A stretch of 64,000 nt of DNA from Rubricoccus marinus (GTDB lineage Bacteria; Bacteroidota; Rhodothermia; Rhodothermales; Rubricoccaceae), in the NCBI RefSeq assembly GCF_002257665.1, contig NZ_MQWB01000001.1, positions 370,502 through 434,501 of the forward strand, written 5' to 3'. The position numbers and the translations under genes are program-made. The notes beneath the pieces were generated by a model. The model was not told the DNA's origin and searched no databases. It worked only from the letters and a program-made list of their open reading frames with translations. Positions 1 through 64,000 of the stretch are shown one piece after another (position 1 is the first letter of the stretch; the number at the start of each line of letters is the position of its first letter).

Positions 1-36
1 ACCCCGTACCCCGTACCCCGTACCCCGTACCCCGTA
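1..36. repeat. Heptanucleotide tandem repeat (ACCCCGT)5
   Basis: The window opens with five perfect tandem copies of ACCCCGT, followed by a degenerate sixth. It lies 13 bp beyond the stop codon of the AI-2E-family permease gene, and the array may continue to the left of the window. Simple repeats of this kind can vary in copy number by slippage. It is outside any recognised reading frame, so no phase-variation role is implied. Confidence 0.9.
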
Positions 37-48
37 CCCGCCAGAGGC

Positions 49-1380
49 CTACGCCGCCTCTGGCGTCACGATCACCGGCTCCTCGCCCGCCGCGATGTCC
101 AGCACGAACGCCTCGCGATAGGCCTCTACCGCGCTCGCCAGGAGCGCCGTCATCGGGACGGCGATGATGAACCCCACGAGGCCGAAAAAGGCGCTGAACA
201 CGAACAGCGAGAGCATCACCACGACCGGGTGGAGGCCCACCTGCTGGCTCATGATGTTTGGCGTGAGCAGCGACTGCTCGACAATGGCCTGACCGGCGAG
301 GATGCCGATCACGATGGCGACATCGCCCAGCGTGCCGAAAAGCAGCATCAGCGAGATCCCGAACACGTACGTCAGGATGGAGCCGAGGCTGGGGACCATG
401 TTGAGCAGCCCCGCCAGAAGCCCGAGCAAAAGCGAAAATGGCAGACCGAACAGCGCCGCCGGAATGCCCACGAGCAGCGCCGAGATGGCCGAAATCGTAA
501 GCTGTCCCCGAAGGTAGCTACCGACCACGTGCGCGATCCGCGTCAGGTACGTCCGGTCGCCGCGGTAGCGGGGGAACAGCTTGACCAGACCGTCGCGGAG
601 CTCCGCGTAGTCCTTGAGCGAGTAGTACAGAACGACGGGCAGCAGCGCCGCAATAGTGACCACGCCGATCAGCGCACCGACCGACTTGGTAAGGCTCCCG
701 ACGAGCGCCGGCAGGCTCCCGGCCACGGATTGGATCTGCTGCGGCAGGAACGTCCCCAGATCGGTCACAAGGGCCTCGCGCTCGATCAGGCCGGCCTCTT
801 CCAGCGGATCCAGCGCACTCGTTCGGCCCACCCACTGTGGGAAGTCCGCCACGAGCCCCAGCGCGCTCGCGGCGAGGGATTCGATCTGTCCCACGAACGC
901 GGGCACGAGCAGCAACAAGACCGCCGCAAAGGCGCCGACCGCGACAAAGGTGAGCGTGGCCGTCGAGGCCCAGCGCGGCACGTTCCACCGCCGCTCCGCC
1001 CAGTTCACGGCCGGATTCAGGAGGTACGCCAGCACGAACACGCCCACAAACGGCGCCAGCACGCCCGCCAGCGTCCGCACCATGTACACCGCGACAACGG
1101 CGCCGATCGCCAGGAGCATGGCGCGGCCCGCTTTGTGCGCCCGGATCGGCCACAGGAGAATCGCGCCCACGCCTGCCAGCACGAGCGGGTTGAGCCCGTC
1201 GCCCAACATGACCACCAGGAGCACCAGCGCGGCGAGTCCGCCCAGCGCCAGGAGCCCCTGCAACACCACGCCTCTGGCGCTCGGGGCCTCGCCAGGAGAA
1301 CCTCCGGGAGGGGCGCCGCTCACGCCAGAGGCCTGGGCGGCGCGGGCCTCTGGCGGCGTGGCGAGGCCGCGGGTCTCCAC
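49..1380 (-). CDS. AI-2E family transporter (PF01594-type permease)
   Basis: A 443-residue polytopic membrane protein. After a Pro/Ala-rich, probably cytoplasmic N-terminus of about 40 residues come roughly eight hydrophobic segments, with the large soluble loop between the third and fourth helices and the C-terminal glycine-rich helix block (…LFGLPFSLLLGLLAG…, …GQAIVEQSLLTPNIMS…) typical of the AI-2E/UPF0118 exporter family. The start is a GTG that directly abuts the TAG stop of the upstream mlaD gene, so translation is probably coupled and it is the last gene of the mla operon. Family members export varied solutes or act as Na+/H+ antiporters; the substrate cannot be told here. The N-terminal tail carries copies of the genome-wide CCTCTGGCG motif. 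Confidence 0.85.
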   Translation of the reverse strand: METRGLATPPEARAAQASGVSGAPPGGSPGEAPSARGVVLQGLLALGGLAALVLLVVMLGDGLNPLVLAGVGAILLWPIRAHKAGRAMLLAIGAVVAVYMVRTLAGVLAPFVGVFVLAYLLNPAVNWAERRWNVPRWASTATLTFVAVGAFAAVLLLLVPAFVGQIESLAASALGLVADFPQWVGRTSALDPLEEAGLIEREALVTDLGTFLPQQIQSVAGSLPALVGSLTKSVGALIGVVTIAALLPVVLYYSLKDYAELRDGLVKLFPRYRGDRTYLTRIAHVVGSYLRGQLTISAISALLVGIPAALFGLPFSLLLGLLAGLLNMVPSLGSILTYVFGISLMLLFGTLGDVAIVIGILAGQAIVEQSLLTPNIMSQQVGLHPVVVMLSLFVFSAFFGLVGFIIAVPMTALLASAVEAYREAFVLDIAAGEEPVIVTPEAA

Positions 1381-2529
1381 CTATCGGTTGGCCGAAGGGC
1401 CACCGCCGGCCGGACGGCGGGCGGCTTCACCGGGGAGCATCGGGCGCGAGGCGCTGGTCTGGCGGAGCTCCTCGCGCAGGCGCTCGATCTCCTGGCGCAG
1501 CGCCTCCACTTCCTGCTCATCGCGGTAGACGCGGCGCTCGCGCTCTTCCAGGTCTTGCAGCGTCTCGGAGATCGCCTGCTCACGGATCTCGAACGGCGCC
1601 ATCTCCAGGTAGCCGCGGTCCTCGAAGTAGCTCTTGAAGAGGAAGTTGTGCTTGCCGGCCTCCATCAGCTCCGAGAAGCGGAAGGCGCCGAGCGCGCCCC
1701 AGCCGGCGGCCTGCTCAAAGCGGTCCGTGATCGCGCGCACGTCGGCGGAGACGGTCTGGAACTGGGCGGCGGCGCCCTGCAGCTGCTCGGCGGTCTGGAG
1801 GAACGTGGTGTACACGTCGTCCTCGTTGAGGAAGCGCGCCACGGTCCCGTTGCCGGTGTTGACCTTGCCGATGATCTGGTCCACGCCGCGCGAGGCGTTC
1901 TCGGCGATCAGCGTGAGGTCGTCCGCGCGCTGGCCGAAGGAGCCGAGGAGGAGCCTGAACTCCTGCGTGGTCAGGACGGTCTCGTTGTAGAGCGCGTCGT
2001 CGTAGAGGAACCGGCCGACGGTGCCCTCGCCGCCGCGGACGTCGTTCATGATGCCCGCCAGCGCGACGGTGACGGAGTCGAAGCGCGAGACGCTGGTGAA
2101 CAGGCGGTCGGTGACTTCGGCGAGCGCGAACGGATCGACGCCCTGGATGCGCCCGCCTTCTTGGATAGGCGGAAGCTCGGGGCTCCCGTCCGTAAGCGAC
2201 ACGATCACGTTGCCGACGAGTCCGTCGGTCTGGATCGCGGCCTTGCTATCGGAGCGGAGCAGTTGGCGCGCCTCCTCCTTGATCGCGAGGCGGACCGAAA
2301 TGGGCTCGCCCGGCGCGTCGGGGAGCTGGACGCGCTGCACGCGGCCCACCGAGATGCCGTTGTAAAACACGTCGGCTCCCTGCTGGAGCCCGGCCACGTC
2401 GTTGAAGTCCGCCTGGACCGTGAACGTATCCGCGAAGAGGTTCTTCTGGGAGCCGATGATGAAGATCGCCGCCACGAGGGCGACAAGCCCGAGGGTGACG
2501 AGGAGGCCGAGACGTGCCTGACGTGCCAT
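1381..2529 (-). CDS. mlaD: MlaD/MCE-domain lipid transport protein
   Basis: A 382-residue protein with one N-terminal transmembrane helix (about residues 7-26) followed by a single MCE domain (about 35-115: FTVQADFNDVAGLQQGADV…GxxVGxVxxVxL…AxIxxxGLVGNxxVxL). A long helical region then ends in a charged coiled coil (about 325-365, rich in E/R/Q). MCE proteins form hexameric rings that carry phospholipid between inner and outer membrane, with MlaE/MlaF as the energised partners; those genes lie directly upstream. The C-terminal coiled coil is longer than in E. coli MlaD and may help span the periplasm. ATG start at 2527-2529. No MlaC or MlaB gene is present in the window. Confidence 0.88.
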   Translation of the reverse strand: MARQARLGLLVTLGLVALVAAIFIIGSQKNLFADTFTVQADFNDVAGLQQGADVFYNGISVGRVQRVQLPDAPGEPISVRLAIKEEARQLLRSDSKAAIQTDGLVGNVIVSLTDGSPELPPIQEGGRIQGVDPFALAEVTDRLFTSVSRFDSVTVALAGIMNDVRGGEGTVGRFLYDDALYNETVLTTQEFRLLLGSFGQRADDLTLIAENASRGVDQIIGKVNTGNGTVARFLNEDDVYTTFLQTAEQLQGAAAQFQTVSADVRAITDRFEQAAGWGALGAFRFSELMEAGKHNFLFKSYFEDRGYLEMAPFEIREQAISETLQDLEERERRVYRDEQEVEALRQEIERLREELRQTSASRPMLPGEAARRPAGGGPSANR

Positions 2530-2659
2530 GAGTGCGAGTGCGTGTATCGCGCCCCAACGGGACGCTCAGGACGTTACGTGCTCCGCCTCTGGCGTGCAAG
2601 CGGGGAAAGGAGGGAAGCGCGGACGGTTCGGCCTCTGGCGCCAGGGGGCCGCGCAGCTT

Positions 2660-2680
2660 TTGCTCCTTGCTCCTTGCTCC
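2660..2680. repeat. Triple tandem heptamer TTGCTCC
   Basis: Three perfect tandem copies of TTGCTCC lie in the 165-bp gap between mlaF and mlaD. The rest of that gap carries three partial copies of the CCTCTGGCG motif and no reading frame. Confidence 0.8.
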
Positions 2681-2694
2681 TTCGCGCCAGAGGC

Positions 2695-3495
2695 TTAGGC
2701 GCTGCCGTAGGCCTCGGTCCCCTGGAAGAACTCCTCCAAGACCGGGTGCTTCTCTTTGCGCACCTCGTTGAGCGAGCCCGAGGCGATAATTTTCCCGTCG
2801 TAGATGAAGAACGCCCGGTCGGTGATGATCTCGGCGGCGAGGAGGTCGTGCGTGATGGCGACCGACGTGATGCCGCGCGTGTCGCGGAGCTTGACGATGA
2901 GGTCGGCGACGACGCGGACGCTGACGGGGTCGAGGCCCGTCGTGGGCTCGTCATACAGGATGATGTCCGGCCGGAGGATGAGCGTGCGCGCCAGCCCGAT
3001 GCGCTTTTTCTGACCGCCCGAAAGCTCGGCCGGGTACTGGTGCTTGGTCTGCGGCAGGTTCACGTCCTCCAGGCTCTCCTCCACCAGGTCGTTCTTCTCG
3101 CCCTTGGAGAGCTTGGTGTGACGGTCCAGGAAGAACCGCATGTTCTCGTAGACCGTCATCGAGTCGAACAGCGCGCCGCCCTGGAAGAGGTAGCCCAGGC
3201 GGAGCCTCTTGCGGTCGAGCGGGTCGCCGCTCATCAGGTCGATGCGGTCGCCGAGCACCCAGACCTCGCCGCGGTCGGGCTTGAGCAGCCCCACGATGTG
3301 CTTGGTGAGCACGCTCTTGCCCGTACCGGAGCCGCCCAGGACCACGCCGCTCGTGCCGCGCTCCACGGCGAGGCTGATCCCCTTGAGCACCTCCTTCGTG
3401 CCGAACGCTTTGTGGACGTTCCGCATCTCGATCGCGACGTTTTCGGGCGGCGGCGGCGCGTTGCCGGTGACCGGCTCGTGTTCGGGGTCCTCCAT
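2695..3495 (-). CDS. mlaF: ABC transporter ATP-binding protein, MlaF family
   Basis: A 266-residue ATPase with all ABC motifs visible: Walker A GGSGTGKS (residues 54-61), Q-loop region LFQGGALFDSMTV, signature LSGGQKKR, Walker B IILYDEPTTGLDP and the H-switch AITHD. It belongs to the Mla/Ttg2A subgroup that pairs with MlaE permeases, and the gene order mlaE-mlaF-mlaD supports this. It should power retrograde (or anterograde) phospholipid movement through the MCE ring. A Pro-rich N-terminal tail of about 18 residues precedes the domain. The 165-bp gap before mlaD is unusual for a tight operon and is filled with repeat DNA. Confidence 0.93.
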   Translation of the reverse strand: MEDPEHEPVTGNAPPPPENVAIEMRNVHKAFGTKEVLKGISLAVERGTSGVVLGGSGTGKSVLTKHIVGLLKPDRGEVWVLGDRIDLMSGDPLDRKRLRLGYLFQGGALFDSMTVYENMRFFLDRHTKLSKGEKNDLVEESLEDVNLPQTKHQYPAELSGGQKKRIGLARTLILRPDIILYDEPTTGLDPVSVRVVADLIVKLRDTRGITSVAITHDLLAAEIITDRAFFIYDGKIIASGSLNEVRKEKHPVLEEFFQGTEAYGSA

Positions 3496-3527
3496 GTCAG
3501 TAGGGCGGTCGTCGGTGGGTCGGTCGG

Positions 3528-3545
3528 GCCTCTGGCGCCAGAGGC
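3528..3545. repeat. 18-bp palindrome GCCTCTGGCGCCAGAGGC
   Basis: Perfect copy of the genome-wide palindrome, 48 bp downstream of the mlaE stop and upstream of mlaF. It could fold into a hairpin in mRNA, but no T-run follows. Confidence 0.9.
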
Positions 3546-3593
3546 CGCGCGCGGGGGGATTCCAGGGCGCGAGCTACGGCGCGTGGACGCCGG

Positions 3594-4538
3594 TCAGGCG
3601 GCGTTGGAGATGTCGCCGAAGATCATGATCGAGATGCGCACCCAGATCACGTCGGTGACGAGGATGAGGAGGCTGCTCACCACCACGGCTTGCATGGCTG
3701 CGCGGCCCACCTCGCGGGTGCCGCCGCGCACGTTGTAGCCCAGGAAGCAGCTCACGATGCCGACGATGAAGCCGAAGAGTGCCGTTTTACCGGTGTCCGA
3801 GACCACGTCCGCGATGCGGAGCGAGTCGAACGCCGTAGCGATAAAGACGCGGATGTCCATCCCGCCCGAAAGCGTGGCTTCCAGGTAGCCGCCAGCGAGG
3901 GCCAGTACGTCGGTGATAAGCGTCATGATGGGGAACATGATGACGCAAGCGAGGACGCGCGTGATGACGAGGTAGTGGAACGGCTTGAGCGCCGCCACCT
4001 CCAGCGCGTCGATCTGCTCGGTCACGCGCATCGAGCCCAACTCGGCGCCCATGCCGGCGCCCAGGCGTCCGGCGAGCACAAGGCTCGTGAGCACCGGCCC
4101 GATCTCTTTGATCACGCTCAGCGCGAGCATCGACGGCAGGAAGCTCTCAGCGCCAAAGCGCGCGAGCGTGCCGCGGCTCTGCATCGCGAGAACGATGCCG
4201 ATGGCGAAGCCGACCACGCCGGTCAGCATGAGGCTTTTGGAGCCCACCTCATCCATCTGGTTGAACAGCTCCTTGATCTCGTACGGGCGCCGCCACACCC
4301 GCGCGAAGTAGCGCCACGTGAAGCTGAAGAACGCGCCCGCGCGGTCGAAAAACCCGCCGCTGGCGGCCACGACGGCGCGCGTCTCGGCCTCGATCTCAAG
4401 GGCCTTCTGCTCGAAGTCCTTCTCTTGGAGGATCTTCTCGTTGAGGCGAGAGCGCCGCGAGCTGCGGAGCCGCTGCGTGAGCGAGTCCGAGAGGGCGGGC
4501 AGAGGGCCGTCTGGAGTGGGCTGGACCGGGGGCTCCAT
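3594..4538 (-). CDS. mlaE: MlaE family lipid ABC permease
   Basis: A 314-residue permease. The MlaE domain occupies about residues 85-310, with the conserved stretches GxxxGxxLAMQ, ESFLPSMLALSVIKEIGPVLTSL, AGRLGAGMGAELGSMRVTEQIDAL and the late GTREVGRAAMQAVV. A charged N-terminal extension of about 70 residues, partly coiled coil (EKDFEQKALEIEAETRA), precedes the membrane part. The frame is open further upstream to 5189, but that part overlaps the J-domain gene and lacks family similarity, so the ATG at 4536-4538 is chosen. It is first gene of the mla operon. Unlike most genes here it contains no copy of the CCTCTGGCG motif. Confidence 0.92.
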   Translation of the reverse strand: MEPPVQPTPDGPLPALSDSLTQRLRSSRRSRLNEKILQEKDFEQKALEIEAETRAVVAASGGFFDRAGAFFSFTWRYFARVWRRPYEIKELFNQMDEVGSKSLMLTGVVGFAIGIVLAMQSRGTLARFGAESFLPSMLALSVIKEIGPVLTSLVLAGRLGAGMGAELGSMRVTEQIDALEVAALKPFHYLVITRVLACVIMFPIMTLITDVLALAGGYLEATLSGGMDIRVFIATAFDSLRIADVVSDTGKTALFGFIVGIVSCFLGYNVRGGTREVGRAAMQAVVVSSLLILVTDVIWVRISIMIFGDISNAA

Positions 4539-4748
4539 GCGAGGTCGGAGGGGAAAGGGGAGGGTAACCCGTACGGGCTCAAAAGTCGAGAGGGGAGATC
4601 CTGAATGGGCCGCCGGGCCTCTGGCGCGCCGGGATTGCAACCCGCGCGGGGGTTGCTGGAACCCCACCCCGTCCACGCGGTGAGCGCCTCTCGTTACAAG
4701 AGGCTCAACGCGGCACGCCGCCGCAGCGTGCCCCGCTTTTGCTCCCTC

Positions 4749-5231
4749 GTGGCCGACTCCCGCGATCCGTTCCGAACGCTCCGCCTGCCTTACACCGCAG
4801 GGCCGACCGACGTACGCCAGGCCTTCCGGCGCCTCGCCTGGGAAGTGCACCCCGACCGGGGCGGCTCGGCGCGCGACTTCCACGACGTCCGCGTCGCCTA
4901 CGGCGCGCTCACCCAAGACCTCGAAGGCGCCCGTCGCCTCTGGCGCCCCCCGCCAGAGGCCGCGCACTCGCGCTACGCCGCCGGCCTGGACCCCAGTGAG
5001 TACCCGACCTGCCCGATCCGCGTCACGTCGGAGCGCGGGCGGCGGACCGTGGCGTACGACGTAGGCGCCCGCCCGCCGGAGTGGACGCCGACCCGAACCC
5101 CGCCGCCCGGCGGCACCTGCGTCGCGCGCGCCGAGGCGACCGAGGACACGCCCGCGTTCGGCGTCTGGACCGTTCCGCTGGACGATCACCGCTTCCGCTG
5201 CGTCTTCGGCCCGCCTCCCGCCGACACGTAG
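4749..5231 (+). CDS. J-domain (DnaJ-like) protein
   Basis: A small protein with an N-terminal J domain: DPFRTLRLPYTAGPTDVRQAFRRLAWEV… then the HPD motif essential for stimulating Hsp70 ATPase, then helix III (DFHDVRVAYGAL). The remainder (about 95 residues) is unlike DnaJ G/F, zinc-finger or substrate domains, so it is a stand-alone J-domain co-chaperone of unknown client. The start is uncertain. GTG at 4749 puts the J domain at the N-terminus; an in-frame ATG at 4605 has a better Shine-Dalgarno (GGGGAG at 4592-4597) but would add an Arg-rich, motif-derived stretch that includes a hairpin (stems 4637-4643 and 4650-4656). An inverted CCTCTGGCG/CGCCAGAGG pair is embedded in frame just after the J domain. 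Confidence 0.75.
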   Translation: MADSRDPFRTLRLPYTAGPTDVRQAFRRLAWEVHPDRGGSARDFHDVRVAYGALTQDLEGARRLWRPPPEAAHSRYAAGLDPSEYPTCPIRVTSERGRRTVAYDVGARPPEWTPTRTPPPGGTCVARAEATEDTPAFGVWTVPLDDHRFRCVFGPPPADT

Positions 5232-5238
5232 CGCTCAG

Positions 5239-5256
5239 GCCTCTGGCGCCAGAGGC
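5239..5256. repeat. 18-bp palindrome between convergent genes
   Basis: Perfect GCCTCTGGCGCCAGAGGC, 7 bp after the J-domain stop and 20 bp after the tamB stop on the other strand, so it could act bidirectionally. Confidence 0.9.
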
Positions 5257-5275
5257 CCATGGAGATCGCCAGGGG

Positions 5276-8200
5276 CTACCAGGCGATCTCCGTGCGGAGG
5301 CCGCCGCCGATGCCGCGCTCGCCGGAGTACTCGCCCTGCGCCAGAAGCCAGCTGTAGAGCTCGTAGTCCAGACCGGCCACGAAGCGGGTGTCATCGGTCG
5401 CGCTCCGGTCGGTCGGGCTCGGGACCACGACGTAGCCTAGCGAGGTGAAGAGGTCGCTCGTGAGGTACTTCCCGATGCGGATCACCAAGTCGGAGCCGTC
5501 GGAGTCGATCTCGACGAGGTCCAGGCCCAGGGCTTCACTCGCGACGCCTTCGACCAGGCCGGAGATCTGGCCCAGCGCCAGGCCCGTGCCCAGGCCCGTG
5601 ACGGCGTTGGCGCCGAAGAGGTCGCCGGAGAGCTGTCCCGTCGCGATCACCGAGACGATGTCGGCGGGGTCCGAAAGCTGCGGACTGCTGAGGCGGATCT
5701 CGGGGTTCTGGTCCAACTGGCCGATCACGCGCAGGTCGATCTCGATGGGGGATCGGACCGAGCCTTGTTTAAGCTTCGCGTCCAGCGTGGCCAGCAGGTC
5801 CACCCTGGCGCCCAGGGCGGAGCCGCCGTCGAAGACGAGCGTGCCGCGCTGGAGCTCGAACCGCTTGCCCAGCGTTTCCACGTTGCCGCGCACGAGGTTG
5901 ATGGTGCCCGAAAGGTTGCTGCCGTCCGCGAACGGGCGCTTGGACGCCTCCACGTCTCCGCTGAACTCGATGGCGAACGGCAACCCGGACTCGCTGCGGA
6001 TCCATACGTTGCGACGGATCTCGACGTCCAACTCGTAGTCCAGCGCGTCGGTAAAGCGGCTCACGGCGGTATCGCGCCTGGTGATGCGGCGGCCGAAGCG
6101 CGCCTCTACCAAGCGGAGCTGTTCGTTGGTGAGCTCGACGGGCTCCAACTCGGGCGGGACCAGCTCGTCCGTGAGGTAGATGTCGCCAGAGGCCAGCACG
6201 ACCGAGCCGCGTAGGACGGGGTTTTGAAGCGTGCCGGTAAGGCGGAGCGGGCGGCTGCCGCGGTCCAGAACCAGGCGGTCATACGTCCGCGTGTCGATGG
6301 CGACGAACTCGCTGGGCTGGATCGTGAGGTCCAACTCGCCGACCGACAGCTCCTGTAGCGTGATATCGCCCGTGACGGCCAGCTTGGTGTCGGTCGCGCT
6401 CGTGTCAGGGCTCGTGATCCGCACATCCTCCAAGAGGATCCGGTTGCCCTCGAAGCCGAGGTCAGCGTAGAGCGGGGCGTACGTCATGCCCGTCGCCGCG
6501 ACGCCGAGGCGCCCGCCGGTGAGCAGCGCGTTGCCCGTCAGGTCCGGGGCCTCTTGCGTGCCCGAGATGGTAACGTCCGCGCGGAGCGTGCCGCCGATGT
6601 CGGTGTAGCCTCTTGCGGCGAGGAACGGCTGCGCCCACGCAACGGGGAACGCGCCCGCTTGGAGACGGATCTGGACGCCCTCGTCCCCGGCGGCGTCTTT
6701 GAGTTCGGGGCTTCCGCCCGCGAGCGAGAAGTTGGTCGGGACATATCCCGTGATGAGGAGCTCCTCGCCGTCGCGGTGCGTGAGCACGGCGTCCAGGTCC
6801 AGCCGGCCGCTGGCGTAGTTCACCTGGGCATCCATCGCGCCAAAGAGCTCACCGTTGGAGGCGAGGTCTTCAAGCGTGATGGCGCCGTCGAGCAGCGGCG
6901 CCTCCGCCGGGCCGGTGAGGAGCAGCGTCGCGGAGAGCGTGCCGTCCAGGCTACCAAAGCCGACGAGGTCGGTGAGCACGCCGATGTCGACCTCCTCGGC
7001 GGTGAGCACGAAGTTCTGCTCGCCGTTCATGTTCAGCGTGCCGTCGGCGGCGATCTGCTGACCCGTCTCGGCGCTCTGAAGGAGCAGGCCGCGAACGCGG
7101 ATCACGTCCCCGATCAGGATGCTGCTCTCCTGCGCGAGGGACCACCGCGTATCGCCCAGGCGGAAGTCCGCGCGCTCCAGCAGCAACCCGAGCGCGCCCG
7201 GCGCCACGTCCGGCTCCGGGTCGATCTCGACGCGCGCGTTGAACGCCACGTCACGGTCCTGGTCCACGATGACGTTGCCCGCGAGCTGGATGTCCTCGCC
7301 GTCGTAGCTCCCGGTTAGCTCCCCGCTCTGGACGCGGAGCGAAGCCGTTTGGAGCAAGTCAAACCTGGCATCGAGCTGTACGCTGAGCCCGCTACCGTTG
7401 AGGAGTTCCTGCGGGTCCACCGTCGCCGCCAGCGTGGCGTCGAGCCCGGTGAGAAGGAGGTCGCCAGCGGCGAAGGTGCGGGCCTCGGCCGTCCCGTTGA
7501 TGCTGAGCGGCTCGCCGGCGAGCCCCTGGATGCGGAGGTCGAGCGCGACGCGGTCGGCGGTGAGCGGCCGGTTGGCGTAGGCGGAAAGCGGGGAGAGGTC
7601 AGCGGCTTCGCCGACGAGGTGGAAGTCGGTCGCGGCGGTCGTGTCGAAAACGGCGATCTGGCCGCCGCCGTTGAGCGTCGCGATGTCCGATTGGAGCAGG
7701 AGCGTGTCCAACCGGAGCGTGCCGCGGTCCAGCGCGAAGTCCAGCGTGAGCGCTTGGATCTGCGCGAACGCGATGGCGGACGGCTGCGCCACGATCTCGC
7801 CAGAGGCCACGGCCTCCAGAGGGTCGAACCCGACGCCTTCGACGTTGAAGTCGGCGGAGAGTTGGAGCGGCTGCGTGGGGGCCGAGGGCAGCAGCGCGTT
7901 GACATCCAAGAACTCCGTGCGGCCGGTCAGCGCGTAGGTGGGCTCCTCGGCAAAGGGCCGGCCCTGGAAGACCGCGTACAGCGAGCTGGCCTCTGGCGCC
8001 TCGGCGCCCGCGATGGCCGAGGCCGTGGGCACAAAGCGGAGGTCGACCGTCGCGCCAACGGCACCGTCGTTGAGCGAGAACGAGATCTGCCCGCCCGAGA
8101 CCTCGGCGGCGTTGATGGTGGAGGGCCGGAGCGTGATCACGCCCGAGCCATCGGCGACTTCGGGATCGAAGCCGGAGATCGCCCCGCGGAAGCAGCCGTT

Positions 8201-10690
8201 GAGGTCGGTGTAGAGGTCCGGGTTGTCGGTCAGGCGGCCCACGTCCAGGCCGTTAAAGCACGTGTTCTCGCCCAGCGCGAACGACGGGTTGGCGTCGAAC
8301 GGCCGCCCGGTCACGTCGAGCGCGAACTGCCCTTCAGGCAGCGCGACCGTCCCGCCAACGGCGAGCGCGCCAGAGGCCAGGCGGAAGGTGAGGTCCGCGC
8401 CGTCGATGTCGCGCGTGCCGTAGTAGCCGGAGGCGAGGTTGAGCGTGCCGCTCGTGGTCAGCGTCTGCGGGTCGATGCCCGAGCCTCTGGCGGTAAACGT
8501 GCCGCTCAGGTCCGAGGACTGCTCCTCGTTGCCCGTGATGGCGGCCACGTTGAGGCGCGTGAACGAGCCGCTGGCGTCGTAGGTCAGCGGGTCTGCAAAG
8601 GGGCGCGCGGTGCCCGTTGCGGTGAACGCCCCGGTGTCGCCCAGGTCGGCGGCGGCGCTAAAGGTGAGCCCGCCGTTGCGCAGGCGGGCGTCCACGTTTG
8701 CGCTGGCCACGCGGAGGCCTTCGGCGCCAACCGGGAGGCGGCTGGGCGCGAGGCGGAGCGTCGCGGCGATGTCGGACGCCTGTGGGTCGAAGCCGCTGCC
8801 TTGCAGCGTAAACGAGCCGGTGATGTCGGAGGCCTGGTCCGGGTTGCCGGTCAGCGTCGCGAGGTCGAGGTTGGTGAACTGGCCCTGCGAGACGCGGTAG
8901 GGGATGGGCTCATCGGTGAGGTCCGCCGTGCCGACGGCTTCGAGGCGCCCGCCAGAGGCCAGGCGAACGTCGGCGTCGAAGGCGGCTAGGCCGCCGCGGA
9001 ACGTGGCGTCGAGCTCGCTGCCGGCGAGGCGGAGGATGCGCCCGTCGGTGCCGACGGGGAACGCGGCGTCGTCCAGCGTGACGGCCGCGCTGCCGATGAG
9101 GGTTTGCAGCGAGGTCCCGCGTCCCTCAATCGCGAAGTCGCCGCGCAGCCGCGCTTGTTTGGTCGGGTCGCCCGTCAGGCGCGCGAGGTCGAACTCGGAG
9201 ATCGTGCCCGTCGTCTCGACCGACGGCACGCGGTCGAACGGCCGCGCGGCGCCTCTGGCGCGGGCGATGAGGCCAGGCACGGCGGCGTCGGCGCGGAAGT
9301 CGACGGCGCCCGTCCGGAACGAGCCGTCCACGCGCAGCCGCTCCACGACCTGCGCGCCCACGCGGCTGTCGTTGAGCGCGAGCTCGAACGGGCCGGTCAG
9401 CGCCTCTGGCGAGCGGCCCCGGAGGTCGGCGGTCACGGTCCCATTGAGGTCCGCCTCCAGAGCGGGGTTGCCCAGAAGCGCGGCTGGGTTGAGGTTGCGG
9501 AGCTCGCCGTTGACGCGCGTCGCCAGAGGCCCGCCGTCGGGCTGGATGTCGATCTGGCCGTCCAGGACGACCGTCGCGGGGCGGGCATTCCCGGTCTCGG
9601 GGTCCAGCGAGCCGCGCAGCGTGAAGTCCAGCCGCTCGCCGTCGGAGTCGGCGGTGAGGCGTACGCGGGGACGGCCGTAGATGGAGAGCCCTGTAAAGGC
9701 GCGGGCGTCGGCGAGGGCGAACGGCTGGGCCTGGAGGTTGGCCTCAAACGCGGGGATCGCGTTGTTGTCGCCTTCCTGCGGGAAGCGGAACACGGCGTCT
9801 CCCTCGACGCTCGTGCCGGCCTCGCTCGTCAGCGCGAGGTCGCGCAGGGCGAGCCTCTCGCGCGAGAACGCGCCCGCCCCGGCAAGCGTGAGCGCGGCGG
9901 CGGGGCCGCCGCCGCCAGAGGCCTCGGGCGCGAAGGCCTGAAGCGAGACGCCGTCAATGGCGGCGACGAGGCTGTCCGGGCTAGAGTGGAAGGCGCTGGC
10001 GCGTAGCGTGAGGTCGCGCACGACGATCACGGAGTCGCGGTCCGGGTTGTACCAGCGGAGCTCGGCGAGGCCGCGCTGCACGCCCAACTCGGCGATGTCG
10101 ACGACGAAGCCGCTTTGGGTGGAGTCGTCCTCGGCGGGCTTGAGCAGGCCGGAGACGTTGAACGTGCTGTCCGGCCTCTGGCGCACGAAAACCGATGGCC
10201 CCTTGACGTACAGCTGGCTGGCCGAAAACCGGGAGCGGAGCAGCGTTTTGAGGTCGTACTCCACCAGCACGGTATCGACCGTCGCGACGGTCTCCCCGTA
10301 GCGGACGACCTTGAGGCCGAGAAGCCGCGCGCCGGTCCAGAAGTTGCCCTCCAGGCGCTCCACGCTTACCTCGGCGTCGTCCGCGAGGAGGTTCGCGATC
10401 TGGTCCACGGCGATGCTCTGGATGCGTACGCGCGCCGCCTCGGTCCGCACCAGCAGGTACAGCCCGCCCGCGAGCACCAAGAGGCCGACAAGCGCCGCCG
10501 CGCCCCACCGGAGGACGACGTCGCCCAGCGAGCGCCGTCCCGCCTCTGGCGCCGCGCCAGAGGCGCCGCCGTCCGAGACGGGCGCGCCGCTCGGAGCGGC
10601 CCCGTCGCCAGAGGCGCCTGTACCCGCTGCGCCCTGGGCGCCGGCGTCGGCGCCCGAGGGGTCGGGGGAGCGGGTGGGATCGGTGGGCAT
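5276..10690 (-). CDS. tamB: TamB-like translocation/assembly module protein (DUF490)
   Basis: An 1804-residue protein with a cytoplasmic Ala/Gly/Pro tail (about 1-50), one transmembrane helix (about 60-82, ALVGLLVLAGGLYLLV) and a very long beta-rich periplasmic region. It ends in the TamB C-terminal domain (about 1440-1804) with the terminal barrel-like segment …TDRSATDDTRFVAGLDY…GLRTEIAW. TamB and relatives are beta-groove bridges from inner to outer membrane, implicated in phospholipid transport and barrel insertion. The TamA/BamA-like gene lies 56 bp upstream, giving the usual tamA-tamB order. Between about residues 495 and 960 there are five tandem units of about 105 residues (marker xLDxxxLTGNP…GFDPQ…RPF). 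About 14 copies of CCTCTGGCG/CGCCAGAGG fall inside the gene. Confidence 0.9.
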   Translation of the reverse strand: MPTDPTRSPDPSGADAGAQGAAGTGASGDGAAPSGAPVSDGGASGAAPEAGRRSLGDVVLRWGAAALVGLLVLAGGLYLLVRTEAARVRIQSIAVDQIANLLADDAEVSVERLEGNFWTGARLLGLKVVRYGETVATVDTVLVEYDLKTLLRSRFSASQLYVKGPSVFVRQRPDSTFNVSGLLKPAEDDSTQSGFVVDIAELGVQRGLAELRWYNPDRDSVIVVRDLTLRASAFHSSPDSLVAAIDGVSLQAFAPEASGGGGPAAALTLAGAGAFSRERLALRDLALTSEAGTSVEGDAVFRFPQEGDNNAIPAFEANLQAQPFALADARAFTGLSIYGRPRVRLTADSDGERLDFTLRGSLDPETGNARPATVVLDGQIDIQPDGGPLATRVNGELRNLNPAALLGNPALEADLNGTVTADLRGRSPEALTGPFELALNDSRVGAQVVERLRVDGSFRTGAVDFRADAAVPGLIARARGAARPFDRVPSVETTGTISEFDLARLTGDPTKQARLRGDFAIEGRGTSLQTLIGSAAVTLDDAAFPVGTDGRILRLAGSELDATFRGGLAAFDADVRLASGGRLEAVGTADLTDEPIPYRVSQGQFTNLDLATLTGNPDQASDITGSFTLQGSGFDPQASDIAATLRLAPSRLPVGAEGLRVASANVDARLRNGGLTFSAAADLGDTGAFTATGTARPFADPLTYDASGSFTRLNVAAITGNEEQSSDLSGTFTARGSGIDPQTLTTSGTLNLASGYYGTRDIDGADLTFRLASGALAVGGTVALPEGQFALDVTGRPFDANPSFALGENTCFNGLDVGRLTDNPDLYTDLNGCFRGAISGFDPEVADGSGVITLRPSTINAAEVSGGQISFSLNDGAVGATVDLRFVPTASAIAGAEAPEASSLYAVFQGRPFAEEPTYALTGRTEFLDVNALLPSAPTQPLQLSADFNVEGVGFDPLEAVASGEIVAQPSAIAFAQIQALTLDFALDRGTLRLDTLLLQSDIATLNGGGQIAVFDTTAATDFHLVGEAADLSPLSAYANRPLTADRVALDLRIQGLAGEPLSINGTAEARTFAAGDLLLTGLDATLAATVDPQELLNGSGLSVQLDARFDLLQTASLRVQSGELTGSYDGEDIQLAGNVIVDQDRDVAFNARVEIDPEPDVAPGALGLLLERADFRLGDTRWSLAQESSILIGDVIRVRGLLLQSAETGQQIAADGTLNMNGEQNFVLTAEEVDIGVLTDLVGFGSLDGTLSATLLLTGPAEAPLLDGAITLEDLASNGELFGAMDAQVNYASGRLDLDAVLTHRDGEELLITGYVPTNFSLAGGSPELKDAAGDEGVQIRLQAGAFPVAWAQPFLAARGYTDIGGTLRADVTISGTQEAPDLTGNALLTGGRLGVAATGMTYAPLYADLGFEGNRILLEDVRITSPDTSATDTKLAVTGDITLQELSVGELDLTIQPSEFVAIDTRTYDRLVLDRGSRPLRLTGTLQNPVLRGSVVLASGDIYLTDELVPPELEPVELTNEQLRLVEARFGRRITRRDTAVSRFTDALDYELDVEIRRNVWIRSESGLPFAIEFSGDVEASKRPFADGSNLSGTINLVRGNVETLGKRFELQRGTLVFDGGSALGARVDLLATLDAKLKQGSVRSPIEIDLRVIGQLDQNPEIRLSSPQLSDPADIVSVIATGQLSGDLFGANAVTGLGTGLALGQISGLVEGVASEALGLDLVEIDSDGSDLVIRIGKYLTSDLFTSLGYVVVPSPTDRSATDDTRFVAGLDYELYSWLLAQGEYSGERGIGGGLRTEIAW

Positions 10691-10746
10691 GGAGGCCTAA
10701 CGTTGGGATCGCCGGTCTGTTTGCCGGGCGAGAGAGAAAGTCAGGG

Positions 10747-13044
10747 CTAGAACGACTGCCCGAAGGTGATCTGCAACTGGAGGCGGCGGGCCTGCGGGAT
10801 CAGGCCGAAAAAGCCCTTCGACGGCGCGACGCCCTCGAAGTCAAACGCCTGACCGTTGCGGGCGGCGTCGGCAAACCCGGCGTCGCAGAACAGCGCGCCG
10901 CTGTCGTCCGGAACCGCGCCTCTGGCGTCGGTCGGGCCGCAGAAGATCTGCTCCGGGTTGCGGAGGTCGAAATAGGACGGGTTGAGCTTGACGCCGAGCG
11001 CGAAGCCGACGAACCCGATGGGCGTCAGGTATTGCAAGCCGGCGCCCGTCGCCACGCGGAGGCCGCCCTCGTTGCGGAGGATGTCCTCCAAGTCCTCCGT
11101 CGCCTGGCTCGCGCCAAAGGCCTCGTCCAGGTCGAAGTCGGCGGCGGCGGAGATCATGCCCGCGTCTACGAAAACGTTGGAGCCCCACTGGGGGCCTAGG
11201 AAGAACGGGAGGTTCAGCTGAACGGAGCCGAACAGCTTCCGCGTGCCGCCGATTCCCGCGTAGCCCGTCACGGTCGTGTCCTGCCGCGTGACCTCGCCGC
11301 GGCTGCCCAGCACGTCCGCGATGCGGAAGTTGATGACCTTCGGGCCGAGCTGCGTTACCGCCCAACCGCGCACGTCGGTCGCGCCGCCGCCGTAGAAATA
11401 CTGGTCGCGCAAGAGGACGTAGGCGATCGGGTTCGACAGCGTGGTCCCACCATAGGTCGAGAACGCGCCAACGGTGCCCTTAGCGGTCAGGCCGGTGCGG
11501 TCGCCGAAGGGGTAAAACGCCGAGGCGCTGAGCGCGCCGCGGGCGTACTGGTAGTCCGTCGCCAGAGGCGTCGCCACGCGCGCCGACGGCCGCAGGATGA
11601 CGCCGCTGCGCGGTTGCAGCGGGTTGTCCACGAAGCCTGCCGTTACGTCCACGCCAACGGCGGTGGTGGTCACGGCAAGCGTGCTGTCGCCCTGGAGGAT
11701 GTTGCGGAGGTCGAAGAACCCGTTCGTAGCCGTACCGAAGGGGTCCACGCGGCGGTTCTGGAAGCTCGCGTTGACGGCTGCCGTTTGGAGCGTGGAGCGC
11801 GTGAACAGCAGCGTGTTCGTTAGGCTGGCCGAGACCGAGCGCTCGATCTCGTCGTTGCGCGAGCGGACGGCGGGCGTGAGCGTGTAGGAGAGTGCGCGGT
11901 AGCCCACGTATGGCTGCCGCAGCGCGAGGGAGGCGCGATAGTCGTAGAGCCCGTCCACGACGTTGCTCTGGTCGAGGATGCCCGTCCGTGCTTCGATGGT
12001 GGCCGTCGCGTTGCGGGCGCCGCCAAACGCGTTGCGGTGCGTGGCTTCTAGCCGGCCGGTCACGCCGCCCTCGGTGAAGTACCCGCCGAAGGCGCGGAGC
12101 ACGCGCAGCGGCGCCTCCCGAACCCGGACGATGATCGTCGCCGTGGAGTCGTACGGGGGCGACTGGGGTTCCACGTCGACCGTTGCAAGCTGGAAGACGC
12201 CGAGGCCGAAGATCTCGCGTTGCCCCACGGCGAGATCGCCTGCATCGAAGGGGTCGCCGGGCCGGAACGGGAGCTCGCGGAGGATGACGTTGTCCGTGAT
12301 GTTCGCCTGCGCGGTGGAATCAACGCGCTCGATCACGATCTCGCCGTAGGTCGTCGGAGGCCCCGGGGAGACCTTGAGGCGGACCGTTGCGGCCAGGCCG
12401 GTCGAGTCGATAAAGCGTTCGTAGCTGACATCGGCCCAGGCGTAGCTGCGCGTGCGGAGCCACTGGCGCGTCCGGTTCTGGAGCGAGACGAGGCTGAACT
12501 CGGTCAGGCGCTCGCCGGTTTGGAGCCCCAGCGTCTCCACGTAGTCCAGCCATTCCTCGCGCAACTCCGGCATAAGCGACTCGGTCACGGGCGGCGCGGA
12601 GGGCTTGCCGAACTCCACGCCTTCAAGCACCAGCGGCGGGCCCTCGGCGATCTGGAACGTAACGCCTGCCGCGTTGCGGGCGGTGTCCAGGTCCACCGTG
12701 TAGTCCACGAGCGAGCGGGGAAAGCCGTTGCGTTCGTAGTAGCGCTGAAGGCGCACCACGTCTTTCTGCAGCTCGATGGGGTTGAGCGGGTGCGGCGGCG
12801 GCGCGCCGGGACTCAGGTACCGCCACGGGGCCTTCTCGAAAAACGTCGGCGCCGTGGTCGCGACCTGGAGCTCAAGCGACGCGGGGTCCAGCGTCAGGCT
12901 CCCGTCAACGGCCTCGAACGAGAGCGCGGACACCTGCGTGTCGTCGTTGACGAACACCAGCGGGGCGCCCTCTTGAGCCGCCGCGCCAGAGGCAACGAGA
13001 CCGACCACGAAGGCCGCGACGAAAGAGAGGCGGGAGAAGGGCAC
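10747..13044 (-). CDS. BamA/TamA family outer membrane protein
   Basis: A 765-residue outer-membrane barrel protein. The signal peptide (MPFSRLSFVAAFVVGLVASGAAAQ) follows the GTG at 13044, which has GGAG about nine bases upstream. An in-frame TTG at 13137 overlaps the previous gene's TGA but would give a poor leader, so the GTG is preferred. POTRA-like repeats occupy roughly residues 65-330 (…LQRYYERNGFPRSLVDY…, …GEIVIERVDSTAQ…, …VGQREIFGLGVFQLATVDV…), then a D15/Omp85 barrel ending in an aromatic-rich final strand (RRLQLQITFGQSF) as recognised by BAM. Adjacency to tamB argues for the TamA role rather than BamA. Confidence 0.88.
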   Translation of the reverse strand: MPFSRLSFVAAFVVGLVASGAAAQEGAPLVFVNDDTQVSALSFEAVDGSLTLDPASLELQVATTAPTFFEKAPWRYLSPGAPPPHPLNPIELQKDVVRLQRYYERNGFPRSLVDYTVDLDTARNAAGVTFQIAEGPPLVLEGVEFGKPSAPPVTESLMPELREEWLDYVETLGLQTGERLTEFSLVSLQNRTRQWLRTRSYAWADVSYERFIDSTGLAATVRLKVSPGPPTTYGEIVIERVDSTAQANITDNVILRELPFRPGDPFDAGDLAVGQREIFGLGVFQLATVDVEPQSPPYDSTATIIVRVREAPLRVLRAFGGYFTEGGVTGRLEATHRNAFGGARNATATIEARTGILDQSNVVDGLYDYRASLALRQPYVGYRALSYTLTPAVRSRNDEIERSVSASLTNTLLFTRSTLQTAAVNASFQNRRVDPFGTATNGFFDLRNILQGDSTLAVTTTAVGVDVTAGFVDNPLQPRSGVILRPSARVATPLATDYQYARGALSASAFYPFGDRTGLTAKGTVGAFSTYGGTTLSNPIAYVLLRDQYFYGGGATDVRGWAVTQLGPKVINFRIADVLGSRGEVTRQDTTVTGYAGIGGTRKLFGSVQLNLPFFLGPQWGSNVFVDAGMISAAADFDLDEAFGASQATEDLEDILRNEGGLRVATGAGLQYLTPIGFVGFALGVKLNPSYFDLRNPEQIFCGPTDARGAVPDDSGALFCDAGFADAARNGQAFDFEGVAPSKGFFGLIPQARRLQLQITFGQSF

Positions 13045-13133
13045 GCAGGGCGCTCCGGAGCACGGAGCGAGCAGTCGAGAGAAGGGCCGGAAGCTACGGC
13101 AGAACGCGTGTTTCAGATAAGATTGCGCCTCCG

Positions 13134-14387
13134 TCAACCTTTCGCGGAGGCGGGAGGCGTGGCCGGCACCGGCTCAGGATCCTGCGGGCCGCCAGAGGCC
13201 TCTGGCGGGAGCGGGAGAGGGGCCGGTGCGGGGAGGCCGGGCGTGGCCTCTGGCGTCGCCGCGCCGTCGCCGGAGGCGGGGGAGCCGCCAGAGGCGTCGG
13301 CGTCGGCCGTCGTGTCCGAGGCGCCTTCGGGGTGAGCGCTGTGGCGGCGGATGCCGAACCGTTTCCAGATGCGCCGGAGGGCGTTACGGCGCGGCCGGTG
13401 GCGCTTCTCATGCAGCGTGGTGACGACGGCGCCGATCACGAGGATGAGGCCGGAGAGGTACACCCAGAACACGAACGCGAGGATGAGCCCGAACGCCCCG
13501 CCGAGGCCCCCGAGGCTGTCGCTGGCCCCGCCGGCGGCGTCGGCAACGCCAGAGGCCGCGTCCGCGACGGCGTTCGCCACGTCGGCGGTGGCGTCGGTGG
13601 TTTTGCCGGAGGCCGCGTAGCGGTCAAACTTGCCGATGTGCGTGGCGTAGATGGCGAAGCCGTTTTTGGCGCTTTCGAAGAGGACCGCCGAGACCGAGGC
13701 GCCCCAGATAGCGCTGCGCCACGGCGGGTGCGGCCGGGGGATGAAGTAGTAGAGCTGCACGATCATGCCCAGCGTGATCGTGAAGGGGAGCCCTTTGGTG
13801 AGGACGAACTCGGTGAACTGGTCCAAAAACGCCGTGCTCAAGCCCCACTCGGCGCCGTACTGCCGCGCGATCTGGGTGCCGACCGTGAGCGCGAACGAGA
13901 TGAGGAACAGGCTGCCCACCTGGAGCACCATCCGCATATCGAACACGTAGCCCTTGAGGATGGAGCGCATCTGGTGGCGGTCGCCGCCCATCGCCATCCC
14001 GATCACGTAGCGGAGCGTGGAGAGCAGCGTGATGACCGTCACGAGAAAGGCCCCGGCACCGACGAAGGTGAGGCCGCCAGAGGCCGACTGCAACTGCTGC
14101 ACGAGGTTGACGAGCGGCTCGCTCTGGCCTGCGGGCAGGAAGTCCCGCAGGAAGTCCGTGACGATCCGCGAGGGCTCATCCTGCCGCAACACCAAGCCGA
14201 ACACGCCTGTGGCCAGCAGGATCAGCGGCAGCAGCGTGATGAACACCTTGAAGGCGATCGCCTGCGCCCAGATAAAGATGGGCAGCGTGAAGAGCGATTT
14301 CGCCAGCCCGGAGCCGTAGTACTTCCCCGTCCGCGCGATGGCGCGGCCGATGGTCGTCGGGGAGGGGGGACTGGGCAGGACGGACAT
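13134..14387 (-). CDS. YihY/virulence factor BrkB family membrane protein
   Basis: A 417-residue polytopic inner-membrane protein with about six hydrophobic helices in residues 25-320 and the YihY/BrkB pattern (AIAFKVFITLLPLILLATGVFGLVL, LSTLRYVIGMAMGG, FIPRPHPPWRSAIWGASVSAVLFESAKNGFAIYATHI, FWVYLSGLILVIGAVVT). The final 70 residues are a low-complexity Pro/Ala/Glu tail built largely from PEA and ASG units, the translations of the dispersed motif, which also occurs in an Ala-rich insertion between the last two helices. ATG at 14385-14387 is chosen; the frame upstream lacks similarity. The family was once called RNase BN in error; its real function is unknown. The stop overlaps the alternative TTG start of the next gene, so co-transcription with the TamA-like gene is likely. 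Confidence 0.86.
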   Translation of the reverse strand: MSVLPSPPSPTTIGRAIARTGKYYGSGLAKSLFTLPIFIWAQAIAFKVFITLLPLILLATGVFGLVLRQDEPSRIVTDFLRDFLPAGQSEPLVNLVQQLQSASGGLTFVGAGAFLVTVITLLSTLRYVIGMAMGGDRHQMRSILKGYVFDMRMVLQVGSLFLISFALTVGTQIARQYGAEWGLSTAFLDQFTEFVLTKGLPFTITLGMIVQLYYFIPRPHPPWRSAIWGASVSAVLFESAKNGFAIYATHIGKFDRYAASGKTTDATADVANAVADAASGVADAAGGASDSLGGLGGAFGLILAFVFWVYLSGLILVIGAVVTTLHEKRHRPRRNALRRIWKRFGIRRHSAHPEGASDTTADADASGGSPASGDGAATPEATPGLPAPAPLPLPPEASGGPQDPEPVPATPPASAKG

Positions 14388-14494
14388 GCGACGCACAGGA
14401 TACGGACGTGCGCTGCCAGAGCGGCCTCTGGCGCCTGTAGGGCAATTCCCCATCTCGCAAGAGGCCTGGGGTGGGAGGCTGGCTTGCTCCCGCG

Positions 14495-15583
14495 CTAGCC
14501 CCGCGCGAAGCGGTCGCCGGCGGCGACGTAGAAGAACAGCCGGTGCGCCTCGGCCTCGCGGGCGCGGTCGCCAGCATCGTAGCGCGCCTGGGCGGCGTTG
14601 GCCGCGACGGAGAGCCCGCCGATGGCGAGCCCCACGGCGTGGGTCAGCGCGTCCGGCCCGGCCACGGCCAGCGCGAGCGCCGGCGCCGCCAGAGGCGCCA
14701 GCAGCGCTGGGCGGTCGGCGTAGCGCGAGACGAGGGCGCGGAGGTAGCCCGTGCTCTGGATCGCGTCGCGGATGTCCTCGACGGCGGGGGCCACGTCGCG
14801 GCGGTAGACCTGCTCGGCGTCTCGCGCGAAGTCGGCGTCCCACGGATCGCGGCGGGGGGCGCCTCTGGCGATGGCCTCGGAGAACTCCAGGACGGCGCCG
14901 CGGAAGCGCGCCAGAGGCGCGTGGAGGTCGGCGCGGACGTCGAGCGTCTCGGCAACGGTCGCGAGGTCGAAAAGGGGGAGCCGCTCCACCAACTGCGCGG
15001 CGAGCGCGATGTGCCGGGCCTGGTGCGCCCGCCCCGGCGAGAGGTCCAGCCTCTGGCGGAGGGCCTCGCCCGTCGCGCCGTCCAGCAGCGGGTACGTCAC
15101 GCCAGAGGCCACGGCGTCGGTCACGCGCGCGGCGTAGTGGTCCGAGGTGCAGGCGGCGAGGTCGGCGGGGAGTTCGGCGCCGGCCAGGTCCACGATCTCC
15201 AGCGCCCCGGCGCGCTCGGCGACGGCCAACTCGTCCAGCCCGCTGGATTGTGCAGCACGGTCCAGCCGGCCTCGGAACGCGCGCCAGAGGTGCCGGACCG
15301 TCGCGGCCACGTCGGGCTCGCCCAGCCGCTCCCGCATCGCCAGGGGCGCCGCGCCCAGCCCGAGGTCGTCGGCGAGGCTCGCGAGCAGGTCCAGCCTCTG
15401 GCGCGGCGTGGAGGCCAGGGCGGCGTCCGCCAGGAGCCGCCGCAAGAGGCTCGCGCCGGGGCTGACGAGCGCGACGCGGTCGCCGTAGAGGAGCCCCGCG
15501 CGGACGAGAGCGACTTCGGCGGCGAGGTCCGGGACGCCCTCGGGCGGGCCGCAGGCGACGGTGACGTGGAACGGGGCGGTCAT
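14495..15583 (-). CDS. Hypothetical protein, Ala/Leu-rich, possible C-terminal membrane segment
   Basis: A 362-residue protein with good high-GC coding character and a clear ATG start, but no family I recognise. It has no signal peptide. It is mostly alpha-helical by composition, with a hydrophobic stretch near residues 295-330 (LLAPLAAPALALAVAGPDALTHAVGLAIGGLSV, shown in parts) that could insert into or lie on a membrane. It precedes the YihY-family gene by 107 bp on the same strand, and that gap contains copies of the dispersed motif. The opening (HVTVACGPPEGVPDLAAEVALVRAG) and the run RVALVSPGASLLRRLLADAAL faintly suggest a Rossmann-like beta-alpha fold, which I do not assert. Confidence 0.65.
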   Translation of the reverse strand: MTAPFHVTVACGPPEGVPDLAAEVALVRAGLLYGDRVALVSPGASLLRRLLADAALASTPRQRLDLLASLADDLGLGAAPLAMRERLGEPDVAATVRHLWRAFRGRLDRAAQSSGLDELAVAERAGALEIVDLAGAELPADLAACTSDHYAARVTDAVASGVTYPLLDGATGEALRQRLDLSPGRAHQARHIALAAQLVERLPLFDLATVAETLDVRADLHAPLARFRGAVLEFSEAIARGAPRRDPWDADFARDAEQVYRRDVAPAVEDIRDAIQSTGYLRALVSRYADRPALLAPLAAPALALAVAGPDALTHAVGLAIGGLSVAANAAQARYDAGDRAREAEAHRLFFYVAAGDRFARG

Positions 15584-15643
15584 GGCCCAGGATGAGGCCT
15601 CTGGCGTGCCACGTCGGGTGTCAGCGGGCAGGGCGCTCCTTTA

Positions 15644-15661
15644 GCCTCTGGCGCCAGAGGC
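15644..15661. repeat. 18-bp palindrome downstream of amt
   Basis: Perfect GCCTCTGGCGCCAGAGGC, 81 bp beyond the amt stop on the minus strand. Confidence 0.9.
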
Positions 15662-15742
15662 CGCCTCGTTAGCTTCGGCGCATTCTCCCCTGGTAGTGGC
15701 GGCGCTGGGCGAGTCGCGGACGGCTCGGGTGGTGCTGGTGCG

Positions 15743-17236
15743 CTAACCCGGTCCGCCGCGCGCGGCGTCGTACGCGTTCCAGGTGGGCGGGGCCGCCAGC
15801 CAGGGCGTGTTGAGCGCCGGCATCGGCGTGGGAGCCGGGCGCTCCAACGCCGTGCTGGAGGTGAGCGCGAGCGTCGGCTCCACGATCGCGCCGTCGCCGC
15901 TCGTGGTGGTAAACGAGAACGAGTCGCCAGAGGCGCTCGTGGCTGCGGAGAACGGCACGAACTCCGGGTAGGCGACGGTCCCGTGCTCGTGCAGGTCCAG
16001 CCCGCCCTGCTCCACGTCGCGGTCGATGCGGAGGCCCATCGTGGCGTCGAGCAGTTTGAACAGACCGAAAGCGAGCGGGAACGTCCACGCGAACGCGGCG
16101 CCTACACCCACCGCCTGCACGCCGAACTGCGCGAGGCTCGGGCCGCTAGAGGCAAACAGTGCGACGGCCAGCGTGCCCCACGCGCCGCACACGCCGTGAA
16201 CGGCGACGGCGCTGACCGGGTCGTCCACGCCGCGGCGCTCCAGCAGGCCTGTGGCCACAACGACGAGCACGCCCGCGAGGCCGCCGACCGCCAGCGCTCC
16301 GATGGGCGCGACCACGTCGCAGCCGGCGGTGATGCCGACGAGGCCCGCGAGAACGCCGTTCAGCGTCTGGCCCACATCGGGCATCCCGCCACGCACCCAC
16401 GTGTAGGCCATCGCGGCGAGGGCGCCAGCGGCGGCGGAGAGGAACGTGTTGACGGCGATCAGCGCGAGGGCCGTGCTGCCCGCGCCGGTACTCCCGGCGT
16501 TGAAGCCGAACCAGCCGAACCACAGGATGAACACGCCCAGCGCCGCCAGAGGCAGGCTGTGGCCAGGGATCTCGCGCGGGGCGCCGGTCTCGTCGTACTT
16601 GTCCGCGCGCGGGCCGACCGCGATCGCGCCGGCCAGCGCCGCCCAGCCGCCAACGCTGTGGACGACCGTCGAGCCCGCGAAGTCGTGGAAGCCGAGGCCT
16701 TCCAGCCAGCCGCCGCCCGCGAACAGGCTGCCCCACGCCCAGCCGCCGAAAATCGGGTAGATGAACGCGCACAGCACGACCGAGACCACGAGGTACGCCG
16801 CGAAGTTGACGCGCTCCGCGACCGCGCCGGAGACGATCGTCGCCGCTGTGGCGGCGAACACGGCCTGGAAGAAAAAGAAGAGGTACGTCCACGACGCCTC
16901 GCCCTCCAGACCCGTCAGCCCAAACCCGCTCGTGCCGATAAGGCCGCCCGCGCTCGGCCCGAACATCAGCCCGAAGCCGACCACGAAGAACACGATGGCG
17001 CCCGCGCTCGCGTCCATCACGTTCTTCATGATGATGTTCGCCGCGTTCTTGGCGCGTGTCAGCCCGGTCTCCAGCAGGGCGAAGCCTGCCTGCATGAGGA
17101 ACACCATCGCGGCGCAGACGGCGATCCACACGTAGTCCAGGTTGACCTGAACCGCAGCGGCCTCTGGCGGGAGCGCGTCCTGCGCGAGGGCGAGAGTGGG
17201 CGCGAAAAGAAAGGCGAGGCAGGCAAGACGCTTCAT
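15743..17236 (-). CDS. amt: Ammonium transporter (Amt/AmtB)
   Basis: A 497-residue trimeric channel-type ammonium transporter. A cleavable leader (MKRLACLAFLFAPTLALA) is followed by eleven membrane helices. Diagnostic motifs are AGFALLETGLTRAKNAANI, the first pore histidine in HSVGGWAALAGA, FGWFGFNAGS, and the second pore histidine in AVHGVCGAWGTLA. The conserved tail (IDRDVEQGGLDLHEHGTVAYPE) is present. It is then extended by about 75 residues rich in Ser/Thr/Pro that I do not see as a known domain. No glnK/PII gene adjoins it, which is unusual for amt, so nitrogen regulation must come from elsewhere. Confidence 0.95.
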   Translation of the reverse strand: MKRLACLAFLFAPTLALAQDALPPEAAAVQVNLDYVWIAVCAAMVFLMQAGFALLETGLTRAKNAANIIMKNVMDASAGAIVFFVVGFGLMFGPSAGGLIGTSGFGLTGLEGEASWTYLFFFFQAVFAATAATIVSGAVAERVNFAAYLVVSVVLCAFIYPIFGGWAWGSLFAGGGWLEGLGFHDFAGSTVVHSVGGWAALAGAIAVGPRADKYDETGAPREIPGHSLPLAALGVFILWFGWFGFNAGSTGAGSTALALIAVNTFLSAAAGALAAMAYTWVRGGMPDVGQTLNGVLAGLVGITAGCDVVAPIGALAVGGLAGVLVVVATGLLERRGVDDPVSAVAVHGVCGAWGTLAVALFASSGPSLAQFGVQAVGVGAAFAWTFPLAFGLFKLLDATMGLRIDRDVEQGGLDLHEHGTVAYPEFVPFSAATSASGDSFSFTTTSGDGAIVEPTLALTSSTALERPAPTPMPALNTPWLAAPPTWNAYDAARGGPG

Positions 17237-17376
17237 GTTCTACGGTGAGCGCGACGGGGCGCAGTAGGAATGAAGGAGTCTAGAGCATGCGGGCTGTCAT
17301 TTGCAAGGCATGTTGAGAGTTGGTGCTCACTCTGTAATCCCGGAAGCGCTTTCTGCCTCGTTTCCTAACACGCGCG

Positions 17377-17396
17377 GCGCCAGAGGCCTCTGGCGC
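17377..17396. repeat. Inverted-phase palindrome GCGCCAGAGGCCTCTGGCGC
   Basis: The two half motifs are joined tail to tail instead of head to head, giving a 20-bp perfect palindrome that overlaps the last base of the DUF427 stop codon. Same repeat family, opposite junction. Confidence 0.85.
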
Positions 17397-17887
17397 TACC
17401 AGCCCCACGTCCCGGGCTCGCCCTTGAACGGCCCCACGACCTTCGACGTGATCCACCCGGCGTAGAACGTCCCCGGTTGCGGGAGCGCCCGCTCGCCGCC
17501 CAGCCAGCACGCGTCCACGCGCCCGGGGTAGAACGCGAGGTGATCCTTGAGGGCGAGGTACCGCTCGCGCGGGCTGGCGTACGCCCACGCGGCCTCTGGC
17601 GAGCGCCGCCCGTCTACGTCCAGGTCGAAGTAGCGCGCGAGGCCTTTCCACTCGCAGCCCGAGGTCCGCGCCGTGGGCACGAGAAGGGAGAGGTCGCAGT
17701 CCTCTGGCGGGATGTAGATCGTCGGCGGGTGGCTCGTTTCCAGGATGCGGAGCGCGCCGTCGCTCTCGGCGACCGTACGGCCCGCGAACTCGACGCGCAC
17801 GCGCTGGCCGACGGGTTCGAGCGCGGGTGGGCGGGGGTAGTCCCAGACGGACTCTTGCCCGGGACCGGGCGGGATAGGGGTGGGCAT
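17396..17887 (-). CDS. DUF427 domain-containing protein
   Basis: A 163-residue cytoplasmic protein matching the DUF427 (PF04248) pattern: VRVEFAGRTVAESDGALRILETSHPPTIYIPPEDC, then TSGCEWKGLARYFDL and AWAYASP, ending with DACWLGGERA…FYAGWITSKVVGPFKGEPGTWGW. Members are small barrel proteins of unknown function, sometimes fused to nucleotidyltransferases. Nothing nearby clarifies its role. It ends at a motif palindrome. Confidence 0.88.
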   Translation of the reverse strand: MPTPIPPGPGQESVWDYPRPPALEPVGQRVRVEFAGRTVAESDGALRILETSHPPTIYIPPEDCDLSLLVPTARTSGCEWKGLARYFDLDVDGRRSPEAAWAYASPRERYLALKDHLAFYPGRVDACWLGGERALPQPGTFYAGWITSKVVGPFKGEPGTWGW

Positions 17888-17961
17888 GGCGCCAGAGGCA
17901 GGGCGGGTGTCAACCCGCTCGCGGGCGCCCGGCTCCCGCCCAGAGCTCTCGTGCCGCCGTG

Positions 17962-17979
17962 GCCTCTGGCGCCAGAGGC
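17962..17979. repeat. 18-bp palindrome downstream of serine hydrolase gene
   Basis: Perfect GCCTCTGGCGCCAGAGGC, 11 bp beyond the hydrolase stop (minus strand). Confidence 0.9.
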
Positions 17980-17990
17980 CTCCTGTGGCG

Positions 17991-19076
17991 TCAGTCGGCG
18001 TCTGCGGCGTCGGCGATGACTGCCGCGATTTCGCGGACCCAGGCGAGGTCGGCGCCGGTGAGGTTCATCGCCGCGGCCACCACCACGCCCGCCTCAGGAA
18101 CCACCCACAGCAGCGAGGTCCCGCCAACGGCGCCGCCGCTGTGCGAGACCACGTCACGGCCTCTGGCGTCCGTGCCGAGCGCCCATCCGAACCCGTAGCT
18201 GACGCCCTCGCCAGAGGCGGTCGTCTGCTCGGTAAAGAGGAGCGCGCGCGAGCGCGTGCCGAGCGTGTCCGCCGTGACGTAGGCGCCCAGGCGCAAGAGG
18301 TCCTCTGGCGTGGAGAGAAAGCCGCCGCCCGCCCACTTCACGCTGTTGTCCACATAGGGCGCGTTGGCGAAGGCCTCGCCCTGGCGCTCGTACGGCCTCG
18401 CCCGGTTGGGAATCAGGGCGCTCGGCTGGTCGGCGGCGGTGTGCGCCATGCCCAGCGGGGCGAAGACGCGGCGCTCCATGTAGTTCAGGAACGGCTCGCC
18501 AGAGGCCCCCTCCACGACGGCGCTGATGAGGTTCCAGCCATAGCTGGAGTACGCGTACGCCGTCCCGGGTGCGTACATCAGCGTGTCCGCGGAGAACACG
18601 GTCAGCGCCTCCCCGACGCTCCCGAACGGGCGCGCCAGGAAGTACTCGTCGCCCTGGTAATGCCGGATGCCCGCGAGGTGCCCGCCCAGGGCTCGCGTCG
18701 TGACCGCCCAGCGCTTCTCGGGAAAGGCCGGGACGTACGTCTGCACCGGCGCGTCCACGTCCAGCGCCCCCGCCTCCACCAGTTGCGCCACTGCCACGGC
18801 CGTCATCGGCTTGGAGACGCTCGCGATGCGGAACCGCGTCTCCGTCGTCACCGGCACGCGCTGCTCCAGGTCCGCCAGGCCGAAGCCCTCGCTCCAGACC
18901 GTCGCGCCGTCCACGCTCACCGCGATGGCCATGCCCGGCAGGCCTCTGGCGGCCGAGTCCGCGATCGCGCGAGCGCGCTCTACCGCCACGTCGAGCGTGG
19001 CAGGCTGCGCGCTCGCGCCAGAGGCGAAGAGGAAGAGGAGCAGGGCGAGGCGTCTCGCCAGAAGCTGTCTAGGCAT
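17991..19076 (-). CDS. Serine hydrolase, beta-lactamase/PBP4-like (class C fold)
   Basis: A 361-residue secreted hydrolase. The signal peptide (MPRQLLARRLALLLFLFASG then ASAQ) precedes a beta-lactamase-related domain with the nucleophile motif S86-V-S-K89 (FRIASVSKPMTAVAV), a tyrosine motif region (AYSSYGWNLISAVVEG) and a C-terminal HSGGAVGG box replacing KTG. These are the features of class C beta-lactamase/esterase/D-aminopeptidase relatives; the substrate is unknown. Its start lies 3 bp after the stop of the GNAT gene, so the two form a transcription unit. It carries several in-frame copies of the dispersed motif, mostly in loops. Confidence 0.88.
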   Translation of the reverse strand: MPRQLLARRLALLLFLFASGASAQPATLDVAVERARAIADSAARGLPGMAIAVSVDGATVWSEGFGLADLEQRVPVTTETRFRIASVSKPMTAVAVAQLVEAGALDVDAPVQTYVPAFPEKRWAVTTRALGGHLAGIRHYQGDEYFLARPFGSVGEALTVFSADTLMYAPGTAYAYSSYGWNLISAVVEGASGEPFLNYMERRVFAPLGMAHTAADQPSALIPNRARPYERQGEAFANAPYVDNSVKWAGGGFLSTPEDLLRLGAYVTADTLGTRSRALLFTEQTTASGEGVSYGFGWALGTDARGRDVVSHSGGAVGGTSLLWVVPEAGVVVAAAMNLTGADLAWVREIAAVIADAADAD

Positions 19077-19079
19077 GGG

Positions 19080-19580
19080 TCAGATCTCGTAGAGGAGGCA
19101 GGGTTCGTGTTCGCCCTCTGCGGTGTATGTCCCCGCCGGGCGCATGCCCACTTTTTCCAGGACGCGCCGGGACGCCACGTTGTCGGCGTCGATAAACGCG
19201 ACGACGCGGTCCAGGCCGAGGTCGGTGCGGGCGTGCGTGAGCGTCGCGAGGGCCGCCTCGGTGGCATAGCCGCGTCCGTGGTGCGCTCCGAGGATGGCGT
19301 AGCCGAGGTCCGGCGCGTCCAGCCCCTCGCGCTGGATCAGGCCCGTCAGGCCCATGGGTTCCCCCGTGTCGCGCAGCTCCACGCAGTAGGAGCCGAAGCC
19401 GTGGGCCTCGTAGTGCGCGAGCAGACGCGTGGTGAGGTACGTCTGGGCGTCCTCCAACGTGCGGAGGCCGCGGTCGCCGATGTGTTGGTGCCACAGCGGC
19501 TCGTTGAGGAGGCGGAGCACGAAAGGCGCGTCGCCCAGCGTGAAGCGGCGGACGGAGAGGCGCTCGGTCTGGAACAGCAT
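19080..19580 (-). CDS. GNAT family N-acetyltransferase (RimJ/RimL type)
   Basis: A 166-residue acetyltransferase beginning MLFQTERLSVRRFTLGD, a typical RimJ-like opening (TxRLxLRxxxxxD). The acetyl-CoA loop is seen in GYAILGAHHGRGYATEAALATL (Q/RxxGxG/A variant HHGRGYA), followed by ADNVASRRVLEKVGMRPAG. The substrate could be a protein N-terminus, an amine or an antibiotic and cannot be told from sequence. The frame extends upstream to 19721 but without similarity, so the ATG at 19578-19580 is used. First gene of a two-gene unit with the serine hydrolase. Confidence 0.88.
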   Translation of the reverse strand: MLFQTERLSVRRFTLGDAPFVLRLLNEPLWHQHIGDRGLRTLEDAQTYLTTRLLAHYEAHGFGSYCVELRDTGEPMGLTGLIQREGLDAPDLGYAILGAHHGRGYATEAALATLTHARTDLGLDRVVAFIDADNVASRRVLEKVGMRPAGTYTAEGEHEPCLLYEI

Positions 19581-19814
19581 GGCCGAAGATGCCTCTGGCG
19601 GGCCGGACTCGCCAGAGGCCTCGGCGAATGGCGGGACGTTGCACGCCGGATGTCTCAAACGGTAGGACCGAAAGGCGCAGAAATGTGGCCACAGGGGGCG
19701 TGGTGGCCGATATAGCCTCACGGGCTAGAAAAACGCTTTTCTGTGTTATGAAAACCTTTTCACGCCGCCTACCTTGAGGCTCTGTTCTCTCCTCTGCCTT
19801 CGTGGCCATCCCGC

Positions 19815-22445
19815 ATGACGCATCCGCTACTCCTCTCCCTGCGCACCTCTTGGACGCGTCCAGAGCCACACCCCTCCCGCTGGGTCCGTCTCGCGACGGC
19901 GCTGGCTCTCGCCGTGCTCGTGCTGGCCGCCCCTCGCGTCCAAGCGCAGGCGCAGGTCTCGCTCCCCATCACGTTCGAGAGCGGTGACGCCACGTTCTAC
20001 GAGCTGTTCGACTTCGAGGGGGCGGATTCCGACATCACCGCGGACCCCACGGACGCCTCCAACAGCGTCGTGACGACTGTACGGCCCGCGGGCGCCGGGG
20101 GCGTCGCCGGTACAACGGTCGCGAACGACAACGGCTTCACCCAGCGCGTCCCGTTCGCCTCTGGCGCGACGACGATGAGCGTGCGCGTGTGGTCGCCAGA
20201 GGCCGGCGTTCCGGTCCGCTTCAAGTTGGAGAAGTTCAACGACCCGACGATCACCGTGGAGGCCCAGTGCCCGACGACAACAGCGGGCGGCTGGGAGACG
20301 ATCACCTATGACTTTATCACCGACAAGGTGCCAGGGTCCGCTGATCTCAACTTCAACAGTGAGTACTCCAAGGCGACCATCTTCTTCGACTTCGGGCTCG
20401 AGAACGCGACGGAGGCCACGACCTACTACTGGGACGACGTCGCCTTTGGAGGTACGGCCGTCGAGGGCGGGTGCCGCCCGCCGCCGCCTGGCCCCACCGT
20501 CGCACTTCCCGTCACGTTTGAGGACGGCGACCGGGCGTTCTACGAACTCCGGGACTTCGGCGGGAACGCATCCCAGTTGATCGCCGACCCCACCGATGCC
20601 TCCAACACGGTCGTGGAATCCATCCGTGGCGCCAACGCCCCCTTCTTCGCCGGCACGACGGTCGCCGACGCGAACGGCTTCACCACGCCGATCCCGTTCG
20701 CCTCTGGCGCGACGACGATGAGCGTACGTGTCTGGTCGCCAGAGGCCGGCATCCCCGTTCGGTTCAAGGTCGAGAACGCGGGCAACAGCGGGATCAGCGT
20801 GGAGGCCCAGTGCCCGACGACGACCGCGATGGCGTGGGAGACGATCACCTATGACTTCGTGGCGGACAAAGTCCCGAATACGGCCGACATCAACTTCGCG
20901 AACGAGTACACGAAGGCGTCGGTCTTCTTCAACTTCGGCCAGGAAAACGCGCCGACGCCGACGACCTACTACTGGGACGATGTCTCCTTTGGCGGCACGG
21001 CTGTGCCGGGCGGCTGCAACAACGCCACCAGTGGTGGTGACACCATCGCCGAGGCCCGCGCTGCGGGCGCCGGAACCGAGGTCACGCTTACGGGGGTGGT
21101 GACCCGCGCAGAGGGCGCGTTCGCCTACGTGCAGGACGCCACGGGTGCCATCACGGTCCGCCAGACCAGCGGCGCGTTTTTCGCCGAGATCGCGGCGGGC
21201 ACCATCGCGGCAGGAACGCGCGTCACCCTCGTGGGCACCACGAGTGAGTTCCGCGGCCTTTTCCAGCTCAACGAGGGAGGCCTCGCGAGCTACACCGTGG
21301 ACGGCGTCACCGACGTGCCCGCTGCTCAGAGCATCACGCTCGCGGAGCTCGCGAGCAATGGCGAGGCGTACGAAGCCGAACTCGTGGAACTGACCGGCCT
21401 CACGGTTGCCGAGACCGGCACGTTCTCCGCGGGCACGAACTACACCGCCACCGACGACTCCGGCACGGGCACGCTCCGCATCCCGAACGCGAACGACACC
21501 GCGCTTGAGGGGACGGACATCCCCGGCGCCGCGTTCACGTTTACGGGCGTCGTCGGTCAGTTCACGACCGCTACCCCGGCGACCGACGGCTACCAACTCC
21601 TCGCCATTGCGGAGGGCGACGTGCTCGCGCCGCCGATGCCGGTGGTCTCGCTCCCCATCCGGTTCGAGAGCGGGGACGCCGACTACTACGAGCTGCAGGA
21701 CTTCGGCGGCAACGCCTCCACGCTCGTCCCCGACCCGGAGGACGCGAGCAACACCGTCGTGCAGTCCGTCCGCACGGCCACGGCCGCATGCTTTGCCGGC
21801 ACGACGGTCGCCGACCGGACCGGCTTCACCGCGCCGATCCCGTTCGCCTCTGGCGCGACGACGATGAACGTACGTGTCTGGTCGCCAGAGGCCGGCATCC
21901 CCGTCCTCGTTAAGGTCGAGAAGGCCGGGACGCCGGAGATCAGCGTGGAAACGGTGGCCACAACGTCGGTGGCGGGAGCATGGGACGTCCTCGTGTTTGA
22001 CTTCGCGAACGAGCGGACAGGCACGGCCGCGCTCAACCTCGACTCGGAGTACACGAAGGCCTCGATCTTCTTCAACTTCCGGTGCCCCGATGAGACGCCG
22101 GTGGCAGAGGCGACCTACTACTGGGACGACCTCGCCTTTGGCTCGGCGCCCCCGGTCAGCGCGGAAGAGACGGCCGCGGCTCAGAACGTGGAGCTCGCGC
22201 AGAACTCTCCGAACCCGTTCACGGCTCGGACGACGATCCGCTTCTCGCTGAAGGCCCAGGGCGACGTGCAACTGCACGTCTACAACCACCTCGGGCAGAA
22301 AGTCGCAACCCTGGTGGACGGCTCGGTGGCCTCTGGCGACCACGCCGTCTCGTTCGACGCGACGGGCCTCGCGAGCGGGATGTACTTCTACCGCCTGCAG
22401 CACAGCGGCTCGACCGTCACGCGGACGATGGTGTTAACCCGCTAG
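19815..22445 (+). CDS. Secreted T9SS protein with three carbohydrate-binding-like modules
   Basis: An 876-residue secreted protein. After a signal peptide (ending about residue 46, APRVQAQ) there are three copies of a module of about 175 residues, near 47-220, 233-405 and 612-770. Each begins VxLPxxFExGDxxxYEL and carries FASGATTMxVRVWSPEAG and a closing TTYYWDDVxFG. Such modules are common in marine Bacteroidetes polysaccharide-related proteins, where they are thought to bind glycans. Between copies two and three lies an OB-like domain (EARAAGAGTEVTLTGVVTRA…, about 410-600). The last 80 residues form a Por/T9SS type A sorting domain (ELAQNSPNPF…GMYFYRLQHSG…VLTR). A relatively AT-rich leader (19720-19790) precedes the start. 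It ends at a strong terminator. Confidence 0.8.
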   Translation: MTHPLLLSLRTSWTRPEPHPSRWVRLATALALAVLVLAAPRVQAQAQVSLPITFESGDATFYELFDFEGADSDITADPTDASNSVVTTVRPAGAGGVAGTTVANDNGFTQRVPFASGATTMSVRVWSPEAGVPVRFKLEKFNDPTITVEAQCPTTTAGGWETITYDFITDKVPGSADLNFNSEYSKATIFFDFGLENATEATTYYWDDVAFGGTAVEGGCRPPPPGPTVALPVTFEDGDRAFYELRDFGGNASQLIADPTDASNTVVESIRGANAPFFAGTTVADANGFTTPIPFASGATTMSVRVWSPEAGIPVRFKVENAGNSGISVEAQCPTTTAMAWETITYDFVADKVPNTADINFANEYTKASVFFNFGQENAPTPTTYYWDDVSFGGTAVPGGCNNATSGGDTIAEARAAGAGTEVTLTGVVTRAEGAFAYVQDATGAITVRQTSGAFFAEIAAGTIAAGTRVTLVGTTSEFRGLFQLNEGGLASYTVDGVTDVPAAQSITLAELASNGEAYEAELVELTGLTVAETGTFSAGTNYTATDDSGTGTLRIPNANDTALEGTDIPGAAFTFTGVVGQFTTATPATDGYQLLAIAEGDVLAPPMPVVSLPIRFESGDADYYELQDFGGNASTLVPDPEDASNTVVQSVRTATAACFAGTTVADRTGFTAPIPFASGATTMNVRVWSPEAGIPVLVKVEKAGTPEISVETVATTSVAGAWDVLVFDFANERTGTAALNLDSEYTKASIFFNFRCPDETPVAEATYYWDDLAFGSAPPVSAEETAAAQNVELAQNSPNPFTARTTIRFSLKAQGDVQLHVYNHLGQKVATLVDGSVASGDHAVSFDATGLASGMYFYRLQHSGSTVTRTMVLTR

Positions 22446-22472
22446 ACCCGTCAGGAAACCTGTCGATCCAGA

Positions 22473-22501
22473 CGCTCCTCCCACCCGGGGGGAGCGCTTT
22501 T
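22473..22501 (+). terminator. Rho-independent terminator
   Basis: A 10-bp stem (22473-22482 with 22487-22496, one G-U pair) with a four-base loop ACCC is followed by CTTTT, 28 bp after the stop of the triple-module gene. Confidence 0.85.
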
Positions 22502-22525
22502 GCGTGGGGGCTCCCGGGCGAGGCG

Positions 22526-24685
22526 CTAGCCCGCCAGAGGCCTCTGGCGCGCGGCTGCGAACACCGTCTCAGGATCGACGCGGTCCGGGAGTGGCCCGAC
22601 GCGCGCGAGCTTGAGCGCGGCGAGGCGTCCGCCGGAGCGGGCGCAGGCCTCTGGCGCGAGGCCGCGGAGCCACGCGGCGAGGAAGCCTGCCCAGAAGGCG
22701 TCGCCCGCGCCCGTCGCGTCGGCGACGGATTCTAGCGGCTCGGCAGACACGTCGGCGCGACCGCCGTCCCAGGCGACGAGGGCGCCTTCGGAGCCGCGCG
22801 TGAGGCACACGAGCGTGGCGCCCCAGGATAGGAGGCGCTCGCAGATGGCGTCGTCCGGGAGCGTTTCGCCGAACAGGCGCTCGGCGTCGTCGCGGCTGGC
22901 CTTCGCCAGAGGCCCGAGCGCGAGGAACACGCGCGCCGTAGCGCCGATTTCGGTCCGCTCGTCGCGCGAGCGCGGCGCCACGTTGAGGTCGATGCTGAGC
23001 GTGGCGCCCGCGGCCGAGGCGCGGGCGGCGCCGTCGAGCAGCGTCGTGCGCGCGGGCTCGCGGGAAAGCGCGAAGCCCGACGTGTGGAACAGACGCGCGC
23101 TCGCCAGGAGCGAGTCGGGAAGCTGGCCGGGCGCGATGCGGCGGTCGGCGTGGCGAAAGAGCGCGAAGTCCGGTGTGGCGTCGGTCCGCGTGACGGTTAC
23201 GACGGAGGTGGGGGAGTCCGTGATCTCTTGGAGCCGGGCGTCCACGCCAGTGGCCTCAACCGAGCGGCGCAGAAAGCGGCCGAAGCCGTCGTCGCCCACG
23301 CTCGCCACGAGCGCGGTCGGCACGCCCAGCCGCGCGAGGTTGGTCGCGAGGTTGGCCGCGCTGCCGCCGGCGTGGCGCTCGAACATCGCCGCCTCGCCGA
23401 GGCCGCTGGCGGGCTCGGCCGAGAGGAGGTCCACCAGGATCTCGCCTGCGACGACGACCTCTGGCGCGCCGCCCTCCGCCAGAGGCACGGCCGGGGCTGG
23501 CGCGGCCTCTGGCGGGGACCACCAGTCCGCGAGGCGTCCGTCGATCGCTGCCTCTGCGAGGACTTCGCCCGCGGCGCTCCACGCCAGAGGCGTCGTGCCG
23601 TGAGGCGCGCCCTCGGGGTCGAGGTACTCGGGGAAGCCGCCCATGCGGTTCGCGGCGGCGAGCGCGTCCGCGAGGCCTCTGGCGTCGGCCTCGCGGCCGG
23701 ACTGCGCGAGCGCCGCCACCCACCAGCCGTTCACCATCGGCCACGCGCCGCCGTTGTGGTAGTGGCCGGGGCGGTTGGAGAAGCGGTCGCGCACGTTGGC
23801 GCGGAGCACGTCCCACTCGGCGTCGCCCTCGCGGATCACGGGGTCGAAGGCGGGGACCAGCCCGCTGCTGCCTCTGGCGAGACCCAGCCCGTGGTCCAGG
23901 AGCGGCGCGGAGCGCTCTCGCCAGAGGCCCCCGAGAAGGGCGACCGCGGAGCCCAGTGCGTCGAACCGGCGGGCGTAGCCGCCGGGCGTGAGGCCCGCAA
24001 ACGGGAACGGCTCGGCGCCTTCTCCGAGCGCCCGCCGGAACGCCTCAGGGTGATACGCTGCCTCTGGCGCGCCGCCCTCGCGTGGCCAGAACGTGGCCTC
24101 AATAGTTCGGCGGAGGTCGTCGGCCTCGCGCTCGGCGTCGCCGTTGTCCGCCGCCAGAGGCGCCCACTGCTGGAGCGCGAGGAGCCGCAGCGCTTGGTCG
24201 AAGAGGAGGTAGCCGTGGAGGTCGTACTCGTCGGCCCAGTCGCCGGACTGCGGGACGTAGACGAGGCCTCGGGCGTTGAACTCCCACGCGCGCAAGAGGC
24301 GCAGCACGCCACCCACGGCGGGCGCCATCTGGACCGCGAAGCCGCGGTCGCCGGTCAGCCGTGAGTAGAGCGCCACGCCGAGCACGAACCACGGCCCGGC
24401 GTCCACGCGCCCCGCGAGGCCGCCATAGCTCACGGCCTCCGTCTCGCCAGAGGACGAGACCGCTACGTTGGACGGCACCTGTCCCTCGGGGCCGAGGTGA
24501 TCGGCGAGCGTCTGCAGTGTTGCGCGGAGGCCTCTGGCGAGGTCGGCGTCGCCAGAGGCGAGCCCGGCGAGGCCGCAGATCACGCCGTCCCGCGCCCACA
24601 CGCGCCGGTAGTTCGTCGTGTCCTCCGGGGAGGCGACGTACCCGGCGGGCGTGAGCGAACGGCGCAGAAGGTCGAGGGCGGTCAT
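22526..24685 (-). CDS. Fusion: invertase-like glycoside hydrolase + PfkB fructokinase-like kinase
   Basis: A 719-residue bifunctional protein. Residues about 1-385 form an (alpha/alpha)6-type glycosidase domain with TNYRRVWARDGVI, SYGGLAGRVDAGPWFVLGVALYSRLTGD, YVPQSGDWADEYDLHGYL and YHNGGAWPMVNGWW. The last block matches the YHNGGSWP of GH100 neutral/alkaline invertases. A Pro/Ala linker (about 385-410) made from three copies of the dispersed motif joins a PfkB/ribokinase domain (VVVAGEILVDLL, GGSAANLATNLARLG, NVAPRSRDER, and the catalytic DATGAGDAFWAGFLAAWLRG near 655-672). Sucrose split to glucose and fructose, with fructose phosphorylated by the same chain, is the simplest reading; the exact glycoside is inference. 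Neighbouring symporter, TonB receptor and LacI genes support sugar use. No signal peptide, so cytoplasmic. Confidence 0.82.
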   Translation of the reverse strand: MTALDLLRRSLTPAGYVASPEDTTNYRRVWARDGVICGLAGLASGDADLARGLRATLQTLADHLGPEGQVPSNVAVSSSGETEAVSYGGLAGRVDAGPWFVLGVALYSRLTGDRGFAVQMAPAVGGVLRLLRAWEFNARGLVYVPQSGDWADEYDLHGYLLFDQALRLLALQQWAPLAADNGDAEREADDLRRTIEATFWPREGGAPEAAYHPEAFRRALGEGAEPFPFAGLTPGGYARRFDALGSAVALLGGLWRERSAPLLDHGLGLARGSSGLVPAFDPVIREGDAEWDVLRANVRDRFSNRPGHYHNGGAWPMVNGWWVAALAQSGREADARGLADALAAANRMGGFPEYLDPEGAPHGTTPLAWSAAGEVLAEAAIDGRLADWWSPPEAAPAPAVPLAEGGAPEVVVAGEILVDLLSAEPASGLGEAAMFERHAGGSAANLATNLARLGVPTALVASVGDDGFGRFLRRSVEATGVDARLQEITDSPTSVVTVTRTDATPDFALFRHADRRIAPGQLPDSLLASARLFHTSGFALSREPARTTLLDGAARASAAGATLSIDLNVAPRSRDERTEIGATARVFLALGPLAKASRDDAERLFGETLPDDAICERLLSWGATLVCLTRGSEGALVAWDGGRADVSAEPLESVADATGAGDAFWAGFLAAWLRGLAPEACARSGGRLAALKLARVGPLPDRVDPETVFAAARQRPLAG

Positions 24686-24748
24686 GGGGCCAGTGGGGTG
24701 TGGCCAGGAGGCAATGGCGGATGAACAGCCGGGCAGGTGGGGGTGCGG

Positions 24749-24766
24749 GCCTCTGGCGCCAGAGGC
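24749..24766. repeat. 18-bp palindrome downstream of symporter gene
   Basis: Perfect GCCTCTGGCGCCAGAGGC, 39 bp beyond the symporter stop (minus strand). Confidence 0.9.
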
Positions 24767-24805
24767 GCGGGGAGGAGCACGCGACTCCCTACTGCCCGTC
24801 GGCCC

Positions 24806-26398
24806 CTACCAGAACAGCGCGACGACGACGAACGTGAGCGCGACCAACGCGGCGCCCTGGACGCGGTAGTTCTGCCACCACGGAAGCGCGCGGAGCGCCT
24901 CCGAGTCCTCGCGCCAGAGGCTCGGCGTCCACGTCACGTCGGCGATCTTGGCCATGTCCGGCGCGGGCTGCGCCTTGCTCATCAGGATGAGGACGAGGCC
25001 GCTGGCGAGGAGCAGGATGCCCGGGATGTAGAGGAACGGGATCGCGATCGCGCCCAGAACGGGCCCCAGGATGAACAGCAGTGCCGAGGTCGCGTGGCCT
25101 GCCATGAGGCTCCAGAAGGCCGCGCCAGAGGTCGCCCGCCGCCAGAACACGCCCACGACGAAGAGCGCCACGAACGGCGGGACGACGTAGGCCAGGAAGC
25201 TCTGGAGGTAGCCCCAGAGCGTGTCGAACTGGAGGATGATGGGCGCCCAGACGGCCGCGAAGACCATAAACACGAGCGTCACGATCCGGCCCACATTGGC
25301 GAGCTGCCGAGAAGTGAACGCCGGGCGGAAGCGCTTGACGAAGTCCATCGTCACGAGCGTCGAGGCGGAGTTCAGCGTGCTGTCTACGCTGGACATGATG
25401 GCCGCGACCATCGCCGTCAGCACGAGCGCGCGGATGCCGCCCGGGAGCAGGTCGAAGACCATCGTCGGAAACACGGCGTCGGCGCGCTCCAGGCCGGGGT
25501 AGAGGACCCGCGCGAACGTCCCCGGAAGCACCATCAGGAAGATGACCGGCAGCTTGAGCAGGCCCGCGAAGAGCGCACCCCAGCGACCCTGGTTGAGCGT
25601 GCGCGCCGCCAGCGTCCGCTGCACCATGAACTGGTTGGTCGCCCAGAAATAGAAGCCCAGGATGAACACGCCCGTCAGCAGACCCGGCCACGGCATCACG
25701 GGGTCGTTCGCGGGCAGGATGAGCGAGAGCTTGTCCTCTGGCGTGACTGCGGTCACTGCCTCCCATCCGCCGCCGGCCTGGATCGTGGTCCAGCCGATCC
25801 ATGCCACGGCCGCGCTGCCCGCCAGGAGCAGGATCGCCTGCACGGCGTCGGTGTAGACGACGGCTTTGAGGCCGCCCGCGATCGTGTAGAGCCCTGCGAC
25901 CAGCGCGAGGATCGCGATGCTGAGTCGCATGTCCACGCCCGGGTAGATCAGCGCAATCACGAGCGAGCCCGCGTAGAGCGCCGAGGCGGTGTCGACGGTG
26001 ATGTTCAGGAAAACCGTCCAGCCCGAGAAGTAGAGCCGGCTGCGCCCGTCGAAGCGGCGCTCCAGAAACTCGGGGAGCGTGTAAATCCCCGTCTTGATGT
26101 AGAACGGCAGGAAGAACGCGCAGAAGATGACGAGCACGATGCCCGCCATCCACTCGTAGTTGAACACGGCCACGCCCATGCCGCCGTACGCCTCGCCGGC
26201 CATGCCGACGAGGCTGGAGGTGCTCATGTTGCTCGCGAACAGGCTCAGCCCGATCACGCCCCAGCCCAGCGAGCGGCCCGCGAGGAAGTAGTCGTCGGTG
26301 GATTCCTGCTTGCGGCCGATCCACAGGCCGAAGAGCACGATGCCGAGGACGTAGACGCCGATTACGGCGAGGTCCAGCGTGGAGAGGGCGAAGTCCAT
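24806..26398 (-). CDS. Sodium:solute symporter (SSS family), probable sugar transporter
   Basis: A 530-residue inner-membrane symporter with about 14 helices. SSS features include DYFLAGRSLGWGVIGLSLFASNMSTSSLVGMAGEAY near residues 36-72, YTLPEFLERRF, AGGLKAVVYTDAVQ (the family signature GGLxAVxxTDxxQ), FWATNQFMVQRTLAA and AAIMSSVDSTLNSASTLVTMD (Na2 site Ser/Ser/Thr). Sequence features resemble the SGLT/glucose-type branch, and its position between the glycosidase-kinase fusion and the TonB receptor suggests it imports the oligosaccharide or sucrose. The frame extends to 26479, but MDFALSTLDLAVIG at 26398 is the natural start. Likely part of the LacI-controlled unit. Confidence 0.9.
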   Translation of the reverse strand: MDFALSTLDLAVIGVYVLGIVLFGLWIGRKQESTDDYFLAGRSLGWGVIGLSLFASNMSTSSLVGMAGEAYGGMGVAVFNYEWMAGIVLVIFCAFFLPFYIKTGIYTLPEFLERRFDGRSRLYFSGWTVFLNITVDTASALYAGSLVIALIYPGVDMRLSIAILALVAGLYTIAGGLKAVVYTDAVQAILLLAGSAAVAWIGWTTIQAGGGWEAVTAVTPEDKLSLILPANDPVMPWPGLLTGVFILGFYFWATNQFMVQRTLAARTLNQGRWGALFAGLLKLPVIFLMVLPGTFARVLYPGLERADAVFPTMVFDLLPGGIRALVLTAMVAAIMSSVDSTLNSASTLVTMDFVKRFRPAFTSRQLANVGRIVTLVFMVFAAVWAPIILQFDTLWGYLQSFLAYVVPPFVALFVVGVFWRRATSGAAFWSLMAGHATSALLFILGPVLGAIAIPFLYIPGILLLASGLVLILMSKAQPAPDMAKIADVTWTPSLWREDSEALRALPWWQNYRVQGAALVALTFVVVALFW

Positions 26399-26506
26399 AA
26401 CGGATTGGGCGGACGGAGTGGGAGAGTCGGGAGCCTCTGGCGAGCGGAGCCGGTGGGCTTCGGCCAGTGGCCGGTGCAAACTCGAAACGCGTTGCGCGGA
26501 ATCAGA

Positions 26507-26524
26507 GCCTCTGGCGCCAGAGGC
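26507..26524. repeat. 18-bp palindrome (spacer copy 1)
   Basis: Perfect GCCTCTGGCGCCAGAGGC between the TonB receptor terminator and the symporter start. Confidence 0.9.
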
Positions 26525-26648
26525 GGGCCGCCGTCTTTCCTTCTCTAGACGGGAGAGGCCGGGAGGAGGGGGCCAGGCCGAGCGCGCGAGCGTGCCCGGT
26601 TGCCCTCACCCCAGCCCCCTCCCATGCGGGAGAGGAGGCAGTCACGTG

Positions 26649-26666
26649 GCCTCTGGCGCCAGAGGC
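26649..26666. repeat. 18-bp palindrome (spacer copy 2)
   Basis: Perfect GCCTCTGGCGCCAGAGGC directly beyond the TonB receptor terminator, 120 bp after that gene's stop. Confidence 0.9.
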
Positions 26667-26676
26667 CTATCAAAGA

Positions 26677-26711
26677 CGCCGCCCCGCAGGAGTCGAGTCT
26701 GCGGGGCGGCG
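26677..26711 (-). terminator. Rho-independent terminator of TonB receptor gene
   Basis: A perfect 13-bp GC-rich stem (26677-26689 with 26699-26711) and nine-base loop, followed on the minus strand by TCTTTGAT. It lies about 75 bp after the receptor stop codon. It suggests that the receptor and the downstream symporter/fusion genes are not a simple single transcript, or that read-through is controlled. Confidence 0.8.
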
Positions 26712-26786
26712 GGACGCCTGGCTCGGAGGAGAGACCGGGCGCGGCCAGCGCCTCTGGCGGGTGGTGGACCGCCAGAGGCGAGGGCG

Positions 26787-29420
26787 TTAGAAGCCGTACC
26801 GCAGCGAGGCCGAGATCGAGCGGCCCGAGATGGAGCGCGCGCGGATGTAGCCGTTGCCGGGGATGGCGCCTTCCTCACTCTCGGTGATGCCGATGGAGTC
26901 GAGGAGGTTGTTGGCCGAGAGGCCGAGCGAGAGCGCCGGGGTGATGTTGGCCTCGGCGAACGCGTTGAGGATCACGAAGCTCGGGAGGACGAGCTCGTTG
27001 GAGTCCTGCGCATAGCTCTCGGTCTGGCCCAAGAGGCTCAGGCCGAGCGTGCCCCGGTTGTCCATCGTGTAGGAGGGCACGAAGCTGAACAGGAAGTCCG
27101 GCTGGCGGCGAGGCGTGTTGCCCTCGTTGCCGCCAGAAGTGATCTCCGCCGCGGTGTAGGTCGTCGCGCCGCGGAAGTTGAACGGACCGTAGTTGACCAC
27201 GCCCTCTACCTCCACGCCGAACGCCTCGTAGTCGTTGTCGATGAACTCCTGCGTGGTGGCTTCAAAGCCGCCCTGCTCGGTCGTCTTGGCGTAGAAGCCG
27301 GTCACGAACACGCCGCCGATGGGGAACTGCTGCTTGTAGCCGAGCTCGGCCTGCTGCAGCTGGTCGTACGGGTTCTCGATACCGAGCGCGTCCACGCCGA
27401 TGTAGCTCCCGGTCGGGAAGATGGCGCGGTCGGCCTTGGCGGAGTGGCCCTGGCTGACGCGGGCGAAGACCGCCGAGGCGTCGGTGAGGGTGTAGTTCGC
27501 GCCAGCGGAGAAGGACCAGTAGTCGTAGTCGTAGTCGACGGGGTTGCGGCTGGCCTGGTCGATGAAGTTGGCGCGGCTCTCGGGCTCCGAGATCTCGCCG
27601 TCCTCGTTGACGTCCACCTCACCGACGAACCCGCCGGAGCCGACGCCGGTCACGCTCCCGAAGTCGTAGCGGACGCTGCCGTCCAGGCTGAGCTGCGGGA
27701 TGGGGGAGTACGCGATGGCCGCGTAGGGCGCCTTCACGTCGTAGGTGGCGTCGAAGCGCACGCCGCAGCAGTTGCCGAAGAACAGCGCGCCGTAGGCTGC
27801 GAGTCCGTCGTCGGTGAGCATCGTGCCGTCGTCGTCCATCACGTCCACGAGGGAGGCGTTGTCGCCCTCCACGGTAGAGATGTACGAGTTCCAGAGCCAC
27901 GCCATGTTGATCCGCTGGATGCCCGTGAAGAGGCCTGCGGTCAGCGTGAGGTCGAGGTCCATGTCCGCGAAGCTTTTCGAGAGGCTCGCGTCGTTGAACA
28001 CGGTGTTGAAGTTCTCCAACTCGGTGTCGAAGAGGACAATGCCCTGGAGGAGGTCCCCGCTGACGGCGTTTCCGTTGTCGGCGCGGGTGAGCGTCGCGTC
28101 GGAGAGGTCACGGCCGGAGGCGTCTTCGAGCGCGCCGAGGATGGCGTCGCGGTCGCCGACGGCGGCGGTGAACGGCGAGACGAAGCGGCCGGAGTTGAGC
28201 GCGAAGCGCCCACGGTTCTCTAGCTGGAAGCCGTTGCCGAGGTCAAACGAGAACTCGACGCCAGCGGCCGAACTGACCGGGTGCAGGCCGTCCGAGAGGT
28301 TGACGCGGCGGCGCTGGCCGTCGGCACCGAGCCCGAAGTTGCTCAGGAAGCGCGCGCTGCCGATGGCCTGGTCGTTGATGCCGAGCGTGCCGGCGTCGGA
28401 GAACTCGGGGTTCTCGTTGGAGCCGCTCACCGCGATGGGCTGCGGGAGGTACGTCGGCGTGCGGTCGTTGAGGTACTTCGCATAGACGCGGGCGTAGCCG
28501 CGCTCGAAGAACTTGGTCATGTTGGCCTTGATCTGGCCGCCTTGCTGGGCCGTGTAGCCCAGGTCGCGCTCGCCCTCACCGGAGCGGAAAAAGCCGCCGA
28601 CGTGGAACGCCAGGCCGTCGCCGAAGGGCGAGCCCGCCTCGAAGTCGACGCGCTGGAAGTTGTAGTCCAGGCCGCCCGTGGTGGAGATGCTGCCGCCTGC
28701 GACCTGGCCGTTCTTCGAGATGAAGTTGATGATGCCTGCAGGCGAGTTCGAGGCGCGCGTAGACGCCGAGCCGCCGCGGATGGCCTCGATCCGCGCGACG
28801 CTCTGGTCTGCGCGGAGGAACCCGTCGGCCGTGCCGAAGGCGATGTCGCCGTACATGAAGATGGGCAGGCCGTCCTCCTGGAGCTGGAGGTACTTGGAGC
28901 CGCCGGCCGAGATCGGCACGCCGCGAACGGTGATGTTCGTGTTGCCGTCACCTGCGGACGCCTCGGAGCGGATGCCCGGGATCGCGCGGAAGATCTCCGC
29001 CGTGTTGCGCGGGACGACAAGCTCGGTGGCCTCTGGCGAGAGCGTCGAGATGGAGACGCTGCTGTTGAGCTTCGAGACCGGGTTCACAACGCCGGTGACG
29101 AAGACCTCGCCGAGCCCGAGGGCGTCGGGTGAGAGCTGGAAGTCGCGGGTGAGCGTGCCGCCGGAGAGCGTCACGATCTCGCGCTCGGAGCCGTAGCCGA
29201 CGAACGTCGCCTCCAGCGTGACCTCGCCGGTCTGCGTGGTGGTAAACGTGTAGCGGCCGTCGAAGTCGGTCGCGTCGCCAGAGGCGGACCCGGCGATGAT
29301 GACGGTCGCGCCGATCAGCGGGTCGCCGTTCTCGTCGGTGACGGTGCCCTGCACGGTGGTCTGCGAAGCGGCAGAGCCCGCGAGGAGCGTGAAGAGGAGC
29401 AGGGTAGCGGCTCGTAGCAT
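26787..29420 (-). CDS. TonB-dependent receptor with carboxypeptidase-like regulatory domain
   Basis: An 877-residue outer-membrane receptor. Signal peptide MLRAATLLLFTLLAGSAASQ; a CarboxypepD_reg-like beta-sandwich (about 21-105, VQGTVTDENGDPLIGATVIIAG…FVGYGSEREIV); a plug domain (about 115-245, VPRNTAEIFRAIPGIRSEA…, IRGGSASTRASNSPAGIINFISKNG); then a 22-strand barrel ending in …ISASLRYGF with a terminal Phe. The N-terminal domain is also found in SusC-type receptors, but no SusD lipoprotein gene lies in the window, so it probably works as a stand-alone TBDT. The frame continues upstream to 29768 without a leader, so ATG at 29418-29420 is chosen. Candidate LacI operators precede the start by 29-128 bp. 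The likely cargo is the sugar handled by the neighbouring fusion enzyme. Confidence 0.9.
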   Translation of the reverse strand: MLRAATLLLFTLLAGSAASQTTVQGTVTDENGDPLIGATVIIAGSASGDATDFDGRYTFTTTQTGEVTLEATFVGYGSEREIVTLSGGTLTRDFQLSPDALGLGEVFVTGVVNPVSKLNSSVSISTLSPEATELVVPRNTAEIFRAIPGIRSEASAGDGNTNITVRGVPISAGGSKYLQLQEDGLPIFMYGDIAFGTADGFLRADQSVARIEAIRGGSASTRASNSPAGIINFISKNGQVAGGSISTTGGLDYNFQRVDFEAGSPFGDGLAFHVGGFFRSGEGERDLGYTAQQGGQIKANMTKFFERGYARVYAKYLNDRTPTYLPQPIAVSGSNENPEFSDAGTLGINDQAIGSARFLSNFGLGADGQRRRVNLSDGLHPVSSAAGVEFSFDLGNGFQLENRGRFALNSGRFVSPFTAAVGDRDAILGALEDASGRDLSDATLTRADNGNAVSGDLLQGIVLFDTELENFNTVFNDASLSKSFADMDLDLTLTAGLFTGIQRINMAWLWNSYISTVEGDNASLVDVMDDDGTMLTDDGLAAYGALFFGNCCGVRFDATYDVKAPYAAIAYSPIPQLSLDGSVRYDFGSVTGVGSGGFVGEVDVNEDGEISEPESRANFIDQASRNPVDYDYDYWSFSAGANYTLTDASAVFARVSQGHSAKADRAIFPTGSYIGVDALGIENPYDQLQQAELGYKQQFPIGGVFVTGFYAKTTEQGGFEATTQEFIDNDYEAFGVEVEGVVNYGPFNFRGATTYTAAEITSGGNEGNTPRRQPDFLFSFVPSYTMDNRGTLGLSLLGQTESYAQDSNELVLPSFVILNAFAEANITPALSLGLSANNLLDSIGITESEEGAIPGNGYIRARSISGRSISASLRYGF

Positions 29421-29448
29421 GGCTGGGGAGTCGGTGTGGAGAGGTCTC

Positions 29449-29460
29449 GGAAGCGGTTCC
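29449..29460 (-). promoter_or_regulatory. Candidate LacI-family operator 1
   Basis: On the minus strand the site reads GGAACCGCTTCC, with perfect GGAA/TTCC arms around a central CG, the usual geometry of LacI-family operators. It lies 29 bp upstream of the TonB receptor ATG, where it would block transcription. Confidence 0.55.
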
Positions 29461-29497
29461 AACACTCCGATTCTCGTGTGGGGAGGCCTCTGGCGCC

Positions 29498-29505
29498 AAG
29501 CGCTT
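29498..29505. promoter_or_regulatory. Candidate LacI-family operator 2
   Basis: AAGCGCTT is a perfect 8-bp palindrome centred on CG, in the context CCAAGCGCTTTC, halfway between the receptor and lacI starts. It directly adjoins a copy of the CCTCTGGCG motif. Confidence 0.45.
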
Positions 29506-29522
29506 TCGCCGCAATACCTTGC

Positions 29523-29548
29523 ACAACCGTTTGCGGAATCGTTTGCGG
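29523..29548 (+). promoter_or_regulatory. Direct repeat CGTTTGCGG x2, candidate regulator site
   Basis: CGTTTGCGG occurs at 29528-29536 and again at 29540-29548, a 12-bp period. Both copies sit in imperfect palindromes centred on CG (ACAACCGTTTGC and GGAATCGTTTGC), matching the style of operators 1 and 2. The following 25 bp are the most AT-rich of the gap and could hold a promoter. Confidence 0.4.
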
Positions 29549-29679
29549 TGGATAAGTTGTCCGTCGTTTCTCTGGACCTTCGCGCACCCCGTGGCCTGAT
29601 GTGGTCATGCGCCGGGTCCGCCGAGGCGCCGGCCCTCCCAAACCGGCGCGGTTTCTCCCGCCCCCTCAGCCCCCTGGCG

Positions 29680-30705
29680 ATGAAGCGCGTCACCATCAAA
29701 GACATCGCCCGGTTGTTGAGCGTCGCTCCGTCCACGGTCTCCCGCGCGCTAGCGGACCACCCGGACATCGGGCCGGAGACGAAGGCCCGCGTGCGCGAGG
29801 CGGCGAAGGCGCTGAACTACATCCCGAACCTCCGCGCGCGGTACCTCCGCTCCCAGCACTCCCGCCTCGTGGCGCTCATCGTGCCGGAGGTGAACATGTT
29901 TTTCGTGCCCTCGCTGATGACGGGCGTGGACCACGTGCTGCGCGAGAACGACTACTCGCTTTTGCTCTTCGAAAGTGACGACTCGATCGTGCAAGAGCGG
30001 AAGCTGGCGCAGCTCTGCCTCAACCTCTCGGTGGACGGCGTGCTCCTCGCGCGCTCCTCGGAGACGACCGAACTCTCGCACCTCGACGCGCTCGCCGACG
30101 CGGACCTCCCGGTCGTGCTCCTGGACAAGATCCTCGATACCGACCGCTACTCCACGGTCTCGACGGACGGGCGGGACGCCGCCCGCCGCGCGACGGGCTA
30201 CCTCCTGGACCGCGGCCACGAGCGCGTGCTCGGCGTGTTCGCCGACGACCGCCAGAGGATCTCCGTGGTCCGCGCCGAGGGCTTCCGGCAGGCGTTCGCC
30301 GAGCGGGACCTGCCTCTGGCGGAGAGCGCCATCGTCCACGTGCGGCACCTGGCGGAATTCGAGGCCCTGGTCGGGCGCGCGATGGATGCGCACCCGGACG
30401 CGACCGGGCTGTTCGCGATGTCTGACGAGCTCCTGGTCCGCTCCTACCACGCCGTTCTCGCCAGAGGCCGCGCGATCCCGGACGACGTCTCGCTCGTGGC
30501 GATCTCGGACGGCCGGGCGCCGGAATTTCTGTTCCCGCGGGTGACCCACCTGTTGCACTCGGGCAAGGAAGTGGGGCAGAAGGCGGCGCACATCCTCGTG
30601 GGCATGATGCGGCAGCACTACGCCGGCGCCGCCCTCGCGGTCACAGTCCGCACGGAGCTCGTGGAGCACGAGTCGGTGCGCGTGATCGGGGCGGAGGTGG
30701 GGTAG
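29680..30705 (+). CDS. LacI family transcriptional regulator
   Basis: A 341-residue repressor. The N-terminal helix-turn-helix and hinge are textbook LacI: VTIKDIARLLSVAPSTVSRALADHPDIGPETKARVREAAKALNYIPN (shown here as the span 4-50), followed by a periplasmic-binding-protein-like sensor domain (RLVALIVPEVNMFFVPSLMTGVD, DLPVVLLDKILD, ATGYLLDRGHERVLGVFADD, FAMSDELLVRSYHAVLARGRAIPDDVSLVAISDG). The start ATG at 29680 places the HTH at the N-terminus; the open frame further upstream is not conserved. It is divergent from the TonB receptor and probably represses the sugar locus until the inducer binds. A motif palindrome lies 6 bp after its stop. Confidence 0.94.
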   Translation: MKRVTIKDIARLLSVAPSTVSRALADHPDIGPETKARVREAAKALNYIPNLRARYLRSQHSRLVALIVPEVNMFFVPSLMTGVDHVLRENDYSLLLFESDDSIVQERKLAQLCLNLSVDGVLLARSSETTELSHLDALADADLPVVLLDKILDTDRYSTVSTDGRDAARRATGYLLDRGHERVLGVFADDRQRISVVRAEGFRQAFAERDLPLAESAIVHVRHLAEFEALVGRAMDAHPDATGLFAMSDELLVRSYHAVLARGRAIPDDVSLVAISDGRAPEFLFPRVTHLLHSGKEVGQKAAHILVGMMRQHYAGAALAVTVRTELVEHESVRVIGAEVG

Positions 30706-30711
30706 GGCTCG

Positions 30712-30729
30712 GCCTCTGGCGCCAGAGGC
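30712..30729. repeat. 18-bp palindrome downstream of lacI-type gene
   Basis: Perfect GCCTCTGGCGCCAGAGGC, 6 bp after the regulator's stop codon. Confidence 0.9.
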
Positions 30730-30822
30730 GCGGGTGAATGCGGAGTCCCCCTTCTCGTGCGACACACGGTTGGCACATGTGGTGGGGACCTTGGCCTTCT
30801 TCCACCCGCGACGCCAGAGGCT

Positions 30823-32184
30823 ATGCGCACACAGGTCATCGAGAAGCTCGAAATCCTCGCCGACGCGGCGAAATACGACGTGTCCTGCGCGTCCTCGGGC
30901 GGCGAGCGCGAGAACAGCAAGACGGGGCTCGGCAACTCCCGCGCGATGGGCATCTGCCACACGTACACTCCCGACGGTCGGTGCGTGTCGCTCCTGAAGG
31001 TGCTGTTCTCCAACGTCTGCATCTACGACTGCGCGTACTGCACCACGCGGCGGAGCAACGAGGAGGTCGTGCGGACGGCGTTCACGGTCAAGGAGGTCGT
31101 GGACCTCACGATGGAGTTCTACAAGCGGAACTACATCGAGGGGCTGTTCCTCTCGTCGGGCATCTTCCGCGACGCCGACACGACGACGGAGAAGCTTGTC
31201 GAGGTGGCGCGCAGCCTTCGCCACGAACATCAGTTCAACGGTTACATCCACCTCAAGGTGATCCCGGGCGCGAGCACGGATCTCCTGGTGGAGGCCGGGC
31301 GGCTGGCGGACCGGCTGAGCGTCAACATCGAGATCCCGAGCGAGAGGAGCCTCAAGGCCGTCGCGCCCGAGAAGGACTACGCGAGCGTGATCCGCCCGAT
31401 GGACACGATTCGCGAGGGCCACGACGAGTACCGCGCCGAGCGCAAAAAGACCAAGCGCGCGCCGCGCTTCTCGCCCGGCGGCCAGAGCACCCAACTCGTC
31501 GTCGGCGCCACGCCAGAGGACGACCGGACCGTGCTCAGCCTCGCCGACGGGCTGTACAAGGAGCAGAAGCTCCGCCGCGTGTACTACTCCGGCTACGTGC
31601 CCATCTCGTCCGACGGCCGCGTGCCGGACCCCGCGACCTACCGGCAGCCTCTGGCGCGCGAGCACCGGCTCTACCAGGCCGACTGGCTGATCCGGCAGTA
31701 CGACTTTTCGCTGGACGAGGTGCTGCCCGCCGAGCAGCCGCACCTGGACATGAAACTGGACCCGAAGGCGGCCTACGCCCTCCGCTTCCCTGAGCTGTTC
31801 CCCATCGACGTGAACACGGCTCCGATGGAGTGGCTGCAACGCGTGCCGGGGCTGGGCCTCAAAAGCGCGCGCCGCATCGTCGCCGCCCGTCGGCGCGGGA
31901 CCGTCCGCTGGGAGCATCTCCGCGCGATGGGCGTGGTCCTCAAGCGCGCCCGCTACTTTATCACGACGCCCGAGCACCGGCCGCACCTCATCGGGACCGA
32001 CCCCGGCGAGATCCGCCGCCGCATCGTGGGCGGCAAGGCCTCTGGCGCGCCCCAACTCTCGCTGTTCGGCGCGCCGCCGCCGGTCGTGACGCCGCCGCCC
32101 GCCGCGCCCGCCAGAGGCCGGATCGTCACGCCCTCGGGCGCTCTCGCACCGCTCGCCTCCGCGCCTCTGGCGCGAGCAGCCTAA
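30823..32184 (+). CDS. Putative DNA modification/repair radical SAM protein (TIGR03916-like)
   Basis: A 453-residue radical SAM protein with the cluster motif in CIYDCAYCTTRRS (CX3CX2C), an N-terminal signature AKYDVSCASSGG and GICHTYTPDGRCVSLLKVLFSN. The strand/helix pattern ESVNIEIP-like (RLSVNIEIPSERSL) and a C-terminal helix-hairpin-helix (LQRVPGLGLKSARRIVAARR, about residues 347-366) suggest DNA contact. This architecture is the family annotated as a putative DNA modification/repair radical SAM protein, distant from spore photoproduct lyase. A Pro-rich tail of about 50 residues follows. MRTQVIEKLEILADAAKYD at 30823 fits the family start better than the upstream in-frame ATG at 30757. The stop overlaps the next gene by one base (TAATG). 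Confidence 0.9.
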   Translation: MRTQVIEKLEILADAAKYDVSCASSGGERENSKTGLGNSRAMGICHTYTPDGRCVSLLKVLFSNVCIYDCAYCTTRRSNEEVVRTAFTVKEVVDLTMEFYKRNYIEGLFLSSGIFRDADTTTEKLVEVARSLRHEHQFNGYIHLKVIPGASTDLLVEAGRLADRLSVNIEIPSERSLKAVAPEKDYASVIRPMDTIREGHDEYRAERKKTKRAPRFSPGGQSTQLVVGATPEDDRTVLSLADGLYKEQKLRRVYYSGYVPISSDGRVPDPATYRQPLAREHRLYQADWLIRQYDFSLDEVLPAEQPHLDMKLDPKAAYALRFPELFPIDVNTAPMEWLQRVPGLGLKSARRIVAARRRGTVRWEHLRAMGVVLKRARYFITTPEHRPHLIGTDPGEIRRRIVGGKASGAPQLSLFGAPPPVVTPPPAAPARGRIVTPSGALAPLASAPLARAA

Positions 32185-33230
32185 TGCCGGCGCCAGAGGC
32201 TCGTCCGAGCGCCCCGCTCCAACTCGGCACCGCCACCTACGCGACCGACGGCTCGTTCGCGGGCTTGCTCTGCGCGTATGCCCGGGCGCACCGCGCGGGC
32301 GCGCTCCCGGCCGAGGTCGTCACGGCGGGGCAGGCCGCGCCGGGCCACCTGTTCGGCGCGCCAGAGGCGGTCGAGACCGAGGCGCCTCTGGCGTCGCGGA
32401 TGGAGCACGGGCTGGAGCGCGTCAAGCCAGGGCTGGTGGGCAAGCTGTTCCGTGCGTTTCTGAGCGAGCGGGCGGGCATCGAGGTCGCCATCCTGCAGAT
32501 GATCGACGCCGTAGCGGTGGATGGCGCTGAGGCCGTGGGCGACTGGACGTTCGAGCCCTCGCGCCAAGTCTCGCGCTGGGCGCAGCGCGTGGGACGCGAG
32601 GCGCACCGCATGGAGGCGTTCGTGCGCTTCGAGAGGCATGAGGAAGGAGCCAGTGGGGAGTGGGCAGTGGCAGAGAAGACCCCGAGCACGCCTCTGGCGC
32701 CAGAGGCCCCCGTCTCTGCTGGTCCCCAGTCCCTCGGCCCCAGTCCCGCCGCCTCTGGCGGCGAGCGCTGGCTCGCCCGGGTCCGGCCCGAGTACCACGT
32801 GCTGCCGGTCATCGCCGAACATTTCGCGCTACGCTACCCCGCGCTCCGGTGGACCATCCTCGACGAGCGCCGCCGCCTCGCCCTCGTGCACGACACGCCC
32901 GCGGCCGACCTCGCGCCGGAGGCCGACGCAACGCGCATCGTGCCGGCGTCCTCGCTCCCGGACCTCGCGCCGACAGCGGACGAGCGCGCTTACCAGGCGA
33001 TGTGGCGCGCGTACTTCCGCGCCGTGGACATCCCCGAGCGGCGCAACCTGAAGCTTCACCTCCGCCACGTGCCCAAGCGATACTGGCCGCAGCTGACCGA
33101 GAAGCAGCCAGAGGTGTCCATGATGGCTCTGACGCCAGAGGCGGACGTGGACGCCGAGGCCATCTCGCGGACGGCCGCTCCGAAGCCCCGCCGCGCCGTC
33201 AAGGCGCTCGGCCCGCGCTCTCGGACGTAA
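32184..33230 (+). CDS. TIGR03915/DUF4130 putative DNA metabolism protein
   Basis: A 348-residue partner of the radical SAM protein, overlapping it by one base, as is usual for this conserved two-gene cassette. Recognisable DUF4130 parts are ATYATDGSFAGLLCAYARAH, the middle KLFRAFLSERAGIEVAILQMIDAV, MEAFVRFER and the C-terminal VLPVIAEHFALRYPALRWTILDERRRLALVHD and RNLKLHLRHVPKRYWPQLTEKQ. Between residues about 152 and 192 a Pro/Ser-rich insert interrupts the domain (normally FxRF is followed closely by the …ARVRPEYHVLP block). The insert holds a complete in-frame 18-bp palindrome at 32690-32707 plus another half copy. DUF4130 also occurs fused to UdgX-type uracil-DNA glycosylases, supporting a DNA repair role, but the activity is unknown. 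Confidence 0.88.
   Translation: MPAPEARPSAPLQLGTATYATDGSFAGLLCAYARAHRAGALPAEVVTAGQAAPGHLFGAPEAVETEAPLASRMEHGLERVKPGLVGKLFRAFLSERAGIEVAILQMIDAVAVDGAEAVGDWTFEPSRQVSRWAQRVGREAHRMEAFVRFERHEEGASGEWAVAEKTPSTPLAPEAPVSAGPQSLGPSPAASGGERWLARVRPEYHVLPVIAEHFALRYPALRWTILDERRRLALVHDTPAADLAPEADATRIVPASSLPDLAPTADERAYQAMWRAYFRAVDIPERRNLKLHLRHVPKRYWPQLTEKQPEVSMMALTPEADVDAEAISRTAAPKPRRAVKALGPRSRT
32690..32707. repeat. 18-bp palindrome inside the DUF4130 coding region
   Basis: Perfect GCCTCTGGCGCCAGAGGC read in frame as PLAPEA, within a segment that interrupts a conserved domain. The flanks are low-complexity (CCAGTGGGGAGTGGG on the left, GGTCCCCAGTCCC on the right). Confidence 0.9.
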
Positions 33231-33459
33231 AACGTTCAGGACCCTTCGACCACCCACGCGATTGTGCCGACGAGCAGGCCGTTAGACGATTTTTCTTTAG
33301 GGGTCTTTTTGTGCGCGATTAAGCGCCACGAGCTTCGCTGCGCGCGTTGAGGGTGGCACCGCTTGCCCAGCGGCCTCTCCAGCGACGAGGGCACACCCAA
33401 ACGGTATGTCGCCTCACGGGCGCGTCCGTACTCTGAGCCGCCCGAACCGCCGCCTTGCC

Positions 33460-34053
33460 ATGAAACGCCTCGTCCTCGCCGCCGCTTGCACGCTCCTCGC
33501 CTCTGGCGCCCTGGCCCAGGCGCCAGAGGCCGGCATCCACGTCTCGGGGGCATGGACGCTGCAGGTACGCGCCGCTGACGGGACGCCTGTAGAGGGGCGG
33601 AGCTTCCACAACGACTTGACGGCCGCTGGCGCGAGGTACCTCCTCGGCATCCTCGCTCGCGAGAGCGTTCATGGCGCGCTGGGAATCCGCGTGCTCAGCG
33701 CGCAGGGGCCGTGCATCGGAGAGGGGGGAGCGCGGACGGCCTGCATCCTCCGCGAGCCTGACGCGATCGGCGAGGGTGAGGCGGTGACAGAGGAACTCGT
33801 GTTCCAGATCGTCCCGGCGGGGAACGGCCTGCCGCAGCGAATCCGCTACACCGGCTCGGTATCCGCTGGGTTCAATGACAGCATCACCGAGGTGCAGTCC
33901 TGGTTCGCGCCGTGCGAGTACGGCGAGGTGCTGGCATGCGACGCCTCCAATGCCGCCCCCGCCGATGCGTTCACGAGCCGCGTGCTGGGGACTCCGCTCG
34001 CCGTCCAGGCCGGCCAAACCGTCGATGTGACGTTCGAACTTTCGTTCGACTAG
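33460..34053 (+). CDS. Small secreted protein of unknown function
   Basis: A 197-residue protein with a signal peptide (MKRLVLAAACTLLASGALAQ). The mature part is probably beta-rich, with four Cys residues in two close pairs (CIGEGGARTAC and CEYGEVLAC) that could form disulphides. No family is recognised, though the phrase pattern (WTLQVRAADG…FHNDLTAAGARYL) resembles small phage- or surface-type beta proteins. An inverted motif pair (12-bp arms, 33499-33531) lies in frame across the signal-peptide cleavage region. The next gene starts 3 bp after its stop, so the two are co-translated and their products may interact. The 229-bp gap upstream includes a T-rich stretch (33288-33311). Confidence 0.7.
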   Translation: MKRLVLAAACTLLASGALAQAPEAGIHVSGAWTLQVRAADGTPVEGRSFHNDLTAAGARYLLGILARESVHGALGIRVLSAQGPCIGEGGARTACILREPDAIGEGEAVTEELVFQIVPAGNGLPQRIRYTGSVSAGFNDSITEVQSWFAPCEYGEVLACDASNAAPADAFTSRVLGTPLAVQAGQTVDVTFELSFD

Positions 34054-34055
34054 GG

Positions 34056-36323
34056 GTGCGCCGCGCCCTGTTCTCCATCGCGCTTCTGCTCGCGGCGATC
34101 GGCGCGCGAGCCCAGGACCCTCTGGCGGTGCTGCGCTCGCCAGAGGCCTCGGGCGCGGACTTCGGGCGCGCCATAGCGGTAGAGGGAGACGTGGCCGCCG
34201 TGGGCGCGCCTCAAGCCCAGGCCTCTGGCGCCGTCACGCTGTACGGCCGCGCGCAGGACGGGCGCTGGGTTTCTCGCCAGAGGCTGGCTCCGGGGACGTC
34301 AGAGGGCGCGTTCGGATCGGCGGTGGCCTTGGCGGCGGACCGGCTTGTAGTCGGCGCCCCGGGGGCAGAGGCCGCGTACGTGTTCGAGCAAAGCGCCGGA
34401 GGCGAGTGGACGCGCGCGGCGACGCTCTCGCCTCCGGCGTCCGAAGCGGGCGCTGGGTTTGGGGCGGCGGTGGCGCTGAGTGGAAGCACGGTTGCCGTCG
34501 CAGCGCCAGGGGCGCGACCCGGCGCCTCGTACAGGGGCGGGACGGTTTACGTATTCGCGCGAGAGGCCAGCGGCGCGTGGGCGCTTTCAGCCACGCTGCG
34601 GCGACCGGTGGGCGAGGGCGAGGCGGGCTTCGGGCGCGCGCTCTCGCTCGACGGCGCGCGGCTCCTGATCGGGGCAGAGCCCGCATCTACGAGTGAGGAC
34701 GGACGCGCCTATGTGTACGAGAAGGTGGGTGCTGGTTGGACGGCCGTCGCCACGCTACAATCGCCCGACCCCCGGGCCTCTGGTGCGCCCACACGGTTTG
34801 GAACCGCGGTCGCGCTGGATGGGGACCGCGCACTCATCGGCGCCTGGGGGCAAGGTGTGACCGTGCCGGGGCAGGGCGTTGTGGCCTCGGGCGCGGCGTA
34901 CGCGTTCGAGCGCAGCGCGGCGGGGGCGTGGACGCTCCGCCAGAGGCTCACGCCGGCGCTGACAGCCGGCGCGAGCGTGGGGTTCGCGGTTGCGCTGGAG
35001 GCGGACCGGGCCGTTGTCGCGGCGCCCGGCGAGTCCGTAGGTGGGCAGGGGGGCGAGGTCCACGTCTTCGCGCGTCTTGGAAGTGAGTGGGAGCCGCGCG
35101 TCACGCTGCAAGGAAGCGGCACCGCCGGAGCGCAGTTCGGAATGTCGACGGCGCTGTCGGACCGGACCGTGGTGACGAGTGAGAAGGCCGTGGCGTACGT
35201 GCACACAACGGAGCGCACAGCCCCGCCGCCGCCACCCGGGCCTCCACCGTCTCGGCCGGTCGCACTCGTCGTGCGCGAGGCTGTCACTGTGGGTGACGCG
35301 CCAGGGGCCCGGCTGGCCGCGCAGCTGTTCCTCCGCGAGGACGTGCGCACGCGCGATTCGCCCGCGCCGCGCCTCGCGGCCCAGCTCTACCTCCGCGAGG
35401 ACGTGCGCACCCGCGATTCGCCAGAGGCCCGTTTGCCGTTACAGCTCTCGCTCCGCGAGGCTATAGGCGTTCGCGACCAGCCGCGGTTTTCGACGGCGCT
35501 CCAGCTGCTCGTGCGCGAAGCCGTCACCCTCACTGACGCGCCGGAGTTCGCGCGAGCCCTCGCGCTGCTCGTACGAGAGGGCATCGGAGTTGTCGACGGG
35601 TTCGGCGTGGCGCGTGGGGACAGTTCGGCGGCCTCTGGCGCGGTCCGGGTGGACACTGAGCGCGTGGCGTTTGTCGGCCCGTTGGGGCTGGACGTGACAT
35701 TGCGTGGGCTTCGCGAGACGGGCAGCGCGAGCGCGTTTTTCGAGGAAGCACGGCCCGAGTCGCCCGCTGGAATCCCGACGGGTGTCGAGATCGCGCCGTA
35801 CCGCTGGGAGCTTCGCGCAGAAGGCGGCCTCGAGTTCGACAGCGCGCGCGTGGCGCTTCGTCTGAGCGCGCTCCCTCGCCTCACGCTGGCCGACCCGAGC
35901 GCTTTCGCGGTCTACGCGCGACCGCTCTCCGGCGGCCCGTTCCGGGCGCTCGCGACCGCCGTCGCGGGAGAGACCATCGTCGCCGAAGGCGTGCTGACAG
36001 CGAGCGAACTGGCGCTGGCCGGAGCCGGGCTGGCTGTGGGAACGCCAGAGGCCCCACCGCGCGCGTTCGGCCTTTCGGCGCCCGCGCCCAACCCCGCGCG
36101 CGGGACCACACGCGTGATCCTCGCGCTGGCCGAGCCTGGACTGGCGCAAGTGGACGTGCTGGACCTCCGCGGCCGGCGCGTCGCAACGCTCGTCCAGGGC
36201 TACCTCCCCGCAGGCGAGACCGTGCTGGACCTCCGCGCCGACCGGTTGTCTGCCGGCACGTACGTGATCGTGCTGCGGGCCGGGGACGTGCTGGCCGTTT
36301 CGCGGCTCACCGTCGTGCGGTAG
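34056..36323 (+). CDS. Secreted FG-GAP beta-propeller protein with 20-residue tandem repeats and T9SS signal
   Basis: A 755-residue secreted protein starting at GTG 34056 (signal VRRALFSIALLLAAIGARAQ). Seven FG-GAP repeats (markers DFGRAIA, AFGSAVA, GFGAAVA, GFGRALS, RFGTAVA, GFAVALE, QFGMSTA; residues about 35-385) predict a complete seven-bladed propeller. A polyproline hinge leads to nearly six exact 20-residue repeats (about 404-520, consensus LxLREAVxVxDxPxxRLAxQ). Then comes a beta-sandwich-like region and a Por/T9SS sorting domain (APNPARGTTRV…VDVLDLRGRRVATL…TYVIVLRAGDVLAVSRLTVVR, shown in parts). Likely surface-displayed, possibly adhesive. Coupled to the preceding small secreted protein gene. 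Confidence 0.82.
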   Translation: MRRALFSIALLLAAIGARAQDPLAVLRSPEASGADFGRAIAVEGDVAAVGAPQAQASGAVTLYGRAQDGRWVSRQRLAPGTSEGAFGSAVALAADRLVVGAPGAEAAYVFEQSAGGEWTRAATLSPPASEAGAGFGAAVALSGSTVAVAAPGARPGASYRGGTVYVFAREASGAWALSATLRRPVGEGEAGFGRALSLDGARLLIGAEPASTSEDGRAYVYEKVGAGWTAVATLQSPDPRASGAPTRFGTAVALDGDRALIGAWGQGVTVPGQGVVASGAAYAFERSAAGAWTLRQRLTPALTAGASVGFAVALEADRAVVAAPGESVGGQGGEVHVFARLGSEWEPRVTLQGSGTAGAQFGMSTALSDRTVVTSEKAVAYVHTTERTAPPPPPGPPPSRPVALVVREAVTVGDAPGARLAAQLFLREDVRTRDSPAPRLAAQLYLREDVRTRDSPEARLPLQLSLREAIGVRDQPRFSTALQLLVREAVTLTDAPEFARALALLVREGIGVVDGFGVARGDSSAASGAVRVDTERVAFVGPLGLDVTLRGLRETGSASAFFEEARPESPAGIPTGVEIAPYRWELRAEGGLEFDSARVALRLSALPRLTLADPSAFAVYARPLSGGPFRALATAVAGETIVAEGVLTASELALAGAGLAVGTPEAPPRAFGLSAPAPNPARGTTRVILALAEPGLAQVDVLDLRGRRVATLVQGYLPAGETVLDLRADRLSAGTYVIVLRAGDVLAVSRLTVVR
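35265..35612 (+). repeat. 60-bp in-frame tandem repeat (about 5.8 units)
   Basis: Six consecutive units of exactly 60 bp, each with CTCCGCGAGG or a close variant at the same phase, encode 20-residue repeats with the conserved core REAVxVxDxP. Units two and three are nearly identical in DNA, which points to recent duplication; the outer units have diverged. Confidence 0.9.
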
Positions 36324-36341
36324 GCCTCTGGCGCCAGAGGC
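36324..36341. repeat. 18-bp palindrome between convergent genes
   Basis: Perfect GCCTCTGGCGCCAGAGGC abutting the stop codon of the FG-GAP gene and 8 bp from the stop of the convergent histidine kinase gene. Confidence 0.9.
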
Positions 36342-36349
36342 CGGACCGG

Positions 36350-37648
36350 TTATAGCAGGAGCGGCAGCACGAGGTGGAACGTGGAGCCGCAACCGGGGCC
36401 GTCGCTTTCGGCCCACAGCTGGCCACCGTGGCGGACCGCCACCGCGCGCGCGACGGTCAGGCCGACGCCGAGGCCCTCGTGGTCGCGGCGGTCGGGGTCC
36501 TGTAGCTGCACGTAGCCCTCGAAGATCCGCTCCAGGTTGTGGCGTGCGAGGCCGCAGCCCTCGTCCGTGACGCGGACGTGCAACGTTTCCCCTTCCACAG
36601 AGCCTTTGACGCGGACCGGCGCGCCGGCGGGGGAGAACCGGACGGCGTTCTTGAGCAGGTTGCTAAACACGAGCCGAAGCCGGAGCCCATCGCCTGCGAC
36701 CGTGAGGCCGTGTGGGAAGCTCACCTGGATCTCGTTTTTCCGCTGCGCCAGGCCACGGATGGCCTCCTCTAGGATCGTGCTCACATCGACGCGGCGCGAC
36801 GGATGAGCGCCGATCTCGCCCTCAAGCGTTGCCATCACGTCGAGGGTCTGAACAACGTCCGTCATGCGGTACCCCGCCCGGACGATGGCGTCGGCGTATT
36901 GGCGGAGGTGCCCTTCGACTTCGTCGGCGAGGATCTGCCCGAACCCCCGGACGGATGTCAGCGGGGTGCGCAGCTCGTGCGAGGTGATCGCGAGGAAGTT
37001 CATTTTCAGGCGGTCCACCTCCGCGAGACGCTCGTTGAGCTCGACGAGCGCGCGGGCGTGGCGCGCATCACGGATGGCGATGGCCGCTTGCGCCGCGACG
37101 ATCTGCAGCGCCTCTACATCCCCCATGTCGAAGCCACCATGCCGGGAGTTGAGCACCTCGATCACCCCGACCGGCTGCCCGTCGATGTGCATCGGCACGC
37201 CGAGAAGCGCCTCAGTGACGAAGCCGGTCGTTTCGTCAGCGGCGCGGAAGTGCCGCTCGTCGCTCTGGACATCGGCGGAGTACAGCGGGCGGCCCTCGCG
37301 AAAGATCTCGCCCGCCAAGCTCCCGTTCATCGGCACGGTGGTACCGACTAGCGACGCGCCGACCTCGCCGCTGGCGGCCTCGAAGCAGAGCGAGTTGGAG
37401 CGCTCGTCGAAGAGCAGGATCGACGCCGCGTCGCAGTCGGCGACTCCGGTGACCGTGTTGGTAATCACGTCCAGAAGTTGCGCCGTATCGCCGAAGGTGT
37501 TGAGCGCGAGGTTGATGCTGAGCAGCTGCTTCAGCCGCGCGCTTTCTGCCGTCCGTTCCGGGACGGGGTGCGCGGACGGGACGAGGGCGGGAAGACAGGC
37601 GTCGACGGAGGTTACGGGGGCACCGGACCAGGAGGTGTGATCGTTCAT
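36350..37648 (-). CDS. GAF-domain sensor histidine kinase
   Basis: A 432-residue soluble kinase. A GAF domain (about 50-195, …DCDAASILLFDERSNSLCFEAASGE…GSLAGEIFREGRPLYSADVQSD…GVPMHIDGQPVGVIEVLN) is linked to a HisKA dimerisation helix with the phospho-acceptor in SHELRTPLTSVRGFGQIL and a HATPase domain (N-box NLLKNAVRFSPAGAPV, G1 VTDEGCGLA, G2 GLGVGLTVARAVAVRHGGQLW). There are no transmembrane segments, so it senses a cytosolic ligand through GAF. No response regulator adjoins it (orphan kinase). The upstream AT-rich site at 37747-37756 is a plausible promoter. Confidence 0.93.
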   Translation of the reverse strand: MNDHTSWSGAPVTSVDACLPALVPSAHPVPERTAESARLKQLLSINLALNTFGDTAQLLDVITNTVTGVADCDAASILLFDERSNSLCFEAASGEVGASLVGTTVPMNGSLAGEIFREGRPLYSADVQSDERHFRAADETTGFVTEALLGVPMHIDGQPVGVIEVLNSRHGGFDMGDVEALQIVAAQAAIAIRDARHARALVELNERLAEVDRLKMNFLAITSHELRTPLTSVRGFGQILADEVEGHLRQYADAIVRAGYRMTDVVQTLDVMATLEGEIGAHPSRRVDVSTILEEAIRGLAQRKNEIQVSFPHGLTVAGDGLRLRLVFSNLLKNAVRFSPAGAPVRVKGSVEGETLHVRVTDEGCGLARHNLERIFEGYVQLQDPDRRDHEGLGVGLTVARAVAVRHGGQLWAESDGPGCGSTFHLVLPLLL

Positions 37649-37746
37649 CAGGGCTAGGGAAGGGCTCGATAGTAGAGTGCTGCACGCCGCCTAACTGCGC
37701 ACAATCGGGTCCAATTATCCCGCGCTGAAGCGACAACGGATCTGCC

Positions 37747-37756
37747 TATATATAAT
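37747..37756 (-). promoter_or_regulatory. Candidate promoter element (TATATATAAT region)
   Basis: A 10-bp A/T-only run in otherwise GC-rich DNA, about 100 bp upstream of the GAF kinase start. On the minus strand it reads ATTATATATA. Only composition supports it. Confidence 0.35.
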
Positions 37757-37877
37757 CCGCACCCTGGTTGTGTCGGTGTGCAGAGAGCAGGAGGGCTTTC
37801 GTGCGCTGAAGAGGTCGAAAGAAGGGCACGTTCTCGCATGCATCATCCACGCGGGAATCACCGTGTGCCCGCTCACC

Positions 37878-37895
37878 GCCTCTGGCGCCAGAGGC
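37878..37895. repeat. 18-bp palindrome downstream of MFS gene
   Basis: Perfect GCCTCTGGCGCCAGAGGC, 11 bp beyond the MFS stop (minus strand). Confidence 0.9.
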
Positions 37896-37906
37896 GCTTC
37901 TCAAGG

Positions 37907-39202
37907 TCAGGCTTCCCGCGTCCGCAGCGAAATCCCATCGGCGACCGAGAGCACCCGCGCGGCGAGAAACGCCACGCCGAGGGGGATCACCGCGAGCACC
38001 CAGAGCGCTTGCGTGTAGCCGCCAGAGGTCTCGGCGCCAACGGCCAAAAGCGGCGGGCCGAGGGCCGTGGCGGCGACGAACGCTGTGCCGGCGTAGCCCT
38101 TGATCGCGCCGATGTGCGCGCGGCCGAAATAGGCCGCGAAGCCGCTCCCGCTCACGTTGCCCATCACGCCCTGACTCACGCCGAAGGCCGCGCCGTACAC
38201 CCAGACGGCCTCTGGCGAGGTCACCCACGGCACGAGCGCCATCATCGCGGCGAAGAACGCGAGCGAGGCCGCCATCACGCGCCCGGGTCCGAAGCGGTCC
38301 ACGAGGCCGCCGCCAAGAAGGCTGGACAGCGCCGTCACGACCCCGTAGGGCACGAACAGCAGCGCCGCGGACGCCCGGTCCAGCCCCGCGCTCGCCATCA
38401 CGTCTACGTGGTGGAACAGGAGCGCCGTGCCCAGGCAACTCGTCGTCGCGATGCCTGCCAGGAGCACCCAGAACGCGGCCGTCCCCCGCGCTTCGGGAAG
38501 GCTCATCGACGCCTCTGGCGTTTCGGCCTCGCCAGAGGCCATCGGCGCGTCGCCATCAGGGCGGAGGCCGTAGCGCTCGGGATGGCGCCGCACGAAGAGA
38601 AGGGCGGCGGGGATCACGAGCGCGGCGACCGCGACGCCGAGCCACCCGTACGTCGCGCGCCAGCCCACGCTCGCGATGCCGCGCTCGATCAGCGGCGGCA
38701 CCACCGAAAGCGCGACCGCCATCCCGATCCCCATCAGGCCGACGGAGAACCCGCGCCGCCGTACGAACCACAGGTTGACGGCATGGACGGCCGAGAGGCT
38801 GAGCGCGCCCTGGCCCAGCGTTCGCATCAGGAAAAAGCCAACCGCGAGCGTTGTAAAGCCCTGCACCTGGCCCATGCCCACACACGCGAGCGCCAGAAGC
38901 ACCGCGATCACGATCATCCCGCGCTGCGGCCCCCAGCGGTCCAGGGCCTTACCCGTCCACGGCAGTACGAACGCCGCCGCGACCGTTGCGCCGGTGTACG
39001 CGAGGGAGACTGCCGACCGGGACACGCCGAGATCGGCGATAAACGCGTCGATAAAGAGCGAGACGCCCGCGGTCTGTCCCGGCAGCGTCATCCCCATCGC
39101 GAGCGCCGCCGCGCCCGTCACGGCCCAGCCGAAAAAGAACGGCGTGCGGCGGATCACGCCGTCGGCCTGTGGCGGGATCGAGGAGGAGGCAGGGTCTCGC
39201 AT
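37907..39202 (-). CDS. MFS transporter
   Basis: A 431-residue major facilitator with 12 predicted helices and the loop 2-3 signature (TGKALDRWGPQRG, a variant of GxLaDrxGrr), repeated between helices 8 and 9 (GGGLVDRFGPGRVM). The overall pattern (VSLFIDAFIADLGVSRSAVSLAYTGATVAAAF, GMGQVQGF) resembles the monocarboxylate/oxalate:formate-type MFS group, but the substrate is unknown. The central loop between helices 6 and 7 contains a motif-derived insert (ASGEAETPEAS). The ATG at 39200-39202 is preferred over an upstream in-frame start. Confidence 0.9.
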   Translation of the reverse strand: MRDPASSSIPPQADGVIRRTPFFFGWAVTGAAALAMGMTLPGQTAGVSLFIDAFIADLGVSRSAVSLAYTGATVAAAFVLPWTGKALDRWGPQRGMIVIAVLLALACVGMGQVQGFTTLAVGFFLMRTLGQGALSLSAVHAVNLWFVRRRGFSVGLMGIGMAVALSVVPPLIERGIASVGWRATYGWLGVAVAALVIPAALLFVRRHPERYGLRPDGDAPMASGEAETPEASMSLPEARGTAAFWVLLAGIATTSCLGTALLFHHVDVMASAGLDRASAALLFVPYGVVTALSSLLGGGLVDRFGPGRVMAASLAFFAAMMALVPWVTSPEAVWVYGAAFGVSQGVMGNVSGSGFAAYFGRAHIGAIKGYAGTAFVAATALGPPLLAVGAETSGGYTQALWVLAVIPLGVAFLAARVLSVADGISLRTREA

Positions 39203-39354
39203 AGCTGGCGAACCTAGCCCGCCCGCTCCGCCAGTCGCGTGGAGGTGCGGCCAACACGCCGCTGGCGCGAGGGGAGAAGCGAGGGGCAGGCATCCGCCTC
39301 TGGCGCTGCAACGCAAAGCGCACCGGCCTCAACGCCAGAGGCCCGAACGCAACG

Positions 39355-39385
39355 CCGCCTCTGGCGCCGAAGCAACCAGAGGCGG
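39355..39385 (-). terminator. Motif-built hairpin with UUCG loop, copy A
   Basis: On the minus strand CCGCCTCTGG, a bulged T, then TGC-TTCG-GCG and CCAGAGGCGG form a 13-bp stem capped by a UUCG tetraloop, followed by CGTTGCGTT. It lies 51 bp after the stop of the secreted-protein gene at 39436 and is near-identical to copies B and C. Confidence 0.75.
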
Positions 39386-39435
39386 CGGGGGGCGTCTCGC
39401 CAGAGGCCTCCGGGGAGGCCCGCTGGCTGAGCGGC

Positions 39436-41904
39436 CTACCGGAGGACCGTCACGCGGCGGGTCTCCCGCACGCCCGGCGCCTCCACGACGACGAGGTACG
39501 CGCCTGGGGCGAATCCGGCGGTGGAGACGCGGACGCTCTCGCCAGAGGCGGAGAGGCGGACGGCCTGCTCGGCGACACGGCGACCGAGCGCGTCGTAGAC
39601 GGAGACGGTGGCCTCGGCGGCGGCGCCGAGGCGGACGTCGAGGGCGAAGGCGCCGGCGGCGGGGTTCGGCATCGGGGCGCCGACGTACGCGCCAGAGGCC
39701 TCTGGCGTCTGCTCGGTGTCCACGACCGCGGTGACGGCAGCGGTCAGCACGAAGCGTGGGACCCAGTCCTCACCTGTCGCTTGGGCGGTAAACGTGTAGC
39801 CCTCTGTGCTCGCGAGGTCCACCTGCGCCCCGGTCTCGATGTCTACAAGCGTCCCGCTCAAGCGCATGCTGCGCCAGACGAGCGTGTACTCTCCGGCCTC
39901 GGTGAGCTGGACCGAGAGCGGAACGGAGGAGCCCGCCGCGCCTTCCGGCAGCGCCATGACGGCCTGCGCCATCGGCTCGCCATCCCGCTCACCCATCGGC
40001 GCGATCAGGCCCACCGGCCCCGATGGCCACGAGGGCTTGGACGCATCCGTGCGGTCCCAACCCAGCGTCGCGTCTCGCAGGAACCGGATGTAGGTGGCCT
40101 CGTCGCGGGTCTTAGCGCCAGAGGCCGTCTCGCCGAAGAGCCCGAAGCGGGCGTACGCCTCTGGTGCGGCGGTCTTGCCATGGAACGGCGGGACCTCTGG
40201 CGTGGCCGCAAGGACTGGATCGTAGGTCACCGTCACGGGATCACCGACCTCACCCGCCGTTTTCGTTACCTCCACCAGAACGCCGTTCCAGATGGATACC
40301 GCCCCTTGCGGCGTGGGATCGTTTGGGTCGGAGGGCGGGGGAGTGTCGAACACGATCTCGTACGTGCCCGGGCCATCCAGTTCGGGCACGTCACCCGTCC
40401 GTGGATTGAGGCCACCGGGATTGCCGGGGTTCCAGATGAACCCCTGGGCTGCCAGCGTGCCGCCGGTCACGGACATCGCGGAGTAGTCCATCGGGTATGG
40501 GAACGGGTTGCCAAACAGGTAGAAATCGTCGTCGTCTGGCGCGATGCTCCCTTCGGGCGCGCCCACTGTTGTCGGGTCCGCATTCGGCGTCGTAAATGGG
40601 GGCGTGCACGTCTCCTGGTCTGAGGCGCAGTTCGTGTTGTCCTCGAACGTCTCGCTAAAGGCGTCGGAGATTTCCGTGCCCGTTGCCGAGAGCTGGAACC
40701 CGTCCAACTCAACGCTGACACTCGTGCCAGGACCGAAGGCGGGGTCATTGGGCGTAAAGGCCTGGTCGTACCAGTACCACCAGAAGCCGCGTCCGGGGCG
40801 GAGGACTGTGCCTGTCGTCGGGGCCGGGACGTAGTCCCAGCGTGCGCCGCCTTGGTACCCCGAGTAGAGGTTGTAGCCCAGGTTGGGGTACTGCGCCTGT
40901 TCCACGCCGTCGCCATCGGGGACTCCGAGTACAACGTTCTGCTGCGCGAGGTCGTCCACGGTCACCCCTTGAACGGGAGCGCTCAAGAGACGCCATCCGG
41001 GCTCGCTGAGAACAGGAGGCGTTGCGCCCGTGATCTCTGGGCCTTGGACCTGGTTGATCTCACCGATGATGAAGTCATCGAACCCGAACGTCTCGTTGTC
41101 TACGACGGTGCTGCCGATGGGAAGACCGAGTACGCGGCGGTCCGTGAAGCTGATTTCGATCGCCTCGTACTGACTGTCGTGATCTGTGAATCCGATAAAG
41201 GCGACCTGACCGTTTCCAGGGGACAACTCGATCACGCCTAGGTTGGTTACCTCGCCATAGTCCAGGACCACTGGTGCGCCTCCACCGAGGGGCGTCAGCG
41301 TCAGCCGGATGGTCTCGTAGCCCTCGATGTCCGTGACGTACGTCCCGAACGCCGAGATCGGCTTTGCAACCTTGCCCGCAGAGACTTGGCCTGGAGCGTA
41401 CTCGAGCCGCACCGCGCCGTGGGTCGTGCCGTGAAAGATCTCGTTCACCACGTCGAGGATGCTGTAGTCATAGCCGGCGGCGAAGAGGTACTTGTTACCG
41501 CCCGTGGGCCATGCTCCGAGGAGGTGCGAGATCAGTCCTAGGTTCGCGTCTAGCTCGATAATTCCCCGGTTGCGAGCCTTGACTACAACAGGGATTTCTC
41601 CACCGTCGCCGTACGCTGGAAAGCGAGCCATCGTGGCGGTCTGGAACAGCGCCGAGGCCACCCGGGACGGAAGGTTGTTGATAAAGTGGGGGGTGTCAGA
41701 TTCGAAGCCGTGGCTCCCCACCGTTCTGTCTGCGAGGCTTTCGACAAACGCGTTCCGAGCGGTGACAGCTCCGCCGTTGGGTTGGAGTTCGTAGCTGGGA
41801 AAAAGAGGGCTGTCCTGTCCGAAGTACTGAACGGGAGGGGCGTCTTGCGCGAAGGCGCTAGCCGCTACAAAGCACGCGATGACGTACGTGGTAAAGAATC
41901 TCAT
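39436..41904 (-). CDS. Secreted T9SS protein, paralogue 1
   Basis: An 822-residue secreted protein. Signal peptide MRFFTTYVIACFVAASAFAQ. Residues about 40-290 form an N-terminal domain with a choice-of-anchor flavour (…VAFIGFTDHDSQYEAIEISFTDRR…ETFGFDDFIIGEINQV). Next comes a module beginning EPGWRLLSAPVQGVTVDDLA and containing PGRGFWWYWYD and LFGNPFPYPMDYS, then IRFLRDATLGWD…LVWRSMRLSGTLVDIETGAQVDL, and a Por/T9SS sorting domain (APMPNPAAGAFALDV…DALGRRVAEQAV…VTVLR). It is homologous over its whole length to the gene at 42899. The protein's role is unknown; it is probably cell-surface or released. ATG at 41902-41904 follows AGAATC… and gives the only good leader. Confidence 0.82.
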   Translation of the reverse strand: MRFFTTYVIACFVAASAFAQDAPPVQYFGQDSPLFPSYELQPNGGAVTARNAFVESLADRTVGSHGFESDTPHFINNLPSRVASALFQTATMARFPAYGDGGEIPVVVKARNRGIIELDANLGLISHLLGAWPTGGNKYLFAAGYDYSILDVVNEIFHGTTHGAVRLEYAPGQVSAGKVAKPISAFGTYVTDIEGYETIRLTLTPLGGGAPVVLDYGEVTNLGVIELSPGNGQVAFIGFTDHDSQYEAIEISFTDRRVLGLPIGSTVVDNETFGFDDFIIGEINQVQGPEITGATPPVLSEPGWRLLSAPVQGVTVDDLAQQNVVLGVPDGDGVEQAQYPNLGYNLYSGYQGGARWDYVPAPTTGTVLRPGRGFWWYWYDQAFTPNDPAFGPGTSVSVELDGFQLSATGTEISDAFSETFEDNTNCASDQETCTPPFTTPNADPTTVGAPEGSIAPDDDDFYLFGNPFPYPMDYSAMSVTGGTLAAQGFIWNPGNPGGLNPRTGDVPELDGPGTYEIVFDTPPPSDPNDPTPQGAVSIWNGVLVEVTKTAGEVGDPVTVTYDPVLAATPEVPPFHGKTAAPEAYARFGLFGETASGAKTRDEATYIRFLRDATLGWDRTDASKPSWPSGPVGLIAPMGERDGEPMAQAVMALPEGAAGSSVPLSVQLTEAGEYTLVWRSMRLSGTLVDIETGAQVDLASTEGYTFTAQATGEDWVPRFVLTAAVTAVVDTEQTPEASGAYVGAPMPNPAAGAFALDVRLGAAAEATVSVYDALGRRVAEQAVRLSASGESVRVSTAGFAPGAYLVVVEAPGVRETRRVTVLR

Positions 41905-42354
41905 GACGGGATGGGGAAGGGGTGGCTCGGGCGCGAGCAAGAATGGATCAGCCTGAATAGTGGGGCTCAGTTGTCTACATCGGTGGATCTATGTGCAGCA
42001 TCGAAAAGGTGAGGCCAAGGATGCCAGCCGATGCGCTGAGTCTGGCTGCATGGCCGCAGGAGGATGTAGTCGTTAGGCAGTGTTGAGATCAAAGGCACTG
42101 GGCGATCCGGCGCCGGCTCGCCCAAAGCGGGGTAGAGATCGGAATGGACTGGGTCTAATAAGGCGTAGCGGGAGGTGCGGATATGTGTGTAGATGCGAAG
42201 CGCTGTTGTCCCAGTATGGGGTGCTGCTTTGTCTCGTTCAGAGATATGGCCCATTGTTCGTCCCGTTCGTTGGGCCCGCGTGTCGGAACCCGGATTCGTA
42301 CACGCGAATTTCACGTATGGCACATTTTGGGCAGGAGGGGTCCCCGGCGCCTGT

Positions 42355-42376
42355 AGCGCTCTTCCCCTAGAGCGCT
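42355..42376. repeat. Hairpin AGCGCTCT-N6-AGAGCGCT
   Basis: A perfect 8-bp inverted repeat with a six-base loop TCCCCT followed by TTCG, in the unexplained spacer. No adjoining gene; purpose unknown. Confidence 0.7.
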
Positions 42377-42819
42377 TTCGTGCTCATCGGGCCTCGCCAG
42401 AGGTGCCCCAACTCCCCCCTGCTTGCGCCCCTCTTTTGCCTGGGCTGGACCGCCTGGAGGGCCCGCTCTGCCTACGATCAGGGGTTCGGCCTGTAACCAC
42501 CCTCGAACCTGACCTAGAGGGGTGGCTGACGGGCGCATCCCTTGGAGGGCGCCCCCTTCGGCACTACCCAGCCCAACGCTGCGGCATATGTGTGAGCCCA
42601 GCGTGGTACGGGGGCGTTTGCCGTCTGTCCCTGCGTGTCGCCGATAAGCCTGTCCAAGGCCTCTGGCGCTGGAACCAATCTGTGCGGTAGGCCTGGACTC
42701 AGACAGGCTCCCCCCGGTGGGAACTCGACGCGAGCCGCTCTCGCTTTGCGTGCTGCGCTGGCGAGGCCGCGCTCATGCCCGCGGGCTAGAGGCACCGCGC
42801 CAGAGGCCTAAACGCAACG

Positions 42820-42849
42820 CCGCCTCTGGTGCCGGGGCACCAGAGGCGG
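42820..42849 (-). terminator. Motif-built hairpin, copy B
   Basis: A perfect 13-bp stem, 42820-42832 with 42837-42849 (CCGCCTCTGGTGC / GCACCAGAGGCGG), with a CCCG loop on the minus strand, then CGTTGCGTTTAGG. It lies 50 bp after the stop of paralogue 2. Compared with copy C, the wobble pair has become a Watson-Crick pair, a compensatory-type difference. Confidence 0.78.
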
Positions 42850-42898
42850 CGGGGGCGTCTCGCCAGAAGCCTCGCGTGAGGCCCCCGGTCGATCCGGT

Positions 42899-45415
42899 CT
42901 AGCGAAGGACCGTCACGCGGCGGGTTTCCCGCACGTCCGGTGCCTCCACGACGACGAGGTACGCGCCCGGGGCGAACCCATCGGTGGAGACGCGGACGCT
43001 TTGTCCGGCTTCGGAGTCACGGAGCGTCATCTCGGAGACTCGGCGGCCGAGCGCGTCGAAGACGGAGACCGTTGCTTCCCCTTCGGTTTGCACGTCGAGG
43101 GTGAACGCACCGCGCGTCGGGTTCGGGCTCGGCATACCGACGTATGCCTCTTCCGCCCCCGCTTCCTCCTTGCTGTAGCTCTGGTTAGAGCGCGCCGCGG
43201 TTCTCAGGATGAATCGCCGCTCCCATTCCTCGCCAGTTCCATCAGAGGTAAAGGTATAACGCCCGGCGGAGAGCCAGACTGCCTCACCAGTAATGAGGTC
43301 GTAAAGGTTGCCGCCGAGACCCTCTGAGCGCCATACGAGCTCGTAGGTGCCAGGCTCGGATAGCTTCAGGCTTAACGGCGTCCGGCGCGAGGCCGCCCGT
43401 GGCGGCAACGCCATCACAGCGTGCGCGGCAGGTGCACCATCGCGGTACCCCTCCAAGGCCACCAAGCCGACGGGGCCGCCGGGCCATGCGGGCTTGGAGG
43501 CGTCCGTGGGGTCCCATCCAAACGTGGCGCCCTCGGTAAAGCGGAGATACGCGATCTCGTCGCGCGTTTTCGCGCCAGAGAGCGTCTCGCCGAAGAGTCC
43601 GAAGCGGATGTACGCTTCGGCGCTCGCCTCTGGCGTGCCGTCTTTGCCGTGGAACAGCGGCTGCTCCTCCGTTGCGGCCACTACAGGGTCGAACGTGAAC
43701 ACGACCGGCTCGCCCAGAATGTCACCCGCTACGGGGTTTTTGGCCACCTCCACGAGGATGCCGTTCCAGACCGCCACGGCGCCTTGCTCTCCAGTGGGCG
43801 GGTCCGCAAAGACCATCTCGTAGGAGCCCGGCCCGTCGAACGCGATGTCCTCGCCGGTGCGCGGGAACGTTTCGGACTGCGTGTCCGGGTTCCAGATCAC
43901 CCCCTGGGCCGCCAGCGTGCCGCCCGTGGCGGTAATGGCGGAGAAGTCCATAGGGAACGGGAAGGGGTTGCCGACCATGTAGTAGTCGTCGTCCGCAGGC
44001 GTGAAGTTCTCCCGGGGCGTCTGGGTGCCCGTGGGGAGCTCTACAGAAGGAGGGGGGGCGCCGTTGCGCTCGCGCCCCAAAGGGCAAATAGCCGCGTTGG
44101 ACGCGCAGTCCGTGTTGTCGTCAAAGGACTCCGAGAACGTGCCGCGGAGCGCTGGGCCGTTGCCCATGAGTTGGAAGTTGTCCAACTCCACGCTCGCGCT
44201 CGTACCGCCGCCTGCTCCAGTGGGATCTGGCGTGAGCTCGAGGTCGTACCAGTACCACCAGAAGCCGCGGCCAGGCCGTAGAACGGTGGAGGTGGAGGGC
44301 ACGGGGATGTAGTCCCAGCGCGTGCCGCCGCCGTACTCCCAGTAGAAGTTGGAGCCCGCCTCAGGGTACTGCGCGGGGGTTCCATCGCCCGCGGGTACGC
44401 CCTGGACGAGGTTCTGAGCGGCCAGGTCTGCTACCGTCACGCCGCGCACGGGTGCGGAGAGGAGCCGCCATCCGGGCTCGTCCACCTGGTCCAGCACGCG
44501 CCGGGTCTCGATCACCTCGTTGGGGACGAAAACTTGGTTGAGCTCTCCAACGACGAAGTCGTCGAAGCCGAAAGCCTCGTTGTCCTCCACCACTCGGCCC
44601 GGCGCGGGCGCCTTCCGGTTCGTGAAGGAGATGTCGATCCGCTCATACTGGCTGTCGAAGTCGGCGAAGCCGATAAAAGTCACCTGAGAGTTGCCGGGCG
44701 TAAGGCCCGTGTTGCCCTGGTTGATGATCCCGTCGTAGTCGACGATTACAAGAGGATCCTGCGCCGTCGCGCCGCCGAGCGGCGTGAGCGTGAGGCGGAT
44801 GGTCCCGTATGCCTCGGTGTCGTTGACGTACGCGCCGAAGGCGGAGAACGGCTTAGCCATACGCCCGGCTTCAGCGCTGCCGGGAGCGTACTCCAGTGCG
44901 AGCGCTGTCTGCGTCGTCCCGTCTGGGATCGAAGCGGGTACACTCGGGTTGCTCCCGTCGTAGCCCACAGCGTAGAGGTACTGGTTTCCGCTGGTCGCGA
45001 ACGTACCGATACGGTTCGTGCTGGTGTTCAGCCGAACTATGGCACCGTTGCGGCCCCTCACGAGGGCGGGGATCTGCCCATTGTCTCCGTATGCGTTGAA
45101 ACGCGCGGTCGCGTTCAGCGTGAGGCCCGCCGTTGCCGAACGGCCAGGCGTTGCGTCCGTCGAGTTTGGGGTCTCGTCCTCGAAGTCGAAAAAGGAGATT
45201 GTCTCCGGGTCGAGGTCGTTGAGAAACAGCGTCTGCGCTGCCTTAGCCTGCCCATTGGGGTCGAGCGCGTAGGTTTCCGTGACCGGCGCGTCCTGTCCGG
45301 TGTAGGTAAACATCCCCGGCACAGGGCCTGCCGCCTTGGTAGCCGGAGAGCTGGTCTGAGCGAGTGCGCCGCTAGCAACCAAAAGGAAAGCGGTGAGGGT
45401 GAGGAAAGGTCTCAT
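42899..45415 (-). CDS. Secreted T9SS protein, paralogue 2
   Basis: An 838-residue secreted protein with signal peptide MRPFLTLTAFLLVASGALAQ. It has the same domain order as the gene at 39436: N-terminal domain (…QVTFIGFADFDSQYERIDISFTNRKA…AFGFDDFVVGELNQV), the GWRLLSAPVRGVTVADLAAQNLV module with PGRGFWWYWYDLEL and MVGNPFPFPMDFSA, the YELVWRSEGLGGNLYDLITGEAVWL segment, and a Por/T9SS sorting domain (SPNPTRGAFTLDV…VTVLR). A Lys/Glu stretch (SYSKEEAGAEEA) precedes the sorting domain. The two genes are tandem duplicates that have diverged well beyond recent copying. Function unknown. Confidence 0.82.
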   Translation of the reverse strand: MRPFLTLTAFLLVASGALAQTSSPATKAAGPVPGMFTYTGQDAPVTETYALDPNGQAKAAQTLFLNDLDPETISFFDFEDETPNSTDATPGRSATAGLTLNATARFNAYGDNGQIPALVRGRNGAIVRLNTSTNRIGTFATSGNQYLYAVGYDGSNPSVPASIPDGTTQTALALEYAPGSAEAGRMAKPFSAFGAYVNDTEAYGTIRLTLTPLGGATAQDPLVIVDYDGIINQGNTGLTPGNSQVTFIGFADFDSQYERIDISFTNRKAPAPGRVVEDNEAFGFDDFVVGELNQVFVPNEVIETRRVLDQVDEPGWRLLSAPVRGVTVADLAAQNLVQGVPAGDGTPAQYPEAGSNFYWEYGGGTRWDYIPVPSTSTVLRPGRGFWWYWYDLELTPDPTGAGGGTSASVELDNFQLMGNGPALRGTFSESFDDNTDCASNAAICPLGRERNGAPPPSVELPTGTQTPRENFTPADDDYYMVGNPFPFPMDFSAITATGGTLAAQGVIWNPDTQSETFPRTGEDIAFDGPGSYEMVFADPPTGEQGAVAVWNGILVEVAKNPVAGDILGEPVVFTFDPVVAATEEQPLFHGKDGTPEASAEAYIRFGLFGETLSGAKTRDEIAYLRFTEGATFGWDPTDASKPAWPGGPVGLVALEGYRDGAPAAHAVMALPPRAASRRTPLSLKLSEPGTYELVWRSEGLGGNLYDLITGEAVWLSAGRYTFTSDGTGEEWERRFILRTAARSNQSYSKEEAGAEEAYVGMPSPNPTRGAFTLDVQTEGEATVSVFDALGRRVSEMTLRDSEAGQSVRVSTDGFAPGAYLVVVEAPDVRETRRVTVLR

Positions 45416-45532
45416 CAGGAAGAAGCCTATGGTGGGGAGTTCCCCCGAGTATCGGCTTCTGGTGTTCGTCCCTTAATACTGTAGATGTGAAGATGCTTTC
45501 GCATACTGCTTCCTTGAGATTGCCAACGCAAA

Positions 45533-45562
45533 CCGCCTCTGGCGCCGAAGCACCAGAGGCGG
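45533..45562 (-). terminator. Motif-built hairpin with UUCG loop, copy C
   Basis: On the minus strand a 13-bp stem (one G-U) is capped by a UUCG tetraloop and followed by TTTGCGTTGG, 37 bp after the aconitase stop. The pairing is better in the minus-strand transcript (G-U) than in the plus (A-C), as expected for an aconitase terminator. Confidence 0.8.
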
Positions 45563-45598
45563 TAGAAAGCGAGAGGCCGAGGCCTCTGGCGCCAGTGG

Positions 45599-48322
45599 CT
45601 AGGCCGGCTGCATCGACGTGTTGAGGAAGTCCCGCAGCACGTAGTTCAGAATCCCACCGTGGCGGTAGTACTCCACCTCGACGGGCGTGTTGAGCGCCAC
45701 GCGGACCTCGAACTCCACGCTCTCGCCAGAGGCCTTCTCGGCCGTGATGGTGAGCATCTGCCCCGGCGTGACGTCGTCATCTACGGGGATGGCGTAGGTC
45801 TCCGTCCCGTCCAAGCCGTAGGTGTCTAGCGTCTCGCCGCTCTTGAACGTGAGCGGCAGCACGCCCATCCCGACGAGGTTGGAGCGGTGGATGCGCTCGA
45901 AGCTCTCCGCGATCACGGCCTTGATGCCGAGCAGCAGCGTGCCCTTGGCGGCCCAGTCGCGAGAGGAGCCCATGCCGTAGTCCTGGCCCGCGAAGACGAT
46001 CAGCGGCGTGCCGTCCTCGGCGTAGCGCTGCGCCACGTCGTACATGTAGCCCTGCTCTCCCGTTGGGAGGTAGGTGCTGTGGCCGCCTTCCGTTCCTGGC
46101 GCCATGCCGTTGCGGAGGCGGATGTTCGCGAACGTGCCGCGCGTCATCACGCGGTCGTTGCCGCGGCGGGAGCCGAACGAGTTGAAGTCCTTGGGCTCGA
46201 CGCCGTGATCCTGCAGGTACTGACCGGCAGGCTCGCTCTTCGGGATCGCGCCTGCGGGCGAGATGTGGTCCGTCGTCGTGGACGGGCCGGCCTTGACGAG
46301 CACGCGCGCGCCCGAGATAGACTGCACGGCCGGGACCTCTGGCGTCACGTCTTGGAAGAACGGCGGCTCCTGGATGTAGGTGGAGTCGTCCTGCCAGTCG
46401 TAGACCGCGCCGCCCGAGATCTCGATGTCGTTCCAGCGTGGGTTGCTGGTCTCGATGCCCTCGTAGAGCTCGGCGTACTGCTCCGGCTTGACGGCCGTGT
46501 TGATGGCGTCCAAGATCTCCTCTTGCGACGGCCACACGTCCTTGAGGTAGACGTCGTTGCCCTGCTCATCCTGACCCAGCGGGTCGTTCTGCAGGTCGAT
46601 GTCCACGGTCCCCGCGAGGGCGTACGCCACGACGAGCGGCGGGCTCGCGAGGTAGTTGGCCTTGACGAGCGAGTGGATGCGGCCCTCGAAGTTGCGGTTG
46701 CCGCTCAGCACGCCCGAGACGATGAGGTCGCCTTCGGTAATGGCCTTGGCCACAGGCTCCGGGAGTGGGCCCGAGTTGCCGATGCACGTGGTGCAGCCGT
46801 AGCCGACGAGGTTGAAGCCGAGCTGGTCCAGGTAGATCTGGAGATTGGCCTCCTGGAGGTACGCCGTGACCACGCGCGAGCCGGGGGCCAGCGAGGTCTT
46901 GACGTAGGGCTTGACCTTCAGGCCGCGCTCGACGGCCTTTTTCGCCAGAAGCCCCGCGCCCAGCATCACGCTCGGGTTGGACGTGTTGGTGCAGCTCGTG
47001 ATGGCTGCGATCGCGACGTCACCGTGCTTCATGTCGAGGTCGTTCCCGGCCTCGTCCGTGTAGCGGCCGGTGTTGCCCAGCGCCTCTGGCGCCAGCCCGA
47101 AGCCCTGCGGCGAGGCGGGACGCGTGAGGCTCTCGGTGAACTCGCGCTGCACGTCGCCCAGCGTGATGCGGTCCTGCGGGCGCTTCGGCCCGGACATGGA
47201 CGGCTGCACGTCGCCGAGGTCCAGCTCCAGAACGCTCGCGAACTGGGGCTCCTCCATGTCGTCCGTGCGGAAGAGGCCCTGCGCCTTGGTGTACTTCTCG
47301 ACCAAGTCCACGGCCTCTGGCGAGCGGTTGGTCCGCTTGAGGAAGTCGACGGTCTCCTGGTCGATGGGGAAGAAGCCCATCGTGGCGCCGTACTCGGGCG
47401 CCATGTTGGCGATCGTCGCGCGGTCCGGCAGGCTCATCGCCGAGAGGCCCGAGCCGAAGAACTCCACGAACTTGCTCACCACGCCGTGCTCGCGGAGCAT
47501 CTGCGTGACCGTGAGCGTGAGGTCCGTCGCGGTCACGCCCTCGCGGAGCGAGCCCGTCAGGCGGAAGCCGACGACCTCGGGCATGAGCATGTAGATCGGC
47601 TGTCCCAGCATGGCCGCCTCGGCCTCGATCCCGCCAACACCCCAGCCCAGCACGCCGAGACCGTTGATCATCGTCGTGTGGCTGTCCGTCCCGACGAGCG
47701 TGTCCGGGTACGCGATCGGCAGGCCGTCATCGCCGGGCGAGGTCCACACGCCCTGCGCGATGTACTCTAGGTTGACCTGGTGGCAGATCCCGCGCTCGGG
47801 CGGGACCACGCTGAAGTTCTCGAACGCGTCGGCGCCCCAGCGGAGGAACTCGTAGCGCTCCGCGTTGCGGTCGAACTCGATGTCGGCGTTGATCTGGAAC
47901 GCGGCCGGGAGCGCGAAGGAATCAACCTGCACCGAGTGGTCGATCACGAGGTCGACGGGCACGCGGGGGTTAATCGCCTCCGGGTCGCCGCCGTTGCGCG
48001 CCATCGCGCTACGCAGCGCCGCGAGGTCAACAACGGCCGGCACACCAGTAAAGTCCTGCAGGAGCACGCGGGCCGGCGTGTACGGGATCTCGACGTCGGC
48101 GGGGTTGGCCGGGTCGTAGCTCGCGAGGTTGCGGATGTCGTCCTCGCCGACCGGGCCAGGCATCGCGGCCTGCCGCAGCGCGTTCTCCAAGAGCACCTTG
48201 ATCGAGAACGGGAGCCGGTCGATGCCGGGGTACTCCTCGCGAAGGGAGTCGAGGCGGAAAATGGTGACGGCACCGCCAGAGGTCTGTAGGGTGTCGCGTG
48301 CGCCGAAGGGGTCGGAAGCCAT
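45599..48322 (-). CDS. acnA: Aconitate hydratase (AcnA type)
   Basis: A 907-residue TCA-cycle enzyme interconverting citrate and isocitrate through cis-aconitate with a [4Fe-4S] cluster. Cluster cysteines are in [18 protein letters not shown] and [14 protein letters not shown]. The substrate/active-site blocks [27 protein letters not shown] and the C-terminal swivel domain [43 protein letters not shown] are intact, and its length matches the AcnA/IRP-like group. ATG at 48320-48322 ([12 protein letters not shown]) is chosen over an upstream in-frame start that adds an unrelated leader. Transcribed divergently from the M12B protease; ends at tetraloop hairpin C. Confidence 0.97.
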
Positions 48323-48527
48323 GTGTCGGGAGGGGCGGGGGATGCGGAATAGAGCAGATAGGATACGCGGGAGGCCGTGCGCTGCTCCCGCCAGAGGCGT
48401 GAAACGCGGGTGGGTTTGCCCCAAGGTGCCACGAGGGGGTACACACGCCTGCTATTCTTCCCCTTCGCCTTCAGCCATCGTAGACACGCGCCGATACGCG
48501 GGTGTCCCCACCGCTCCCGTGTTCCTG

Positions 48528-51500
48528 ATGCGTCTCCGACCCTTGCTCGCCGTCCTGCTGCTCGCCGCGGCCTCGTCTGCCGCAGCCCAGCCGGCGCTGT
48601 TTGCTCCATCCGCTTCCAAGGCTGGAGACCTCACCCCACGCCAGTCCCAGATCTTCGAGATCCTGAGCGCCGAGCCTGGCGTCCAGGCCGTCGAGATCGT
48701 ACGCGCCGATGCGTCGCTTCTCGCGGCCTCTGGCGATGTGCAGATCTCCGTTCTCGGCCTCGATATCGTGTTGCAGACGCGCTCGGCCGAGCGCCGCGCA
48801 TCGGAATTGCTGTCTTGGTCCGGTGTGGAGGATACAGCAGGCAAAGCCGCTCCAGATGCTGCAACGGCTGTTCTCGTAGAGCGAGGCAGCATGATCACCG
48901 GCACCATCTGGGCCGGCGGGTTCGTCTATGATGTCCGGCCGCTGACCGGCGGCCTGCACGCCGTTTCGCGCAAGGCGCCAGAGGCCTTCCGTGACCATGG
49001 TGACGACTACGATGAGTTCGAGCGGGAAGAAAAAGAGCGGCTGGAGCGCGAGCGCGTCGCGCCAGCTCCCGGCACCCCTCCGGCGCCAGAGGCCAGCAGC
49101 GTGCAACTTGGCGTCTCGATGGTGCCCAATGTGGATGTCATCATGCCGTACACGACAAACATCACTGCGGCTTACGCCGACCCGGAGGCTCTCGCACAGG
49201 CGGCTATAGACGCATCCAACATGACCTACGCGAACACAGGGCTCAGCCTGCGGTTGCGCCTCGTTTACGCGTACGAGACCCCCTTCGCCTCATCGGCCAA
49301 CTCGGGGGATGATCTAGCGGATCTCCGCGACCCTTCTGATGGGCGGTTCGACGAAGTCCACGGGCTACGAGACGCGTTCGGCGGTGATATGGTGGCTATG
49401 CTCGGAGAAAGCGCTGGCGGCTGCGGTGTTGGCTACGTCAACTCGAACGCAGCGTTCGCCTTCAGTGTCAGCGCCGCGAGTTGTGCCGTCGGCAACCTCA
49501 CGCTCGCTCACGAACTGGGCCACAACTTCGGTGCGCTCCACGACCCGTTCGTGGAGCCTTCCCTGACGCCCTATGCGTACGGGCACGGGTCCGTGAACAC
49601 GGCGGGCCGCTGGCGTACCGTGATGGCCTACAACGACGAATGCATCGCCACCGTGCCCAACACCGGGTGCACCAGAGTGCCGTTCTGGTCCGATCCAGAC
49701 GTGATCTACGACGACACGACCGCGCCAGAGGCCGATGGCCCCACCGGAGACGCAGTGCTCCGCGACAACTCCCGCGTCCTCCAAGAGCGTGGTGGGACGG
49801 TCGCCGCGTTCCGGGCCGAGTCCACCGCACCGCAGTTGGCGTACTCGCCTGGGTCCTTCTCTGTCTCCCTCGCCTCTGGCGGCGCGACGACGCTCGACCT
49901 CCAGTTGGAGAACATCGCCGCTGCAGGGGCCTCCCCGCTCGCCTATACGGCTGCCTTCCAGAACTACAGCTCGAACAGCCTGACGAGTGACCCGCCAGAG
50001 GCCTCGAAGAGCCGCGCGTTGGACTGCACAGAGGGTCAGGTGTTCGAGCAGTCGAGCATCAGCTTCTTCGCAGACGTCGTCTCCGGCGGGGCGGAGTACG
50101 GACAGAGCTTTACGGCCCCATGCTCCGGCACGCTTAGGGGGGTGTCCCCAACGAACTACATGTCGGGTGAGAACTCGGCAGGGCAAACGTGGAGTGCGAC
50201 GCTCCGTGTCTACGAAGGGGAAGGGACCGGTGGGACCGTGTTGGGAGAGAAGACGCGGACCGACTACGTCAACGCGGCAAGCGGCTTGGAGTACTTAGCG
50301 TTTGACTTCCCGACACCGATACAGATCGTGGAGGGCCAGACGTACACATGGTTCTGGGACCTCACTGCTGGGCAGACCGCTACGCTCTACTCCGTAGACA
50401 ATCCGCAGTCCGGAGGCCAAGCATATGTGTCAACGGACGGAGCGCCCGGTTCGAGTGGCGCTATCTCGAACAGCGACATGGCATACCGGATGGTATTCGG
50501 CGCCCCAGATCGCTGGGCGTCCGTTGCGCCCGCTAGTGACGCAATCGCACAGGGCGGCTCCGCAACGATCACTATCCGCGTGGACGCGACGGGCCTCGCT
50601 GCGGACACGTACTCGGTCGACCTTGTGCTGAGCACCAACGACCCGGACGCGATGACTGTGACCATCCCGATTACGCTTTATGTGGACGGCGCCACAGCCT
50701 CCGCCACCATCGACGGCGACGCCGGGTGGCGCCTCTTCGCGCCAGCGGCCCCAGGCCTGACCGTGGCCGACCTCGGTGGCCTCAACCGGCTCTCCGGCAT
50801 CCCGGGCTACGACGAGTTCAACGATCCTGAGAACCCAACGGGCAGCCTCCCAAACATCTTCACCGGCTTCGACGGGCAGGACTTCATCGCGGCCTCTGGC
50901 GGCGCCGAGGTGCTGGAATCCGGCCAGGGCTTCTGGTGGTACCTCTACGACGCCAACTGCACGACCGACGCCGAGTGCCCGGGTGGCGCGGCCAACCCGA
51001 GCTACGCGCTGCCGTTCACGCTCGCGACGGACCGGGCGCCGACGACCGAAGACGTCGACGTGACGTTGCACGCGGAGAACAGCAAGGTGAACCTGCTGGG
51101 CAACCCGTTCGGGCAGAGCCTAGACCTCTCCACGGCGAACACGTGGGTGGGCAAGAACAACCTGCTCACGCCCGTCTTCGCGATCTACAACTCGGGGACG
51201 AACGGCTACACCTACTCGACGACGACGCCGGTGGTCTCGGCGTGGCAGGGCTTCTACGCCTACGGCAAGACGGCCGGCACGCTCACGATCCCCGAGAGCG
51301 CGCGGACGACGGGCGGCACCCTCGTCAAAGAGGACGACCGGACGTTCCTCGCCTTCGAGCTCACCGAGGAGTCCCGCGGCGGCCAGCCTCTGGCGGACCG
51401 CGGCGCCGTCCTCTACTTCGACGAGGCTGCGAGCGCTGGCAATGACGCATTTGACCTCGCCGAGCTGGAGCCGATCGACTCCCGGTACGTCACGCTCGCT

Positions 51501-52145
51501 TTCGGCGCCGAGACGGCCTCTGGCGGGACCGAGCTTCGCGGGCACGAGGGCCGCTCTCCCAAGGACGGCGCCTTCGAGGTCCCGCTCCATGTGGACGCTG
51601 CCGGGAGCGGCACCGTGCTCACGCTCGCATGGCCCACGCTGGACCGGCTCCCGACGGAGTGGGCCGTAGAACTGCGCGACGTGGTGACGGGCGCAACCGT
51701 TGACCTCCGTGCGGAGGATGGCTACACGTTCGAAGTGGCGCCGCGGGCGGTCTCGCCAGAGGCTGGGCTTCGCGTTCCAGGCCGCACCGCAGGCTCGGCC
51801 CTGAGCGCGGACGCGGTGCCGGTGCGGTTCGTCGTGGCCGTCACGCCGTCATTCGCGACCTCGTCGTCTCTGGAGGCCTCGGGTGCGCTCGCGCTCGACG
51901 CCCCGGTCCCGAACCCCGCCCGCGGGGCCGCCACTGTCCGGTACGCCCTCCCCGCCGCCGGCCCGGTCCGCCTCGACGTCGTGGACCTCCTCGGCCGCCG
52001 CGTGGCCTCGCTCGCCGACGGGGAGGTCCCGGCCGGGCCGCAGGTGGCGTCGTTCGACGTGGGCGGCCTGGCGGCGGGGGTGTACGCGGTGCGGCTGCAG
52101 AGCGGGGAGGCGGTGCGGGTGGTGCGGCTGACGGTCGTGCGGTAG
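48528..52145 (+). CDS. Secreted reprolysin-like (M12B-type) metalloprotease with T9SS signal
   Basis: A 1205-residue secreted protease. Signal peptide MRLRPLLAVLLLAAASSAAAQ; a propeptide-like region (about 22-195) ending in a charged stretch (DYDEFEREEKERLERERV). The metzincin catalytic domain has the zinc site HELGHNFGALHD at residues 328-339 and the Met-turn at M366 (TVMAYND). Downstream are a beta-sandwich, a module with GQTYTWFWDLTAG and RVYEGEGTGG, a short Ig-like region, a GWRLFAPAAPGLTVADLGG…GQGFWWYLYD…LLGNPFGQSLDL module, a LPTEWAVELRDVVTGATVDLR module and a Por/T9SS sorting domain (APVPNPARGAATV…VVR). It probably degrades extracellular protein for nutrition. Shares three modules with the next gene despite an unrelated catalytic domain. 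Confidence 0.88.
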   Translation: MRLRPLLAVLLLAAASSAAAQPALFAPSASKAGDLTPRQSQIFEILSAEPGVQAVEIVRADASLLAASGDVQISVLGLDIVLQTRSAERRASELLSWSGVEDTAGKAAPDAATAVLVERGSMITGTIWAGGFVYDVRPLTGGLHAVSRKAPEAFRDHGDDYDEFEREEKERLERERVAPAPGTPPAPEASSVQLGVSMVPNVDVIMPYTTNITAAYADPEALAQAAIDASNMTYANTGLSLRLRLVYAYETPFASSANSGDDLADLRDPSDGRFDEVHGLRDAFGGDMVAMLGESAGGCGVGYVNSNAAFAFSVSAASCAVGNLTLAHELGHNFGALHDPFVEPSLTPYAYGHGSVNTAGRWRTVMAYNDECIATVPNTGCTRVPFWSDPDVIYDDTTAPEADGPTGDAVLRDNSRVLQERGGTVAAFRAESTAPQLAYSPGSFSVSLASGGATTLDLQLENIAAAGASPLAYTAAFQNYSSNSLTSDPPEASKSRALDCTEGQVFEQSSISFFADVVSGGAEYGQSFTAPCSGTLRGVSPTNYMSGENSAGQTWSATLRVYEGEGTGGTVLGEKTRTDYVNAASGLEYLAFDFPTPIQIVEGQTYTWFWDLTAGQTATLYSVDNPQSGGQAYVSTDGAPGSSGAISNSDMAYRMVFGAPDRWASVAPASDAIAQGGSATITIRVDATGLAADTYSVDLVLSTNDPDAMTVTIPITLYVDGATASATIDGDAGWRLFAPAAPGLTVADLGGLNRLSGIPGYDEFNDPENPTGSLPNIFTGFDGQDFIAASGGAEVLESGQGFWWYLYDANCTTDAECPGGAANPSYALPFTLATDRAPTTEDVDVTLHAENSKVNLLGNPFGQSLDLSTANTWVGKNNLLTPVFAIYNSGTNGYTYSTTTPVVSAWQGFYAYGKTAGTLTIPESARTTGGTLVKEDDRTFLAFELTEESRGGQPLADRGAVLYFDEAASAGNDAFDLAELEPIDSRYVTLAFGAETASGGTELRGHEGRSPKDGAFEVPLHVDAAGSGTVLTLAWPTLDRLPTEWAVELRDVVTGATVDLRAEDGYTFEVAPRAVSPEAGLRVPGRTAGSALSADAVPVRFVVAVTPSFATSSSLEASGALALDAPVPNPARGAATVRYALPAAGPVRLDVVDLLGRRVASLADGEVPAGPQVASFDVGGLAAGVYAVRLQSGEAVRVVRLTVVR

Positions 52146-52545
52146 TCCGAGCCGCAGCAGTCCGAGCCGCCTCTGGCGCCAGAGGCCCCGAGCGCCCTGC
52201 TTCCATCTGGGAGGCGGGGCGCCTGTCGTTCTGTACGTCACCAGGGATAGGCGCCAGAGGCCACGGCGAGCGGCGGCGCGCGGTTGGATTGCGGGGGAGC
52301 GAGCCTACAACAGCGGATGGGCCTCGCGCGGGTAGGAGCGAACGGGTGCCAGCTTCGCTCACAGAGCATGAGACCCTTGGTTGCCGTGTTCTGGGTTAGA
52401 GTGTAAAAAAACTTGTCTGGCCTGGTAAAAAATGATAGGCCGGGCTATTGGCAGAGTGGGAAAACGTCGGTACGATCGCGCGCTTCAACAGAGGCGCGTT
52501 CGCCCGTCTCCTTTCCTCGGACTACCCCTACCCGATCCCCAACAC
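52146..52545. other. 400-bp intergenic region between the two protease genes
   Basis: Contains the palindrome at 52169-52186, another half motif, and an AT-rich stretch at 52402-52438 (two A-runs of six and seven) that is the best promoter candidate for the M36 gene. A TTG at 52414 and a TA about 20 bp on loosely fit the Bacteroidetes -33/-7 layout. No gene seen. Confidence 0.55.
52169..52186. repeat. 18-bp palindrome downstream of M12B-type protease gene
   Basis: Perfect GCCTCTGGCGCCAGAGGC, 23 bp after the stop codon. Confidence 0.9.
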
Positions 52546-55500
52546 ATGCGACTCTCCTTGCCCGTGCTTCTGCTAGCCCTCGTGCTGGCCGCGCCTGCCT
52601 CCGCGCAGGACCGTGCTGCGTCCTCGGACGCCGTCCGCACGGCACTCACGTACCTCCGAGCCGAAGCGGGAGCGCTCGGCCTCAAGGCGGGCGACCTCGC
52701 CGACCTGTCGGTTGCGAGCGCGCACGAGGACCCGCGCACCGGCGCCACGTACGTGTACGTCCAGCAACGAGTGGACGGGATCGAGATCGCAGAGTCCATC
52801 GTGACCGTCACCGTCGGCCGCGATGGGCGGGTGGCCCACGCCGCTGGCGACGTCGCCGCCGGGACGACGTCCGCGTCGAAAGGCGCAGGCCTGACGCCAG
52901 AGGCGGCTCTGGCACGCGTGGCGAGCCTGGTTGGTGAGCCCACGCCATCCACCGCCTTTGCCAAAGCGGCCTCTGGCGTGGAGCGCCGGACGGAGCTGGC
53001 CAGCGTCGCGGGGGACCCCGTGACGGCGCGGCTGGTGTACGTCGGCGTGCCGCAGGGCGGGCTCCGGCTCGCGTGGGAGGTGATGCTGCCCTCGCGCGAC
53101 ACGCAGCACCTCTGGCTCGTGCGCGTGGACGCTCAAACCGGCGCCGAGCTCTCGCGCTACGACCTGGTCGTGCACGACGCGTTCGGCCCCGCAGAGCACG
53201 CGCCAGCGGCCCGGAGCTACGCGCCGCTCTCGACGCCGTCCGCGCTCTCGTTCCTCGAAGGCGCCTCTGGCGCGATGGCCTCCAGCTACCGCGTGTACCC
53301 GTTCCCGCTGGAGAGCCCGCACCACGGCGGCACAGCGGCACCGCCGGCCGACGGCCGCTCGCTTGTCGCCAACCCGTTCAACCTCCTCGCCAGCCCCAAC
53401 GGCTGGCACGACAGCCGCAACGCCGCCGGCACCTCTGGCGCCCTGTTCACGACGACGCAGGGCAACAACGTCCACGCCTACACCGACACCGACGCCAACA
53501 ACATTCCGGACACGGGAAGCTCGCCCGATGGTGGCGCAGGCCTCGTGTTCGACGCCGCGCTGGACCTCACGCAGAACCCGAGCGCGTACCGCCCGGCCTC
53601 GGTCATCAACCTCTTCTACTGGAACAACATCATCCATGACGTGATGGTGCAGTACGGTTTCACCGAGGCCGCAGGCAACTTCCAGACGACGAACTACTCC
53701 GGCCTTGGTGCCGGGGGCGACTACGTGCAGGCCGAGAGTCAGGACGGCGGCGGCACCAACAACGCCAACTTCAGCACCCCCGTGGACGGGTTCCGCCCCC
53801 GCATGCAGATGTACGTGGGCGTGGACGTGAGCCCCAACCGTGACGGCTCGTTCGACAACGGCGTGGTCATCCACGAGTACGGGCACGGCATCTCCAACCG
53901 CCTCACCGGCGGCCCCGCTGCCGCTACCTGCCTCCAGAACGCCGAGCAGCAGGGCGAGGGTTGGAGCGACTTCTACGCCGTCCTCTTCACCATGAAGCCG
54001 ACCGAGACGCGGACCACCGCGCGCGGCATCGGAACGTACCTCTTCGCGCAGGGGCCCAACGGCATCGGCATCCGCCTCGCGCCGTACTCCACGGACTTCG
54101 CGGTCAACAGCTACACCTACGGCCGCACCAAGACGATGACGGCCGTCCACCAGGTAGGCTTCGTCTGGGCAACGATCCTCCACGAGGCCACCTGGGACCT
54201 GATCGACCAACACGGCTTCAGCGACGACGTCTACAACGCCGGCGGCACGGCAGGCAACCAGATCATGCTGAACCTGGTCACGCAGGGCCTCAAGATGCAG
54301 CCCTGCTCGCCCGGCTTCGTGAGCAGCCGCGACGCCATCCTCGCCGCCGACGCGTTGCTCTACCCCGACGCGACCAACCCCGGCCGTGGCCGTCACTACA
54401 CCACGCTGTGGAAGGCCTTCGCCCGCCGCGGCCTCGGCGTCAGCGCCAGCCAGGGCGTGACCACGAGCAACGTGGACAACGTGGAGGCCTTCGACGCGCC
54501 TCTGGCGTCGCCGAGCATGGTCTACGCGCCAGGCTCGCTCTCCTTCTCCGTGCAGACGGGCCAGAGGGACAGCAAGCCCATTGTGATCCGCAACACCGCG
54601 GCTCCGGGCTCCGGCGACCTCAACGTGCAGGCGTCGCTGAGCAACTTCGTCCCGTCGGACCCCAGACCCCCGAGCAGCGCCGTTGCCAGCTTTGTGCCCG
54701 AGGGCGGAATGAAGGCCTCTGGCGAAATCACCGTGCGCCGCGCCGAGCCTCTGGCGCCAGAGGCCGAACTGGCCGTGGAGCCGCTCGTCGTTCCGACGGC
54801 TTCTCGCATCGGTGAGGTCCCCGCGAGCGCCAAGGTGGTCACCGACTGCGCGAGCGGACAGCTCTTTGAGCAACTCGCGGCCAACCTTGGGATGAGCACG
54901 ATCTCAGGAGCGCTGGAGGTAGGGCAGAGCTTTACCGCGACCTGCACCGGCTTCCTCAACAGCGTCATTCCTGTGATCAGCGCGAGTGGGCTGAACACGA
55001 ACCAGACGTGGGGCTTCACGATGCGCGTCTACGCCGGGACGGGGACGAGCGGGACGCTTCTGGCGTCGCCTTCGTACACGTACACGAACCCCGCTAGCGG
55101 CGCTTTCCTTCTCACCATCCCGCTGCCTGCTCCGGTCGAGATCGTTGAGGGCCAGACCTACACGTGGTTCCTGGACATGACCTCGGGGCGGACAGGACTG
55201 CAGTACGACAGTCGGAACCCGTACGCGGGCGGTACCCGGTACACGACGGTGAACGGCAACCCTGCCAACGCCATCGCGGATGCTGGAGGCGACATGCAGT
55301 TCCAGCTCGCCTATGGCGCGCCGGAGCGCATCATGAAGCTCTCGTCGAAGTTTGTGAGCGTCCCTGTGGGCGGCTCGGCGACGATGAACCTGAACGTGGA
55401 TGCGACCGGCTTCCCGGCCGGGACCTACACCGCGGACCTCGTCCTGACGACCAACGTGCCTTCCACGGTCACGATGCCCGTCACGGTCGTCGTCGGCGCA

Positions 55501-56940
55501 ACGGCCGGTAGCGCGACGATCACCGGCTCGCCGGGCTGGTACCTCATGGCGTCGCCGACGAACAACACGACCATCGAGCAACTCGCGTCCATGAACCTCG
55601 TGGCGGGCCTCCCTGGCTACTACCCGACGTTCTTCGACGGCACGCCCTCGCCGACGTTGTACAACGGCTACCGCAACGGCTGGACGGCCTCGACGGGCGC
55701 AGGCGAGACGTTCGCCAGCGGCCAGGCCTTCCTCTGGTACTTCTGGAACTCGGCGTTCGTGCCGACCGAACCGACGCCGAACGGCAGCGCGGCGGTGGCC
55801 TTCCCGGTCACGCTCACGGCGCCCGGCGCGGTCAACACCGCCGACGTCTCCCGCGTGCTTCACACGGTGGGCGACCGCATCAACGTGCTCGGCAACCCGT
55901 TCGGCACGCCGCTGGACCTGACGAACATCAAGAGTTGGCCGGGCGGTGGGTCCGTCGCGTCCAAGGGCCGCGCGTTCGTGTGGGACCCCGTGCTGAGCAC
56001 GTGGATCTCTGGCACGGCCGCGCAGCGTGTGGAGGCGTGGCAGGGCTTCGCTGTGCAGTCCGTCGCCAAGGGCGGCACGCTCACGATCCCCGCCTCGGCA
56101 GCCGTCACGCCGTCCGCAGCCAAGGCCTCGCCAGAGGCCGAACTCCGGCGCGTGATCGCCTTCGAGTTGGAGGGCCGCGACGCCGCAACGGGCCGCGTTC
56201 TCCTGGACCGCTCCGCCGAGGTCGCCTTTGAGGCCGACGGCGCCGACGGCTGGGACGACAACGACGCGCAGAAGCTGCAGCCTCTGGCGGCCTCCTACGT
56301 CTCGCTGGGCGTAGAGTCCACGTTGGACGGCGAGCGCGTGCTGAAGGCGAGCGAGTCCCGCGCCCTCGCGCCCGCCTCGTTCGAGGTGCCTCTGGCGCTG
56401 GAGACGGTCGGTGCAGAAGAGGTGCTCACGCTGACGTGGCCGCAGATGACGGACCTCCCGGCCGATTGGCAGGTGACGCTCCGCGACGTGGTGACGGGCG
56501 AGACCCTCGACCTCCGTCGGGCACAGAGCTACGCCTTCGAGGCCGCGCCGCGGGCTCGCAAGTGGTTCACCGGCGCATCGGCGCCAGAGGTCGCCACGTC
56601 GGACGCCTCGGCGTCGGTGACGCGGTTCGTGCTCTCCGTCAAGACGGGCGTCTCGCCAGAGGCGGTCGCGGAAGGCTTCGCGTTCGGTCTCGCGCCGGTC
56701 TCGCCGAACCCCTCGCGGGGCGTCGCGCGCGTCACGTTCACGCTGGAGGAGGCCGCCCCGACGGTGGTCGCGATCTACGACGTACAAGGCCGCGAGGTCG
56801 CCCGTTTGGCCGACGGCCAGCTGGAGGCCGGCCGCCACGAGGTCGCGTGGCAGACCGGCACAATGGCGCCGGGCGTCTACGTGCTCCGCCTCGCCTCTGG
56901 CGGCCGCGTCGAGACGCAGCGCGCGGTCGTCGTGCGGTAG
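52546..56940 (+). CDS. Secreted M36 (fungalysin-type) metalloprotease with T9SS signal
   Basis: A 1464-residue secreted protease. Signal peptide MRLSLPVLLLALVLAAPASAQ; an FTP/PepSY-like propeptide (about 22-215, with TYVYVQQRVDGIEIAESIVTVTVG and RLAWEVMLPS); and an M36 catalytic domain with HEYGH at 443-447 and the third zinc ligand E471 in GEGWSDFYAVLFTMKP. C-terminal to it are a GQLFEQ…GQSFTATCTG…EGQTYTWFLDMTSG module, a short Ig-like segment, a GWYLMASPTNNTTIEQLASMNLV…FLWYFWN…VLGNPFGTPLDL module, a LPADWQVTLRDVVTGETLDLRR module and a Por/T9SS sorting domain. It is roughly twice the length of fungal M36 enzymes because of these additions. ATG at 52546 follows the AT-rich leader. Likely nutritional proteolysis. 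Confidence 0.92.
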   Translation: MRLSLPVLLLALVLAAPASAQDRAASSDAVRTALTYLRAEAGALGLKAGDLADLSVASAHEDPRTGATYVYVQQRVDGIEIAESIVTVTVGRDGRVAHAAGDVAAGTTSASKGAGLTPEAALARVASLVGEPTPSTAFAKAASGVERRTELASVAGDPVTARLVYVGVPQGGLRLAWEVMLPSRDTQHLWLVRVDAQTGAELSRYDLVVHDAFGPAEHAPAARSYAPLSTPSALSFLEGASGAMASSYRVYPFPLESPHHGGTAAPPADGRSLVANPFNLLASPNGWHDSRNAAGTSGALFTTTQGNNVHAYTDTDANNIPDTGSSPDGGAGLVFDAALDLTQNPSAYRPASVINLFYWNNIIHDVMVQYGFTEAAGNFQTTNYSGLGAGGDYVQAESQDGGGTNNANFSTPVDGFRPRMQMYVGVDVSPNRDGSFDNGVVIHEYGHGISNRLTGGPAAATCLQNAEQQGEGWSDFYAVLFTMKPTETRTTARGIGTYLFAQGPNGIGIRLAPYSTDFAVNSYTYGRTKTMTAVHQVGFVWATILHEATWDLIDQHGFSDDVYNAGGTAGNQIMLNLVTQGLKMQPCSPGFVSSRDAILAADALLYPDATNPGRGRHYTTLWKAFARRGLGVSASQGVTTSNVDNVEAFDAPLASPSMVYAPGSLSFSVQTGQRDSKPIVIRNTAAPGSGDLNVQASLSNFVPSDPRPPSSAVASFVPEGGMKASGEITVRRAEPLAPEAELAVEPLVVPTASRIGEVPASAKVVTDCASGQLFEQLAANLGMSTISGALEVGQSFTATCTGFLNSVIPVISASGLNTNQTWGFTMRVYAGTGTSGTLLASPSYTYTNPASGAFLLTIPLPAPVEIVEGQTYTWFLDMTSGRTGLQYDSRNPYAGGTRYTTVNGNPANAIADAGGDMQFQLAYGAPERIMKLSSKFVSVPVGGSATMNLNVDATGFPAGTYTADLVLTTNVPSTVTMPVTVVVGATAGSATITGSPGWYLMASPTNNTTIEQLASMNLVAGLPGYYPTFFDGTPSPTLYNGYRNGWTASTGAGETFASGQAFLWYFWNSAFVPTEPTPNGSAAVAFPVTLTAPGAVNTADVSRVLHTVGDRINVLGNPFGTPLDLTNIKSWPGGGSVASKGRAFVWDPVLSTWISGTAAQRVEAWQGFAVQSVAKGGTLTIPASAAVTPSAAKASPEAELRRVIAFELEGRDAATGRVLLDRSAEVAFEADGADGWDDNDAQKLQPLAASYVSLGVESTLDGERVLKASESRALAPASFEVPLALETVGAEEVLTLTWPQMTDLPADWQVTLRDVVTGETLDLRRAQSYAFEAAPRARKWFTGASAPEVATSDASASVTRFVLSVKTGVSPEAVAEGFAFGLAPVSPNPSRGVARVTFTLEEAAPTVVAIYDVQGREVARLADGQLEAGRHEVAWQTGTMAPGVYVLRLASGGRVETQRAVVVR

Positions 56941-56947
56941 CGCATGA

Positions 56948-56980
56948 GGCCTCTGGCGCGTACCGTTCGCGCCAGAGGCC
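56948..56980 (+). terminator. Motif-built hairpin downstream of M36 gene
   Basis: A perfect 13-bp stem, GGCCTCTGGCGCG (56948-56960) with CGCGCCAGAGGCC (56968-56980), and a seven-base loop TACCGTT, beginning 7 bp after the stop. No T-run follows, so it may act as a mRNA 3' stabiliser rather than a strict terminator. Confidence 0.65.
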
Positions 56981-57071
56981 CCCGCTGCGACGCCTCGCGT
57001 GAGGCTTCACGATCTCGCCGCCTCGGCCGGTTGACGCCTGCCGGGGCGGCGCTGTATTCTGCGGGCGTTCC

Positions 57072-57144
57072 GGGGCATTAGCTCAGTTGGTAGAGCGCAT
57101 CCTTCGCATGGATGAGGTCAGCGGTTCGACTCCGCTATGCTCCA
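57072..57144 (+). tRNA. tRNA-Ala (anticodon CGC)
   Basis: A complete cloverleaf. The acceptor stem GGGGCAT pairs with ATGCTCC and includes the G3-U70 pair that identifies tRNA-Ala. The D arm is GCTCAGTTGGTAGAGC, the anticodon stem CATCC/GGATG with loop TTCGCAT (anticodon CGC, decoding GCG), the variable loop AGGTC, and the T arm AGCGG-TTCGACT-CCGCT. The discriminator is A, and CCA is not encoded. It stands alone between the M36 and lipoprotein genes. Confidence 0.95.
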
Positions 57145-57283
57145 CACGTCGGCCGTCTCGCACTCCGCGGGGCGGCCGTTTCGTTTGGGCTCTGGCATGG
57201 GACGGGGCGTTCAGCGCACGTGCGCCAGAGGCCTCTGGCGGAGGAACCCCGCGCCAGAGGCACCGAACCCCGCAGACATGAAA

Positions 57284-57314
57284 CCGGCCGCCCCAGCAGA
57301 TGCAGGGCGGCCGG
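57284..57314 (-). terminator. Rho-independent terminator of lipoprotein gene
   Basis: A perfect 10-bp stem (57284-57293 CCGGCCGCCC with 57305-57314 GGGCGGCCGG) and an 11-base loop, followed on the minus strand by TTTCATGT, 25 bp after the stop. Confidence 0.75.
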
Positions 57315-57338
57315 CGGTTGAGACGGCGTGAGCCGGGC

Positions 57339-58391
57339 TCAGTTGACGGAGAACGTGTGGGTGTTGGACTGGCCAAACGCGACCGTCTCCTCCCAGACCT
57401 CGACAACGGTGCCGCCGCGGCGCAGCGTCGCCGTGTACTCGACTGGCCCCTCGTCGCAGGCGTTGTAGTAGTTCACCTTGACGCTGTACTCGCCAGTGGG
57501 TGGGGTGCCGGCCCAGATGATGTTCTCGACGGTCTCGGGCGTGTCGGCGCACGACCGGCGCGCATCCACGTCCAACTCGCCGCCAGAGGCCACGCTGGTG
57601 TTCTGGTACGAGACCTCGTCGCCGGCGGGGTCCGAGACGTAGAGGTCGAGGTCGACGGCCTTGTTCCACTGCAGCGTTACCTGCACGTCGCCGGTGCGGA
57701 TCTCCGTGCCGTCAACGGTGATCGTACCGTCGTTGCCGGTCTCGATAACCTGGCCGTCGAGGACGACGCGGGCTACGTCGAGCTGGTTGCCGATGCGGCA
57801 GTTGTCGACCTGGGTCACCACGACGCGGTTGCGCTCGCCGGACTTGACGTAGTCGACGAGGTTCGCCGTGCCTTCGGCGCCACGGCGCACGTAGCTCCCC
57901 TCCACGATGTGGCCGTCCGGGTAGTCGGAGTTGAAGATCGTGATGCGAGAGGCGTCGTCCATCCCTTCGAACTCGATGGCGAAGGCCGACATCTGCATGC
58001 TGCTCGGGATGTCGACGTACGTCTGGAAGTAGGTGTAGTCCACCTCGTTGTTGCAGCCCGAGAGCTGTGAGGCCCGGTCGTTGCCGAAGCCGATCACCTC
58101 GGGGTTTGGGGCGGCCTCCCAGCCTCCGTCGCCTTCGGCGGGAATGGACGCGAGAGTGAACAGGTCCGGGACGGGCGTGGACGCGCTGGATGCCAGCGCG
58201 AGAGCGCCCTCACCGGCGTGCATCTCCCAGGGAGTCCGAGCGAGCGACGCGGGTCCAGAATCGGCGACCGTTTCGACGGGCGTTTCGCCCGCGGCGACGG
58301 CCGCGTCGTCTGCCGGGGGGGCGTCGGTCGTCTCTGCGCACGCGGAGAGGGTAAGAGCGCCCAAGAAGAGGGCCGTGGGGAAGAAGCGCAT
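57339..58391 (-). CDS. Lipoprotein with YfaP/DUF2135-like domain
   Basis: A 350-residue predicted lipoprotein. The leader MRFFPTALFLGALTLSAC ends in a lipobox (LSAC), with the acylated cysteine at residue 18, then an acidic Ala/Pro linker. The C-terminal part (about 235-350) has the DUF2135/YfaP pattern: VTLQWNKAVDLDLYVSDPAGDEV, SGGELDVDARRSC, PETVENIIW and GEYSVKVNYYNAC. The middle domain (about 85-220) is unassigned and contains paired cysteines. Probably anchored to the inner face of the outer membrane or to the surface; function unknown. It ends at a hairpin terminator. Confidence 0.82.
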   Translation of the reverse strand: MRFFPTALFLGALTLSACAETTDAPPADDAAVAAGETPVETVADSGPASLARTPWEMHAGEGALALASSASTPVPDLFTLASIPAEGDGGWEAAPNPEVIGFGNDRASQLSGCNNEVDYTYFQTYVDIPSSMQMSAFAIEFEGMDDASRITIFNSDYPDGHIVEGSYVRRGAEGTANLVDYVKSGERNRVVVTQVDNCRIGNQLDVARVVLDGQVIETGNDGTITVDGTEIRTGDVQVTLQWNKAVDLDLYVSDPAGDEVSYQNTSVASGGELDVDARRSCADTPETVENIIWAGTPPTGEYSVKVNYYNACDEGPVEYTATLRRGGTVVEVWEETVAFGQSNTHTFSVN

Positions 58392-58667
58392 AGCAGTACG
58401 TGGTTGGGGTGATGTTGCGCTGGGTCACGGGGGTGGCTCAGCAGGGGGTGCCAGAGCGCGCTCTGGCAGGCTCCTCCCGTTGCGCTTTCACCTGGAGGGA
58501 CGCGGGGGAAGGGCGCGTGTCGAGATGAGGGATGCGGCTGGTTGGAGCTCAACCCACAAGCGGATTCCGCCGCCACCGACTGCCACGCACCCCCGATAAA
58601 TCTGCCGGCGCCTTCTTCTCTCACCCTGCGTCGTCTCTAGTTTGAGACCGTTTGTTGTCACCGGGCC
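58392..58667. other. Divergent promoter region of lipoprotein and sigma factor genes
   Basis: A 276-bp gap without a gene. It contains the 20-bp palindrome at 58449-58468 and a short inverted repeat GTCTC-TAGTTT-GAGAC at 58633-58648, 20 bp before the sigma factor GTG. Either could be an operator. Confidence 0.5.
58449..58468. repeat. 20-bp perfect palindrome TGCCAGAGCGCGCTCTGGCA
   Basis: The half site CCAGAG matches the core of the dispersed motif, but the centre is CGCG instead of GGCC or GGCGCC. It lies 58 bp upstream of the lipoprotein start, so unlike the 18-mers it is at a 5' end and may be a binding site. Confidence 0.8.
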
Positions 58668-59219
58668 GTGTCTGTTTCTCCAACTACCGTGCTGCTCCGC
58701 GCCTCTCAAAAAGGAGACGGGCGCGCATCGGACGCTCTTTTTCAGCAGGTCTACGACGAGCTCCGGCGGCTCGCGCAATCGAAGATCGACGCGGAGCCAG
58801 GCGTGGTAACGGTTTCGGCGACGGGCCTCGTCCACGACGCGTACCTCAAGCTCATCGACGGGGGAGATTGGGCGGACAGGTCCCACTTCAAGGCCGTCGC
58901 CGCGCGCGCGATGCGGCAGATCCTGACCGACCGGGCACGGATGCGGAGCGCGGCCAAGCGAGGCGGCGACGCGCGCGCCATCACGCTCAACGCGGACGTA
59001 GCAGGTGCGGCGGAGTCCCCCTCCGATCAGATCCTGGCCGTTGACGAGGCCCTGACTCGCTTGGGGACGCACGATAAACGCCTGGCTCACTTGGTCGAGC
59101 TTCGCTTTTTCGGGGGGATGGAGGTCGCGGAGGTCGCAGAAGCGCTCGGCATCTCCCCACGCACGGCTGCCCGTGAGTGGGCCCGCGCCAAAGCCCACCT
59201 CCACGCCCTGATCCGCTGA
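58668..59219 (+). CDS. ECF-type RNA polymerase sigma factor (sigma-70 ECF, TIGR02999-like)
   Basis: A 183-residue sigma factor. Region 2 is in LFQQVYDELRRLAQSKI…GLVHDAYLKLIDG…HFKAVAARAMRQILTDRARMRSAAKRGG, and region 4 in LVELRFFGGMEVAEVAEALGISPRTAAREWARAKAHLHALI, ending in a clear helix-turn-helix. It belongs to the group common in Planctomycetes and Rhodothermota that lacks an adjacent anti-sigma factor and instead sits next to a Ser/Thr kinase. Start is GTG at 58668. The kinase gene begins 4 bp after its stop. It carries no copy of the dispersed motif. Confidence 0.93.
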   Translation: MSVSPTTVLLRASQKGDGRASDALFQQVYDELRRLAQSKIDAEPGVVTVSATGLVHDAYLKLIDGGDWADRSHFKAVAARAMRQILTDRARMRSAAKRGGDARAITLNADVAGAAESPSDQILAVDEALTRLGTHDKRLAHLVELRFFGGMEVAEVAEALGISPRTAAREWARAKAHLHALIR

Positions 59220-59223
59220 TGCC

Positions 59224-61731
59224 ATGGACGCCACGAACTGGACCCGCCTCGATGCCGAACTCGCTCGCGCCCTAGACCTCGACGGCGAGGAGCGGGCGGC
59301 CCACCTCGCCTCTCTCGACCCCGACCTCCGGGCAGAGATCGAGCGGATGCTGGAGGCCGCCCTTGCCGACGATCCCTTGCTGGACCACCCCGAGGGCGCG
59401 GTCGCGTCGCTGGGGGAAGAAGATGCGGCCTCTGGCGTGAACGAAGGCCACCGGGTTGGGCCGTACGAGATTGAGGAGATGGTGGGGGAGGGCGGCATGG
59501 GCCGGGTCTACCGCGCCCGCCGTGCAGACGGCGCCTATGACAAAACCGTGGCCGTCAAGGTGGTCCGGCGGTCGCTGACCCTCGCGGGCTCGGACGTGGC
59601 GGCCCGCCTCCGCCGCGAGCGCGAGCTCCTCGCCGCGCTGGACCACCCCGGTATCGCCCGCCTGGTAGACGGCGGCGAGACCTCCGACGGCGTTCCTTAC
59701 CTCGTGACGGAGTTCATCGAGGGCGAGCCGGTGACGGACTACGCCGACGCCAGAGGCCTCGGCGTTCGTGAGCGCGTTCGGCTCGTGTCCGATGTGGCGC
59801 TCGCCGTCGATCACGCGCACCGGCGCTTTGTGGTCCACCGCGATCTCAAGCCGTCCAACGTCCTCGTCAGCGCGCAGGACGACGGCACGCCGCGGCCGGT
59901 CGTGCTCGACTTCGGGATCGCGAAGCTGGTGGACGCCTCCGACGAGGCGAGCGGCGCGTTCCCGCTGACGCAGACGGGGATGCGGTTGCTCACCCCGGCG
60001 TACGCGGCCCCCGAACTCTACGACCCGGGGAAGACGGTAACGACGGCGGTTGACGTGTACGGCCTCGGGGCGTTGCTCTACGAGCTGCTCACCGGCCGCC
60101 GCCCGCACGGCGACGGCGCCGCCACCGGCCCCCCGACGGCCGAGCCGACGCGCCCGTCGCGGATCGTGACGGAAACGGCGGGGGAGGGGCCTCTGGCGGA
60201 TGCGTCCACGAGATCGCGCGCGCTCCGTGGGGACTTGGACACGATCTGCCTCAAGGCGCTCCACCCGGACCCGGCGCGGCGCTATGCCAGCGCGGCCGAC
60301 CTCGCCGACGACCTCGCGCGCTACCTCGACGGCCGGCCCGTGGAGGCCCGGCCCGATTCGCTGGCGTACGTCGCAGGGCGGTTCGCGAGGCGGAACCGCG
60401 GCATCGTGGCCGCAGCCGCGGTGGCGGTGCTGGCGCTCACCGTAGGGCTGGGAAGCGCGCTGGTGTCGCTGAGCAACGAGCGCGAGGCGTTCGCGGAAGC
60501 GACCGCGTCGGCGGACCGGGCGGGCGAGGCGGCGCGGTTGCTCCGGGACCTGTTCGGGGAGGCCACGCCAGAGGCCGCGGCCGGACGGGGCGACGTGACG
60601 ATCCGCGAGGCGCTGGACCGCGGCCTGGACCGGATCGGGACGGTCGAGCCCGCGTCGCTCCGCGGCTACCTGCTCACGGTTCTGGGATCGACGTATCTGG
60701 ACATCGGGGACTTTGAGCGGGGTGATTCCCTGCTGCTGGCCGCCGCCGAGCTGCTGAAGGGCGAGGACGTGGCACCTAGCGTCCGGGCGCTGAACCTGGA
60801 AGGGTTGGCGTACAACCGCGGGTTCCGGGGCGACCACCGCGGCGCGTTGCCGCTCGTGCTCCGGGCAGATTCCCTGGCCCGTCTGGAAACGCGGATTGAC
60901 TCGTCGCTGGCGTTCGAGATCGCGCTCACGGCGTCGGCGACGTATCGCGGCCTCCAGCAGCCCGGCGAGGCTCTGGAATGGGCCGAGACCGCCGAGCGCC
61001 TGGTCCGGGCGTCGGCAGGCCCCACTGACCGGGGACGGGCGCTGACCTCGCTCGCGCGGGCCCAGTATTACAACGAGCAGTACGACGAGGCCATCGACAC
61101 GTCCATCGAGTCGGTGGCGTACTACGAGGCCGCGGAGGGCAAGAGCGGCCCGTCGCTCGCGCTCGCGATGTCCCAGACGGCTCACCACCTGCTGGCCGTG
61201 GGGCGCCTGGAGGACGCGATCCCGTACTCCCGCCGGGCCGTCGCCATCGCGCGAGACGTGTACGGCCCGGACCACCACGAGCGGTTCTTGGCGATGGGCC
61301 TGCTGGGGCAGCTGCTCCAGACCTCTGGCGAGACCGCCGAAGCCGAGGCGTATCTGGACTCGACGGTTACCATCGCGCAGGCGCTGCCCAGCGCCCAAAC
61401 GGCGACGGGGATGTCTATGGCCGTCAGCCTCGCGCAGATGCGCAAGGACCGGGGGGACTACCGAGGAACCGAACGCGCGGGGCGGATCGCGCTCCGCATC
61501 CGCGAGCAACTCCCGCCAGAGGCCACGCGCCTCGGCGAGCTCGACGCGATGGCGCGGCTGCTGACGGGGGTGGCCTTGCACAAGCAAGGGCGGCCGGGCG
61601 CGCGCGCATTGCTGAACGAGGCGTTCGACGTGATGGACACGTTCGAGCCGGAGCTTCTGGCGGCGTGGCGGGAGGACCCGTTTATCGGCGAGGCCGAGCG
61701 GGCGCTCCGATCGCTGGGCGGGCGAACCTGA
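59224..61731 (+). CDS. Ser/Thr protein kinase with transmembrane segment and TPR-rich C-terminus
   Basis: An 835-residue Hanks-type kinase. Kinase domain about 80-365: glycine loop VGEGGMGRVYRA, catalytic lysine in VAVKVVRR, HRDLKPSNVLV, DFGIAKLV and APELYDPGKTVTTAVDVYGLG. A single transmembrane helix (about 395-415, GIVAAAAVAVLALTVGLGSALV) separates it from an outside helical region of TPR-like repeats (about 480-830). The N-terminal 70 residues are an acidic helical segment typical of this family. It is co-transcribed with the ECF sigma factor and probably phosphorylates it or a partner in response to an envelope signal read by the TPR part; the signal is unknown. Confidence 0.92.
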   Translation: MDATNWTRLDAELARALDLDGEERAAHLASLDPDLRAEIERMLEAALADDPLLDHPEGAVASLGEEDAASGVNEGHRVGPYEIEEMVGEGGMGRVYRARRADGAYDKTVAVKVVRRSLTLAGSDVAARLRRERELLAALDHPGIARLVDGGETSDGVPYLVTEFIEGEPVTDYADARGLGVRERVRLVSDVALAVDHAHRRFVVHRDLKPSNVLVSAQDDGTPRPVVLDFGIAKLVDASDEASGAFPLTQTGMRLLTPAYAAPELYDPGKTVTTAVDVYGLGALLYELLTGRRPHGDGAATGPPTAEPTRPSRIVTETAGEGPLADASTRSRALRGDLDTICLKALHPDPARRYASAADLADDLARYLDGRPVEARPDSLAYVAGRFARRNRGIVAAAAVAVLALTVGLGSALVSLSNEREAFAEATASADRAGEAARLLRDLFGEATPEAAAGRGDVTIREALDRGLDRIGTVEPASLRGYLLTVLGSTYLDIGDFERGDSLLLAAAELLKGEDVAPSVRALNLEGLAYNRGFRGDHRGALPLVLRADSLARLETRIDSSLAFEIALTASATYRGLQQPGEALEWAETAERLVRASAGPTDRGRALTSLARAQYYNEQYDEAIDTSIESVAYYEAAEGKSGPSLALAMSQTAHHLLAVGRLEDAIPYSRRAVAIARDVYGPDHHERFLAMGLLGQLLQTSGETAEAEAYLDSTVTIAQALPSAQTATGMSMAVSLAQMRKDRGDYRGTERAGRIALRIREQLPPEATRLGELDAMARLLTGVALHKQGRPGARALLNEAFDVMDTFEPELLAAWREDPFIGEAERALRSLGGRT

Positions 61732-61870
61732 CGAGACCGCTGTGACCTTGGAGCGTCCTCTGGCGCTCGGTTCTCGCCTCACCTTCGCCGGAGGCGCAAC
61801 CCGTTGGGACCTCTGGCGCCGCTAGCTTCCACAAACGCTAGACCGCGCCGAGAACCGGCGCCACGCCCCC

Positions 61871-63937
61871 ATGCAGATCACCCTCCCCGACGGCTCCGCC
61901 CGCGAGCTCGCCTCTGGCGCCAGCGGCCGAGACCTCGCCGAATCCATCTCCTCCGGCCTTGCCCGCATGGCCCTCGCCGTTGAGGTCACGCCCGAAGCGA
62001 CGCCAGAGGCCCCCAAGCCCGCGCCCGAGGTCCGCGACCTCGACCGGCCTCTGGCGGACGGCGACACCGTCTCCATCCTCACGTGGGACTCGGACGGCGG
62101 CAAGATGGCCTTCTGGCACTCGTCGGCGCACCTCATGGCCGAGGCGCTGGAGGCGCTCTACCCCGGCATCCACCTCGGCATCGGGCCCGCCATCGACAAC
62201 GGGTTCTACTACGACGTGGACCTCTCGAACACAGGCAAGGACCGCCTAACCGATGAGGACCTGCCCGCCATCGAGGCCAAGATGAAGGAGCTGGCGCGCG
62301 GCGACAGCCGCTTCGAGCGCCGCGAGGTTTCTAAGGCCGAGGCCGTCGCCTACTTCGAGGAAAAGGGCGACCCGTACAAGCTCGAACTCCTAGAGCGCCT
62401 GGAGGACGGCGAGATCACGTTCTACCAGCAGGGCGACTTTGTGGACCTCTGCCGCGGGCCGCACATCCCGAGCACGAAGCCCATCAAGGCCGTCAAGCTG
62501 CTCAGCCTCGCGGGTGCCTACTGGCGCGGCGACGAGAGCCGCCCGCAGCTGACCCGCATCTACGGCGTCAGCTTCCCCAAGGCGAAGCAGCTGGAGGAGC
62601 ACCTGGAGCGCCTGGAGCTCGCCAAGCAGCGCGACCACCGCAAGCTGGGCAAGGAGCTGGAGCTGTTCATGTTCTCCGACAAGGTCGGCCCCGGCCTGCC
62701 GATCTGGCTGCCCAAGGGCGCGAGGCTGCGCGAGACACTCGTGGACTTCCTCAAGACCGAGCAGGTGGCCCGCGGCTACGAGCCCGTTATCACGCCGCAC
62801 ATCGCGCGGCTGGACCTCTTCCGCACGTCCGGCCACTACCCGTACTACTCGGACTCGCAGTTCCCGCCCATGCTGGAGGGACAGAAGGGCCCGGCGCTGC
62901 CCGACGGCGAGACGCCAGAGGCGCGCACGCACGACGAGGCCTCTGGCGCGGCGACGAGCGGCGACGAGCAGGGCTACCTGCTCAAGCCCATGAACTGCCC
63001 GCACCACACGCAGATCTACGACCGCAAGCCGCGCTCCTACCGCGATCTGCCCGTGCGCCTGGCCGAGTTCGGGACGGTCTACCGCTACGAGCAGAGCGGC
63101 GAGCTGGGCGGCCTCACGCGCGTCCGTGGCTTTACGCAGGACGACGCCCACGTCTTCTGCCGCCCGGATCAGGTCAAGGAGGAGTTCAAGGCCGCCATCG
63201 ACCTCACGATGACCGTCCTCCGCGCGCTCGACTTTACCGACTACACCGCGCAGGTCTCGCTCCGCGACCCCGAGAACACGACCAAGTACATCGGCGACGA
63301 CGCCACGTGGGACGCCGCAGAGCAGGCCATCCGCGAGGCCGCTGCCGAGATGGGCCTGGACACCGTCGAGGAGGAAGGCGAGGCCGCCTTCTACGGCGCC
63401 AAGCTGGACTTCATGGTCAAGGACGCGCTCGGTCGCTCCTGGCAGCTCGGGACGGTCCAGCTGGACTACAACCTCCCGGAACGCTTCGACCTCACCTACA
63501 CCGACGAGAACGACCAGCGCCAGAGGCCGGTCATGATCCATCGCGCGCCGTTTGGATCCCTGGAGCGCTTTATCGGCGTGCTCCTGGAGCACACCGGCGG
63601 CAACCTCCCGCTGTGGGTCGCGCCCGTCCAGGTCCGCATCCTGCCCATCACCGACGACCAGAACGGCTACGCCGAGGGCGTCGCGAAGGAGTTGCGCGAA
63701 GCGGGCCTCCGCGTCGAAGTCGACACACGCTCCGAGAAGACCGGCCGCAAGATCCGCGACGCCGAGGTCGAGAAGGTGCCGGTCATGCTCATCGTCGGCC
63801 GCAAAGAGGCCGAGGCCGGCACGGTCTCCGTCCGCCGCCACGGCCTGGGCGACGACTCCGACCAGGGCGCCCAGTCCACGGCCGATCTGCGCGACGCGCT
63901 CCTCGCGGAGATCGCCGCCAGCACGGGCCGCGCGTAG
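61871..63937 (+). CDS. thrS: Threonyl-tRNA synthetase
   Basis: A 688-residue class II synthetase that charges tRNA-Thr. An N-terminal TGS domain (about 1-65) leads into the editing domain ([16 protein letters not shown], then [22 protein letters not shown]). The catalytic core has motif 2 ([20 protein letters not shown]…[18 protein letters not shown]), the zinc cysteine in [13 protein letters not shown] and motif 3 ([14 protein letters not shown]). An anticodon-binding domain closes the protein ([15 protein letters not shown]…[12 protein letters not shown]). It is longer than usual (about 640). One insertion, around residues 340-368 before LKPMNCPHH, carries an in-frame inverted motif pair (ETPEAR…EASGAAT). 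ATG at 61871 begins the TGS domain directly. Confidence 0.97.
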
Positions 63938-64000
63938 CGGCGTCGGCCTCTGGCGCGTGGATTCGTCTCCGCCGCCAGAGGCTGGGCGGTCTGGCTTCTG

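Follow-up and report, generated by a model that had tools for sequence, protein, structure and literature searches.

One gene in the 64-kb window (the whole stretch of Rubricoccus marinus DNA analysed here) encodes a GH100-type glycoside hydrolase joined to a PfkB-family kinase. The C-terminal half of the product is probably an ATP-dependent sucrose 6F-kinase and its N-terminal half a sucrose-6F-phosphate hydrolase, as judged from conserved residues, gene neighbourhoods and the exchange of partners among relatives. A sequence-only reading of the same DNA had proposed the opposite order, in which a fructoside is hydrolysed and the released fructose then phosphorylated. This is probably wrong, given the loss of an arginine that binds fructose O2' and the presence of IcSPP-like sucrose-6F-phosphate phosphorylases beside related kinases in genomes devoid of a PTS; the sucrose-related role that it assigned was right. 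It also seems rather likely that many Bacteroidota and some members of other phyla possess a PTS-independent, phosphorylate-first sucrose pathway running from a PfkB sucrose 6F-kinase to a GH100-type sucrose-6F-phosphate hydrolase. Elsewhere the same logic would be realised with a P-loop kinase resembling that of AgaSK, or with a sucrose-6F-phosphate phosphorylase. If true, sucrose 6F-kinase would be a new specificity for the PfkB family, and sucrose-6F-phosphate hydrolase a new one for GH100.

Architecture of the fusion protein

The fusion gene is located at positions 22526..24685 on the minus strand and encodes 719 amino acids from an ATG start, without internal stop. The GH100-type hydrolase domain spans residues 1-385 (23531..24685, minus strand) and is followed by a poorly conserved linker (about residues 386-406; 23468..23530, minus strand) and by the PfkB kinase domain (residues 407-719; 22526..23467, minus strand), of which residues 407-705 make up the complete PfkB unit. 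The protein starts with MTALDLLRRSLTPAG, showed no signal-like N-terminus when inspected by eye, and is predicted by sequence to be cytosolic.

Domain searches of both halves returned Glyco_hydro_100 for the N-terminal half (36.9 bits, Pfam cut-off 23.6) and PfkB for residues 409-698 (151.4 bits, cut-off 25.8). The Pfam MGH1-like model also passed (34.5 bits, cut-off 27), as a local match confined to residues 306-370. The motifs YHNGG, GGSAAN and GAGD start at residues 309, 440 and 659, respectively. In the AlphaFold model of the fusion protein (pLDDT 92, pTM 0.72), residues 1-390 resemble InvA and InvB of Anabaena and the Arabidopsis neutral invertase NIN2 (Z 37-40, rmsd about 3); the (alpha/alpha)6 fold was matched by 5goq with a Z of 39.8 and an rmsd of 3.0 over 377 residues, and 6ttj gave a Z of 39.6. 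Residues from about 405 to 715 resemble solved PfkB kinases (Z 34-39). The uninterrupted reading frame, the Pfam score, fold and YHNGG motif of the first half, and the score, GAGD and GG motifs of the second thus bear out the earlier claim that an invertase-like GH100-type domain and a complete PfkB kinase are fused in a single polypeptide.

Sugar-binding residues of the kinase half

The predicted catalytic base of the kinase half is D662 (codon 22700-22702), in the GAGD anion-hole motif region. In the fructokinase of V. cholerae, VcFRK, R176 binds O2' of fructose (PMC6240065), a contact that bears on sucrose because O2' is its glycosidic oxygen. The residue at this position in the fusion protein is A570 (codon 22976-22978). 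All 64 kinases of its clade have A, S, H or T there, while 16 of 18 other PfkB kinases have R. The remaining members of the fructose-binding set of VcFRK (D26, D30, N49, R176, D266), which is thereby incomplete in the kinase half, are kept (D30, N49, D266) or conservatively replaced (D26 by E). The kinase half is similar to the PfkB fructokinases of H. orenii (3hj6) and V. cholerae in its fold, GAGD anion hole, GG motif and most sugar contacts, and differs from VcFRK by an alanine in place of R176. Since the fructose-O2'-binding arginine is lost throughout the clade, the kinase is likely to act on intact sucrose.

The closest solved kinase is 3hj6 (280 bits), whose label as a fructokinase weakens the kinase-first reading, although 3hj6 keeps the arginine. 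The kinase of locus L122 also keeps the arginine; it lies outside the clade and is the sole one observed next to a GH100 of classical type with a fused phosphatase. None of the NCBIfam substrate-specificity cut-offs was reached by the kinase half: the best score, 141 bits, was obtained with IolC (5-dehydro-2-deoxygluconokinase, TIGR04382; cut-off 300), and fructokinase NF006957 gave 109 bits for a cut-off of 450.

Exchange of partners around the kinase and the hydrolase

Of the acceptors tested, IcSPP is active on fructose-6-phosphate only, and docking and mutagenesis pointed to its residues R152, K364 and K434 as the likely contacts of the substrate's phosphate (PMC6720575). In five flavobacterial-type genomes, a kinase of the clade is the neighbour of a GH13_18 enzyme. 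The GH13_18 enzyme of G290, which was examined in detail, shares 60% identity with IcSPP (304 of 508 aligned positions) and has the residues matching R152, K364 and K434 as well as the YYQ motif. A phosphorylase of this kind was found at E<=1e-60 in exactly 5 of the 394 genomes sampled from the phylum, and the clade kinase is located 27-35 nt upstream of it in all five. The chance figure for this association is 4e-8, which overstates independence since four of the five genomes belong to one genus. PTS EIIC is absent from all five genomes, as is GH100 save for one 22-bit partial match in G243. With the phosphorylase adjacent and neither PTS EIIC nor GH100 in these genomes, the clade kinase is the evident supplier of sucrose-6F-phosphate, and its association with an enzyme akin to a strict sucrose-6F-phosphate phosphorylase argues for a sucrose kinase acting before cleavage.

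Within one genus, the kinase of G290, whose partner is the phosphorylase, is 74% identical to the kinases of G366 and G120, whose partner is GH100-like. Phosphorylase-paired and GH100-paired kinases interleave on the kinase tree, and LacI, a TonB receptor and an MFS transporter are common to the GH100 operons of G366, G120 and G369 and to the phosphorylase operon of G153. The simplest reading of these comparisons is that the phosphorylase and the GH100-like enzyme would share one substrate, sucrose-6F-phosphate, the IcSPP-type enzyme (PMC6720575) standing in for the GH100-like one in otherwise similar operons. The two differ in that the phosphorylase belongs to GH13_18, has a fold unrelated to that of the GH100-type hydrolase and forms glucose-1-phosphate.

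The kinase is exchanged too: P-loop kinases replace PfkB beside GH100 in 11 loci and in one fusion. The profile of these P-loop kinases gave 98 bits with an AgaSK-type sucrose-kinase homologue, encoded together with a phosphorylase of its own on a plasmid of Agathobacter rectalis (L169), versus 59 bits with the best solved uridine-kinase-like protein. This relationship to the sucrose-kinase domain of AgaSK speaks for a sucrose kinase. A fecal phage record (L167) was discarded, since its gene is an unrelated uridine-kinase-like one.

Four genomes weaken the kinase-first reading, as they have a clade kinase with neither GH100 nor phosphorylase in the genome (G284, G233, G396 and G223; loci L158, L159, L160 and L161). 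In L158 and L160 this kinase adjoins an MFS transporter.

Residues of the hydrolase half

D152 (codon 24230-24232) and E353 (codon 23627-23629) align with the catalytic pair of InvA, Asp188/Glu414 (PMC6995568), and both are invariant in an alignment of 30 sequences. The hydrolase half has the fold, this Asp/Glu pair and YHNGG in common with the GH100 alkaline/neutral invertases (InvA and InvB of Anabaena, plant CINV). It differs from them in being linked to a kinase, in sharing only about 23% identity, and in lacking, like the rest of its clade, a segment whose arginine (Arg430 in InvB) helps the catalytic Glu. Residues S72, S86, R93 and R139 also differ from those of classical GH100 invertases. 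S72, S86, R/K93 and R/K139 were considered as a proof of the kinase link and rejected, for they are common to eight phosphatase-linked GH sequences, mostly from Patescibacteria; for the same reason, these residues are no proof of phosphate binding. These eight GH loci, which adjoin a sucrose-phosphate phosphatase instead of a kinase, weaken the kinase-first reading. The glucosylglycerate hydrolase model NF047898 scored 20.7 bits, below its cut-off of 550.

Distribution and origin of the fusion

The same fusion is intact in two other genomes of the family (G006 and G004, 65% identity), so it is not an assembly accident. In G008 the kinase half lies at a contig end and the contig stops in the linker, so the gene there may be either fused or separate. 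Of the 9 family genomes examined, 4 gave matches at E<=1e-40; the congeneric species was not among them. A tree built from 88 GH sequences supports the fused clade at 100/100 and places beside it, as its sister group (100/98), Salinibacteraceae, Rhodothermaceae and one MAG (GSL.Bin2), which have GH and PfkB as distinct neighbouring genes. The fusion would derive from two such neighbouring genes, still split in the sister lineages.

We surveyed the loci of the best 80 relatives taken from species genomes. A PfkB gene adjoins the GH gene in 52 of them, with a median gap of 9 nt, and the survey of relatives suggested earlier thus did reveal two separate adjacent genes. A P-loop kinase is the neighbour in 11 loci and a sucrose-phosphate phosphatase in 8; one locus (L117, a Mucilaginibacter MAG) contains a GH/P-loop-kinase fusion and one (L122) a phosphatase/GH fusion. 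None of these partners was found in 7 loci, three of which lie at or near contig ends. These counts indicate that hydrolase and kinase are functionally tied. The fusion of L117 (positions 4435-6291 of that locus), which joins a GH100-like domain to a P-loop uridine-kinase-like kinase, is independent of the one described here; hydrolase-kinase fusion thus arose at least twice, with different kinases.

Fusions of a sucrose-phosphate phosphatase (S6PP) domain to a classical-type GH100 were observed in L039 (8620-10701), L040 (2983-5058) and L122 (2533-4644); downstream of the fusion in L039 lies a gene for a glycosyltransferase of family GT4 that contains a sucrose-synthase-type domain. An S6PP-type phosphatase directly follows the GH100-like gene in L057, L068, L071, L076, L088, L090, L095 and L106, mostly from Patescibacteria. 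No record with the fusion was found in plasmid and phage collections, and no GH100, P-loop kinase or phosphorylase on viral contigs.

Genomic context and proposed pathway

Upstream of the fusion gene and in the same orientation lies a gene for an SSS-family sodium:solute symporter, a predicted inner-membrane importer (24806..26479, minus strand), whose true start is possibly internal, near 26398. It is accompanied by a TonB-dependent receptor, a predicted outer-membrane importer (26787..29768, minus strand) that probably starts near 29420, and by a LacI-family regulator divergent from the operon (29296..30705, plus strand), in which the LacI domain extends from near residue 133, about position 29690. 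LacI and the TonB receptor, with an SSS or other transporter, are kept in many relatives, and a divergent LacI recurs in relatives. The locus has the make-up of a sux-type carbohydrate utilisation locus: a TonB receptor and a transporter for uptake, an enzyme for sucrose and a regulator of the LacI family. The sux locus of Xanthomonas campestris, a proven sucrose locus, also combines a TonB receptor, an inner-membrane transporter, an intracellular sucrose enzyme and a LacI regulator, its enzyme being an amylosucrase where the present locus has a kinase and a hydrolase (PMC1790865). Elsewhere in the same genome we found a candidate ROK glucokinase; the genome contains no GH32 invertase, and hence no alternative invertase of that family. 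The convergent neighbour of the fusion gene (19815-22445, plus strand) encodes a protein of 876 aa in which CBM35-like stretches recur and a Por secretion sorting domain occupies the C-terminus.

In the proposed pathway, sucrose would enter through the TonB receptor and then the SSS symporter, under LacI control. The PfkB domain would phosphorylate intact sucrose at the fructosyl C6, the position expected because O6' faces ATP in the VcFRK geometry, and the GH100-type domain would hydrolyse the resulting sucrose-6F-phosphate to glucose and fructose-6-phosphate, the glucose being phosphorylated by the separate ROK glucokinase. The phosphate may be placed at a position other than 6F, as the product of AgaSK has been reported as sucrose-6-phosphate. 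Channelling between the two domains, or any other benefit of their fusion, is conceivable; leakage of fructose, which had been suggested as the problem that the fusion prevents, would not be the issue since the proposed intermediate is charged.

Alternative readings

The main rival is an invertase-fructokinase, in which the GH100 half would cut sucrose and the PfkB half would phosphorylate free fructose, with the same net outcome. The GH100 fold with a catalytic pair aligned to that of the sucrose-cleaving InvA, the fructokinase name of the nearest solved kinase, the four VcFRK positions kept or conservatively replaced, and the phosphatases encoded beside other GH100 genes, which make free sucrose, would all be in agreement with it. 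We nevertheless consider it unlikely, because it does not account for the loss of the O2'-binding arginine in the whole clade, for the IcSPP-type phosphorylases next to clade kinases in PTS-less genomes or for the loci where a protein akin to a sucrose-kinase domain takes the place of the kinase, and because the NCBIfam fructokinase score is far below its cut-off. Hydrolysis of another alpha-glucoside or alpha-mannoside (such as mannosylglycerate, glucosylglycerate or mannosylfructose), where the kinase would use either the part set free or the substrate as a whole, appears improbable: the structural matches are invertases with Z of about 40, and the partners found are sucrose-phosphate phosphatase, sucrose-6F-phosphate phosphorylase and an AgaSK-like kinase. 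The MGH1-like match above its cut-off and the breadth of the PfkB family, in which IolC gave the top NCBIfam score while remaining below its own cut-off, are what such a reading could draw upon.

An accidental fusion of independent domains that gain nothing from being joined would be compatible with either chemistry. The short and poorly conserved linker, a pTM of only 0.72 for two well-folded domains and the rule of unfused adjacent genes could be explained in this way, but the conservation of the fusion in three species at 65% identity and the separate origin of a hydrolase-kinase fusion in L117 make it very improbable.

Comparison with AgaSK and significance

AgaSK of Ruminococcus gnavus (Bruel 2011) carries an alpha-galactosidase and a sucrose kinase in one polypeptide; its locus also has a sucrose-6F-phosphate phosphorylase, and the genes are separate in Clostridium sp. 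L2-50 (PMC7688924, PMC6521584). AgaSK likewise joins a glycosidase to an ATP-dependent sucrose-phosphorylating domain, and the association of a glycosidase with a sucrose kinase is thus already known. The families and the hydrolase substrate are different here: AgaSK consists of GH36 and a P-loop uridine-kinase-like domain, the present fusion of GH100-type and PfkB-type domains, and the hydrolase, unlike the glycosidase of AgaSK, is proposed to act on the product of its own kinase. Neither a GH100-fructokinase fusion nor a PfkB sucrose kinase was found described in the open-access literature searched.

If the sucrose-kinase reading holds, the genes that are likely to pass for a fructokinase and a GH100 invertase in many Bacteroidota genomes would encode a sucrose kinase and a hydrolase of phosphosucrose. 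Cells would then retain sucrose by phosphorylating it independently of a PTS, as AgaSK-bearing gut bacteria do with a different kinase, and this would explain how a strict sucrose-6F-phosphate phosphorylase is fed in PTS-less flavobacterial-type genomes. The hydrolase-kinase fusion would also be usable for making sucrose-6F-phosphate or fructose-6-phosphate.

Repeated motif in the linker

The linker had been described as consisting largely of motif copies, with the suggestion that these may have favoured the joining of the halves or be a trace of it. The linker DNA does contain CCTCTGGCG/CGCCAGAGG in three copies; a role in causing or marking the fusion was rejected, since the motif is a genome-wide, species-specific repeat and G004 and G006 retain the fusion in its absence. 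The window holds 211 copies of the motif, and the decamer CGCCAGAGGC is found in 14,176 copies in the 4.43-Mb genome (G000), about 3.2 per kb, for 61 copies of the reversed control. Three relatives (G004, G006 and G001) contain 40 to 99 copies of the decamer, with 40 and 74 in the other two fused genomes, and the 9-mer is present at 0 to 0.17 per kb in the fusion neighbourhoods of these two. The congeneric species has only 99 copies of CGCCAGAGGC; the decamer is a species-specific, highly iterated motif distributed in both genic and intergenic DNA.
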